From: Sphagnum magellanicum
Taxonomy: Eukaryota > Streptophyta > Sphagnopsida > Sphagnales > Sphagnaceae
Assembly: GCA_021904315.1 (NCBI GenBank)
Contig: CM038912.1
Coordinates: 14,037,061 to 14,101,060 of the forward strand
DNA length: 64,000 bases
Direction: 5' to 3'
Under the pieces are notes generated by a model. The model searched no databases. It was not told the DNA's origin and saw only the letters and a program-made list of their open reading frames with translations. The first letter of the stretch is position 1. Each line of letters starts with the position of its first letter. Shown in pieces: positions 1 to 64,000 of this stretch. Made by a program: the position numbers and the translations under genes.

Positions 1-425
1 AAACACTAGAGAGAATATTCACAAATGTATATTTTCTTGCACTAACCAACTAACAAATATACCAAGACCTACTATTTAGAAAATGCAAAGAGAAAAAAGA
101 AAGGGAACACTTTCAAAAGAGACCTGCACATGCTACAGATAGCATACATAACAGTAGGGAATGAATGCAAAACTGTACAAAGGAGAATGATGACTTTTGT
201 TCTGTGAATTACTGGATCTTTGAAAGACAAACCAAGCATGGAACTGAAAACCAAACATATATATTACAGACGTTTTCCATGACATAGACACTCAAACCAA
301 ACATGAAACTGGAAACTTTCAAGACCCTCAGTAAAGGGTGTACTAAATTTTACAAACCACAGGCATGGGATAACCTAGAGGCACCTTTTTTGGTCTGAGA
401 AGGCATTTTAGTCTACAAACTTTGA
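1..425. other. 3' flank of the CAP-D2 gene
   Basis: AT-rich sequence downstream of the CAP-D2 stop codon. It probably holds the 3' UTR and polyadenylation region of that gene. No coding region or structured repeat is visible. Confidence 0.5.
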
Positions 426-3400
426 CTATGTTGGAAAAGTCTTACTGGAAGAATCTTTGACTCGACGGCATGGCTTTGCTGATCTTATCAACCTTGTTGA
501 GCCATTTTCAGTTGCAGAGTCTTGTCTTTGACTCTTGCCCTGCCAATGAACCAGTATTCTTTGTAAGCTTGTCATAAATAGTGCTACTGCAGTTGGTCTT
601 GCATGTCTCTTGCTTTGGTGTGATAATAACATGTTGACCTGATGACTTTAATTGTTCATTTACTGGAATAGGAGTACCAGCAACTACACTAGGACTAGCT
701 CTTTGTGGAAGTGTATGTAGATGTAAAACAGCTTCAGAGTTAGGGTTGACTTTACCTTCCTGGTTGAAGGAGGCTTCAATCCCTGCTTGGCAATGCTCAA
801 TGGTTGAGAAAACTCATTTTTGCTCTCACCCTCTTCACTGTCAAGTCCACTGCTGGCCTCAATCTCACCCTGTCCATCTTGTGTGAAGTCACTCTCAACT
901 GCTACCAAAGTTGAACTTCTTCCTCTCAACTTGGCTTTTGACCCTAGAAGGGTTTCACAATTCCTCTCCATATCAAGCTCACTGATTTCACTGCTCTCCC
1001 TAAAATCGTCTTTCTCTTGATCATTATAAATGGATTGTGCAGCTTCCAATGGATGCCCTTGACAAGAAATGGCTTTCTTTGTGGCGTTAGCATCTGCATA
1101 TTTGGGGCTCTTGTCCATTATACTTGATTCATCAGCTTCATTATCTGTGACTGAGCATTCACTGATGGCATCTTCCCCTCCTTCCTCTTGTCCATCCATA
1201 ACAGAACCTGGTAAAGACAAAGAAATCAGTCTGGGAGTGATGCATGCTTCTGGGGCTCCTGTGTTCATCAAATGTCTTAAGGGAATTACACACATTTCTG
1301 ACTCTGAAGAATTGATTACAGGTGATCTCATGAGGTTTAAGAGAGTTCAAGGTGGCCAACTTCACAAGAGAGAGAACATGATCATAAACAGTATTTGACA
1401 TTCTCATACTGCTGAAAATATTTCACTGTACAGGACTATCCTAAATCATTTCCTTCCTTAGCTACCACCTTTCCAGAAATCTGTGGTTTGACATACCATT
1501 GTCAGCTGAAGTCTCCTCACAGCTGCTATCCATTGGTACTTCGCATTGATTCTCATGTTTTTCTAGATCATCTTCCACATTAGGAGCCATATTGCAGCGC
1601 TTCTGATGAGCCTGAGCATTCTTGACTGCAAGATTGTGTTCTTTCTTTTCCTCATGGCACTTGAGAATCCTGGATTCAAAATCATCTGCCATCACCTTCA
1701 CCTCTGGTTTTGAAAACTTCTTTGCCTGTATGCAGATAGTTTGTGAGATATCAACTCCACTTCCATGAATTAGGCATTAAATGCATCAAAAATAGGATGA
1801 TCAATATTATCTCAGCACAAAAAGAGACAATACCTGCCTTCACTTACTAAATTACGACACAGCACAAGAGACCCTTCTGAAATCAGGAAATATTCTTTTG
1901 TATCTGCAGGAAAATATATTACCTTTACAATAATGGTCTTGAAGTGCTCGACAACCTCATGTTCACCGAGGGCTTTCTGATACTTGGGAAAGAGATCAAT
2001 TATTTTCCTGAGGCCTTTCTCAGTGTAAGATAGCTGGGCCAGGCAGTATCCAAGGTCCCTCCATTGCTTGGGATCTGCGGAAGGTATGTTATCATATTTT
2101 CAATGGCATCACATGGAAACATGTTCTTCAAATTGCATTAAGTCTAAGTTCCAGGTGCTGAAAATATCATGAAATTGAAGGACAATGAGATGAGTTGACA
2201 GAGCCAAAGCACCAAGTAGCACATTTTCTGATTTGCCTGATTTCAGCCCAGGATTTGCAAAGACAGCCTACCAGATGTGCCTGCAAACCGTTGACAGAGC
2301 TTGTCAAAGAGCCCCTCCTTTTGCTTATCCTGCAAATCAAGTTCAAACCCATTCACATAATATCCAAGAAGGCAACATAACCTACACAGATGTGTAATCA
2401 TTCCTCTCAACATATGAGACTATTCTCCCTCTCAAACAGAAGATAACAGCCGTAGATGGGAGTTGAGCAAGGTCAGACCAAGATTTAAATTCATCTAGTC
2501 ATGAAATGTGATCTACCTTGTCATAAGAACTTATCAAATATTTCATCATAACACATAGATTTGTAGTTACTCCTCAACATATCAGACAATTCTCTCTTTC
2601 AAAGAGAAGATAACAGCTGTAGATTGAGTTGAGCAAGGTGGGACCAAGACTCCAATACATCCATAGGTTTGAAATGTGATCTACCTTGTCAATAGAGCTT
2701 ATCAGATATTGCATCACACTGCGGAAATGGTCAGGGGAAATATCAGTTCGACTGGAGAGATGACTCAAAATGTCAGGAAGCAAATTGTAAATAGGGTTGT
2801 TGCCTGTTCAAAAGAGCCAAAGAGAAAAAATAATGTGAGATTTGACCATCCACATGAAGCTTAACCCAAGACAAAGATTGACAGTAATTCTGAAGGAATG
2901 ACCCTTAGTAGGTCCAGTATATAATTTCTGGCATCAGGTTTCACATCAACCTTCAGATGTCACAAATTTTTGGGTGATTATTCTTTAGGTAAATACCCAA
3001 ATGACACCCAAATCCTCTTAAGAGTCTGAGGGGAAATTAGCTCTTCACTGGATAAATGAGAATCTATTCAACTCCAATTTCCTTTAAACATAGAACCACC
3101 CAACCACAACATGACATGGAAGTCTTGAGCAATTTATGGGGAAGAAATTCTTTGTAGTGTAGGACATACCCTTGTTGGAAAGCTCATGAAAGAAAAGCTT
3201 CACTTGATTTGCAATCCGCTCATCTTCATCCTCCAACCGCAGTGCCATCTCACTAATGTGCTTCTTTACCTAGCATGATGCACACATGCATGAAGAGATT
3301 AATCCAATATTCTCCCATCCAAAAGACATTAAGAATCAAAGAAAGCTACATCCATACTATTTCTGTAGAATCCTGCTGGTGTTATGTAAGAATTTTGGCC

Positions 3401-6400
3401 TTGACCTCTTCCTCTGAACAATTCTCTTATTGACCCCTAAGAAAATTCTGAATGCATCCTTTATGCCATGTGAAAAGGAACCAGATGTTCTGCCCTTTGC
3501 CTTCACAAATCTGCAACCTCAACTTAGATTCCTCTATGTTGTAATTACTGCAGAAAGCAAGGAATCACCACTGACAGGAATGGTACTCCAAACTTTAAGG
3601 AGTATCCAAATAGAGCAAAGTTCATTACCTTGACCATGTCATTAAGGATGAGATGACTAAGGACAAGCACTGCATTGTTCCGCACACAGTTACATTTGTC
3701 ATTGAGACATGAGTACATGTGCTCTGTCCATGGCTCTAGTAGATTAGGGAACCGAAATGCTAGATCACCCATTGCTATAATGCAGTTTGAACGAACTCCT
3801 GCTTCCCCAGAGTTTTTGGCCACTGTGAAAAGCAACGGCAGGTTCCTCTCACTGTAGAGGCCAGAGAAATGCCCACAAACAACATTAGTAACAGAATGCC
3901 TCTTCAGCTTGTGCCTCATGTACCATTGCTGATTGACTGGAGACAGTGATTTTATGGCTGAAGATCACCCTAATCTGAAAGAAATTACTCACCAGAAATT
4001 GGCATCAATTGCCATAAGCTTGCAAAGAGCAAGCATTGCTGAAGATCTCAGTCGTGGATTCTAATCCCCACCACCCCAAAGTTCAGCATTCAGCTCCAAA
4101 GGTCAAAGAAATGGAAGTTACCATTGAAGTCACAGCACATGCTGTTGGATGATGTTTATTAATCTTGCAAGCAGAATTTGGTGGTTATCAGTAGCACCTG
4201 CTGCATAAGGGTCATATTTCGGCAGATTTTGGCTACAATAGGAGCCATGGTACCAATTAGAAATTGCTGGTTTGTTTCAACCCCTACAATTTCACTTTCA
4301 GCTTTCTCAAGAAGTACATCAATTCTGGCATCTTCTGAAGCTGCCATTCCCAATTCATCATTGATGCTTTCAGTCTGTAACACAGAGGAAAGTAGTTAGA
4401 CTCTAAAACACCACCTCTCCTAAATTCATCTCCATCTTAGCACCCACCAAAAGCATAGAGACAAAGAAAACTGGCATGCAAGTTATATCAAAGAGGTAGC
4501 CTTGCAATCTTTACCTTTGATTTGTCTGTGGCTGATTTTGATGAAGGTACTTCTGAAGCCTGCATGTCAGCAACAGCATCTGCAACTGCCTTATCTTTAT
4601 CTGCCCTTTGCTTCCGCAGTTTACGAACACAGGATTCAATATACACAAGATGCTTAAGAGCCACGTGGGCTAATGCAAAGAGGAAGCGGCTGAGGGTGAA
4701 CACCGTCACATTGGAAGGATGCTTCGATGAATTTTCAGCATAACCTATCCCCAAGTCTGTTGCATTTTCACAAGTCTTACCACCAGAAGCTGGAGGAGAC
4801 CCGTCACTTTTATTCTCACATCTCCCAAATAGCGACTGAAAAAGTTTGATAAGTAGTGCTGATGAAAATTGCTCTGGAGTTGGATGAAGGATATAGACAG
4901 CATTGATGGCTTGCTCAACAGTTGAGTACCAGATCTCTTCTGATAGCCCTGGTACAAATACAGTCACACCCCTTTAGGGAGAATTGCAAACATAACTGAG
5001 TCCTATATATTGCTCTACAAAAAACCACATTGCCTACAAGAGGAAACTTGTACAAGGACAGCCCCCTATAGAAATTAGCTGTGCCCTGAACCAAAACCTG
5101 ATGAAACACACAATGTAAGTATTCAGCATATGCTGATCACAGAAGCATAAAATACAAGAACTCCATTTCCAAATACAAACATGGAGATTTTGGACAAACT
5201 CACCTTGTCCTTTGATCAAACTGGACAAAACACTGAAAATTTTGTGGTGGGAACCAAGACTGGCTCGATCATCTGTTGAAAGACGCTGAAATACAATGCA
5301 TGTGAACCTTGCTAATAATGGATCGTCACTTGCTCGCCTACCAAGCCCAATGTCCATAAGACTTTGCAAATGGGCGCTCAGAATCTCTGGTTTTGATTTG
5401 GCTGCCATGCATAAGATCACAAGCGCTCCACGGCTTCTCTGAGGGGTGACATCGACTGCATTGAATGTAAAGTAATTCCAGAGAGCAGAAACCTGCAAAA
5501 GAGGCAAAAACTGTGATTAGTTGGACGCCACCATAATCTGAAGATACATTAGAAATATTCCAGTTCACTTTGCACTTCTGGCAACAAGGTGATAGATTTT
5601 TGGGTTTTGCAGTAGATAGATTGCCTACACAGAAATATAACATTTTCTGCGGTCAACAGTGAACATAGGTAAAAGAAGAATGCACTATGTGGAGTACCGT
5701 GCTACGTGAGATATCACCAGTAGCTGTAAACTTGCTGACAAGTGCTTCAATAGAGGTCAGGTCCCCAATGGTGGCATCCAATGTAAGGTTGATGAGACTG
5801 AGGGCAGTTTCTGATGAACTTTCCTTTATGTAGATGGTGATAAAAGCCCTTTCAACTGCCTCACATACACCCTTGTCTTGAGAGAACACCTGCAACAGTA
5901 CACATGTTATGATCCCAATTGGTTCAGATGCAGAGAGAGAAGATAAAGCTTTAAAAAAATAGAGGAAGAAGAGAAAAGCAAATGCAACAGAATACTCATT
6001 GAAATCACTTGATCCGCACAAAGAACCTAGAAACAAAATAAAATTAGAGTCCTTCAAGATTAACCTGAAACCAAAATTCCAACTATGGATTCACCACCCT
6101 TGTAGGCTTGACAATAAACTTCACAGGCAGACACTTAGCCAAATGTAGGTTGTCCTACTGCAAGGGGAGTATGGACCCACACAGGCAATGCCAGAATTCT
6201 CTTTTGATGAACAGCACTTACAAGGGGGAGCATTTTACGAAGACTAGCCTCAGCTCCATCAATCTCAAACTGCTGGGCAATAATCAAGAGTGCAATAGTG
6301 TGTTTAACATCATCTGGTGATGAAGCCAGCAGCTGCTTTAACACATCCATGGTCCCTGCAATACAGCGCGAAAATTGAAGCCCTGCCTCAAGTGAGGCCA

Positions 6401-9325
6401 CAAGAGCTCGTGTTTGTTCTAACCCTTGAATATTGGCCACACAAGGTTCATTGGCCATTGTTTCAGGTACCTGCAATAAGAGAATGAGCTTCAGGCCTCA
6501 AAAAACTACCAGGTTGGACACATCCTTTAGCACGTCATCTACATGCAAAAAATCAACCATTTTGATTGGGGGAGAGTAGATCTAATAATGGGTAATATAT
6601 GGCATGATAAAAGCGTATCTAGTGAGGATGAAAAGTTTGCTGGTAGAGAAATCATGCAAACCTGCCAGCAAACTTTGCATGTAATCACACTCTAGAACAG
6701 TACTGCATAATTTGAGGATCTATGAGGTCATTCTTGGTGGAGAGTTTTTCCTACACATGGACAGTATAAGAAATAAGACAAATACAGGTTACCTGAGATG
6801 GTTGACTGTCATCATATTGTGTTTCAGGGTATCTCAGAGAAAATGCATCACTGTCCTGCAACTCATTGAGATGTTCCCTGTCCTTGTTTGGTCTCCTTCC
6901 AGCATCCACCTCAAGTCCTTCAATTCTCAATTCAGGAGGACCTTCTTCATCAGCTGAAGGGTTCACCAACTCCATCCCTTCTAGCTTCTGCTTATATTGT
7001 TCAAGTGTTCCCTCAAAGGGGGCTGATCGTAAGCTTGAACCAAATGGGTTATAATGGAGAAGAGTGGAGAGCAAGTGGAGAGCACTTTTTCTCACTATTG
7101 CCCCTTTGTCCTCCAAGCGACCAGCAGCAATACTTGCCACCAAGTTCCAGTGCCCAATAGAAACAGCACTCTGCTCACATAATTCTGACCATGTTTGCAG
7201 AACTTTGCTTCGAGTGTATGCATTTTGATCTCTTGCACGCTCCAACAAGATGTCCACCATTCTCTGTTATATACACAGCAGAGGAAGCAAAACAGTTTTA
7301 AGAATTCATACTAAGAAGTACTCCAAGGATCCTTCAGTCTTGATTTAAGAATTCAGACTTTCATGGGTTCTGCTCAATTTTGTTACTGAACAGTAAGCAG
7401 CAGATATCATGTATTCAGTTATAAAGAAACATCTTCAGGTCAAATACTCAAAAGCTTGGAACAGAGCAGCCCACCTGCTTGCTGCGTAACCGCAGTGTTT
7501 CATCACCAGCAGCATTATCCAATGAAGGATCCTTGGAAGCTTTGGCAACCAGCTTACCAACAACTTGCACAACAGCATTCCGCATCTTGTAGGCATCACT
7601 GTCCAAGTGTGGTGTGATAAGACTCAGGTTCTGTGTCATAAGCTTTGGCACCCGTTCAGCTAAAGCCACAAGAAAGTCACCTACACTCTCTGCACCAGAT
7701 TTATCATGCTTGAAATCCTCTGGATTAAGACCACCAATCTCTTGGAGGATAGCTACAAGCAGGCTGCTGTCATGGTACTTCTCTTCAGCAAGGGTCACTA
7801 AGTCAGCCAAATGTATTGGAAGGTTCTCATGCTTGTGCAGCAAATTTACTATTGTTGATGTCACAGGCTCTAGGTATCCATACTTTGATACACATGTCAC
7901 CACAATGTTGCAGAGAGCTTCCTTGAGCTCCTTGTCCTTCACATGCATTGGATTTTCAAGCAGAGTGAACGCTATCCTGAAAACAGTGGTACAACATGCC
8001 AGATGATGAAGATATGTTCTCTTGTTCTCAGTTTGCATTTGCCTAATTTTTTTTCCCTATTCCACTTGGTTATCAATTCTTGTTGTTTCATTGATTTGGT
8101 GATTCTCTTCCTTTATTTTATTAATCTTCTTTCATTTTCCTCTAGCAGGCAAAATTGGGCACAATGAGCATGACCACACAATTTCTCAAGGTGACAAAGG
8201 AACAAAGAAAAGCTGATCAAACGAGTCAAGGTTAACTCACTTGGCAAAGAAAGCAACCAGGCTCTCCTCAGGCTGTGACATGGAGTAGAGCTGTCGAAGG
8301 TCGACTTGCAATGCCGTTGCAAGGAGACGTACAATCCGAGTCCTATGAACATCCCAGGCCCATTGCACAGGCACACCTTTCTTTCCTTTCTGTGTTGGCT
8401 TCCTCTGCATTTGCATCAATAGCAACACTAGTTTAGTGCATTATCTCAGAGATGAGGGGAAAAAATGGAGCTGCAAAACCCTAAATGCCATGGCATGAAT
8501 AGAAAGATAGGTAGTGGTGATCACAACAGGACCGCTTCCCACATATTGAAACACGCACCTTTCCAACAGCTTTCTCAACTCGTAGCGCTCCCAATTCGGG
8601 TTCTCCAGCCTCCTCCAGAACAAGAATACAGTGCAAGAAGTATGCATAAATCTTGAGAGCGTTACGGTGAGAGTGAATCTGCTGCAGCATGTACGCGGCA
8701 TCTTCATTTGACTCCAGGGCAGCATACGAAAGTGCAGTAATGGAGGGATTGAGGACACCAAAATTGGAACAGAGGCTCTCGATCAAGCTTCCCTTTGCAG
8801 ATGCCTCCAGTGAGGAGAAACCTCTGAATGAGAGTGCCCAAGAAAAAAAAGCAGCACCGTGAAAAGTCATATTTTGGGGGACTTCCAACAACTCGCAAGT
8901 CGCAAAAAGACAGGAGGACATGGTGAAGATGATGGAAGGGATGAAAGGTGGTTGGCCGTTGTATGTACATACCTGATGAGGGAATACACTAGGTCAAAGA
9001 TTTGTTGCTCCTCGATGCACCAGACTTCTTTATCAGCTAGCTCAAATGTGAGGCCTGCTTCCGCATAGCCCAAAAAGAGTTTCACAATGCGATGAAAAGA
9101 AGAAAAATAGCCATCGAATAAAGCAGGGGAATGTCGCCGAATTCAGTGGGGAAGAAGAGGGAGGAGGAGGAGGAGGAGCAAACCTTTGAGAAGTTCCTCG
9201 ACATCACGAGCAGACAAGCTCTCGACATCCGTGACTTCCTGTACGACGAGACGCGATTCCTGATCCACTGCGCCAGGATCCTCCAGACTCCTCAAAGACC
9301 TGGGAATGACAAAGGCAGGGGCCAT
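426..9325 (-). CDS. CAP-D2: Condensin complex subunit 1 (CAP-D2), 20 exons
   Basis: HEAT-repeat subunit of condensin I, which compacts mitotic chromosomes with SMC2, SMC4, CAP-H and CAP-G. Exons in transcript order: 9184-9325, 8973-9054, 8559-8823, 8241-8404, 7475-7976, 6793-7263, 6222-6470, 5698-5889, 5204-5492, 4515-4948, 4198-4374, 3993-4060, 3629-3851, 3170-3269, 2685-2803, 2272-2329, 1923-2074, 1497-1725, 756-1207, 426-638. Every junction keeps phase and has GT...AG ends. The product is about 1,526 aa, against about 1,400 aa in Arabidopsis as I recall it. The start MAPAFVIPRSLRSLE resembles plant CAP-D2 N termini. The Cnd1 core includes MGDLAFRFPNLLEPWTEHMY and NAVLVLSHLILNDMVK (exon 13), then HISEMALRLEDEDERIANQV (exon 14). 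Exons 18-19 are acidic and probably disordered. The last exon is the weak point: the acceptor before 638 is a choice among several, and gives a basic tail. The gene looks intact. Confidence 0.93.
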
Positions 9326-9406
9326 CGTCGATGGCGTCACAGTTGCGCTTCAAGCTCCCAACTTTCTAGTGTGTCAAACTCTCAGGGTTGTTGAGGATTC
9401 AAAGAA

Positions 9407-9643
9407 ATGCATCATGACGCCCAAGAAGGTCCTGAGATGGAAATAGAGGAGATGGACTCCCGTGCTCTCATGCGCCATAGCCATTGGTTTGAAAAAGAGC
9501 GGGAACGAAGGAGATTCTACGCTCCCCCGCCGCCTATTCCTCTGTGGAATCGTCATTCTCGGGAACGAAGGAGATTCTACGCTTTCCCTCCGCCTATTCT
9601 TTCGTGGAATCGTCATGCTCATGATAACTATCTTATATATTAA
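9407..9643 (+). CDS. Small divergent ORF with a duplicated 20-residue unit
   Basis: An ATG-initiated ORF of 78 codons in the interval upstream of CAP-D2, pointing away from it. The N terminus is acidic, then comes RERRRFYA followed by a proline-rich PPPI and WNRH. This 20-residue unit occurs twice because 60 bp are duplicated in frame. The last codons and the stop lie inside the Helitron that begins at 9631, so any original C terminus or downstream exon has been cut off. I do not recognise the family. It may be the first exon of a broken gene that shared a bidirectional promoter with CAP-D2, or a chance ORF. Confidence 0.35.
   Translation: MHHDAQEGPEMEIEEMDSRALMRHSHWFEKERERRRFYAPPPPIPLWNRHSRERRRFYAFPPPILSWNRHAHDNYLIY
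9501..9620. repeat. 60-bp direct tandem duplication
   Basis: Two adjacent 60-bp units (9501-9560 and 9561-9620), each starting GGGAACGAAGGAGATTCTAC and differing at a handful of positions. The length is a multiple of three and preserves the reading frame of the small divergent ORF. Confidence 0.9.
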
Positions 9644-10395
9644 AGCAACAGTGGTGTTTGACTGTGTATGGGCAGTGCCTAGAAAATTCTTAAAGCTTCC
9701 CAGATGTAACTGACTTTAGAGAATGTTTGTCTGTGTGGGTAGTGCTTGAAAATTTTTTGGAGCTTCCCCGGATGTAACTGACTCCAGATAATGTCTGTCT
9801 ATGTGAGATTCTTGAAGCTTCCCTAGATGTACCTGACTCTGACTCCAGAGAAAAAAGAAATCAGGGGCAGTCTGATTTTTTGAGACAAAAGATTTGGTAG
9901 ACCAAAAAATATATATTTAGGCCTTGGACAGCTCAAAATCTTTTTTTTTTTTTTTTTTGTATTGACCAAGACTACCTTTTTTTTCTTTTAGCTACTATCC
10001 GTCCCGATTAAGGGGACGGATGAAATGTCCATCCGTTTGATGACGAGACGAATTTAGGGGAAGACCAGAAAAAAAATATTTAGGCCTTGGACAGCCCAGA
10101 ATCAACTTTTTTTTTTTTTTTGTATTGACCAAGACTACCTTTTTTTTCTTTTAGCTACTGTCCGTCCCAATTAAGGGGATGAATGAAATGTCCGTCCGAC
10201 TTGATGACGGGACGAATTTTGGGGAAACTTTTTTTCTTTTAGCTACTGTTCATCCCAATTAAGGGGATGGATGAAATGTCTGTCCGGCTCGATGATCACA
10301 AAATAGAAAACACATAAAAATAAAAAAATAAAAAAGTTAAAAGTTAAAACACGAAGGGGACTTCACAGTGGCCGAAGGTCATGGGCACCCACTAG
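9631..10395 (+). mobile_element. Non-autonomous Helitron, copy A
   Basis: The 5' end is TCTTATATATTAAAGCAACA, preceded by A (9630). The 3' end is CTAG followed by T (10396), so the element sits between A and T as Helitrons do. A short hairpin, TGGCC-GAA-GGTCA (10369-10381, one G-T pair), stands exactly 10 nt before CTAG. There is no Rep/helicase coding capacity. Inside are roughly 75-bp repeats (9655-9850) and about 165-bp repeats (9897-10290). It ends about 300 bp from the CAP-D2 start codon and may affect that promoter. A near-identical 3' half occurs at 57040-57470. Confidence 0.85.
9897..10290 (+). repeat. Internal ~165-bp tandem repeats of Helitron A
   Basis: About two and a half units. 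Each holds TTTAGGCCTTGGACAGC, an oligo-T tract, GTATTGACCAAGACTA and a GTCC-rich block that can fold. In the first unit the stem CCGTCCC (9999-10005) pairs with GGGACGG (10013-10019) across a 7-nt loop. Confidence 0.85.
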
Positions 10396-12061
10396 TATAT
10401 GTAAATTTTTGCTTGCACGTAAAAGAGATTTTCTTTTTTTTTTCTTACGAATTTTGTAAGGTATTACCATTTTTGCAAAAAAAGAAATTATTTTTACTTT
10501 TTCTATTACCATTATTTTTTTTTGCCTTTTTCTTTCTTTCTTTTACAATTCTTTTCATCTTAGAAAAAAAAATCTTTTTACATCTTCAAAATTTTCTTTA
10601 AAAATTTGCACACTAAAATTCAAAAATAAAACAAGACACACAAAGAGACACAAGTCAATACCACGCACAAAAATGAAAACTCAAGACAAGACAAATGACA
10701 AGAACCTTGTGACCGTGGAAAAAGCTTTGGATTGAAAAAAAAATCATACCAATAAAAATACAAACTACAAAAGGGTCATGTCATGGTTTTTGCATGCAAT
10801 TATTTCATTTCAATCCATAAGCATATATCACAACTAAGCACCTTAGCAATGACCCACTTTGATTAGCCATCATTAGAATAAATTATCAAAGTTTCTAGTC
10901 AAGACTCTCAAGATACAATTTAAATTTTCTATTTCATTGGGTCATAGATATAAATTTTTGATGTGTAACTTTGAACAAAAGATATGGTTTTGAGCATGGT
11001 GTTACAAAGAACACTTTTCTTCACATTGAAAACAATCTCATATATTCTTTTTAATTTATTCATCATGTCCTTTTGATCTATTGTTATTTTTCATAAGTAT
11101 GTTGTTGATAAATGTATTTTTATAATTTTGAAACATCACCTATTTCCGTTCATAAGGGGCAAGTTACTTTTAGCCCAATAAGGTATTGTAGACCCAAGGG
11201 AATGCATAATTATTGCTTAAAGTCATGGCCCAATAAATCCAAGTCCATGACCACATCCATGGTAGTTGGTTAGGACATTATGTGATTGTATGACTGGATA
11301 GCATATGATGGGAAAATGTAGGTTGAATTATCTACATGCATCTAGATACAAGGCGTACAAAAAGCTACCTATGTTCATTTAGGGTAATTATATATATAAG
11401 GTAGGTTAACTTAAGTAGCTAGGATAATCATAAATTTGAGGACTAACCTAGGTATCATAACGTATTTATGTGAAAGTTACATCAAAAAGATTTTTTTTAA
11501 ATATGGGGATCACTCATCAAAGTTCATAAGTTATGCACAAATATATATTTAGCTATTTGCAAATCCAAATTGTATGAACTATTTTCCCATAATGCAAGAT
11601 GCAAACATGTGCATCAAGCCATGTGTTTTAGAGCTTGTAAACATGTGTCTTCTGCAAGGTGAACATTTCCTGGTTGGAAATATTTTAAAACACTATGGGA
11701 AAAGGGTTTTTACAAGCCTTTGATTGTTCATGAAATTGTTGGTTCTATATTTTCCCAGTGACAAAACATGTTTTTCATGTATTCTAAATTTCACTTCTAT
11801 CATGGAATGTCTTCCTTTAAATTCTTCTACACATTTTGGTTTCCTCCTATGGTGAAGGGGAAATATATAAAATTCTTAGGTCAAGATTCCTTTAATTATA
11901 GAGATATCACAAAGGACCTAAGTCTCTCTAAGGTCCAAAGAATTTTGAATAGTGATCAGGCTTATACAATTTCCAAGTTTTTTTTAAATGCACTTTGGTC
12001 ATGTAATTTCAATTGATGAAGGCTCTTTATGCCTTAGGTTGTGGTGTTTTACGAAGCCAAA
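10396..12061. other. AT-rich intergenic stretch, no recognised gene
   Basis: Begins with poly-T-rich sequence next to the Helitron. An ATG ORF at 11768-12016 (82 codons) matches nothing I know. No conserved domain, terminal repeat or tandem array stands out. Confidence 0.5.
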
Positions 12062-12340
12062 CTAAAATGACATGAAGTTCACCCTTACAAGCTTGTTGCA
12101 ACTTGAATGAAGATTGTATTGACTTTTTGGTTTAATGTTGTCTCAAGTTTTAACCCAATATCATGATTGTTTTGTGTTGGTTACAAAAATTCAATATCAA
12201 ATTTTGTGTAGTTGGTTGTGTGGAATTTGGAACAGATTATTATGTTCTTATCTGCACCCACAATTGGGAGTTCATGAAGTTGAGTGGTAAGTCATGGCAA
12301 TTAATCACTGTTATTCACAAGGAAGGTGATGGTCAGATAT
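12062..12340 (+). repeat. Dispersed repeat, copy 1
   Basis: Diverged copy of the sequence at 45955-46215, in the same orientation. Both contain TTGTTGCAACTTGAATG, followed at similar spacing by a stretch around TTGGGAGTT and then a GTGAATG/GAGTGG-like segment. The family is not recognised. It directly precedes the COI1 relic. Confidence 0.5.
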
Positions 12341-12548
12341 TCTGTGAATAACATTCACAATTTTATGACCACATTTGTTATTGTCATGTTTGGTTTGATT
12401 TGGCCATAACTGACATTACAAGTACCTTGAATGCTTGAATGTGTTATTGTGAAGTTTTTTCTACAACTCACAATATGCATAATATTGTTTTGTAGATTAC
12501 AAGGTTCTTTTATTCATCCAATTTTGAGGATCTGTATGGGCAAGTCTG

Positions 12549-13315
12549 ATGTTGGTAGGTGTTTCTTGGAGGCAAATACTTAATGTTTTTGGGGATGAGG
12601 GTTTGAAAGTGTTGGGCAAGACATGTAAGGAGTTGAGGTTCTTGCGAGTAAAAGATGATACAAGCTATATATCACATAGTGGTGTGGTTGCTATTTCACA
12701 AGGTTGTGCAAAGTTGCGATATTTGGCCTTATATGCATGTCATATCACCAATGTTACACTTTCTATGGTGGGGTAAGGTTGTTTGCACCTCACAAATTGC
12801 CATATTGCGCTTGGAGAAAAGGTAAGAAAAATTGTTGATTTGCCCCTGGATGATGGTGTGAAGTTATTACCAAAGGGTTGTGTGAACCTAACTCGATTTT
12901 GCCTCTACCTATGACAAGGAGCACTAACAAACTAGGGACTAGTTCACATTGGCAAGTATGGGCGCAATTTCAAGTGGCTGCTCTTAAGTACCACAAGGGA
13001 AAGTGATGTGGGTCTTACCAATCTTACATATGGATGCCAACAATTGGAACACTTAGAAATACGAAATTATCCATTTGGGGAAGCAAGCTTTACTATTGCA
13101 GTGGTGGCAATAAATTGCTTGAAATATTTGTTTGTGCAAAGCCACCACCAAGTCAATGAAACAGGGGTGCAACTTCTAGCCCTGTCTCATCCATGTTTGC
13201 TCATTAAAATGTACCCAGTGCCTTAAGACAACATGGGCAACTCTTGGCATACTATGCACCAATAAAACCATGCACTAATGATCCCCCTAAGATGAAGGTG
13301 CTTATTTTAAACCCA
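12549..13315 (+). pseudogene. COI1-like F-box/LRR jasmonate receptor, 3' fragment
   Basis: COI1 is the leucine-rich-repeat F-box subunit of SCF-COI1, the jasmonate co-receptor. One long frame gives the C-terminal LRRs: FGDEGLKVLGKTCKELRFLR, then ISQGCAKLRYLALYACHIT, DLPLDDGVKLL, a GLTNLTYGCQQLEHLEIRNY segment, NCLKYLFVQSHHQ and LLALSHPC. A tail resembling the COI1 ending GQLLAYYAP follows in another frame. The frame up to 13226 has three stops (TAA near 12774, TGA near 12915, TAG near 12933), and a frameshift follows. The F-box and N-terminal LRRs are absent. No intron interrupts the piece, so it may be a retrocopy or a single-exon duplicate. Clearly non-functional. Confidence 0.85.
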
Positions 13316-16300
13316 CACAATCATCATCATGACATATTTCCATGTATTTTATAACTTGCCACTTTCTAGTTGAATTTAGGCAGGGATCTATACTACATGA
13401 CAAATGCATATTCCCAATCTAAGACTATGTCCTAGAGTTGGTTGCATCGTGTAAAGTTGAAGGTCAATGGTAAACATTTTTCATATGGTAGATTGAATTC
13501 AGGAAAACAAGAAAATAAAACAAAAGATATGTCATGATGTTGAAACTTACATTGTTGGCACAATTTTGCCAATAAATTCTATTTACATGCTTATTCAAAC
13601 TTTCGCGCAATTGTATGTAAATCAAATTGATGATTGGAACATGTGTATGTATTGAAATCTATTGATAACATATTAGAAAGTGGAACAGCTGTTGGTAGTC
13701 AACCCATCCTTGGGTAATATGCTACTAAAAGCTTTTTGACTTCATTGTAAATTTGGTAGGGCAAATGGGCATGCGTTGTGGATATTGTAGTCTTTTGGGC
13801 TAAAGCCACATAACTAGCCAGGGGAAAAAAAAGTGGATTTTGAAAAAAAGGAATAGGAATAGACATTACAAAATGGTGGTTGCTACCTTTATGTGTTAGG
13901 GTTTCACTACATCATTAAAACTTCCTTTGTAAGGATAGAGTTCACCCTTTAGGGAGGGAATAGTGTAGGGATCTACATCCATTCAAGACTGATATTGGGC
14001 ATGCTTTCAATTTGTCGACATTTTGCAAGCTACAATAACACATGGGTTGCAAGCACATGTTGCCATTTGAAAACATATAGGTGTAACAAAAGTTCCAAGT
14101 ACATAACCTATTTTCCAGATAGGGATGATAGTTCATGAACTTACAAACATAAACATGAGCAGGCAAGCATGAGCAAATCATTATTAGAATATGTTGTCCA
14201 TGTGGACAAGATATTAAAAAATTATTTGTTGACACATAGGATAGAATCGTTGTTGACATGGAGGAATATTTTACCATGTGTCCATGGATGAATGATTTTT
14301 ATGGATGAAAAAATGGATGAATTTTATTTTAAATGTTGCTAAATTTTTTTATTTTTTTGGAAAATTGAAAAAAAAATGGGGTCAAAACAATTTATGTTAG
14401 TTTCTTTCAACACAAATCCACAAATGAAACGTAGAAATCACAATTCAAAACCACACTTCATTTTTTAAAAATATGAAATATCTTCAAACTATGCAACATT
14501 TAAACCATGTAAAATGTTAAATTAAATCCAATAGACCCACCAAGAGATATGTGTTAATCTGAACACTAACTATTCACCACCAAACGACGTGTTCTCATTA
14601 AAAACAAAAATAATATGAAACATCCCACGGCAGTTCAAATAACATACACCAATGAACAAGTATTTTTAAAAAAAATTTGTTCACTCTCTCAACCTCTAAT
14701 GTCTAACACAATCCTTGCTACTTGCAAAATCAGATTCCTTTTTTTCTATACTACTCATTTTCCTAATCTATACAACAAGCCTTTCATTTACAATGGCTAG
14801 AGGAAAATTCTTGCCAATTTTCACAACAAACACATTGGAATCAATGACTGAATATACATTCATTTCAAGCATATTTGAAAGAATATGTGAGATGACAACA
14901 AAACCTTGAGAATGTCAAAGATATGACAATTAGTTACTCCCCTTCCAACATTTGCTAAAAATTAAAACATGGGGGAAAAAATGCAAAAGAATAATAGACA
15001 AAACAAATGAATGGACGGCCTAGTGATGGGCAAATGCAAAGATAGACTAAGAAAGTCTTGCAATATTGAAACAAATTGTAAACATTCCATATGAGGATAT
15101 GGAAAACTACCATTGGACAATGTTTACACACGTTATAGATTTTTTTTAAAAAGCGTGCAAGTTTGAAAAAACCCATTTTATAACATTTTTTCACAAGTTT
15201 ACTCAAAGATTTGTCAATAGAGAATTTAATAACCCTTGGTGAGCTATTATCAACAAAATTCTTGAAACCCAAAAAATGACTCTATGCAACTCCAGGCAGG
15301 CGAGCCTAGTTCCCATAGGATTTAAGGAACAAAATTTTAAAACCACCGATGAATCATTGAATGACAAGGTCGGCTGCAAAACCATGAAACGTGTATGATA
15401 ATCAAAAGAAACAACGAATCGACAATTGAAGGAGGAAGAAGAATATAATTGCTTGCAACAAATTGTGGAACCATGCAAGTGTTAAAATGAATATTGGTTA
15501 AAATTAAACACTTAAATTGATTGCTAAAAAATTGAATGAACTAATGTTGAGATTCATAATGATGAACTTGAAGTAGCCACTAAACATTCTCATGGGCACC
15601 ACCAGATTTGGATATGTTCCCAATGGTAAAAAGAAGAAATTTCAAGACTATAGATGTAGAGATGCAAGTAATGAATAATGGGGATATTCTAATCAATTAC
15701 AATATTATAATATATATGGGACAATGATAAAAATGTATTTGACAATGCTTTTGAGTAACTTGCAACAAAAACAATGGATAGGTATGGGGATGTTCACTAG
15801 GAAATTCACCAGGCCATTAATCTAACCATCTGGTTTTCACAAGGTGAAAATTGCACCAAATTAAATACATCCAATATGTGTAATCTTCAATCCAATTATT
15901 AAAATAAACATAAGTTAATATATAAACCTATTTAGATTGTCAAACATGATTGTTTAATTACAATCACTACATATTTAAAAATCCTTTGTACATCCAAATA
16001 TCAATTGAAACTTGAAAAACGTTTTGAGTGTTTCATACTTGAAATGAGGGACTTTGTAGGAGTGCAATGAAATATAGGAATAATACTTGCTAGAAGGTAT
16101 GAATTGAACACATGGCATGTATAAAAAATGCAAACAAAAAAAAAACATCAAGCCACATCAAGCCCAAGGGCTAGTGAGGTGATCACAATTACATGTTACA
16201 CACACCATGCATGACACAAGTAAGAAAAATAGATGTTCTGCCAATTATAACATTTTAGTGTAGTCAATCCCATCTAAACGGTCCAAAGAATGTTAGACAA

Positions 16301-18343
16301 TGTTGAAAAGATCATTGAATGAAATAATTAAAGAGTGGCCCTATAAAAATATCGCCTTTGGGAGATGTTTACAACTTTGTAACATTGCACAAATAGAATT
16401 TAGTATCTTTCATTGAGCTTCCAAGTAACAAACATAAAAAACAAATTCTAAGTTGAATTGCTCATTTGCGCAATGTCAAGATATCCATACCCCAAACACT
16501 ATTGTTGAACACCAAGAGATTTGGACTATTACCCATCAATAGAAAAAATGAAGTTTAAGAATATAGATGAAAAGTTCCATGCTGAGGTTGGGTAGTAAAC
16601 ATTTTTTAACCACTTGCAAGATTATAAAATATACATGAAAGTGATGAAGATGTTTTGCTTAGAGTTTATGAACAACTTACAGCAACCTCCTGGGCACAAT
16701 CCAAGGCCAACACATCTGACGAATCAAAATTATAGGACACATTTTCATAGGTAGTGTGACTACCTACTTGGATTTCAAGTTGATATGAGAATAAACAGAT
16801 CAATCTTGCTATGAAAGTGGTTGAGGAATGTTTATGGTGTTGAAGACGATGCATACAAAACATTGGTATTTGTTTACAACAAAGAACTAGATGTTTTTGT
16901 ATCGACCAGTTCTAATATTAAATGTTATGTTGAAAAGGAAAGCTCCCTGCCATACTCAAAAGATGCAGTGATGGACTCAAAAAAGGAGATGACGAATATG
17001 GAAGACTCCACCTTGGTGGCTACACCACAATTTGCAATGGGTTCCAACAAACTGAATGAACCACCAATGGAACCCAACTTAGCTCAATATGTTAGGAAAA
17101 GAGTGTGGCAACACATTTGAAACTGACAACATTTGCACAGGCTATCAAGAGAACTTAATAAGTCCTTGTAAATAGGGTTTTTCAAGGCTTTGATGCATTG
17201 AAAGTTATATTTTGTACAAAAAAAATGTTCTTTGAACCAATTTGCGTTTTTTGAGTTAATATGTTTACTATATTTGAACAGAGCATATTGGGAGAAAAAT
17301 AACTTTAAAAAATGCACAGGTTATTTTAGCTAGACAATATAATTTGTTTCAAAGTTGGCGTCACATTTTGAACTATTTAGCAAAAGTGATATCCCAAATT
17401 TTGCATTTCATTTATTTTATTATAAAGATGAGTTTAAAATAATTGGATGTCATGCACAAGGTACAAGGCATTGCATGAAAATAAAAAAGGGCCTGGGAGC
17501 TTGAACCAACTTGAAAAATGACAGAAAATATAAACAAAATATTTAATGACAAAAATATTTCCAAACAACACTAAAGGTTGAATGAATTCCTGCATTGAAT
17601 CTGAATCACTAGACATCAACCCAACCTCTACAATAAATTGTTGTAGAAGACATTGAAATTGAATGGGATGACCACTTTAAACCATGAAAACATGAAGAGT
17701 GACAAAACATTCCACAAGCTAAATCAAGAGAATTCTTAAGATCATTGGGAGAGACCTTGTAGTAATATTATGGGAGCTTTGAAACAATAGATTGGAAGAG
17801 ATAAAATATGAAGGATAGAACAACAAAACGGAAAACACACTCTCAAGACGTGTATCAAGTAGTGAATTTTTGTATAATGAATGCTTATGTTGTCTTTGTT
17901 AGAGGATATATATTTCAATTTTAATTCTAAAAGGATTAGCTTCCATGTATGAATATCTATGTAGAAATTGAAAAGGAGGGAATGGAACATATCATAGAAT
18001 GCAAGAATTTGGAGAATATAGAATGTGGGCCATTGACAATATTTTGTTTGATTTTGCATCCAAAAGTGGCCTAAGAACTTCATGAAAATCTCTGAATCAG
18101 CGTCTAGAGCAAGGATCGACCTCCCCAGTGCCCAACAAACATGAATAATATTCCATGTAAGAACAATCAAATGCCAAAGTAAGGGACATGAAAGGTTGCA
18201 AAAATAACTTAAAATATAAGAAAGGGATGAAAGAAAATACATGTCTCACAATTAAGGTCCATAACTACAGAATTTGGTGGGGAACAAACATCAATAAAAA
18301 CTTGAAGAGTGATCACATGGAATTCCTTCACCACCTTGAAAGT
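13316..18343. other. AT-rich intergenic stretch, no recognised gene
   Basis: About 5 kb of high-AT sequence with scattered short ORFs. The longest are 13942-14277 (minus) and a TTG-initiated frame at 16821-17120 (plus, 99 codons) containing KKEMTNMEDSTLVATPQFAM. Neither resembles a family I know. It is probably decayed mobile DNA. Confidence 0.45.
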
Positions 18344-18577
18344 TCATATAATTTGGGATCTGGTCATTAAGGTCACATTAATGTAGTTGTACAACACATC
18401 TTCAACCTCAAGATTAATACCCTTTTCAACTAGCTCGACAAAAGGGGTGGAAAATTGAAATTTCGAGGAAAGCATGGTGCCTAGAGCTAAATCTCTTACA
18501 AGAAGTGTGACCTGATTTATAAGAATTTGCATCAAAAAGGAAAAATTACGGTTAATCCTAAAATTCATTAAAAGCAA
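18344..18577 (-). other. Decayed coding fragment related to the one at ~34.85-34.93 kb
   Basis: The minus strand reads LLVRDLALGTMLSSKFQF and continues into FVELVEKGINLEVEDV. A similar reading, LLVCDLAIGLEFSKQIQV, comes from the minus strand near 34845-34930 beyond the other end of the CACTA element. Both lie near a palindrome array, so the two may be copies of one unrecognised repeat family. Confidence 0.35.
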
Positions 18578-19084
18578 AGCAAGAAGACATGCAAAATGAA
18601 AAGTTCATGGTACTTGGATCCTCACTACTCATCTAGGGGCTTGAGTTAATAACAAGCCACTTCATGTAAACCTTCATTTGGTAGTTTTCCAGGAAGGAAC
18701 AAATCTCCTTCAACACTCGCAGATCAACTACATGCATGATAATGACGACCCTTTTGTCAAACAGAAACCTATCTGCAAAAAATACAATGGATTTGATAAA
18801 ATTATCCACCTACCTATTCTAAAGAGGAATGAAGGAAAGGGGCTCAGAGACGTGTGGAATCAAGAGATTAGATGGTACATTTGCAATAACAAAGTTAACC
18901 TTGTTTTTCGAAAAAACCTTAAGAACAAAATTATTTAAGAGATTTATTAGAAAAATTAATTCATAAAAAAGTAAAGACTAATCCAATTACACTAAAGAAA
19001 GAAATAAAACTATATAAGTTGAAGAAAGCCATGGGCATTCAAATTTCATCAAAAGCTATATTCTCTTAAATCCTAAAAGTATTA

Positions 19085-19335
19085 TGTTTTCAAGACCAAG
19101 TTTTGACATCGAAAGTTGAATACCAAAAGGTCTCAACTCTAGGTCCTCATCTTTCGGTGCCAAAGGTTGAAAATCGAGACGTTTTGCCTCTAGGTCCTTA
19201 ACTTTTGGTGCCAAAAGTTGGAAACCAAACCTTTACAACTATTGGACTTCAACTTTCAAAGTTAGAGGTTGGAAACCTAGAGCAATGTACTTTTGGCCTT
19301 CAACTTTTGGTGTCGAAAGTTGGAACTTGGGACTT
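19085..19335. repeat. Array of short palindromes, left copy
   Basis: Five imperfect units about 50 bp apart, each centred on an inverted repeat such as AACTTTTGGTGCCAAAAGTT (19199-19222 region) or AACTTTTGGTGTCGAAAGTT (19304-19323). Between them is spacer related to GGTCCTCAACTCTAG. The same palindrome recurs at 36720-37790. Confidence 0.8.
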
Positions 19336-19979
19336 TTTTGCAAAAGAAAATTTTCTTGAATAGAAAATAATGTCCTAAGAAGTTGCTTCAAAAACATTAA
19401 TGAAAACTCAGCAAATTGAATAGAGAATAGAATTACCTCCTTCAAACAATCTATAATTCCTAAATGATAAGTTGGCCATTCCCAAGTTTGGATCTGAGAT
19501 GCAAGAATTAAGGCCCAAGAAACATTCATCAATCTCACAATGGGATGATGGTGAGCAAAACTAGGAATCAACAAGGGAATCTAAAGTGGAATTCACTTCC
19601 CTATACTTGATGCTCTTGCCCCATGGGTTGTCTATTCCTGTTGTCTTTTCTAGCACTCTTGCTAAGGAGATTGAAATTTCAAGAGGTCTAGAGCTGTGTT
19701 CTCTTCCTCGGTTAAGATGGTCCGAGTGGAAGTTGCTAGAACTTTTTAAAGAAATAAAACACCTAAGCCACAATCTTCTTTTCTCTTAAATTGAGTTCGG
19801 ACATCTCCTTTGTCCTACATCTCTGATGCAGACTCCAACATTTGTCTCTTTCCCTTCCTCCTACCCCCTTCCATTCTCTTTTTGGTGGATGTTTCCTTCT
19901 CCAAGGCACCATGACCTTGAAAAAATGCAAGTTCCTATTTCTTTCGAATCTTGAACTCCAATGGAAGGGTGTTTTCATT
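19336..19979. other. Left flank of the CACTA element
   Basis: Not recognised. Overlapping ORFs on both strands (19561-19773 minus, 19586-19789 plus) have no known match. The stretch ends in CATT at 19976-19979, the putative target-site copy. Confidence 0.4.
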
Positions 19980-19991
19980 CACTACTAGAAA
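19980..19991 (+). repeat. CACTA left terminal inverted repeat
   Basis: CACTACTAGAAA, identical to the inverted right end at 34061-34072. Confidence 0.85.
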
Positions 19992-19997
19992 TTCTAT

Positions 19998-20130
19998 CAT
20001 ATGCAACCACCATGTTTGCAACTGGGATGCAATTGCCAGTCGCATGCAACTATGCAGGATTTTTTATGCAACTGCAATGGATTTTTGCCCTCTTTTTGGG
20101 TATGTATGCAACTATGGTGCAACTATGATC
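19998..20130 (+). repeat. Left sub-terminal GCAACTA motifs
   Basis: Repeated short motifs ATGCAACCA, TTGCAACTGG, ATGCAACTATGC, ATGCAACTGC, ATGCAACTATGG and GTGCAACTATG. The density matches the sub-terminal repeats that bind the TnpA-type protein in CACTA elements. Confidence 0.7.
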
Positions 20131-20307
20131 ACCTTCATCCCAACCTTTGGATGATTTATGTGATATACTATCGTATATATTTGATATGCATATACTCATA
20201 ATTGCATGTGCAACCAAAATAGGCCAACTATGGTATTTTGGTAAGTTAGGTACACATTTTTTGTAGGCATGTCTAGGATTAGGGTTGCTTACAAATGACA
20301 ATCCCAT

Positions 20308-21541
20308 TGATAAGGTTTAGGATATAGGTGAAAAATAACCTAATCTATTTTGCCACCTACTTAAAATAATGTATTTATCCCCAACTTTTAGTAGCTTGCT
20401 CCACAAACATTTAGAAGACAATTGATAATGGAAGATATCAATTTTACTTACAATAGTTTATCATTTGATGAAGCAAAACAATGTATATGCGTATTCAACA
20501 ATAAGGTCCAATTAATCCCCTCAAGATTACAATATGTGGGTTTGACATGTGGAAATAATCTATTTTATTCCAACAATTATCCAATACAAGTGAGGGTCTC
20601 ATGGCACATATACACCTTATAGTCCATGTAATGCATGAGTTGGATCCAAAGTCAGCCCTGATAGTCATGATGGGTAGACATGTGAATAAGATATTGTCAT
20701 TCATTGACTATGAATATCGATAGGATGGTTTCATTACCCCAATCCATAGACTCCAACCCGAGTGTAAAACAATTTAACAACTCTGCTTTTGACACACTTG
20801 GGTTGATAAATTTCAATTCAGAATAGAAGAGACCATGAATGCAATAGGGCAAGAGGAAACCACAAAGGTGAAAACATGATATATGGAAAACAGGGGGACC
20901 AAAAAAAAACCTGACCTAAAACATAAAACCTTCTACACTTTGATATGACAGACTATAAATCACACAACATAGTTTGTAGCTGACAATGCAAAACATGGGT
21001 ATTCTGGTGAAGGTAGTAGCATCAAATGTATTGTTTACATGAGACTAGAATATTCCTGAACATATGTATGTATCCAGATGCCCAGAGTAGATTCTAGCTT
21101 TTCAAAAGGATCACAAAGGGTAATACTTTCAATCAACCAAAACCAAGGTGAACTACATATCAGCAAAGAGGAGGCATGATTGCCTACTTACAAAGAGTGA
21201 TCAAGATGGATTTGATGCACCCCTCAAATAATAATATGCTAGATTTTTGGGGAGGGATCAACCTGAGATTGAGATTGAAATATCCTAACATGCTTGGATT
21301 ATTGTTAGGTAGACAATTTGAATCGACCAATAAGAATAGTGGTGATTAGCACCAAGTCTAAAAGGCTACTCAGTAACAACTACAACCAAATAACTAGGTA
21401 GAGACTTAGCCTTACAATTTGCATTGCAAACACCACTTAAAAAACCAGCTCAATGTCAAGAACGTCATTCTAAGCAATGTATTAACATAATAAATATGAA
21501 AGGAGAGAACAATGTGTCAATGCCCCTTACTCAACAATAGC
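20308..21541. other. Internal CACTA sequence, no recognised gene
   Basis: AT-rich DNA between the left sub-terminal repeats and the rhamnose-synthase fragment. No domain or repeat stands out. Confidence 0.4.
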
Positions 21542-22964
21542 CTACATGTTGGGTTCAAATACATACTTGATCAAGGATTCCTTGATTAACAAGACCTCAA
21601 GGAACTCCCCCTGCAGCTTTGATGCATCAAGTTCATTGGTTTTCCAAGGTGCAATGATGACCTTTGCTTGCTCTTCTAGGGTGAAATTCTTCCATGAAAA
21701 TCTTGGTTTGATATATTGTTGATACATCTCCAAAATCTCATTGTAGCTCACCACTCCTAGATTGGTGAAATTCCAGATCCTTCGCAAGTTACGCTTTGCC
21801 ATTTCAATTGAGATAGGCAACAATTCATCCAAGATTGTCATGTTGTTAGGGGTGTTCACCATCTTTTAATACCAAGAGATCTTTGTAATAAAATTCCGGG
21901 GGTTTTGTAGATCTGAAGTGATGGGCATCCGCATGCGCAGGGTGCACACATTGTCAAACTCTTTAAGAAGCTCTTCAACTTGCCCAATATACAAACTAAA
22001 ATTAGATTTCCACATTTTGGACATGCAGTTTTCCACAAGAGCAAGACATTGAATAGCCCAGGAAATGCCCAAACAGTTGACCAATTAACATGTGGACAAT
22101 GGACACCTACACTGGACCTAAGCTTTTCAAAGAAAGATAGGGGTTGAACTCTCAACATGTAAATCCCCTACAATTGTACTAAAGCAAAACAGATATGGAA
22201 CATATTCACTCCTTCCCACAAAAACAAAATGTTAGATGCAAACATCTATAAAGGTTCACATCTCACATTACACAGTTTAAGCACTCACCGTGGCCTTTGT
22301 CTTGGAATAGTATGAACCAACAAATTTGGTGTGTCATCTTCCTTGAAATCAATTCCACTACTAAGCTAATGATTTTTGTCATACTAAAAAATGCACCCTG
22401 TTCAAAATTGATGAGCAACAAGTTGCTTTGCTTGTAAACATCTGCCAAAGTCAAAGTACACACAACGTTTGCCCGGATGGTCTCAACCTTGTGGTTTTCA
22501 CACCAATCCACATTTGGCCGACCTGTCACACCTCCTGCATTGAATACATGAGAGGGCTTTGCAGATGCTATATCTACCTCTAATTATGTTCGATTCTCCA
22601 ATCGGCTAGATCCCGTGCTTCTAGCATATCTATCTAAGAATACCACCAATCCAGCCAGTGTGTCCATAGATTAGAAATTTCAATCGCTATTTTGAATTGC
22701 CATTCTCTTGGGCATTCAATGTGACATTCCCAGCCTTGTGGCTGTTATCATTTAGAGATGCATGCTCATTTGGTGTGCCAAAAGTTTCAACCTCAACTTT
22801 GACTTTAGGGTTGTTCTGAAGATCAGCTAGTTTCTCTACCCCAGATATGGACAACATACAAGGATGGGGAACTAATGCTCTAGAAACATCCCCCCACTAG
22901 TTAAAGTGGCTGATGTACCATTGCAATGTCTTCCGCAAGCCCTCTTCCCATGTGGTGCGCTCCT
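21542..22964 (-). pseudogene. UDP-rhamnose synthase (RHM), C-terminal fragment
   Basis: RHM makes UDP-L-rhamnose from UDP-glucose for cell-wall polymers. The fragment starts at the end of the 4,6-dehydratase domain (ERTTWEEGLRKTLQWYIS), crosses the linker (VEKLADLQNNPKVKVE) and covers the whole NRS/ER epimerase-reductase domain: FLIYGHTGWIGG (the GxxGxxG cofactor loop), GGVTGRPNVDWCENHKVETI, VEELLKEFDNVCTLRMRMPI, LLPISIEMAKRNLRRIWNFT and IKESLIKYVFEPN. Recognisable exons are 22289-22964 and 21542-21979. The kept intron points to DNA-level capture, not a retrocopy. Several frameshifts and stops are present (for example TAG in place of a tryptophan codon before GDVSRAL, and a TAA within KISWY-K). 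The intron's acceptor reads CAA before GTTGAAGAG where CAG is expected. The fragment is broken and sits inside the CACTA element, on the same strand as the E2 fragment. Confidence 0.88.
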
Positions 22965-23380
22965 TGCATCAAGCACAAAGTGACATATCCCCAAATAAAA
23001 GCACACATCAGGAACCAGACATGAAAACACATGCTATTGTCCCCCTTAACAACCATAACCAGACAATATGCAAACCTTGGAAAGGGTTACAAGTGGTGGT
23101 ATATTCATAATGCCAATCAAATATATATTTGAAAACACGTTATTTGCAAGTGGCAGATTCCACTGTTTCAGCCATAACAAGCACGAATGGACAAAAAGAA
23201 AAAACACTATTATAAGAGAAGTCAGAGTGTCTTAGAACAAAATGTTACTTTCGAATAGCACCATCACCATACATCTTACCCAAAGAATATCTCAGAATGT
23301 GAAGCTCTGTCTGAACCCCAACTTCATTCAATACATAATTTCTTGCTCATAAATGTTATTATAGCTAACTGCATAATGTC

Positions 23381-25793
<2,413 letters not shown>

Positions 25794-25807
25794 CCCCCCC
25801 CCCCCCC
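25794..25807 (+). repeat. Homopolymer of 14 cytosines
   Basis: An uninterrupted C run. Its length is a likely site of sequencing error. Confidence 0.85.
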
Positions 25808-26094
25808 ATTTTCAAATATTGTTTTTGAGGTCCATTTTGATGTCAAGATACTAAAAGTAACAACATTATTGAAGGCACAATATCTGTGAAATTTGTGACT
25901 GGTCCTATGAACCTTGCTAGTTTGTATTGAGTTGAAGTTTTATTCTAGCAAATGAAACTGAAAAAAAATAAAAATTTGTAAGCAAGATCTACAACAAAAT
26001 AGACAAACAAATTCTGGTAAAATGTTAAGAACACTAAAAAGACTTCCCCCCCAAGGCTTTGTGTCTTGGCCTGACTCCGAGCTCCCTCCTTTTG

Positions 26095-26470
26095 TGTCTG
26101 CTTTGTGTTTTTTTTCTGCAATCTGGTACTATGTGATTTTGTGTCTTTTGCTGCAATTTTGGTGTCTGATTTTGTGTGTGTGTTTTGCTGCCTGCAATAT
26201 ACTGTGTGGTTGTGTGTGTTTTTTCTTGCAATTTTGGTGCGATTTAAATTGTTATTTTTGCTACAATATGGTATGTGATTTTTTTGTTGTTTTTTGTTGC
26301 AATTTGGTTTGCAATTTTTTGTTTTTGCGTGCGTAATTCTATAGGTTTTTTTGTAGCTTGGTATGTGATTTTTTGTTTTTTAGTGTGCAATTTTGTGTTT
26401 TTCTACAGTCTAGTGTGTTATTTTCTGTTTTTTATTGCAATTTCATGTGTGAATTTTTGTTTTTTCCAAT
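26095..26470 (+). repeat. T-rich degenerate minisatellite
   Basis: Roughly ten diverged units of about 35-40 bp built from TGCAATTTGGTGTGTGATTT followed by a T/G-rich tract. Reading frames across it are low complexity and not genes. Confidence 0.8.
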
Positions 26471-28221
26471 AATCCAATCTTCCACATGTCATGTTTTTAT
26501 TGTAGTAGTGTATTGTTTCCTTACAGATTCCTTAAAGATTTTCAAAAAAAAAATTCTAGTTGTTTTTTCAACAGATGGATTGTTTTGCTAGTGATCATAT
26601 CAACCACTCTCTTCCTTATCATCTGTGGACTTAGTAACACACTTGTTTTATATTCACCATCATCTTTGATATAACACAAACAGAAACAAATAGAACTTTC
26701 TTTTCTTCTTTCTCTTTTGACATCATTTCTGAACTAAATGTTGCATTTTTTCCCCCTCCAAGATTCCTCAAGAAACAATGACATTGCATCTGATTATTGT
26801 AGATGTATTATTGTCAAGATTTTCTTCCAATTGCACAAGCCACACTGTAAAGAGATGTGATGCTCTGTGAGCTTTTGTGCTTGAAGAATGTGAAAAAGTT
26901 CAATTACCAAACTAGAGTTATCTCCCTAATGAGTTTGTAGATCACTTTTTTCTTTAGGGATTGGGTGCTTGTCTTGTTAGTCCAAATGCCCCGTTTGTTA
27001 CAAGAGAATTGATATGTGCTTACTAGCTCTTAAAAATCACATTAGAAATAGCCACTTGTAGAACATCTAGTATTATCTTGTGGGTTTACATGTTACATCA
27101 CAAAGTCACCTAGTTTTAGGGGACCAAGTTTTCCAAAATAGTCACACATGGGAGAGATCAAGAGACAAGAACTTGCATGAGAAACAAACATTGAATTTTT
27201 TTGGAGAAAGCTTTGAAGATAATGCATGTATTGCAGAAATTGTGAGTGTTTCTTGGGGCTTGAGAGTTTAGAAAAATCAAGTCAAAAATGTGCAGCCATT
27301 GTTTGAAGTTTTGGTGGAGGATTTGTAATACCAGAGTACATGGTTCCAATCGCAACAGTCCCACCTTTCACACTTTGCATTCTCCCGCCCTTTTTCCTAT
27401 ACTCAGGCCCTTACATCACCACCACCTCTGATCACCTGCCTGCCAGAACAAGTTTTATATATAGAAATTACCAAAGAGATATATGATTCATGTTTTGATA
27501 ATATTTCTTATAGGTTGTGTACCTTAGCTCCTTTGAAAGACCATTCTGTAGCTAAGCACGTCTTAAATGTTGGGAATGTTCTTGGTTTTTTTGTTTGATT
27601 TATCTGTTGTCATGTTTCAATTTTCTAGTATCTAATGGCATTCCTATCACATGGAAGTTCTCTTGTGTACTATACCATGCTGGAGTGCTTGTCTATAGTC
27701 TTTGAAAGTATTCTTGGATCTTATTGATGGGGTTCATGTTTTTCTCTCCTCTATGTTGTTATTTATGTTGTTTCTCTCTAGTGTTAAGTTTTCCAACCTT
27801 TTATGGGCCTTCTAAGGAGAAGGCAGAGTACTAGTTTGTCTGTAATCTCAAAGTCAAGCAATACCTTTTTTAGGATTCCTTATTGCTTGTGAGCAGTCCT
27901 CCTGCAAAATGGGGGATTTCTTGGTTTCCTTTATCAAGATTGGAGATTTTTGCTTGAGCTGGAAATAATTTCTTTAAATTCAGAGCTTGCAAAGTCTATC
28001 ACTATTCTTGGAAATTATTGCCTTTATCCAGAGTGTCTTCAAACTTTCAATTAAGATCTAGATTTGTGTCTTTTTTGTTCATCAGACTATTTTTTCTTGT
28101 ATCAAGTTTGCTTTCATGTCCAAAAATAATCTTATAAATCTCCATGATTTCGGTAATGAAAATATGAAGTGGTTTTTTTTTAGGAATTTGCTTATCATGC
28201 TCACTTCTGTAATTTGTAATT
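26471..28221. other. Internal CACTA sequence, no recognised gene
   Basis: T-rich DNA upstream of the GIY-YIG relic. I looked for reverse-transcriptase motifs in the plus-strand frames that run into the relic and found none I could support. Confidence 0.4.
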
Positions 28222-28999
28222 AAAGTCTCTCAACAAGCTTAGAAGGTTAAGGCAAAAGCACCTTAAACTTGTTGCCAAAATTTGTTCTGTTTCATATAGA
28301 GGTGTAATCTATGTAATCCATAACACTCATTCTAGTAAAGTGCTATATGTTGGTCAAACTTGTAGCTTAGTCTTTGCAAGATCCTAAAAGCATGTAAGAG
28401 AAGCCCGAATATTGGAAAAGCTCACCAATTTTGTTTTTAATTTAAAACTCTTCGTACGTGCCTAAGTCAAAGAAGTTTTTTGTTCCTTTAGTATATTTGC
28501 TAATGAAAAAATGTGGGAGATTTATGGATTCAAATGGGAAAATTGAATGTTAAAGGTTCAATCTTGTTGCCACAACAATAGGAAGAAATGGATGACTGTC
28601 CTTCATTATGTGTTTTCCAGATCCTATGACTTAGAAAGAAGGTTATGTAGCCAAGTTTGTAAAACCAATCCTATGTTATGGAGAAAAGGTCTTAAGAATG
28701 TCCTAAACTTTCTGTTATGCATCCCAGAAGGTTTGGAAGTCCAAAGTCAATCCCTTGTTGTTGGTTGTGCTCCATTATCTCTTCATGTGCCCTTCTTCTA
28801 TAAAAAGATCTTATTTGTCATGATTTACCTTAGTAATCCGTATGTTCTTTCCATAGAACTTTTGGCTGGATACAAAAGAAATTGGATTTTTTCTATAAAG
28901 TTATACCTCATGGGAAGGTGTTTTCTGAATTTCTTACCAAATACTTTGTTAGTTGTCTTCAATGTCATTAGTCTTTATATGCATGCCTTTGATATATAG
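28222..28999 (+). pseudogene. GIY-YIG nuclease domain relic
   Basis: The plus strand reads RGVIYVIHNTHSSKVLYVGQ, the GIY-YIG signature (IY, ten residues, then YVG), followed by an Arg-containing FARS and KHVREARI as in the catalytic helix. Further on come NEKMWEIYGF and KKWMTVLHYVFSRSYDLERR, similar to the end of stand-alone GIY-YIG domains. Stops interrupt the domain (after FARS, after LFVRA and before MLKVQS). The source could be a Penelope-like retroelement endonuclease, a homing-type nuclease or a host gene; no reverse transcriptase is visible beside it. Decayed. Confidence 0.6.
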
Positions 29000-29485
29000 C
29001 CCTATTTGTGTGATTAGGGTTGTTCATGATTGATAAGTTTGCCATACGAATCTTTGTTTTTTTTGGATTTACATGTCTCATGTTAACAATATATGACTAG
29101 ATTGTATGTTTTGCTAGCTTCTACCCATTCCCTATGTCTAACGTGTTGTGTGTGTGCTTGAGAAAAGAAAGCAACGTCAAAGAAAGCTTGGGTTGAAACC
29201 CCACCACAAGTCGATATGGTGAATGCCATTAGGCTACAAAAGAACACATTGGCAGTAGTACAAAGTGGGAAGCATGGTGGTGACTTTGCAAGGTGCAATA
29301 AGCAAGCATGTAAACATGGTGTTACAAGTTCAGAATGCACATGGAATGCTGGACAATGTGGGCACACAAGACAGTGGAGTTCTTGTGACGCACTCCCAAC
29401 TCCTTAAAGGGCTCAAATGTGAGCCCAAGTAGAAGCAGCGGAAAAGGAGGAGTCGGAGCATGCTCCCTAGCTCACAACACTTTGA

Positions 29486-30363
29486 GGGGTAGAGGGGGCG
29501 TGTTGGAGCTCCGGGATGGGACTAGGAAGAGTTGACAAGCTTTAGTCACTCACACGGGCCTGCACACAACCCACACAAAGTGGTTAGTGCAAAGTTGGAG
29601 CACCCTTGGTGCTAGGACGAGCCACAGGCAACACGGACACACAAGACTCATCACGGCCCGGACTTGGGGGAGCCACCACCTTCCCCCTTATAGTATACTC
29701 TGTAGCTCTCCACGGAGGCTACATCCAAATGGCTATTTTTCCCAGGACTCCCGCGCAGGAGTCCCGAAATCGCGCCAAATTGGACTCCCACAACTTTGGA
29801 GCCCCATAACTTTGCGAGCAAAACTTGGATCGCGATGTGGTCTTAAGCAAAGTTGTAGCTTTGTTGAGAGCTTTCCAACGCCGTGTCGCACTTCCGAATC
29901 GAACATCGGGAAGAGGTTGATTCTCGACTTTTTGTGGTCGGGAGTCAAACTGGCAGTTCGACTCCCGGCCTTTCTTTTGGCCATAACTTGTGTTTCAGAT
30001 ATCCAAATGAGTAATGTGAGCCCATTTTAGACATCTACGCTCCAAGAGCTTTCCAATGATATAAAAAACGCCATAGGAAAATGAGGTTTGACCCCTACAA
30101 TCGCTCTCTCAAGTTTCGGGAGTCCACCGGGACTCCATCTCCCAAGTGGGAGTTGCCTTGGGAGTGTGAGGGCTCACTCCCTCACACTTTCTAACACTCC
30201 CGAGAGTATGTGATGTGACTCCCGGGCTTCCTCTTGGCCCGCACTCTTGCAATGCCTTTGCTTTGACTCCCGGGCTTCCTTCCTCTTGGTTCGCAACCTT
30301 GCAACCCCCTTAACCTTGGTCACGAGCCCAAAGCTAGGGTTGCGACATCTTGCCAAGTGTCAC
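29486..30363 (+). mobile_element. Possible 3' end of an old LTR retrotransposon
   Basis: A purine-rich tract (29481-29499) is followed directly by TGTTGGAGCTCCGGGATGGG, as a polypurine tract and the start of a 3' LTR would look. The block is clearly richer in GC than the CACTA sequence around it, and holds a TATA-like stretch near 29690. The right border is uncertain (about 30363). No partner LTR and no gag or pol is recognisable in the window. It looks like a broken fossil nested in the CACTA element and therefore younger than it. Confidence 0.35.
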
Positions 30364-30699
30364 AATGTCTTAATTAAAAGGTAAAATTGAGCCATGGGCA
30401 CAAGGGACTTGCAAACTATTGTGCCTCGTGTGGAAGGGCTAAAAGCAACATGTGTGAATCAACATGGGGTGAAGGAGGGGGTGTATGTGATTAGGGGCTA
30501 TGTCAAAGGGTGTAACCACATTCACCGATGGGCAGGCAAGTAGTAGAAGCCCAAATGGGGCAACACCCAAAAACACAAGCACCAGACATGGCCTTGGACA
30601 ATGAAATAAAAGTAGATGCCTAGCTCAAGGTTTTGGCTAAAAGTTGTATGCAACAACAACGGGCTTCAAAGCAAGCTATAGAATTTGAAGCTACAAAAT

Positions 30700-32960
30700 G
30701 AAGGGAGAAAGGTTTGCCACCGCATAAGGTGCAAGTGACAAGGCATGGCAAAATTGATGGTGCATGTGAAGGGAAAGATGCATGGGATGGTGCGATTAAG
30801 TCACTAGCACCTCGGATTTTGAACATGGCAACAATTACGGTTACAGAATAGGACCCTGCAGACATGGCTAGACTTTGCTTGTAATTGGATGGGAAATTTG
30901 AATACCTAGGTGGTGAATTAAGTGTTGTTGGCTTTAAGGATTATGTAAGGCGATTTATGAAAGGAGAAAGAACACACTTAAAAAGAAGGTATGCATAGAA
31001 AGGTGCCAAAGCCTGCCCACTTGGAGTGGACCGAGAACAATAGGACAAACTAGTGATATATTGGCAACAACGTGACACCAAGACTAAAAGTGAACACATG
31101 GTTGATGCAAGAGGGGCAATTGCAAATGTAAGCCACCTTGGGCATGGTGGTAAGGCAGCTATAAAAGCAAAATTGGCAAGTTAACCCTAAAACCCTAATC
31201 CTTTGTGATGGCCAAATGGAAACTAGAAAATGTTGAGGTTATTATGCATTCACATGCCACATACAACGCTGAGCACTAAATGATGTCTAAAATGGGTGAA
31301 TGCAGAAATCCAAGCATTGTTGAAGCCCATCAATATCTGAGATGGTTGCCGTGGGACATGATTATAGTGGCACACCTGGGTATCCAATGAGTTTTCCTAG
31401 TTGCTTCATTTTTATTTCTGCCTTCATGAGTTTGATAGTAATTAGTAAGTGGAATACTTATATTGGATTTATAAGGATCTTTTGATGGGTTTATGGGGAT
31501 GGAATCATAATCTCCCAATTTGTTTTCTCGAATGACTACCATTGAAAGGAAGCTGCTAGAGATGAGTGGCCAAGTCTCCCAAGTTCTTGAAGGGATGGAT
31601 AAATTAAATGTTAAGGTAGAAAGTTTCATGCAACAATTACTAGCATGTCGAGAAGATGGTGTGAATGTGAGAAACCCAAAAACTATTGTAGCCATTGTAA
31701 ACATTGAAAAAGTAGATGTTACTACAAGGACTAGATCCCCTGAGATTCTTGGTGTTGCAAAAAGCCTGCATGAGGTTCTCCATTCAGATCTTGATGGACA
31801 AGGCTTAGGCACAACAATGGTTGAGAGTGCCATTTTATCCACACAATTAGCTCCAAAAGCCCATCATATGTTTACAAGAAAAGGGGTGGGCCAACAAGTG
31901 GATGGTGTTGTCCTTCCACATGTCCCCAACTATGTGCTAATAGGAGAGGATATGGGGCAGAATCCTAATATGCTAGGGAAGGACATTCAAGTTGGAGTAG
32001 CTTGCAAAGGCGATGATTGTGTAGATGGGAACAACCCCTAACGCCCACCTTCAAAGGTACGATCTAAGTGCCCAACATGACCAACACATTGAAGTTAGAG
32101 TCTACACAATGTTATGGATTGTTCAATTGTGGGAATAATCTTGCACTTTTCATCAAATGTGGCATATGTGTGGGATGTTGGGAATTGCACCAACTACATG
32201 GTTAAAATAGGACATAAGTTAGATTGTGGAAGCTATATTTGTTGTTCTTTTTGTTACAATCTAAAGATTAAGAACATACCCACATTGTTTGGGGCCTAGG
32301 TACATACAAGCATGAAGGAAATCATTGACATGGTTTCACATTTGTATTCATTGATGGATTTGGTGTGGCAGAAAGTGCAAAAAAAGGTGGTAATTATGCC
32401 AGCACCTGAAAGAGGTGTGAGCAATTAGCTACGCTCTAATATTGGTGCAAGGGTGGGGAATGTAGGAGAGAAGGCATGGCAACAAGTAAGTTAATACCAA
32501 CATGCTCTTGAGTTTCTATAGTTCATAACTAGGGAACACAAATGCCTTGTTTGACACAATGTTGTAACAAAAATTTATTCCATTTTCCTAAATTGGTTGT
32601 TCATGGTAAATTGAATGAAGGTTTTTTATTAGCGTTGATGTGTAGTTTAAAGTAGGGGAAGCAATTGTCTTATGTAACCTTGATGCTGAGGTTGTAGCAA
32701 AGGGGCTATTAACAGGTGTTGGAGGACAAGGATGTGTCCACCATGGGGTGCCAATCAAGGAGTCATGGTTCCAAGTCCAGTTAAGTGAAATTGTGGCAGG
32801 TAAAGGCAACACCCCGTTGTTGGTGCCAAATGAGAATGATGATCCCCCATAATGTGTATTAAAGGATGTAATAGGTTCAAACATTGTATGGGAAGGTCGT
32901 TTAATGCGAAAGCATGCTTCAGTTAGGTGCATTATAGGTCGGGAGCTAGTTGATTTTTGA
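30700..32960 (+). pseudogene. CACTA TnpA-like (Ptta/En/Spm family) protein, decayed
   Basis: Recognisable blocks in order: FEYLGGELSVVGFKDYVRRF (30897 on); LVIYWQQRDTKTKSEHMVDA followed by RGAIANVSHLGHGGKAAIK (31049-31180), which matches the conserved W/R/HxxG pattern of plant En/Spm-type accessory transposase proteins; a coiled-coil-like stretch from 31520 (KLLEMSGQVSQVLEGMDKLN); and a C-terminal domain (ESWFQVQLSEIVAG, PLLVPNEN, VLKDVIGSNIVWEGRLM, 32650-32925). In-frame stops and frame changes separate the blocks; introns may account for some. In this family the protein binds sub-terminal repeats and assists the TNP2-type transposase, which I do not find here. Confidence 0.65.
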
Positions 32961-33299
32961 ATCCTAAAACCCTAATGAGTAGTTATGGCCTTTTTTGGGT
33001 GTCAATGATATTTTAAACATTGTGTGGTTTAATAGACTTGATAGCGTGATGGACTCCTGGGTGCTGTAATTGGAACAATGGCCATTAAACCCCATTGGAT
33101 GGAATTTCAATGTTATTACAAAGGGTAATTTGTTGGTTAAGTAATTGCAGATTTTTTACATGCAAAATTACAAATCACAGATCAATGTGTGTAATATTTA
33201 TTGGTTGATTTTTCAGCACTAGTGGAGTATAATAGAAAAGTGATATGTATAATGTACATTAGTTAAAGTAGGGTGTGTAAGGAACCCCAATATGGGCAA

Positions 33300-34060
33300 G
33301 GCAATGGTTAATGCTACTAATTTAGTTGCACATGTAACTATAGTGGCACACCTTAACCTTAAAACTAACAATGACAAAAGTTGCATGCCATGGGCCAGTA
33401 ATTACATTTGTAATTAAATCTAATAGTTGTTATGCTGCCATGTGGCACACTATAAATGGTATGATGAAAACCCTAAACCCTAACCCTAACCCTAACACCT
33501 GTAAAGTGGGACCATGTGACACATGGTGATTCAAACTCTCAAAATACTAGTTGCATTTGCAACTACATTGTGTGGTCATTAGGTTGTCATATGGCATGAT
33601 CTTGATAATTCAACGGGTGTTAAACCCTATAACCCTAACCTTAATCTTCCCCACATGTACAAAGACATAGCATGGTTGATCAAGCCTTAAACCCAACACG
33701 TGTCCCCACCCTAACGGCTACGACTTAGACGGTCCAAATTAATTAAAATAATTCTTAAAACTAAATATTTAATTACAAAATAAAAGTACACGTGTTCGCA
33801 TAGAATTGGGTTAGTTAATTAACATGTAATGCAATGGGAACACAACCCTTATAGTTGCATGCAGTCGCACTTACAATTGTTAGTCTAGAATATGGGTGGA
33901 TGAAACCGTATAACCCAACCGTATGTACTTGTCATATACGGATGGTCAGATGCAATTACAATTTTTCTACAACTTGTCTTAGGCAATTGGGCTAATTTTC
34001 AATTGCAAGTGTCGATTGTAACTAAAAACCAGTTGCATAAGATAGTTGCAAAATGGTATT
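33300..34060 (+). repeat. Right sub-terminal TAGTTGC motifs
   Basis: Many copies of TAGTTGC/GCAACTA in both orientations (for example TAGTTGCACATGTAACTATA, TAGTTGCATTTGCAACTACA, CAGTTGCATAAGATAGTTGC), mirroring the left end. Confidence 0.7.
33466..33500 (+). repeat. Interstitial telomere-type repeat
   Basis: AACCCTAAACCCTAACCCTA and onward: one plant-type CCCTAAA followed by CCCTAA units, inside the right sub-terminal region of the CACTA element. Similar short runs occur near 25284, 31186 and 33624. Confidence 0.85.
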
Positions 34061-34076
34061 TTTCTAGTAGTGCATT

Positions 34077-36719
34077 TGGGCAATTAAGATACCAACCACA
34101 ATCCAAGAGATGTGGAGAGCTCTAATTTCTCAACATGTATACATTGTGTTGTCTATCTTTAAATCTCTTCATATTTCAAAAAGTCATGGAATCTTAAAAA
34201 TGGCACCCCTTCGAAAAAACACAAAATTGAAATACCTTCAGTGGTAAAAAGAATTCAAAGTTAGTGTCAATGAAAACCAAATGCCATTGGAAGATAAAAT
34301 GAAATTCAAAATGGAATAAACAAATGTGGAACAATTAGATCAAACATACTTGTAAACCACCCGTTTATGGACTTTGGTCCCACTGACTTATTGTTCCCAC
34401 ATCTTACTCCTTTGAATCACATTTTTGGACGTGAACTATCTAAAGAAACAATTTTTCCAAAGAGGAAGACTCCATTCCTAAATGTAGTTTTATAATGGTT
34501 GTAGATCTTTAGCCTCGAAAAGCTAAACGGAAATATCAGTAATTGTGGCAGAAAATAGTTTATGCGCCTCCACTTCCAACTACAAATAGGTGAATGTTAG
34601 TTTTCAATTGCTTTACATACAAAAACTTGAATATCTTAAACTGGGAAAGGATTTACTTGAGACCAAAAAGTGGCCTTGTGAAGCCACTTATCAAAAGTTC
34701 CATTCGAGAATCCTTGTTTTGGGAATTTCGCCACTTCCTTTAATAATCCGGATTGGTTCTAGAGTTTCAACTAAGACATCTTCTACTCATTCAAGACTTG
34801 TGCAGAATTAATGTCTATAGCTTTTCAGTGAACATTTTAAGCTCCGAGTTCATGGACTTGAATTTGTTTCGAGAACTCAAGACCAATAGCAAGGTCACAA
34901 ACTAGCAAATGGTTCATGAAGGTAGAAGTATGATCCTTCCAGACCTGATCCATTGCCTCGTCCATAAGTGCTTCACAATCTAGATGGTGACTTTAGTTTT
35001 TCATTCGAAACTTCTTCATAATAAAGTTTCACGGCCACATCCATTGTAGCCAAAAGCTCATGCTACACCAACAAGAAGTGATTTTTGTAAATCACATGTC
35101 TCAACTAGAAAACTTGACAAATTGAATTTGAAAGACTAGGAAGGAAACAAACCTTGTACACATAGTCAAAAAAATTCTTTTTCGTCAAATAGTACCAATT
35201 CTTCCTTGACTTGTTCTCACATCTTTTGTAGACATTGAGACTGATGATATCCTTAAACTGGACCAATGGAATCATGTTGATGTTTTGGATGTGAAAGAAA
35301 TCATGTACCAAACTAAGCTTCACGTGATCAAATTCGATAGACCTAGAGGGTTGAAAAAAAAATCATGGATAATTTCAATTTCAATTTCAATGCATAAAGC
35401 AATGAATAAAAATAAATAGATAAATAGAAGCAAATGAAGGGAGCTTTGAAACCCACATTTTAAAGTTTGAATCTTATTTGTTCATGTTTGTCATTATAAT
35501 GAGGAGGTGGATGAAGCCCTCTCTCGTATCTAGCATGATGGAATCCACTATAATGTGCCAAGAGAGGTCATGCGGGTGAATTCTAGAAATATAAGGCATC
35601 CAAGTTTGTAGCCGGTTGGTTGCCATCCCACACATAAAACATTCTTCCACTACGTTTCTGGAGATCCTCATCTAAGTTCAATGCCTCCTTGAATGTTGCA
35701 TTCATAGACTTCCAGTGATCATCCCATTCATGGATGTGATTTGCAACAAATGTTTATTCACCCTACCAATTTGTGGGAGAGACATAGAAAATTTTGTCAC
35801 CCTCTCAATAGCCCATTTGGAACACATGTTCCATCTTGAGCACATCGATCTTGAGGGCTAGCCTCACAGTAGGCATGGAAATCATGTGATGAAGGGGAAT
35901 GTTCATATGAACCTTGGGATGAATCTTATGCCTCTTTGGGACCTTAATTGTCTTGAACTTGTGCTCCATCTGGACCTAGAGGACTTCCTTGTCTCCAATT
36001 GTTCTCATTGCCTCCAAGTGCAAAGAAGGCCCAATGGTCAAACCCACCTCCTGAATAAACAATGTCATGGTTGAATTAGGTTACCTTTGAAACAATTCAC
36101 AAGAATAAATAAAGCAGGAAGATGGTGCAAGTTTTTTTTATAAAAAATTGGATAACAAATACCTATGTAAAAGTGGTTGGTGGCACAAATTGAAATTCAT
36201 GGACATCCATTTTCACACCTTCTTGTGAGTCAAAGGTATGCAAATCCAAAAAGTGTAGACAAAGTTCAATTGAGGAATACAAAAATTGGTAAAAAATGAA
36301 CAACAAAATGTGTAGTGAAGAATGAGAATACCTCCCTAGAATCCTTCTCTAACAATCTTTGTTGAACCAACTCAACAACTTATGAAGATGGTGGAACCTA
36401 CAAAAGACAATAAATTGAGTAACAAAAAAATATGCATAATTTTGTAGGACGAGGCAAATTGTCTTGCCTTGACTGAACTCCAAAGAAAACAAAATAACTA
36501 CAGAACTTCAAAAGTTTATAGAAATTCAAAACTTACAAACAGAAAATCAAAAAACTTGAAAAAGTATGAAATACCTCTATAGATGGACTCTCTATAGACT
36601 CTACAACACAAGTTTATGATGGGAATTAGGTAACAATAAAATGAAAAACTACAAATTCGAAATCTATAAGCTTCTAAACTCATGTTTTTTCAAAAGCTTG
36701 TAAAATATTTGATTATTTG
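34077..36719. other. Right flank of the CACTA element, no recognised gene
   Basis: AT-rich. Near 34845-34930 the minus strand resembles the fragment at 18344-18577. Minus-strand ORFs at 35105-35323 and 35474-35671 match nothing I know. Probably an unrecognised decayed repeat family. Confidence 0.4.
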
Positions 36720-37790
36720 ACCTCCAACTTTCGATGCCAAAGGTTGAAGGTCAAGAAAACAATTTGTTTTTTTTAGCCTCTTATGGAACCCCAAGTTCAA
36801 ATCTTGGGACTTGCATTAGAGGTCGAACGAAAAAAAATTCCATGGCCTCTCATGGATTTCCCAAACAAGTTCTTTAGGGGATTCATAAAAGGCTAAGGAA
36901 AAAAAAATGTGTTCAACCTCCAACTTTCAACACCAAAAGTTGGAGGCTGAATGCATTTTTTCCTTGGCCAATCCACACAAATTCAAAAGAGGTCAAACAT
37001 AAAGAAATTTGTGTTCAGCCCCCGTTCGAGATTCTGAACTTCAAGCTCGGATGTTCAATAACATGCTAAGCGTAAGTTTTTTTGTGCTTGGCCATCAACT
37101 TTCGACACTAAAAGTTGGTGGTCGATTGTAAAAAAACTTTGCATTTGGCCCTTGGTGGAGCTTTAGAACTTCAAACTTAAAAGCTCCACCATATTTCGAA
37201 CATAGATTTTTTTTATGCTCTACAAAAAACTTTTGGCACCAAAAGTTTGGACCGAGTGTAAAACATTTGTGCTTAGCACCTTTTGGAGCTTTTGAGCTCA
37301 AAGCTTGAAAGCTTTTCACATTTCAAATGCATAATTTTTTATGCTTGTTTGCAAACTTTCGGTGTTGAAAATTTGTAACCAAGCGCAAAAACAATTTGCA
37401 TTCAACCCTTTTTGAGCTTCCCAGCTCTATCCTAGGAAGCTCCACGAAGAGCCAAGCGTAATAAAGTTACGTTTGGCCCCTCTGCAAGCTTTCGAGCTCA
37501 GAGCTTGGAAGTTCCTTCACTTGCCGAATGCAAATAGATAACGCTCGATCTTTAACTGTCAATGTCGAAAGTTGGAGGCTGAGTGCTTTTGTTCATCCTT
37601 TGGCGCTTCCTTGAACTTCCAAGCTCAAAGCTTGGAAGCTCCAAGATGGGCTGAAGCAAATTTTTTTATGTTCGGCCTCTAACTTTCAACACTAAAAGTT
37701 GGAGGCCAAGTGCAAATTTTTTTGCCTTGGCTTCTCTTCAACTCTCAAGCTTGAAGCTTCAAGAGAGGCCAAGACAATTTCTCTTGCTTC
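36720..37790. repeat. Array of alternating palindromes, right copy
   Basis: Six or seven units 125-195 bp apart carry palindrome 1, for example CCTCCAACTTTCAACACC followed by AAAAGTTGGAGG (36910-36939), with versions at about 36721, 37090, 37222, 37352, 37548 and 37674. Between them lies palindrome 2, with arms GAGCTTCCAAGCT and AGCTTGGAAGCTCC (best at 37611-37640; others near 37150, 37272, 37410, 37485, 37745). Spacers contain GGCC...GTGCAAA and poly-T. No reading frame persists through the array. Confidence 0.85.
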
Positions 37791-40700
37791 AATAGAGCTC
37801 TAAAGAAAACTAAAAAACTACACACATAAATGAAAAAACTTGAAAGGGTAATTGGAAAAGCTTGGAAACATACTTCAAGTTGTTGTGTTTATGTGTCTTC
37901 CACCTCTTATAAGAACAAGAAAAGAAGAATATATAAGGTTTCAATCAAGATATTAGGGTTTCCAACACATCTTTTTCAAACAAGCAAGCTTGGAAGTGTG
38001 ATTTAAAGCATAATTTTGTTTCCTTTTCATTCAAGACACATTTTTCATTCAAACTTTATGCAAGGCCAAATGGAGATAACTCAAATCCTTTCAATTTGTT
38101 ATAGGATATTCTATTTTGGATCAGAGGACAAAATGCACTTCATTTAGGCTTCTTAAACAAATGATCTATGCATTTTTCTACCAAAACCAGGAAAATTGCG
38201 TTTTTTTACTAATTACAATGCAAACTACATTTCAAAAAATTTGTTTTTGCCTCTTCAATTAGATTAGCCCTCTTGGAGAAGAGGTTGCATTGCATATCTT
38301 CCATCAACTACAACTTCTTCTTGGCCAGCATCTTAATGTTTCGCCTTCGTTGTTTTGAGTTTGTCCATTGGAAACTTTACTTTCACCTTTTTCATCTTGG
38401 AGCTTTGGAATTCTCTTGAGGAACACCCTTTTCTTGCATTTGAAACTTTAGTTTCTATTTTTTCAACAATATAACTTGATGAAAACTAAGCTCTCCATTT
38501 TCTAAAAACTTCAGCGTTTGTTGCAAAAAATGGCATTTAAAATCTTCTTTTGTAGACACTTACACACATCTTTATAGCAAAAATAAGATAATAATAATAA
38601 TAATTATTATTATTATTATGATTTATTTATTGGAAAAGGTAATTAGGGTTTGATTAATTGATATAAATCATACGTAGAACCAAATATTCAAAATTAGATA
38701 TTTATTCTTTTAATAAGTTTTTTTATTAATATATATTGAATTTACATATCTGTATTGTAGCTATTATTTTCAAATTTCATTTTACTCCAAATATTTTTAT
38801 GTGCTAAGTCATTACTGGAAAGCTGCTTTTGAAAGGTTGTTTAATCTTGTTTGTTATGTGTCCTCATAATTTTCGATGTTCTAATGATGAATTTTAGAAA
38901 TTTTGGGGCCTACTTCATTTTTCAATATCAACCTTTTTATTGTAGCGGATCTCACCAAACTTGCATGTTGCCATCTTTATGATCTGTAACTCTGAGGACT
39001 AACTATAACTGTAGTGATATTGAACTCCATTGACATTGCATTATTGCACCTGAATTTTTTTGTGTTATAAAAAATGATGTTAATGAACTTTTGCGTTGAA
39101 TTTTATACCATTTTAGGGTGAGAATATGATTTCTAGAAAACTCACGTTAGCATACTTATACACATGGTCACAATGGTCCAATCATTTCTAATTTCCTTCC
39201 CAACATTAGTTAGATTGATTTTTTGATATTTCAAACACAACATTTCCATCATTTCAAGATCTTATTAGTAACTTGTAACTGAGTCAAAAAACTTTTCATA
39301 ATGCTAGTAAACTAATTTTATCTCTTTGTTAAAAAGTAAATCAAGCACCCATCATGCATATCACATTTTAAGGGATTTCATCATGGCCCATAAATATTTG
39401 TGATAAAATGTATTCAATTTCTATAGCAAATATTTTAGTTCCTTCCTTATCACAACTTCCATTTCGAGATATATATCTCCAATCTATTCTAAATTATTTT
39501 TCTTATCCACCAACCTAAAAATAACATTTTAAATACCAATGTTTTTCCCCCTTTTCTTTAAATCTATATTAATTTTTTCTAATTCAAACATTCACATGCA
39601 TAATGATGAATTCTTATGTCTATTATGTTGTTGATTTATCTAAAATAGGAAAGTTGTTGGGAATGTCATGACCTTAACATATTGTAGTTTTTTTTCTTGA
39701 AAATACTTCCTGTAATCTTTGAAACCTAATGAAATCCTTTTTAGTAACACTAATTAAATCCTTGTTCCAACATGTTCCAACTATGCATTATATTTAGTTT
39801 TTAAGGTTTTGGCTTTTCCTATTAATATCTCATCATGAATGTCTTTCACACGACTTGAATAATGCAGAGTATGGATTACATATCTTATCATTGATTTGAC
39901 ACTTAATCCCATGTTTGAATCTTCTTCTGACCTAGGTTGTAATTGCAATCCTCCACATATTTGCATGTGGCTATGACCCTATCGCATTATGCCTTCTTCC
40001 ACCCAACCTTTTTGCACCTTTTTTTTGGGTTTATGCACATTGCATAGACCGCAACCCTATTTTAAGATAACTTAAATGTCAATTCCAATATGATATTCCT
40101 ATGGTTTTAATGTCTTGCCGCCACACATGTGTCAAAGTTTTTTGGTTTATGTGCATTCCTTTTTTCATCACTTTGTCCTTCCAAAAGCTAATCTTATTCG
40201 AATGAGACATACTTTTGTTTTCTAATGATTCTATATAATCTCCTTCTATTTTCCATTATTTCCAAGCCTGCACCACATTTAAGTAATTTAGATAATGAAT
40301 TGGAGGATGTAGAAATTTTAAGTTGGCGTTCCACTTAAATGACTTTCAAAGTTATCATTCTGTCTCAAATTTTATTCTCTGCACCATATTCCATCTAAAG
40401 AGATTATGTTTGGTTACAAGCACAAAAATTTTATAATTTTATATTTATGCTTGTTATTACGTTGTTTGATTTTCTTGTTGTTGGTTTCATTATTGTTGTT
40501 ATTTTTCCTATTTCATATTCCACTCGTTCCATACCTGGATTGTATTTCCTTAATTTTTAAATTTTACTTTAATGTTTGATTTGTTCTTATTAATTCAAAT
40601 CCATTTGAGTTCCTTCACTAGTACTCATTTTCCTTTTGCAACATGGCAACATTTCATGTTATTGGACATTTAGACCTCACCATCATGGTAGATGAGTTAG

Positions 40701-41585
40701 GGACGACCACTTTCTTTGAACATTGTTTTTGTGCTATGTTTGTTTTTCAACTAGGTTCTTTACATATATCTAAGTACATCTACTATGATTCTAATAACTT
40801 TGTCTTAAGTTCTTTGTACTAGATTCCTATGACCTCCTTATAGGGGAGATAGTGGGTGGTTGGTTGTGGCCATTATCGCATTGTTGGTGATAGCTTAGCT
40901 CATAATTTGCAAGAGACCATCTTGATAGCAAGAACCATAGGTTCTATGGTCAAGACTATGAAACAAGAACTCAAAATTGACAATACTCTCCCTCAATGTT
41001 CTGATGCCCTAGCGTCTTCTATTTTCATTGAATTGTCTAATTCCTTGGCGGGTGAGGACTTGACAACACCTCCTTCGTTGATGAAATTGTTGAAAGGCAT
41101 TTTTCAATTTGGAGATTGTTTGTCATTAAAGCCATCCACCCTTGTGGGGAGGATTTAGTCTTTTGTTTCTTGCTTACACACAATGGTGTTGCCAAGACAA
41201 ACTTCCAATGATTTATGGACTTTGGTTTATGACAAAATCCTTCTATAAAAAGTCCAATTCTTGTCGATTACTTTCAATAGGGACCTTTTGTTTGAATTGT
41301 TGCCCATTTATTCGAATGCTCACAACCCTTCCCAAAGCACAACATAATAGATTCACCCACCACAATCGACAACACAAAAGGGAGGATAATGATAAAATTT
41401 GCATATAAGTGAGGAAGAGGAGGGAATCATTGTCATTTGACTTAAGATTGGAATATGAGTGCACTCACCACACCAAAGTGTTTCATTGCAAGTGGTAGAA
41501 TGCAAGAAGCTTTCACAATCATCATACACACAAGTGACCCAAACAATGAACCTTCTTAAAAGTAAACCCAAATGAATTTTTTACA
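37791..41585. other. AT-rich intergenic stretch
   Basis: No recognised gene up to the transposase relic. The plus-strand ORF at 40856-41158 (containing DALASSIFIELSNSLAGED) may be a 5' part of the neighbouring Mutator-like element, but I cannot align it to anything. Confidence 0.4.
38589..38622. repeat. Palindromic (AAT)n(ATT)n microsatellite
   Basis: AATAATAATAATAATTATTA and continuing ATT units; the two halves are complementary and could fold back. Confidence 0.9.
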
Positions 41586-44256
41586 TTGGTTGTGACCAAC
41601 TTACTCCAAGCATGGCCATCATACTTTCTATCTATGTCAAGAGCGGTCATTCATCTTGGTGTTCACAACCATCTTGTTGCGGATGGAAAGTGTAGGGAGT
41701 TGGTTGAGGAGACTAGAAAGTTGATTGCAAAAGAGGTTGATTGCACACTTGATGCAAAGATCTCTTCGATTTCCCTCAGTGTTAGCAAGACCTTTTTTGT
41801 GAGTTACTTATTTAATGATTCTAGCGATGGCACAATGGAGCTCCTAAAAGGTGAGTAGTTGGAACACATCCAGGATAGGTTCTATGAACTTAGTTATCCC
41901 AATGTCCATAACCTTGTTGTTTCTTTCAAGCGTCATTCAAAAGGTGGCTATATTGATAGCATACTTCAATTGAAATCCAAGAGTCAGTATGACTACATCT
42001 AGGAGTGTTGCTTCCCAAGACAAGTTCATGGATAGAAGGTTTTCATTTTCAAGATGTTGATGAATGGTGTCGGGAGTGGAGTTAATTTTGTCACACAAAT
42101 GCAACCTACATGGGATTTGCAAAACACTTGGATCATGTTTGATCATGTGAAAACATGTTGCTGGTTGGATAACTATGGCTTGTCATGTGTATGATCTTGT
42201 TTATTGTAAAATGTTGACCATAGCTACTTATGATATGTAATTTGAGGACACTAAAGTTAAAACAACTTATTTGGACAAAGTTGAATGAAACGATGTTGAA
42301 GCATGGGTTTCCAAAACCAATTTCAAAGGATTCACGGCTGATAGCGCACAAGCTAGTTGGAACATTATCAAAATTGTTTATGGTTTTGGGGACCCCTTTG
42401 TTAGGATGGTTGATGAGGAGTGCACCTGTTTATTCCATTGGAGTCATTCACTCAATAATCACACCAAACAACTAATCATACCTGAGTGGCAAGATGAGCT
42501 CAAGGTTCTTTGCCACCAGTACAAGAATGCCAAATCGCTTGTGGATGTTGATAATCATTATGTTCTTGTTCATTCCTAGTGGCTATCAATTGGGGCTGCT
42601 TTTGAGGCATGTGTCCATGAGCTTAGTAATTGGCTTAACTTTTGGCATTTTTGAGTCAAACAATGGGGAGGTTTCATGGTCCATGTGAGTACCTCTTCTG
42701 TGAACTTCCTATGTCTGTCCTTTTCTTTTGTGCATTCAAAACTATAAAATGTCCATTTTCACTAAACTTTCATTTGTAGTCTATCTACTTCTTTGTTGCA
42801 ACATTTCAATTTTTTTTAATGATTCCTTTCGTTTGATTTGCAAAAGTTTAACGATGAAGAGTGGGTGGACATGCCCACTTGTAATCTAGCTGAAATTATG
42901 CATAACATCTGGCAGCAGCAATTGAGGAATTACAACACTTGTCTATACACTATAATGTTTGATGATTGTGTTTGGGCTTTCAAATAGTCTACATTGTATA
43001 GACAATACTTGCGAGGGGGTCCATCTAGTCGTGGACTTGATAGGAATGAATTTTTGTTGAGGAGGGCCCAATAGTCCAATGATCTTTCTAGACTAACAGC
43101 TGCTATGGCAAATTACATGTCTAGATATTCCTTCTGTTATTACGCTTTGCATCTTGAAGGGGAGGAGGTTTTTGGGTTTACCAAACAACCCGTTGATTAT
43201 CTTCCTAGTGTAGAAAATGATTTTCATTATCTTAATCGTGTGAATTTTTCTCATTCATGAGTAACAATTCTTGCTACTCAACCCAATGTTGTTGAAAATG
43301 TAAACATGTAGCAACTGCCTTATGGTTTTAATGCTTGTTCACCTTTGGTATTTCGAAGTGGCCTGGAATTAAAGGAAAATATTTGTGTTGATGGACAGTG
43401 GTGGAGTGAATGTTGCCCACCCAGTTTTATTGCTTGATGTTTTGCGCTCCAAAAAACCTTGGAGTTAAAATGTAAAGCAAAGATCAATCTTTACAAATCT
43501 ATAAGTGGAATTCTTGCTCCATGTTACTCAAGGTTTTGGGTATAATTTCATATTAAATCACTAAAGTATCGTATTCATTAGTTTTGTCCTAATGATTTGA
43601 GCTGTTGTGTCGGTGGAACAACCCAAAAATATGCAGTTGCTAGGCCTTTAGTGTTAACTATATGGCTCATCCAAGAAGGTACTAACTTAATTCAAAAGAA
43701 GGTAATAACTTTAGAAGAAGTAGGGTTTTCCTTTGACCACAATTGTGTTCAAAGTTTATTTGGTTCCCAATTGTCTAGTCCAAGTAGTTCGCATGTGGTT
43801 TGTATGAGTGCTCACAACATTGTGCGATCAGCTAATGTAACTTGTCGACCCACAATTCATGGTGGTAAAAAGGTGAGATGGCCTTCTGTTTTCAAAATAA
43901 CACAACATCACATCGACAATTAGGAGGCTGACATCTTACTTACCCAATGCATTATTTCCCCCCCTATTGATGTCCCCTCACATGGGTATGAACGAATTTA
44001 TAGTATTTTTTCAGATGACCAAAGATACAATGTGACTATTGGAAATTTCCTTGGATGTTCATGTGTTTACTTTGTCAAAATGTTGGCAGGTTCTTTGGGT
44101 GCTTGTGGGGTGTATGTGTATTGTAAACATGTGTATCATGTCTTGTAAACGATCATGTTCTGTGGGTTCACGGAAGAGTTCATTCATCACTTCACATTGA
44201 GTTGGGATGAAGTTCAATTTTTGTTGAAGTGTTCCAAAGTTTTTGAACTCTTGTGA
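41586..44256 (+). pseudogene. Mutator-like (MULE) transposase with SWIM zinc finger, decayed
   Basis: Blocks in order: VHNHLVADGKCRELVEETRK, a Lys/Ser-rich SFKRHSKGGYIDSILQLKSK, WDLQNTWIMFDHVK, WTKLNETMLKHGFPKP, a CLFHWSHSLN-like stretch, LCHQYKNAKSLVD, and LSNWLNFWHF with KQWGG. At the end CSCVYFVKMLAG ... YCKHVYHV (about 44055-44140) gives the CxC-xn-CxH of a SWIM zinc finger, which sits C-terminal to the catalytic core in MuDR-type transposases. Multiple stops and frame changes occur throughout. I do not see long terminal inverted repeats, so the element borders are unknown. Confidence 0.7.
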
Positions 44257-45954
44257 TAGTACATCAGAATTTCATTCATAAACCTTTATGTAGCTGGTTG
44301 GACTATGTAAGAAGTTTAGATATTAGTTTTGGCCCATTTTTTATGTTTTCCACTTTTTAGTTTTTCAATTAATGTAGAATGATGTTTATGTATGTATAAT
44401 ACTTTGGCCATTTCAACACATGTTTGTCAAACATTTAATATATTTTGAGAAGTTAATTTTTATCAAACATTCATCAAGTATGCAATTCCCACCCATTTCA
44501 ACATTTTAAAAAAATTGTAATTATTGTCGAAGAAGATTAAACATTTGAAGCATTGTTTGCATGAGGGATGATAAAATGCATCAGGTTAAATTAGCAAGAA
44601 TGTTTTCAAATGTTCACACAATGTTGCTGTTGATGGCTGTCTTGGCCAAACCCATGTTCAGAATCAATAAACCATTGTTCATTTCAGAAGAAACCATGGT
44701 TATGATGTGGCAAATTTTCTAGGGCTTGTCAGAGAATATTTTGCCATGCCACGTAATAATATCCACGTGGAAAAAAAATACTAATAATACTCCATGATAT
44801 GGCATGGAATATGCTTTAAAATTCTTTTCTTGTTCACCCGAGCATGTTCGCCTACTCATGCTCGCCCGCTCACCTGCTAGCGTTGTTGCTCTCCAAAGAT
44901 TGGTAGCCACATGTGATTGCTATTATATGTCTTAGGTGACATTGTTGACAAAAATAGTCCATTTCCCATGTACCTTGTTTGTCACAAACCCCATAACCCA
45001 CCTTGGAAGTTAATTTATCCATACCCTAAATCAATATCTTGAAGCTTATGAAGTTACATGTAAAGGTCACAATTCAATTGGTATTCTGTTGAAAAAATTA
45101 GACAAAAGTGAATATATAAATAACACCTAAAGTGAATGTTGCACTTGGGTTGTTTCATAATTGTTAGCACTTTGCAAGAATGGTACCAAATATGGGCCCC
45201 CAAGTTCCAAAAGCTCTTTGGTCAAACCAAGTTCAATCATTTTTAAGTATACATATTCATGTAGAGCTTGGTCTAGCCATTGCACACTAAGTTGTACAAT
45301 CTATCAAATGTAACTCTCCCTTGCAACCTCATTCAACAACATCAACCTTGCCACCCCTGGAACTATGGGGTTCAATAATAAAATTTTGGAACCATTGGTG
45401 TTTTCTACAATGGATTGGGCTTTGAGGGAGCAAAGATCATTTGTGATGACATCATAACATCTTTGCCAATCTTCAAGTGCGGATTGTTGTTGGATTTCTT
45501 CAACACCATCATTGAATGCATCCTTAAATGGGTCGGAGCCTTAGCCTTATGTAGCGGTAGCTCTATCGTTGCATCATAAAATCTATGATAGAATTTTGAC
45601 CACATCAAACCAAAAGCCTAGAAACTTGTTACCCCACTTACGCACACTTGGATTTCTGGTTACTCCAAGGTCATGATGGTACTAGAAGGCTTTTTCATTC
45701 AATCTCTACACTATTTTCAAGTAGGTAAAACTTCTTTATGAACCATTTGTACAAATGACAAGTTGATGCCCTTCTTGGCAGTCATCTACATGTAACACAA
45801 ATTTTTCAATTGCTAGGATGCACACAAAATAATTTTATTTTTTCAGTGAAACCCATAATCATGTTAAGCCCATGCCAACATTAGAGATTGAGTGGTGCCA
45901 CCCAAATTGTAATTGCCCCATTTAGATTTTATACAAAAAATGTGGATATTTTAA

Positions 45955-46215
45955 GACGAATATGAATAGAAATACTCACATTCACAAGTTTGTTGCAACT
46001 TGAATGTGGATGTTATTGAGTTTTTGATTAGTTATTGTCTTTTAAAAATCTTCTTGTTGCATTTTTGGAAATGAATGCAATAAAAATTATGGATTCAGAT
46101 TTTGTATGATGGTTTGCCCAAAATTTTGAGGGAATTATTTTACACTTATCTACATTTATGTTTGGGAGTTGATGATGTGAATGGTAGTTATGGCAGCTTG
46201 GCATTGTTGTTCGAG
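45955..46215 (+). repeat. Dispersed repeat, copy 2
   Basis: Diverged counterpart of 12062-12340, sharing TTTGTTGCAACTTGAATG (one mismatch) and the spacing of downstream blocks. Family not recognised. Confidence 0.5.
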
Positions 46216-47639
46216 ATGAAATAGAATGTCTTTTGACATGTAATTAAGTCCAATTGTGTCTTTTAAAAAATTAGGGCACACAAATATACGAAATTTGAAA
46301 TCATAAACTCTAGATAAATTTTAAAAAAATTCATTTATTCAAAAAAATAAAAAAATAAAACAGACATTGACAAATCAACAACCCTAAAACAAAATTCACA
46401 AAACTAAAGGTGCATTCACACTTGGTGTTATGGATTCTAGGGTTGAGTCCCCTGACACCATGCTAGCCATTAGGACTTAAATCTAGTTGCCATGAAAATT
46501 ATTTGATAAGCTAACATTCACTCAACATTGAACTATGGCCCATTTAACATTGGGTGCCACCTAGATTTTCATTTAACATTGATTTAACATCAAGTGTGAA
46601 TGCACCATAACATTGACAACTCAATGCCTCTTAAAACACGAGATATGACTCGTCAAATGAAGTCAAATGAAGGTTCAAAGAATTCTAGAGTTTGGAATTG
46701 AAAGTTCAAAGAGTTCCAAAGTCTAAACTCAAACCAATTCTAAAGTCTACAAACTATGAATCTCCAAAAAAACTATTAAATCTTCAAAATTGTTGAATCT
46801 ACAAGAAACATGTTAAAGTTTACCATAAAAAAGGTGTTAAAATCTAAAATTGCAGTATAGATTTGTAAATGCAAAAGTAATATGAAACTTAATGAAAAAT
46901 AAGGGGTGTGTCACACGGTGGCCTTGCTAATTACATTAAAAAGTATCTTAAGGCAAAAGAAGAATTATGAAAACTCAAATATTTCACCATGCAAAAATAT
47001 AATCTTCAAAAAGAAACCAAAATCCTTCAAGATATCATAACTCTATAACTAATCTCAAGTTTCAACACAGGCCAAAATATCATCTTTCAAAAATCCTCAT
47101 ATAAAAATAAACCTACTACCTAGGGGTCAAAATCCCTTAAGCTACTATACTCTATAATGAATCTAAACACAATATCCTTTCTTTGGTAGGGAAGGCCAAC
47201 AAATGAATCAAACAAAGTTGTTATCCAAAAGTTTGTGACCAACTCAAAAAGAATAAAAAATGTAAGATCAATCTATACAACAAAAACAGTAGGCATCGTC
47301 TTTATAGTGCAATCTAGTAGGCAATTGTAACTTGAATCGACCATTGTTAGTTGCCTCTAGTGTTGAAGCAACACCAAATTGTATTGAAATAAAGTAGATG
47401 TTCAACAATGAGTAGAAACAAAATGCAATTATATCTTGCATTAGTCAAGGTACATTCTCCAATCTTGAAGCACTTAGAAGTCTCGTGATTTGCCACATGA
47501 GAAACACACTTGTTCAAGTCAATCACATAGTTATAATAATTGGGCAATTTTATAAATTACTAAACACATCACCAAAAATAGTATTCAACTTAACAACACT
47601 CAACAACACATGGCCAAAAAAATAGACTCCAGTCAATCC

Positions 47640-47890
47640 TTGTACGTGGGGAGCTCAGTTTCAAATAGCTCATTAAAAAAATTATCATTCATCTAAATAA
47701 GGGATTTCCTAACATTTGTTTTTCTGTAGTCGAACTTGGACCAGCGACAACACCAAGAATAATCGAACTTGGATTAGCAACAAGAACAGGAATAGCACCT
47801 CAGAGAGCAAAAAGACCATCATCACCCAAGGACTTGGGGAGCTTGATTTCAAATAGTTCATTATAAAAACTAACAGGCAAATAGTGCTAT
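47640..47890. repeat. Local duplications
   Basis: GGGGAGCTCAGTTTCAAATA (47648 on) recurs as GGGGAGCTTGATTTCAAATA (47836 on). Between them TCGAACTTGGACCAGCGACA (about 47731) recurs as TCGAACTTGGATTAGCAACA (about 47763). Confidence 0.7.
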
Positions 47891-48240
47891 TATGTCATTA
47901 AGTGTGAGTCCTACGATTTTTAACATGTCACATCAGTAATTGGAATTGTCTTTGTTACCATGAAAACAACCTTGTAACCATGAAATTTATGTGTTACATC
48001 TTACGATCATGAACCATGAACCATGAAAAAACATACTTAAGAAGTTGTAATCATGAAATATGTTAATAACACCATGCATTTCTGTACGATGAGCCATGAA
48101 AAAGAGACCTTTAAATGTTGCAACCCTGACATTTTACATCATGAAAATTGTAATATTAAATCTTTACATCATGAAAGTAAAATGGGCAAGAAGCATTCCA
48201 TAAAACTGACCTGTCAGCAAATCATCTGAAAAAAAACTCT

Positions 48241-48311
48241 GATAAAACTGCATGCAACCAGAAATGTGATAAACTCTAGTAAAATTGCATGCAATCAGAA
48301 ATGTGATAAAC
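48241..48311 (+). repeat. Two-copy tandem repeat, ~37 bp
   Basis: GCATGCAACCAGAAATGTGA is followed about 37 bp later by GCATGCAATCAGAAATGTGA. Confidence 0.85.
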
Positions 48312-48778
48312 AAAAAATATTCAAATTTTCAAGCCACACACCCCACATGCTAGCTTTGGGTCAGTATCTAAAATCCATTCTACTCTCAAACCTTGTGCAT
48401 GAAATGCTGAGTTTCAGCAATTCATACTGAGATTTAACAAAGTGTCATTACTTTGTGGATACCACTGAAAGAGGGATAATGGGTGAAAGGGAGGGCAAAG
48501 ACAGGGTGACTTTACAGACAACTCTATTGTGTATAGTGTAATACATTCTCTTGTATTGTATGCACAGGATACATTACTCTTCAAAAGGGGTGATACAAGA
48601 AAATATGATTGATTTTGATTGGCTAGTCACAAGGATTAGACAATGTGATAACATTTAATTGATCTTTCAATCATTGTACACTGATCCTTGTTGGACAATA
48701 TTCAATGTTTACACATGTGGCATAAGTCATCAAGAGCGCCTATTGTAACACATTTGTGTGAAATCAAATTATCTTAAA

Positions 48779-49020
48779 GATTTGATTTTTTGAATTTTTA
48801 TTGAAGTTTCAATGACAAAAATTACTCAAAACTCCATAACTACTGCACCATAATCTGAAATTACCTTGTCAAACCTAGAGTTGATCATTATTGAGGGATT
48901 GTTGATCATCACGTAGCAAGAAGGCACTCCCCATTTCCTTAAGTATTTATTTTTAAATTTTTATTGAATTTCCAATGGCGAAAATACTCAAAATTCAATA
49001 ACCCTTGCACTGCAACTTGC
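48779..49020 (+). repeat. Partial duplication around TTTTTATTGAA
   Basis: GAATTTTTATTGAAGTTTCA with following AATTACTCAAAACT recurs about 160 bp on as AAATTTTTATTGAATTTCCA with AAATACTCAAAATT. Confidence 0.65.
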
Positions 49021-49869
49021 AAGTCTAAACTCTAAACATCACAAGATCACCCTGAGTGCACCGTCTACTTGTCTACAGCTTTTCAGCTGTATCAAGAACA
49101 TAGGTGCTCCAAGAAGATGGTCAGGCCCTCTTGGAGATCTCAAGATGACAAAACAAATTGCCTTCTCTATAAATAATAGGATAGGTGAGGGAGGGCAAGG
49201 AAATAACTTGCACACTATTTTGAATATGATATATATTATAGTACATTGGTGATATATACCATAGTATGTTGGCAGTTTTTTCACTAATTATGTTATTTAT
49301 AAATATGTTCAAATAAAAAAAAAATTCAAAAGACAAAATTTTGTGAAGGGAAATATTTAAATCTTTTGAAATATTCAATTTTTTGACATGGGATCCTCAA
49401 AGTTAATTAGTTAATTGACAGAAATGTGTTGTTCAGCTGCCCCTTACCTAAGAGATCAAATTCATAGAGACTGTGAATCTGACCAGGCCTTTTTTTTGAC
49501 TGCTTATAATTTGGCCAAAATACAAATTATTAAAAATCAAAAGTGCTAAAATCATGTGCTTTTTGATAGTTTGAATAGCCAGAGTTCAACCAGAATACCA
49601 AAAAAATCACCAGATTTTAAATACATTGTTCAAGTAGGTAGCCAAAAATATAGAATATTTATATAAAAAATTAACTTTCACATTTAGCTTGTAATCAAAT
49701 TGGCTAATTTATCTTCCTATGGATCATTTACCACTTTGGTTATAGCAGAAAATTGCCACAAAAACACTGAATCTGAGTGCGGGTGGGCAGATCTGCTCTC
49801 TAAGCAAATCCAATATCAGAACTCACTCTAGCTTATAACAAAAAATTTATTAGCTACAGCCGATTAATT

Positions 49870-50060
49870 TAATGTGTCATGTAATATGTGTCATAACTTA
49901 ATGTCAAATTACAATTATAATATACTATATGCATATACTACATGTATGTGTACATTATTGTATGATGTACAATGTACTATGTACACACACTATGTACATA
50001 GTATATGCATACATGTGTTGTACTATGTAGACATATACAACACATACATGGATTGTACAC
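49870..50060. repeat. TA/TG-rich tract with local palindromes
   Basis: Low-complexity sequence built from GTACTATGTACA, TATGTACATAGTATATGC and similar segments that can fold. The ORF reading across it is not credible as a gene. Confidence 0.75.
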
Positions 50061-50681
50061 TGGAATGGATGAAACCACAAAGTTTATCTTACACACATGT
50101 CATGTGATGGACGTTGATCTATTATTGTGTGAGAAAAAATCAGATTCTCTTGTAGTGTCGACCATCATATTCTGCACTGCAAGTAAATTGCTCCTGAGAT
50201 CACCAGCAGCAACAGCAAGGAGCAATTACAAGCTGCTCCATATTGCTCTTGTGTACTGTAGTGTATACTAGTGTGCAGCAGCTGCAGGATCTTCCTAGTC
50301 TGATCAGGTGCACAATGCTTGGAACATTTGAAGTGAATATATATTGGCGTGATTTAATTAACTGTATCATGTAGATCATCAGCTGAATCCAGCAATGTAT
50401 AATTAAGATTGGAAGATGAATTCTGGAGAGATTGATGAGAATATTGTACTAGACGTGATTGAATTATGTTGAAACAATATGCATGCATGATTCCACCACC
50501 ACCTAGTACAGTGCAGCTAGCAACAAAGTATTGCAACCTTGTACGTGTGGATTATTGGAAAAACACCTGCTGAAGCTCCGAGTCCAACAGGACAGTCGAC
50601 ACTGAGCGGACCGATCAGTACTCTCTGGGTTGCCGAAGCTATTCCGTAGAACCCATCAGTAGGGACTTCGACCCTCATCAC

Positions 50682-50687
50682 TATAAA
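50682..50687 (+). promoter_or_regulatory. Likely TATA box of the RRM gene
   Basis: TATAAA in CACTATAAAGGCAG, about 420 bp before the first good ATG. It implies transcription start near 50712-50720 and a long 5' leader. Confidence 0.5.
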
Positions 50688-51101
50688 GGCAGCAGCTTGC
50701 TGACTGCCCTTCTTGGTTCCCAGTACCCTCCCCCCGCCGTCTCTAGCGCTCATTGCCTTTTGTCGTTGTGCGTAACCTATCTGTCTCGCTGCACATTAGT
50801 TTTTCTGCTCTAGATCTCTCCAGCGACTCTTCTAGCATTGCATCATCTTCTTACTAGCACCTGATAGAATCGAAGATCTTGTTGCTCTGGCAGTTTTTCA
50901 GTCTGATCGATGTGCGATTCATTCATATAGTGCTGCGATATTTGGGGTTTTACATCTGTGTTCATTTTGCAAGTTTCGGCTTCAGTCTTTACTTGGATTG
51001 GAGCCATCTTGGATATCTGCGATCGTAGTTTTGCAGAAGGTGTTGCAGCTCAGATTCAAGTGAAACTAGTACGCTACCGGGGTGTCCAAGTTCAAGGCTA
51101 T

Positions 51102-51791
51102 ATGGCTCATGTGCAGGTTGCCAGTACTAGACGTTCTGACCACTACGTAGCTGCATGCAGCGGGGTGTTGATTAGAAACCTCAGCATGTCCACAACAAGT
51201 GAAGCTTTATGTGGTCATTTCAGTCGCTTCGGGGGCGTGAAGGACGCGCTCATCCCCAAATACAGAGGAGTTTCTGCAGGACTTGGGATCGTGAGCTTCA
51301 ACCATCCCAGAGATGTCGAGTTTGTCATGGCACAAAGCACGCACATCATCGACAGTGTACAAGTCGAAGTGGGCCGCCTTCAGTGGGATCGACCCCTGCA
51401 AGATCATGCTACTTTTGTAGATCAGCAGCAATATTCGCAAGTCGAGGAATCACCACGCCTTTTCGTGAGTCGATTACGTGAATCAGTTACAGCAGAAATG
51501 CTGGAGACATTCTTCAGTCAGTTCGGCACAGTCACGAAAGTGAGAGGGCACGGCTTTAATGGTGAAAGGCGGCCGCAATATGATCATCATTATGGCAACA
51601 CTAGATCACAAAGTAGTCTCGACCAAGCTGCTGCTACAGGCAGCGGCTACGGTTTTGTAAGCTTCAATTCCAAACAAGCACTAGGTGCTGCAATGCCTCC
51701 GGGTCGTAATAGAGCTTTCCACCTTATCCATGGAGCAATGGTGGAGGTGAAACGAGCAATTCCGTATAGTCGACAACGGACTAGGAGCTAG
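51102..51791 (+). CDS. Two-RRM RNA-binding protein, intronless
   Basis: 229 residues from the ATG at 51102. The open frame extends upstream to 50958, but only a GTG occurs there, so I take the ATG. RRM1 (about residues 21-95): VLIRNLS as RNP2 and AGLGIVSFN as RNP1. RRM2 (about residues 119-221): RLFVSRL as RNP2 and GSGYGFVSFN as RNP1, with a long insert (about 35 residues, His/Gln/Ser-rich) between beta-2 and beta-3. A QQQYSQVEESP linker joins them. The C terminus is basic (SRQRTRS). Paired RRMs of this kind bind single-stranded RNA in the nucleus or cytoplasm; the exact subfamily (hnRNP/Musashi-like or other) is not clear. Base composition is richer in GC than the surroundings, and the frame is unbroken, so it is likely a real gene. 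RRM1 is the weaker match. Being intronless, it could have arisen by retroposition. Confidence 0.8.
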   Translation: MAHVQVASTRRSDHYVAACSGVLIRNLSMSTTSEALCGHFSRFGGVKDALIPKYRGVSAGLGIVSFNHPRDVEFVMAQSTHIIDSVQVEVGRLQWDRPLQDHATFVDQQQYSQVEESPRLFVSRLRESVTAEMLETFFSQFGTVTKVRGHGFNGERRPQYDHHYGNTRSQSSLDQAAATGSGYGFVSFNSKQALGAAMPPGRNRAFHLIHGAMVEVKRAIPYSRQRTRS

Positions 51792-51871
51792 CAGATGTTT
51801 TCCATCACGCGGGCAGCTGAATAATGTACTGATTGAAAGCTTGATCATTCACACATTGATGTAGTTCACTG

Positions 51872-51969
51872 GTCGATTCTCCAACAAATACTTGGATCAA
51901 GCATAATGTTGCGAACTGCAGTCGATTCTCCAACAAATACTTGGATCAAGCATCATGTTGAGGACCGCA
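51872..51969 (+). repeat. 49-bp tandem duplication after the RRM gene
   Basis: Two adjacent 49-bp units starting GTCGATTCTCCAACAAATAC, differing at a few bases; probably in the 3' UTR or just beyond it. Confidence 0.9.
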
Positions 51970-52620
51970 GTATGGTGCAATGAATCGCTGGTGGATGTAG
52001 ATTACATTCAAAGTGGCAAGCTACACCCATGAGTTGTTGCTTGCAATCTAGTTGTCAAGTAGAAGATCAGCTGAGGCCTGAATAAGTATGAATCTCCACA
52101 TGAAAAAACTAGCATTTGAAAAAAAAAAAAAAAAAAACAAATCTGATGAAGCAATGCTATAGTTTCTTTCAAATTTTCCTTGAATCTGAAAATGAATCAA
52201 TCTCCTTTCGAAGGATTTGAATTTACATACTTGGTTTACAAATGAGCTAATCATGTACAACTTGACACATGACCATCCAACAATTTAGATAGAACTTTTC
52301 TTAAATCCAAGCCCCACAACAAATCATATAAGCATTCATTCAATTTACCTTCACAAACAATGCTCATGTATAAATGTGATCCATGACAAGATTAGTGTTG
52401 TTAGCTTGTTGATTTTAAAAGGAACCTTTAGTGTTGGTTTCTGAATGTTTTTTTGGTTTTTGATGAAACCTTCAATTTGGTCATGACATAGGTTCTTGGA
52501 GTTTCTAAAACCTTGGGTTTCAATCATTTTCATAAATAATTTAGAATTAATTTAGTTGAAGACCAAGTTTGGTTTCATCTCCTTACAAACAATTTAACAT
52601 AATAATATTTGGGTGTACTA

Positions 52621-53117
52621 TCTTATATATTAAAGCTACAGTGTCTGTTTGTCTGTTCGGGTAGTGCTTGGAAAACTTTTTCAGTCACTCACTACCCGTT
52701 CCCTGTTATGTGCTTTATAGAAGGGGGGCTGGATAAGTTGAGGAATTTCTTGATTTGAGAATTTCAATCTTTGTGATAGTTATTATCCAACTGACAGTTG
52801 ATGAACCACTGTTGTCGTCTTTTACTTATCTTTTACTTTTTTTTTTTTTTCTCTGACGTCATTTCGCTTTCATTATCTCTCTGGCGTAATCCCATTGGCT
52901 CCCGTTCCCTGTGGAATGTTTTGAGGGGTGGGGGAAGGGAGAGCCTGGTGAAACACAGGGCGGGGGAAGCTAGCAGGGGGGGCTAGCACGGGTGACGGGG
53001 GCCAGCAGGGGGGGCCAGCACGGGCGGGGAAGGATCGGGTGAAGTGGGGGGCACGGACGAAGAAGGACCGGGCGAAGGGAAGCTCGACAGGTGCATTATG
53101 CACTAGGTTCACACTAG
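52621..53117 (+). mobile_element. Non-autonomous Helitron with complete ends (497 bp)
   Basis: The 5' end is TCTTATATATTAAAGCTACA, preceded by A (52620). The 3' end is CTAG followed by T, 10 nt after a perfect hairpin GTGCA-TTA-TGCAC (53091-53103). The 5' end matches Helitron copy A almost base for base, but the interior and 3' hairpin are unrelated, so the two share a 5' end type but not a body. The distal half is very G-rich. Confidence 0.85.
52918..53080 (+). repeat. G-rich tract with short repeats inside the Helitron
   Basis: Many runs of four or more G, with the motif AGCAGGGGGGGC and GCTAGCACGGG / CCAGCACGGG repeated. Strong contrast with the AT-rich surroundings; it could form G-quadruplexes. 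Confidence 0.75.
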
Positions 53118-54032
53118 TTATTTCAATTCATGAGACAAACTATATAATATTAACTTGGGTTCAGCATTGTTATGCGCTACCAGCAACGTTCAACCTTTTT
53201 TATTATTATTATCATGTTCCCATTTGGTTTTCAATATCTTGTTATTATTTATATTAATTTTTTATTTAATCAAAAATATATTAAACATCATATTCATGGT
53301 GGGTAAAGTAGAAAAGGGAGGTAATTTTTTTTTAAAATAAAAGAAAATTATTAATAAAAGAAGGAGGTAGTTAAGTTGAAAAATGATGAAATAGTTATGA
53401 GTTGTCTCTAGAATTGTCCTTGGAATTGTCCAAGGATAACCATACAATAAAATTTAAAAACCTATGAAAATTATGCAAAATCATCAATATACAAACTCCT
53501 CAAATTTTTATCATTACAATTATGTATAATCAATCAAAGCCAATAAAAAATGTAAAATACATAAGCATAACTTGTATTTATAAATAAATAAAATTATATT
53601 TATCTACCTAGAAAATTTGAATATATTCAAAATAAAAAAATGCCTTTTATTTAAGTTCTAAACCAATTTTTGAAAAGAACTCAATTGCCTAGCTAAGCTT
53701 GAACAAAACTTGAAACTGAGCTAGGTTGGAATTTGAACTATTCAACTTGGACTTGAATCTACTTAATTTCTAAAACTTGTCAACATTGAATTATATACCA
53801 CATAGCTAAGCACTTGATCACCCAAGTGATCAAGTTAAGTTTGTGAAAATGGTCATTAGAAGTCAATGAAATTCATGGTTCGAACTTAAATTGGTTGGTG
53901 ATTTTAATAAACAAATTGTGGCCACATTAATATTAGGTGATGGTGTGCTTTTGATTAGTTATTATTGGTCACATCATAATGTATTTCATGTGATTGGGTT
54001 CTTAGGATCTTAATTTGTTAAATCCTCAATTT

Positions 54033-54150
54033 TAACACTTATTCAAATTAGTTGGAGTAAAAAAATTGTAACACTTAAATGTTTAATCTTAACACTTATC
54101 CAAACCATTTGGAGTAAAATATTTGTAGCAGTCAAATGTTTAACACTTGT
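54033..54150 (+). repeat. Two-copy ~58-bp tandem repeat
   Basis: AACACTTATTCAAATTAGTT ... AAATGTTTAATCTT followed by AACACTTATCCAAACCATTT ... AAATGTTT, then the start of a third unit. Confidence 0.8.
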
Positions 54151-54480
54151 TAGTGTATAATTTGTGAGAGTGAAAATTTTCATATCACAGGCATTTTTAA
54201 TACTTATAAAGGTGAAAGTTAACCAAGCTCCACTATAAGTAGTAGCTTCATGTAGTCTCATTTCTATCAATGGAAGTTTGTAACCATTGCAGGTGCAGAT
54301 CAGAAGCACCCCAGTTGTGGCTTGTTGGGTGCTAGGTGGATGATCTTAGAACTTGAGATCTGTTGATCAGATGCTAATTGTCCATGCTTACTAGCTTTTT
54401 GCAACTGTACAATTGTAGTTGAGGAAGACAATGGTTGTTGATTGGGAATGTGTTGAAGAAGCGGTAGTCATGTTTGGCAA

Positions 54481-54675
54481 GACCAAGCTCCCTGAATACG
54501 GAGTACACAACCAAGCTCCCCAAATATGTATGGGATACATGACAAAGCTCACTAAAAATATATAGAGAGTAAGCAACCAAGCTCACCAAATATGGAATAT
54601 ATGACCAAGCTCCCTGAGTATGGAGTACACAACCAAACTCAACGAATATGGAATACCTCTATGACGAATATGGAG
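54481..54675 (+). repeat. Degenerate array of ~30-bp units
   Basis: About six units based on ACCAAGCTCCCTGAATACGG followed by AGTACAC or similar, diverged by substitutions and small indels. Confidence 0.8.
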
Positions 54676-55663
54676 TATGTTGTTTTGTTTTCAACAGCCC
54701 CAAATACTACTCCAGGAAATAAATACGTAGTTGAGATGAGCAAGGTACAAATTTTTTTGTCGAGAGTATGAATATGAAATCTCCAATTAAAAAAACAGAA
54801 ATTATTTTCTGAACCTTCATAATTTAGAGAGCATCAATATGCTTTATAAGGTTACCTCCAGATACACTGCAAAATTTCTGGCAGGTCATTACATAATTGG
54901 GGAGCTCTTGTCCAATGACGTGCTACCATGTTAGTGAGACACTCCTTACAATCAGTTATGGATGAGGTATCAGTTGGCTGGTTACCAAACTTAATCAGAT
55001 TTATATGACTGATTTCTCTGTGTTAATGAAACATGTCTGTCTATCCATGTTCTTGATGGTTTATGGATTTAACGAACTTCGTGAGAGTCTAGTTCGATAC
55101 TCCAGTGGCACAGCCTAAACCCTAAATCTTAAACCTCAAACCCTTGTATTATAAAGGTTGTTTAAGTTTGCATTAATTTGTAACATTTTTCATGCCATTT
55201 TTTAGTAAATACTTCGGAAGCTTTTTGCACAAAAATAATTCTTGATCTTTTATGTTCATTATGGTAGGAATGGACTTTTTCTTTCAAGAGAATCATGATA
55301 CTAAAGTGCAAATCTTAGATTTTTTTTTATAATATTAGGCAATGGGTTTTTTTCAAATCATAGACATTGTTTGAATCGAAGTTCTATGGGCAAATGAAAT
55401 GCAGCACACTACAAAGATCTTGGCAAAGTCACCCTGTCTTTGGGCCCTAGTTTGACCGTCTAAGCCCTGCTTAATCTCCAAGTTGGGTGTACTGTGTAAA
55501 ATGGTTTCACCCCGACTTCTCATTTTGTCCTCAGTTTTGGCCAAACTGGGGCCCAGTTGACCCAGTTTGGGGTACTTCATGGATAACTCTAATATGCCAA
55601 AAAACAAACAGCCAACCAAGTACACAAACATAGGATGCAACTGTCATTGAAAACTTTCCTTAC

Positions 55664-55819
55664 AGAAAGCGGGGTCAGAACATGGTGATGTGCCTTCCGC
55701 ATTTCTGCCTGAATCGAGCGCCAGTGCTCCAGGCCCAGGGTGTGTTCTGTCAGTGCAGGGAACTCTTTATCTGGGAGTGTCGCTACAAGACTCCACTCAA
55801 GAAATTGCAACTGCCTCAT
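55664..55819 (-). CDS. Possible exon of an unrecognised gene
   Basis: The minus strand reads MRQLQFLEWSLVATLPDKEF, then PALTEHTLGLEHWRSIQAEM and RKAHHHVLTPLS, ending at a good donor (CT then GTAAGG). Composition and codon pattern look protein-coding, and the residues suggest alpha-helix. An acceptor (AATGAG before GCAGTTG) would also allow it to be an internal exon. I cannot name the family or find a convincing next exon. Confidence 0.4.
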
Positions 55820-56112
55820 TTTTATTTCTACGTTGCATGGTCTTGCTACAAACAGGCCATTTGAATCAAAGAGAAAAAACCGCTAAAGATGGGCTTTTTT
55901 TTATGGTGACTAAGCTGAAATGTTTCCCGGGAAGATTCACTAGTGTTTTCCACCTTCTCTCCAACTAATTTTCTTCTAAGCAGATTCGACACTTATTGGG
56001 ACAACAGTCACAGACTCTAGCAATAGTCAGGGACTCTAGTGCCTTTGTTTGGGTTTTTGCCCACAAAGATCAGAAATTGAATGCAATTTGGATTTGGCAA
56101 AGCAAATATTTT

Positions 56113-56799
56113 TCATCCATCTTCTTTTGCAGCTTCCTCCTTGCGTATTCGCTCCTCTTCTTCTTTGTTGTAGATGGCATTTAACTGACGTTCAAGCTGC
56201 AGAAAAAAGCAGGGAAGAAAAAACCCATCAAATGCTAAATTGCCAAACAGCTTCCATGTGATCACTCCAACAGTTGCGGATGCACACAACTCAATGCCAA
56301 CCAAAATGCAACATTTCTTTTTACAATCCTTAACCCTAAATCCTTAGTTCCTGACCTGAGCACCTAACTTTTTCAGACTTGTTCAATATCCTAGTATTGA
56401 GCAGGAAACTCAATACCCATTTGCTCCAATATCACTGTGATCATGACATTGGAGCAAGTGGTTAAGCTGTGCTCATAGCATCCGTTTGGGCTTCCAAGGA
56501 TTCCACTGTGACAAATGCTGTTGCTGAAGACAATTACTGGGCGAGGACTTTTCAAAGAAAGTTTTTGGAGAAAAAATGTGCAGCGCTTTGCAGTTCTTTG
56601 TTATTTTCCAAGTTAGCACAATCCAATCACTTCAAGATACGTATAATATCTACTACACCTTACCTTCTTGAGAAGACACACAATTTATTCCCACGCAGTA
56701 TCCCCCAAAAAAACTGTAAACGGAGGTTGATGGGAGAAATGAACATACCCCAACATTTCTCAGCTTCACGGTTTGCAGCTCATCCAGAAGATTTGCCAT
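56113..56799 (-). CDS. Possible small two-exon gene (44 residues)
   Basis: Exon 1 (56749-56799) reads MANLLDELQTVKLRNVG and ends at GTATGT. Exon 2 (56113-56196) follows a TTTTTTCTGCAG acceptor and reads LERQLNAIYNKEEEERIRKE, then EAAKEDG and TGA. Both splice sites are strong and phase is kept (0/0). The product would be a short charged helix. It may be the end of a longer gene with upstream exons I cannot see, and it may belong with the exon at 55664-55819. Not recognised. Confidence 0.4.
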
Positions 56800-57039
56800 C
56801 CTAAAGCATCCCAGAAGCCCAGAGAAACCACACTATAGTAGCTACCTATGTAATGAAAATTCCAAATAGAAATTTGTTTAGTTCGTTCCCAAATAAAAGG
56901 AAGGGAAAATGTGTCTATTCAAATTTGCTTTTTAAAAGGTTTTTTTTTTTCCAACTTCATAATCACAAGAAAGTTTTTAACACCTTGTGCACCAATTCAA
57001 ATCCCATTTCTCTTCGCGTGCATTTCATTTCAACTCAAT

Positions 57040-57470
57040 TGAGGCAAAAGATTTGGTAGACCAGAAAAAAATATTTAGGCCTTGGACAGCCCAGAATCTT
57101 TTTTTTTTTTTTTTTGTATTGACCAAGACTACCTTTTTTTTCTTTTAGCTACTGTCCGTCCCGATTAAGGGGACGGATGAAATGTCCGTCCGGCTTGATG
57201 ACGGGACGGATTTAGGGGAAGACCAGAAAAAAAATATTTAGGCCTTGGACAGCCCAGAATCAATTTTTATTTATTTTTGTATTGACCAAGACTATCTTTT
57301 TTTTCTTTTAGCTACTGTCCGTCCCGATTAAGGGGATGGATGAAATGTCTGTTCAGCTGGATGATCACAAAATCTAAATAAAAATAAAAAACACATAAAA
57401 ATAAAAAAATAAAAAAGTTAAAAGTTTCCGGGGGACTTCACAGTGGCCGAAGGTCATGGGCACCCACTAG
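57040..57470 (+). mobile_element. Helitron copy B, 5'-truncated
   Basis: Close copy of the 3' part of Helitron A (from 9880): two of the ~165-bp units, then GGGGACTTCACAGTGGCCGA and the same hairpin and CACCCACTAG terminus followed by T (57471). The TCTTATATATTAAAG 5' end is absent, so this copy lost its start or was always shorter. In its first unit the stem CCGTCCC / GGGACGG is perfect. Confidence 0.85.
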
Positions 57471-58384
57471 TTCAAGTTAAATCAAACTTAAGAATTTGAA
57501 TTAAATTGAATGGAATTCAAATTCAAATTCAATACAAATTGCATGCAATGTCATTTGATATTTTTTATTTGAACGAGAACTTAATTTTCACAAAATCCAT
57601 TCATTTTTTTCATCAATTAATTATCACTGCTGGTAGTGTGCAGCATCAATGAGCCCAAGTTTGTTAAACATTAAACATTATAGGCACATAAGTTCACCTA
57701 ATCGAGTTGAAGCCAGCTCTAAAAAGCAACATTGAAACGTAAGTTTCATTCAGGATGTGGACACCATCAAAACTCGAAACTTCTTAGGCACTCCTGAACA
57801 TAAAACAGACTCAATATTCTGACACCATATTTGACACCATATCCACATTAATACAAAGTTTCCTGTTGACCTCTTCTCATTTCATAAACTGGGAGGGAAA
57901 ACTTCCTTCTGCACTCTAGTTATTTTTGTTTGCTCTTTTTCTGAGACTTTCCAGATGGCCCCAAAATCACTACCAATTTGCTACTTGAAAAAACTTCAAG
58001 TGGTACAACTATGGTACAAAACTATCTCCACCCCAAAAAAAAATCCTGCTTCGTTTCGCTTCGCGCTTGTGCACAAGTTTTCTTGCCTCCACCCTTCCCC
58101 TTCTTCTGCTTAGGTGAAGGTCAGCCCTCGAGAAAACACTTCTCTTGCTTCATATAACCTCTGTTTATGCAACCTGAAAGAGATGAAACTAGCTTGATGG
58201 GTGCACTGCAACTGTACCTCCAACTTGTAATGATGCGTTTGTTTTCTTGATGATTTGGAGTGCACTAGTGCCTGCCAATGTTTAACTAGAAATTTTCTCA
58301 CTCCACTGTGTACAGATTTTGCCGCTCCACTCTATGTGCACTGTACAGAACAAAGACTTCTAGACTGAGGAAAACATTATACAA
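57471..58384. other. 3' flank of the LEA gene
   Basis: AT-rich; probably includes the 3' UTR of the LEA-TMEM205 gene. Nothing else seen. The ORF at 58110-58301 is not supported. Confidence 0.45.
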
Positions 58385-61300
58385 TCAAACAATGCAGCGT
58401 CGTGCCAAATACGAGAGGTGCCATGTCAATCCTGCCAAGGTGAGCAAGTTCAGCGCAGATGAGTAGGTGTGCAGTGTCTTGAGCTTCTCGTTGATTTCTT
58501 CTAATTTTTTCTTCTTCTCTGCCTGCAGTACAATCCTTAATTCTTCTGGGGTTGTATCATGAACCCACCCTCCTTTCTCCAGTCTCAGCTTGTCAAACAT
58601 AAGCTGCAAAACAGAGTATTTTTTCAAATTGTCAAATTACAAGATCTTGACCCTAACCCTAGCTTTCTTTGCAAGATAATGAAGATAATATCACCTCAAT
58701 TTTCAGACATTGAGATCTTGCCCTAACCATAGGCATTTGCTTGGACACAACTTTAAACAACAAAAATCCTTCACCACAATAAGAAATGGTAAGGAGCTTA
58801 GATTCATGTAGTAATGGAGCACAACAAATTTGTTACCTTTGTTTCCCAGGGTTCAAAAACCAAGAGGTTGATGAGAGTGGCAACCAAGATCCAGACAAAG
58901 TTTTGCAATTGCCAGGTCTCAAGTTTGTCAGCAGAGAACCATGGGTGCAACAGTGAATGGAGCATTGTGAGGAGCAACTCTCCAGCTGCAAGGAGCCTTA
59001 GATAAATGGGAAAGATGCGGCTCTGCATGAAACTGAACTGTTGCTGGGGAAGATTGTTGGAGAGGATAAGCCCTGACACAAATGTCACCCATAATGCTGA
59101 CCCGTAGATAATCGAGAAGGTGAAAAGATGCAGAAGGCGAATGAGTGAAAGAAGGAATCCCCTTGGCCTTGAGACAAACACCTGTTTCCAACTATGTGGC
59201 AGCTTCACTGCAATTTTTCCAAAATCAGTCAGTACCACTGAATAAGGTGATATGTTTCTATGTGATAAGAAACTCTTTTGAGCATGAGAATAAACTCACA
59301 TGCACTCCAAATGAAAACACAACACAATTAACAAGGATGCTAAACAGATTGTGAAAAATTTCTACACACAAGACCAAAAAAACATCTTAGGTATCCTCTT
59401 AAATCTCCATGTCCACAATTTCATTTGTGCTTGCCTTCTTCACTAGTTGTGTTGTCTTGCAGCCACCCAACAGTTCCTTGGAGCTCACTGCGAGCTTGGT
59501 CAGCATATTCACTTGCTTGGGCTCGTCCGGCTTCATATTCTTGTCCAGCTGCCTTAACTCCTTCCATTAAACTCTCCTTTCCTTTGTAAATCACATCCAC
59601 ATAACCATTCATGGTTGTTGCATCACCCTTTGCATTATTATCCACCTGCTTCTCCTTGACAGATTCTGTCCCATCTACTATCCTTTTCTTTGAAGCCTGC
59701 CCAACTCCTGTATGATGCTGCTTCTTCTTCACACCTCCGGAAAACCCTAAAAAATGACTCACATTGTTGGCAGCTCCTTTGATTGATCTTAGCACTTTGT
59801 GAAGAAATGTCTGCTGCTCCTCCTTCAGATGAGGCTTTCCTACCCACACATACTTGACATCTCCAAGGACTATCTCAAATGGAGTTAGATGGCGTGGATT
59901 GTAATCCTTCACAATGATGCCAACCCGTCTCCATCCAATTGTTTGTGCAATCACACCAAGCTCATCTTTCACGTGCTCTGGAGCATTATCAGCATCAGCA
60001 TCAGCAATTAATTCCTTTGTCTCCAACAACAAAACCTCATGTGGTTGTTTTCCCTCTGTTGTTGTTGTCTTATAGATTTCACTGACTTCCTCTTCACCAT
60101 AGCCTGCTGGTGCATGTAAAACCTGCTGATCGCTTCTGGCTTTTAATTCCTCTTTGGCACTGTCAGAAAGTTTGCTTGCATTTTCAGTTGTGCTCTGAGC
60201 TTCTTCATGACCAATTCTGTCTGCAGATTTGTCATACACGTACCCCACTCCTTGACCTACATTTGGTAAATAAGAACCTGCTTCTTGTGCAGTATGTAGA
60301 AGGCATTCAGCTGTCTTGCCAGCAACTTCTTTCACAACTTCAGCAAAACCTAAAACTGCTGCATCTGCAGCTTGAGCTTCTTCCTTTGCTTTCTCAGCAG
60401 CATTTGCTGCTGTTCCTTTTGATCTCTCAACTACAAACTCTGTATTATCAAGGATTGTATCCTTGGCAGCTCCTGCAGCATCAAGTACGCTGTCCTTTAT
60501 TGATTCCGCAGCGTTGGAGGTTTTGTTCTTCACAGATTGTGCAGTCTCATAGGTCTTCTCCTTTGTCAATTCAGCAGCTTCATGCATTCGGTCTTTCACA
60601 GATTGTGCAGTTTCATAGGTCTTGTCCTTTTCCAAAGCCACTGCATCTTCCACTCCCTCTGTTGTGGAACCAATTGCATCTGAGGTTTTGTCTTTGGCTG
60701 CTCCCAGAGTTGCAGATGCAGTTTTGTATGCACCTTCAGCTGCTTCTTTGGTTTTCTCAACTGCCTATCACATCCTCAACAGCAACAACAACAACAAAGG
60801 GTTAGATGATGATCTCTCACACACAACTGTTTCCCTGATGTCAAATGAAAATCCCACAATCCCTTTGATGATGAGATATGATTGCTCTGCTGCTATTGAT
60901 TCAAGCATCTTGAGGAGATTCCGCTCTGAGGCAAATCGTCATGCATGCAAAATGGGTTCGGGTTTGCTGAAGCTTTTTTTCCCCTTACTTTGGTTGCGGT
61001 GTCCGTGGCTGTGGCTGCAGTCTCTGAGATCTTTCCTTTCGCAGAATCAACTGTTTCAAGCACCTTGTGTTTCACCTCTGCAGCAACATCACGGCTTCTC
61101 TCAAGTGTCTCCTCAACGTACTTCTCTGTACCAGCAAAGAATGGAACAAAACCTCAATTTCTGAAGAAGAAGAAGAAGACGAGACTTCTCCAGAGATTCT
61201 TCTTCTGTTTACGTACCTGTCCTTCGGAGAATTCCTTCAGGAGAAACCTCGTGAAGAGCAGCGAGCTTTTCGCGAGTTGCATCCTCTAGAAGACGAGTCG

Positions 61301-61775
61301 CCTCTTCAAATGCTTGACTTGCAGCGGCTGCTTTCTCTTTAGCAGCAAGCAAATGATCGTCTGCAGCTGTGTCTTGCTTCTTCCTGGAGGTCCAGAAGCT
61401 GAGCTTTTCCGGGCTGCTCTTCGTCTTCTTGTTGTTGCTGCTCACAGCTTCAGCAGCTTTGGCCACTTTCTCTTTGTTGGATTCTACTAGCTCCTCAGTC
61501 TTTCTGTTCAGAGCTTCCACTGCCTCCGTGACAGGCTTATACGCGGCTTCTGCAACCCGCTTCAGTCTTCGTCCTACTGCAGCAGGAGCAGCAGCATCAT
61601 CAACATCGTTGCTGTTGTTGTTCTCCCCAGGCCTCCTCCTAACTTCCTTCACCAACAGCACGTTGGCCTCATTCCCCGCATCCGCAGGATCCTTCACAAG
61701 AAGAGGCTCAGGGGACAAGATCATAACCGATCCCAGCGACAACAACAACAAACCGAGTGCCACAATGTTCATCAT
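58385..61775 (-). CDS. LEA (group 3) protein joined to a TMEM205-like membrane domain, 5 exons
   Basis: Exons in transcript order: 61217-61775, 60989-61125, 59489-60764, 58837-59207, 58385-58603, giving 853 aa with phases kept. ATG at 61775; the frame upstream offers only TTG. N terminus MMNIVALGLLLLSLGSVMIL is a signal peptide or anchor. Residues ~60-420 carry LEA_4-type 11-mer repeats (AKDKTSDA, KTYETAQSVK, AAESIKDSV), amphipathic helices that protect membranes and proteins on drying. Residues ~430-560 form a separate block (EVLLLETKELIADA, IGWRRVGIIVKDYNPRHLTP). Exons 4-5 give about four membrane segments (LLHLFTFSIIYGSALWVTFV, FVWILVATLINLLVFEPWET, LLTLAGLTWHLSYLA), the TMEM205/DUF4149 type also known, as I recall, in Arabidopsis At1g72100. 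The join at 59489/59207 is inferred: if that intron is kept, the LEA part stops at 59421 (EGKHK) without the membrane domain. Likely secretory or ER membrane and stress-induced. Confidence 0.82.
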
Positions 61776-61828
61776 TGTTTTCAATCAAATCTTTCCAGGA
61801 ACAAAGCCTTTCTACACCACTTTGTTCG

Positions 61829-61857
61829 CTGAAGAAGAAGAAGAAGAAGAAGAAATA
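61829..61857. repeat. (GAA)n microsatellite in the LEA 5' leader
   Basis: GAAGAAGAAGAAGAAGAAGA on the plus strand, read as a CT-rich leader in the minus-strand transcript. Confidence 0.9.
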
Positions 61858-61944
61858 ATGCAACAAGCAACAAACAAACAACAACAATAAAGAAGAGATT
61901 GCTTTCGTTTTCCTCTCAAAGAATTGAGATTCTTGTGTTTTTTT

Positions 61945-61982
61945 TGTGTGTGTGTGAGAGAGAGAGAGAGATAGAGAGAGAA
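61945..61982. repeat. (GT)n(GA)n microsatellite upstream of the LEA ATG
   Basis: GTGTGTGTGTGAGAGAGAGA and further GA units. On the gene's strand this is a CT-rich tract, common near plant transcription starts. Confidence 0.9.
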
Positions 61983-62245
61983 CAACAAATAGAGAGCTGC
62001 AATGCTTGGCTTCCACCTTGCACACATGCCTAATTTAGGTGCTTGTTTTGTCTGCTCTCCACATGTCGTCCATTTGTCCAAGTGCCGGAACGCAAACACA
62101 GCCAGGGCCGCAGCAGCTGATTGGACGGCAGACGGAGCAAAGCGATTGCACTGAAGGTGGAGCAATCCATTGGCACGGAACCGTGCGAATTTGCACTGCG
62201 ACGATCGGTCCCCACACAATCAAGACTCGCAAGGGGTAGACACAC

Positions 62246-62270
62246 CACGACGACGACGACGACGACGTCG
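62246..62270. repeat. (ACG)n microsatellite ending in GACGTC
   Basis: ACGACGACGACGACGACGAC then GTCG, about 480 bp upstream of the LEA start. The GACGTC palindrome contains an ACGT core as bound by bZIP factors; a regulatory role is only a guess. Confidence 0.75.
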
Positions 62271-62396
62271 ATCCAGATGCCTTGCTCCCAGTGCTTTAAA
62301 TTTTTATTTTAAAAAAAAGCCAAATTGGCGATCGTCCGTAAGAAGCAATGTTTTGTTTTGTTTTTGTTTTTTTCAATTTTCTCATGTTGCACCAAA

Positions 62397-62637
62397 AGTG
62401 GCGAGAGGATTTAGGGTTTACAACAAGATTTACCCAAATCTGGCTACAAAAGTAGCGAGAGGATTTTAGGGTTTAGGGTTTATAACAAGATTTTACCCAA
62501 ATCTGGCTACAAAAGCGGCGAGAGGATTTTAGGGTTTAGGGTTTACAAACAAGATTTACCCAAATCTGGCTACAAAAGCGGTGAGAGGATTTAGTGTTTA
62601 GGGTTTAAAGCAAGATTTAGCCAAATCTGGCTACAAG
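62397..62637 (+). repeat. Telomere-motif minisatellite, four units
   Basis: Four units of about 54-63 bp: GCGAGAGGATTTTAGGGTTT, AGGGTTTA, then CAAGATTTACCCAAATCTGG and CTACAAAA. Each carries one or two TTTAGGG motifs and an internal inverted repeat (AGATTTACCCAAATCT). The AGCCAAATCTGGCTACAA end recurs once more near 62946. It lies 620-860 bp upstream of the LEA start codon. Confidence 0.9.
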
Positions 62638-63500
62638 ACAAATAAAGAAATAGAAAATCTATGAATCCCATTACATGTTAGCTAACCATTAGAACTTATT
62701 AGCTGAATATGGGGATTTCAAAAGAACAAAGCTAGAAATCCAATACCCAAATTCTTCAGAAATCTTTGACAATTTCATAACTTTCCTCTTCAAAATGTGG
62801 CGATTGTTTTGAAATCTTTCAAAAAATTTCCCTTGACCATGTTGCATGGGACCTTTTTCCAATAGCAAAATGAAAAAAAATAAAAATAAAATTAAATCAC
62901 TGATAGGAAGATGTGGAAAAAGCTGAAATCATCCTTCCAAAGATTTAGCCAAATCTGGCTACAAACTAAATATTAAGTACAAAACTTGAATCATCCCTCT
63001 ATATATTTGGGTACACACTCCAAACCAAATATTGAAATTTGGTGAGTTTTACTATTTTTTCCCCCCCCTTTAACTTCTGGCAATTGAAAATCTCCAAAAT
63101 CATTTCATTTTCAATATCGACAAGAGTTTTGTTAACAGCTTTTGTAAATAATGTAGTAAAAATCAGGGGAGCTAGGTTCACATGACAATACATTGCAGAT
63201 CTGCATCTTTTCCAATTGCAACAACACTTGAATATTGGAGTTAGAAAGTTTGCAATCAGACAACTCCGTGAGCCGCATGTTGAGGAACAACAGTTGAAAA
63301 TGCAGAGAAGTACAAAGCACACAAGGACATGCATTCAGCCTTTTGTCATATGGATACAAAACACTTGTATTCATAAAATGCTCAGAGGCACTTGATGTTG
63401 TTGCCTGAAACACTCGGTCTGAAACATTCAGCATTCAAGACCCCCTTGCATGATGAGCTAATCATTTCACTACAGGCTTGGTTGGTTCTCAACATGTCTT
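62638..63500. other. Intergenic, between two minus-strand genes
   Basis: AT-rich; it contains the isolated extra repeat end near 62946. The part next to 63500 is likely the 3' UTR of the partial gene. No coding region supported. Confidence 0.45.
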
Positions 63501-63893
63501 TCACCATAACTGCCACCATGATTTTGATTGTGGCTGCTGCTGCTGCTGCTGTTCCTTTGTTCTAGATGCCAGACCCTGCTCAATGCTTTCAAGCCTTTTC
63601 CTGCAGTGAAAGAAACGCAAAGGAGGTGGGTGGCATGAAGAAACAACTTTCATCACAAATTTCTACAAGCTCATGTAAACATCTTCCCACAAGATACAAT
63701 GATAACTGTTTGCTTTAAGAATACATCATCTGCTCATTCATGTCCATTGATTGTTCCATGAGGACAATGGAAACAAAACTCAAAGATGGAGCTTTAATAG
63801 GTGGTTTACTTGGTGTCATGAAGACGACCATGTAAGCTCCAGCGCTGCCTGAAACCCTCCACACCCTCCATCCCGCTCGCCAAAATCATGCGC
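63501..63893 (-). CDS. 3' end of an unrecognised plant gene (last two exons)
   Basis: Exons 63810-63893 and 63501-63600 join in phase (AA + G = Lys) with GTAAAC and CTGCAG sites. They read RMILASGMEGVEGFRQRWSL, HGRLHDTK, then KRLESIEQGLASRTKEQ, a poly-Gln run, and PQSKSWWQLW before TGA. A TTGTGTAG acceptor precedes the first exon, so the gene continues past the right edge, though translation could begin at the ATG within this exon (about 59 aa). The helix-plus-WW tail looks like a conserved plant protein end but I cannot name it. Confidence 0.6.
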
Positions 63894-64000
63894 CTACACA
63901 ACCGCAAAAATGGGTGTGCATCAGTTATGGCTGTACTGGTTTTGAGAGCCACAAAATGATACTATCAGGGAAGTCATTCAACAACATTGCCACCAGTTAC

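Follow-up and report, generated by a model that had tools for sequence, protein, structure and literature searches.

A probable deletion derivative of a large CACTA transposon carries pieces of two host genes in the peat moss Sphagnum magellanicum

CACTA (En/Spm) transposons are recognised by terminal inverted repeats that start with CACTA, a 3-bp target duplication, mirrored and clustered sub-terminal repeats, and a TNP2-type transposase. Gene capture by cut-and-paste transposons has been described in animals and fungi as well as in plants, where the literature cases compared here are all from flowering plants. For example, the soybean CACTA element Tgm-Express1 of the wp allele is described, in the available portion of its report, as holding five fragments in 5.7 kb and lying in an intron of a host gene, with the fragments spliced into chimeric mRNAs (PMC1947982). 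Similarly, the excerpted account of the Jozin-type CACTA elements of Chenopodium lists TAD, Transposase_21, DUF4218 and DUF4216 domains and locates captured pieces of genes on the 5' side, beyond the coding region (PMC8978399).

In the stretch of S. magellanicum DNA analysed here (64 kb, hereafter the window), a CACTA element of about 14 kb spans exactly 19980-34072. Sequence comparison makes it very probable that a large CACTA transposon gave rise to it by internal deletion, that it is non-autonomous and that it carries copies of a UDP-rhamnose synthase (RHM) gene and a ubiquitin E2 gene, which may have been brought together by template switching and would be silent passengers. As such, the preliminary description of the locus as one CACTA element with pieces of two host genes is supported. 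The features of the window copy are as follows.

19976..19979, no strand: left target duplication copy, CATT (flank read; empty sites 4 bases shorter, 8/8)
19980..19991, plus strand: left terminal inverted repeat, CACTACTAGAAA (search with one mismatch allowed)
19980..20229, plus strand: left sub-terminal repeats, five GCAACT (motif count)
19980..20636, plus strand: CACTA left arm, common to kin that lack the RHM cargo here (C12:8792752, C19:5951980)
20637..20651, no strand: filler of about 15 bp from CACTA arm to RHM 3' flank (comparison with parent and kin)
20652..22970, minus strand: captured RHM block, from the 3' flank to CDS 908; 91.5% identity to parent C10:17146450-17148806
21527..21979, minus strand: RHM exon 2, decayed (comparison with parent)
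22289..22970, minus strand: 3' part of RHM exon 1, decayed (comparison with parent)
22971..24852, minus strand: captured ubiquitin E2 block, truncated; 93.3% identity to parent C16:4714866-4716747
23380..23524, minus strand: E2 exon 4; acceptor 23525-23526 reads AA (comparison with parent)
24047..24151, minus strand: E2 exon 3; acceptor 24152-24153 reads AA (comparison with parent)
24651..24778, minus strand: E2 exon 2; acceptor 24779-24780 reads AA (comparison with parent)
24852..24853, no strand: internal deletion breakpoint, also in the C4:24053489 copy; about 29 kb of the C18 copy missing
24853..29380, plus strand: CACTA internal sequence, repeated in other family copies (genome comparison)
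30353..33100, plus strand: CACTA internal region, also repeated in kin, with the putative TnpA-like gene (no match in Pfam)
33823..34072, minus strand: right sub-terminal repeats, three GCAACT (motif count)
34061..34072, minus strand: right terminal inverted repeat (search with one mismatch allowed)
34073..34076, no strand: right target duplication copy, CATT (flank read; empty sites)

Both ends, the CATT flanks and the mirrored sub-terminal repeats had been read from the window beforehand, and all three are borne out. With up to one mismatch allowed, CACTACTAGAAA is found in the window only at 19980-19991 (plus strand) and 34061-34072 (minus strand), exact in both places, against a chance expectation of 0.43. 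Genome-wide it occurs 764 times (365 + 399) versus 155 (81 + 74) for the reversed control, and each element end has at least 40 matching places in the genome, the window included; a chance origin of the ends was considered and dropped. The CACTA-starting terminal repeats are joined by the mirrored clusters expected of such elements, with GCAACT present five times in the first 250 bp, always on the plus strand, and three times in the last 250 bp, always on the minus strand. Other 250-bp intervals reach at most two on the plus strand and three on the minus strand, the latter in an interval starting at 33300, within the element and close to its right end. Aligned end to end as inverted repeats, the arms do not exceed shuffled sequence, with a score of 59 (shuffles: mean 50, maximum 90), and the clear inverted repeat between them is restricted to the outermost 12 bases.

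In all eight aligned relatives of the target site the element is missing and the junction is 4 bases shorter, which shows one insertion with duplication of CATT. The duplication of the window copy is 4 bp, a 3-bp reading failing to match, whereas 3-bp duplications were seen in nine of the ten paired kin examined (three of the duplications, CTT, TTT and ATG, being read by eye); an extra base may therefore have been added at one junction of the window copy. The large relative C8:24594092, also read by eye, has no matching target duplication.

Outside the cargo, 24853-29385 and 30348-34071 were scanned against Pfam in all six frames, with one marginal unrelated match and nothing else; as would suit a non-autonomous derivative, the window copy shows neither a transposase domain nor a TnpA that Pfam recognises. 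The label of the plus-strand TnpA-like gene proposed earlier is not confirmed, having no Pfam match behind it, although its region is a repeated part of the element. Non-autonomy fits the window copy and not its cargo-bearing relative at C8:5.42 Mb (C8:5400762-5423463). Here an 811-aa open frame matches Transposase_21 and DUF4218 over the cut-off and Transpos_assoc below it, and the neighbouring frame has a sub-threshold DUF4216 match; judged by its domains, this relative is a carrier of a standard CACTA transposase.

The identity of the cargo was fixed by alignment to the parent genes and by Pfam scans of the parent proteins, since single open reading frames of the two window RHM pieces gave sub-threshold Pfam matches only. 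An intact RHM gene at C10:17.15 Mb encodes a 686-aa protein with one dehydratase half and one 3,5-epimerase/4-reductase half, and an intact E2 gene at C16:4.715 Mb encodes 148 aa with a UQ_con domain. The limits of the copied blocks in both parents were placed with single-base precision. The window RHM piece corresponds to CDS 908-2061 of 2061, including the whole C-terminal epimerase/reductase region, and the E2 piece to exons 2-4 of 4. Both keep their introns on the minus strand, just as the preliminary description had them: a C-terminal RHM half and an E2 without its first exon only. Its picture of two adjacent same-strand pieces holds for the strand but not for simple adjacency, as in fuller copies E2 is nested within RHM.

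The search for intact parents and further element copies, suggested with that description, yielded the C10 and C16 genes and cargo parts at 14 or more loci. Two apparent carriers, 'RHM-only' (L017) and 'E2-only' (L013), proved to be the parents themselves, with no CACTA-arm match seen in their flanks, and were left out of this count. Host genic DNA between CACTA ends with the parent genes still elsewhere corresponds to a gene-capturing CACTA element. In the C18 copy, E2 is complete with flanks and set by blunt joins inside an otherwise complete RHM gene, where it replaces 149 bp; a piece of the RHM 3' flank is inverted at the far end. Across the family as a whole, each gene was taken up together with its introns and upstream sequence, and the RHM block derives from a single 4.9-kb stretch of C10. 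The RHM/E2 join (22970|22971 in the window) recurs on other chromosomes within other element copies and is common to all nine fetched copies that span it, so that capture preceded spread; independent captures were considered and dropped. In the tree, six copies group together in a single clade (100/99) next to the C10 parent. Several insertions with the same cargo, moved after capture, are likewise what defines Pack-CACTA elements. The window copy, which shares its internal breakpoint with the chromosome-4 copy, is by sequence comparison a later deletion derivative, and its pieces are truncated because it is without about 29 kb of the C18 copy, rather than through capture of fragments only.

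The sequences show that a family ancestor copied RHM from C10 and E2 from C16 with introns and flanks, the intact parents staying in place. The E2 copy may have entered the RHM copy through template-switching DNA synthesis during break repair, as suggested by the blunt or nearly blunt joins, the 149 bp of RHM replaced and the inverted piece of RHM 3' flank. The composite is now at many sites on different chromosomes, its copies having lost internal stretches and decayed; it would have spread by transposition.

The strongest competitor, unlikely but worth weighing, is that two CACTA copies flanking RHM were excised jointly with it and that E2 was added by a later second event. Such tandem insertion is proposed for Arabidopsis Pack-CACTA elements in the parts of the literature used here (PMC13317346, PMC8903248) and would suit the single C10 origin of the RHM block, but the E2 borders within RHM are without CACTA ends, and simple excision of a tandem pair would produce none of the nesting, the 149-bp replacement and the inversion. 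More doubtful is an extended form of the template-switching account, in which a transposase-bearing CACTA element picked up two whole genes, introns included, from two different chromosomes during a single replication-based repair event and then distributed these passengers within a bryophyte, CHG/CG silencing now placing many copies in small-RNA conflict with single intact RHM and E2 parents. That E2 jumped into the RHM cargo as an independent mobile unit (a Helitron, Pack-MULE or similar) is highly unlikely. The discrete 2.92-kb nested block would agree with this, but it replaces 149 bp instead of being cleanly inserted, its two 40-base edges share no inverted repeat beyond shuffles, the direct repeat outside them is just 0 (parent) or 1 base (C18), and no extra copy outside the elements and the parent locus stood out among the matches listed.

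Even less probable is a benefit of the cargo to element or plant through proteins or chimeric transcripts, for which the family-level capture with introns and upstream sequence, and the spliced fragments described in the Tgm-Express1 excerpt (PMC1947982), could be cited. RHM frameshifts are common to the copies (CDS 1493 in 9/9 and CDS 629 in 3/3 copies spanning the sites), and an intact E2 frame with intact splice sites is found at none of the ten loci aligned (four of the 14 carriers being outside the alignment). In the window copy, the loss of all three E2 splice acceptors counts against chimeric transcripts, and a chimeric protein appears very unlikely because the upstream parts of both genes are gone as well and the RHM frame is broken. 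Of the 23 copy-versus-parent rows that yielded a dN/dS, 19 lie at 0.2-0.6 and all within 0.10-0.81, and constraint was rejected as the reason for these low values because a neutral simulation using the observed mutation spectrum yields a similar one. Moreover, the RHM copy-copy dN/dS of 0.45 is indistinguishable from neutral (simulated mean 0.61, 0.36-0.99); lying towards the low side of that range, it would still be compatible with weak past constraint. C-to-T type loss, polarised with a paralogue, reaches 20.2% in CHG, 14.9% in CG and 4.5% in CHH versus 1.1% for the reverse, a CG/CHG pattern typical of methylated transposons, and the parent RHM has none of it, on a basis of only four parent-specific changes. 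The copies would be methylated, silent and moved in trans by the transposase of kin, probably yielding no working RHM or E2 protein and at most small RNAs matching the parents. Finally, a decayed native locus with RHM and E2 as permanent neighbours and coincidental CACTA-like ends, named earlier as the reading that could undo the element and agreeing with the shared strand and kept introns, is practically negligible within the S. magellanicum genome given the eight uninterrupted target sites, the intact parents on C10 and C16, and the identical join inside other copies on other chromosomes.

With donors, breakpoints, at least 14 carrier loci and uninterrupted target sites all known in one peat moss, both the route of gene pick-up (tandem excision or template switching) and any harm to donor genes from silencing of the captured copies become testable. 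Like Tgm-Express1 in the available account, the S. magellanicum element has CACTA ends around unrelated host gene pieces with introns kept (PMC1947982); unlike it, one gene is nested in another, cargo parts occur at 14 loci or more and the splice sites have decayed. In contrast to Pack-CACTA and Pack-TYPE elements of Arabidopsis, rice and maize, the family is not strictly non-autonomous, since an open transposase frame is present in at least one of the cargo-bearing relatives, and the nested and inverted structure misfits simple tandem excision. Jozin-type elements, in the excerpts consulted, have the same transposase domain set and captured gene fragments, but one such fragment measures 80 bp and the host is a flowering plant, whereas whole genes were taken in the moss (PMC8978399). 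The S. magellanicum element adds a new and well-resolved case, from a bryophyte, to a phenomenon already known.

Genome-wide comparisons across the assembly (438,994,042 bases, 31 contigs) located both of the intact parent genes that the preliminary description had proposed looking for, an RHM (UDP-rhamnose synthase) on contig C10 and a ubiquitin E2 on C16, with donor exons placed by hand from splice signals and paralogues. Window 20652-22970 matches C10:17146450-17148806 at 91.5% identity, and window 22971-24852 matches C16:4714866-4716747 at 93.3%. The C10 locus has two exons and encodes an uninterrupted 686-aa protein, the N-terminal half of which resembles 4,6-dehydratases and the C-terminal half the 3,5-epimerase/4-reductase 4qqr (E 1.5e-163); this predicted two-domain layout is that of RHM. 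Similarly, the C16 locus has four exons and encodes an uninterrupted 148-aa E2 (UQ_con, E 4.6e-55). No CACTA arm match above 70 bits was found in either donor region. An E2 paralogue (C16:4706892-4709643) lies about 8 kb from the donor E2 (4714866-4717787) in the same orientation, and an overlapping imperfect direct repeat with about 75-bp spacing, running from an E2 intron into exon 2 (window 24455-24684), is also present in the C16 parent.

The view that matching ends and CATT flanks delimit a single element was borne out. With one mismatch allowed, CACTACTAGAAA occurs in the window only at the two element ends. When joined without the element, the flanks match 31 places elsewhere, both flanks themselves not counted, and the best 8 of these 31 are all uninterrupted, at 75-81% identity, each lacking 4 bases at the junction relative to the joined flanks; window 19980-34072 is therefore a single insertion with a CATT duplication. 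The flanks (window 19780-19979 and 34073-34272) are part of another dispersed repeat.

The 401-bp left arm recurs at 40 or more genomic places at 88-100% identity (40 of 64 candidates scored, the window's own counted), and the 413-bp right arm at at least 40 places at 85-100% (40 of 180 candidates scored, the window counted), besides two short matches. The arms share no long inverted repeat, and inward of the outer 12 bases their alignment is no better than shuffles. A 3-bp target duplication was found in 9/10 paired kin (AAG, TAT, TCA, TGT, TGG and GTT by script; CTT, TTT and ATG by eye), against which the 4-bp duplication of the window copy is unusual and could reflect either a 4-bp cut or 3 bp with one added base. 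The only exception, C8:24594092-24637840, is a 43.7-kb element with matching arms, a variant left end and no target duplication, perhaps a recombinant between copies. On C2, CACTACTAGAAA end pairs only about 150 bp apart (7518609-7518760, 7531507-7531659, 10880554-10880705 and 34880109-34880260) are a very short, MITE-like relative. Of the 40 right ends scored, 5 fall on contig C20 (4.72 Mb, about 1.1% of the assembly), possibly the sex chromosome; the count was drawn from the best candidates only and may be biased.

Other copies of the element, which had also been suggested as a check, were recovered. At least 14 loci bear cargo, the window counted, and the arm-sharing kin at C12:8792752 and C19:5951980 have their first 656 bp in common with the element and diverge beyond; C12:20686098 shares approximately the first 381 bp. 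Among the matches listed for the 14 cargo loci, the left end is present at nine, the right end at two more (C16:18.2M and C22), and neither end at C5, C10:15.26M and C14. A fuller arrangement is that of the C18 copy.

Parts of the C18 copy (4060650-4103047), in order along the copy, with donor coordinates
Part 1: CACTA arm, then about 15 bp of filler
Part 2: RHM, C10:17146450-17148806
Part 3: E2, C16:4714866-4717787
Part 4: RHM, C10:17148956-17150842
Part 5: RHM 3' flank, C10:17146356-17145943, inverted

The E2 block in this copy is complete in its four exons, has about 245 bp of upstream sequence, and stands in place of 149 bp of RHM (C10:17148807-17148955). The cargo segments meet bluntly or with a 1-bp overlap, and the edges of the E2 block have neither an inverted repeat beyond shuffles nor a target duplication. 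All 9 fetched copies that span the RHM/E2 junction have the same join (window, C18, C4, C10:1.35M, C5, C8:24.6M, C13, C15 and C16:18.2M), and the far-side E2/RHM join is contiguous in C18, C8:24.6M, C5, C13, C15, C8:5.42M and C20.

At 24852|24853 the window copy jumps to sequence starting at C18:4094779. It thus lacks a stretch of about 29 kb found in C18, in which lie E2 exon 1, the remainder of RHM and the transposase match. The identical breakpoint recurs in the copy at C4:24053489, whose target duplication differs (TAT); therefore the deleted form itself moved. Another common deletion, at about window 23200-24085, is found in C5, C13, C15 and C16:18.2M, which also lack approximately positions 400-1879 of a cargo-search query. 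No Pfam transposase was found in six frames of window 24853-29385 and 30348-34071. A relative at C8:5400762-5423463, which has CACTA-type ends (the left a variant) and a CTT duplication, contains an open frame of 811 aa in which Transposase_21 (E 6.4e-63) and DUF4218 exceed their cut-offs and Transpos_assoc stays below; the adjoining frame has a sub-cut-off DUF4216 match. Its left side carries the 5' parts of the captured E2 and RHM, and its transposase, judged from positions, is oriented opposite to the region previously labelled TnpA-like.

Within the window element lies a GC-rich, solo-LTR-like insertion (TG...CA; 29386-30347) with a 5-bp duplication, TCTTG, at 29381-29385 and 30348-30352; related sequence occurs in the C16:18.16 Mb and C15:1.46 Mb loci. 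Neighbouring host genes encode a condensin subunit 1 N-terminal domain (7448-8056, minus strand) and an RRM protein (50931-51791, plus strand).

The RHM alignment covered 11/14 cargo loci. A 1-bp deletion at CDS 1493 is shared by 9/9 copies spanning the position and a 4-bp deletion at CDS 629 by 3/3, which argues that the RHM frame was probably broken before amplification. Read in the parent frame, the window piece is interrupted by 10 premature stops and carries 8 indels. The E2 alignment covered 10/14 loci in 11 rows, and none of the 10 retains an intact E2.

Damage to the captured E2
C18: stop at codon 51
C8:24.6M: two frameshifts, acceptor lost
C10:15.26M and C4: frameshifts
C5, C13 and C15: CDS end absent
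C8:5.42M and C20: frameshift in exon 1
Window: AA at all three acceptors; coding exons free of stops and indels

A fusion protein from the window copy is, on this reading, very unlikely, because neither gene keeps its upstream part there, E2 closes with its own stop codon, its three acceptors are lost and the downstream RHM frame is broken. C-to-T type loss in six pooled copies, with the ancestor polarised by a paralogue and cells that are not independent, amounted to 142/702 at CHG, 33/221 at CG and 111/2470 at CHH, and the reverse change to 47/4273, a large contrast that fits methylated transposon DNA. Four changes are parent-only, none of them C-to-T. Copy-copy dN/dS was 0.45 for RHM (15 pairs) and 0.61 for E2 (6 pairs); neutral simulation for RHM gave a mean of 0.61 (range 0.36-0.99), and the native control, C11 vs C10 RHM, 0.09. 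The tree groups six copies in a single clade (100/99) next to the C10 parent, without resolution of copy order, and the parent branch is 0.0075 vs 0.032-0.048 for the copies.

At the level of sequence, these comparisons document the copying of two genes, their common arrangement, its presence at many sites, internal deletion and decay. The cargo would have spread by transposition, and the nested E2 block may have originated from template-switching repair. It is also possible that capture proceeded in two steps, with RHM taken first and E2 added later during repair. According to the consulted parts of the published accounts, CACTA gene capture is known from soybean, Chenopodium, Arabidopsis, maize and rice (PMC1947982, PMC8978399, PMC8903248). 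A limited literature search on moss and Sphagnum transposons, covering sources in part, found no report of it in a bryophyte. In the sections consulted of the Sphagnum divinum genome paper, the commonest repeat types are unclassified (7.8%) and CACTA (6.8%), and the term 'gene capture' concerns sex chromosomes (PMC9946827). The Pack-CACTA model, as outlined in the portion consulted, invokes neighbouring insertions and aberrant excision (PMC13317346), and accounts for a contiguous captured locus; however, it does not account for the foreign gene replacing 149 bp inside RHM, nor for the inverted flank, seen here.
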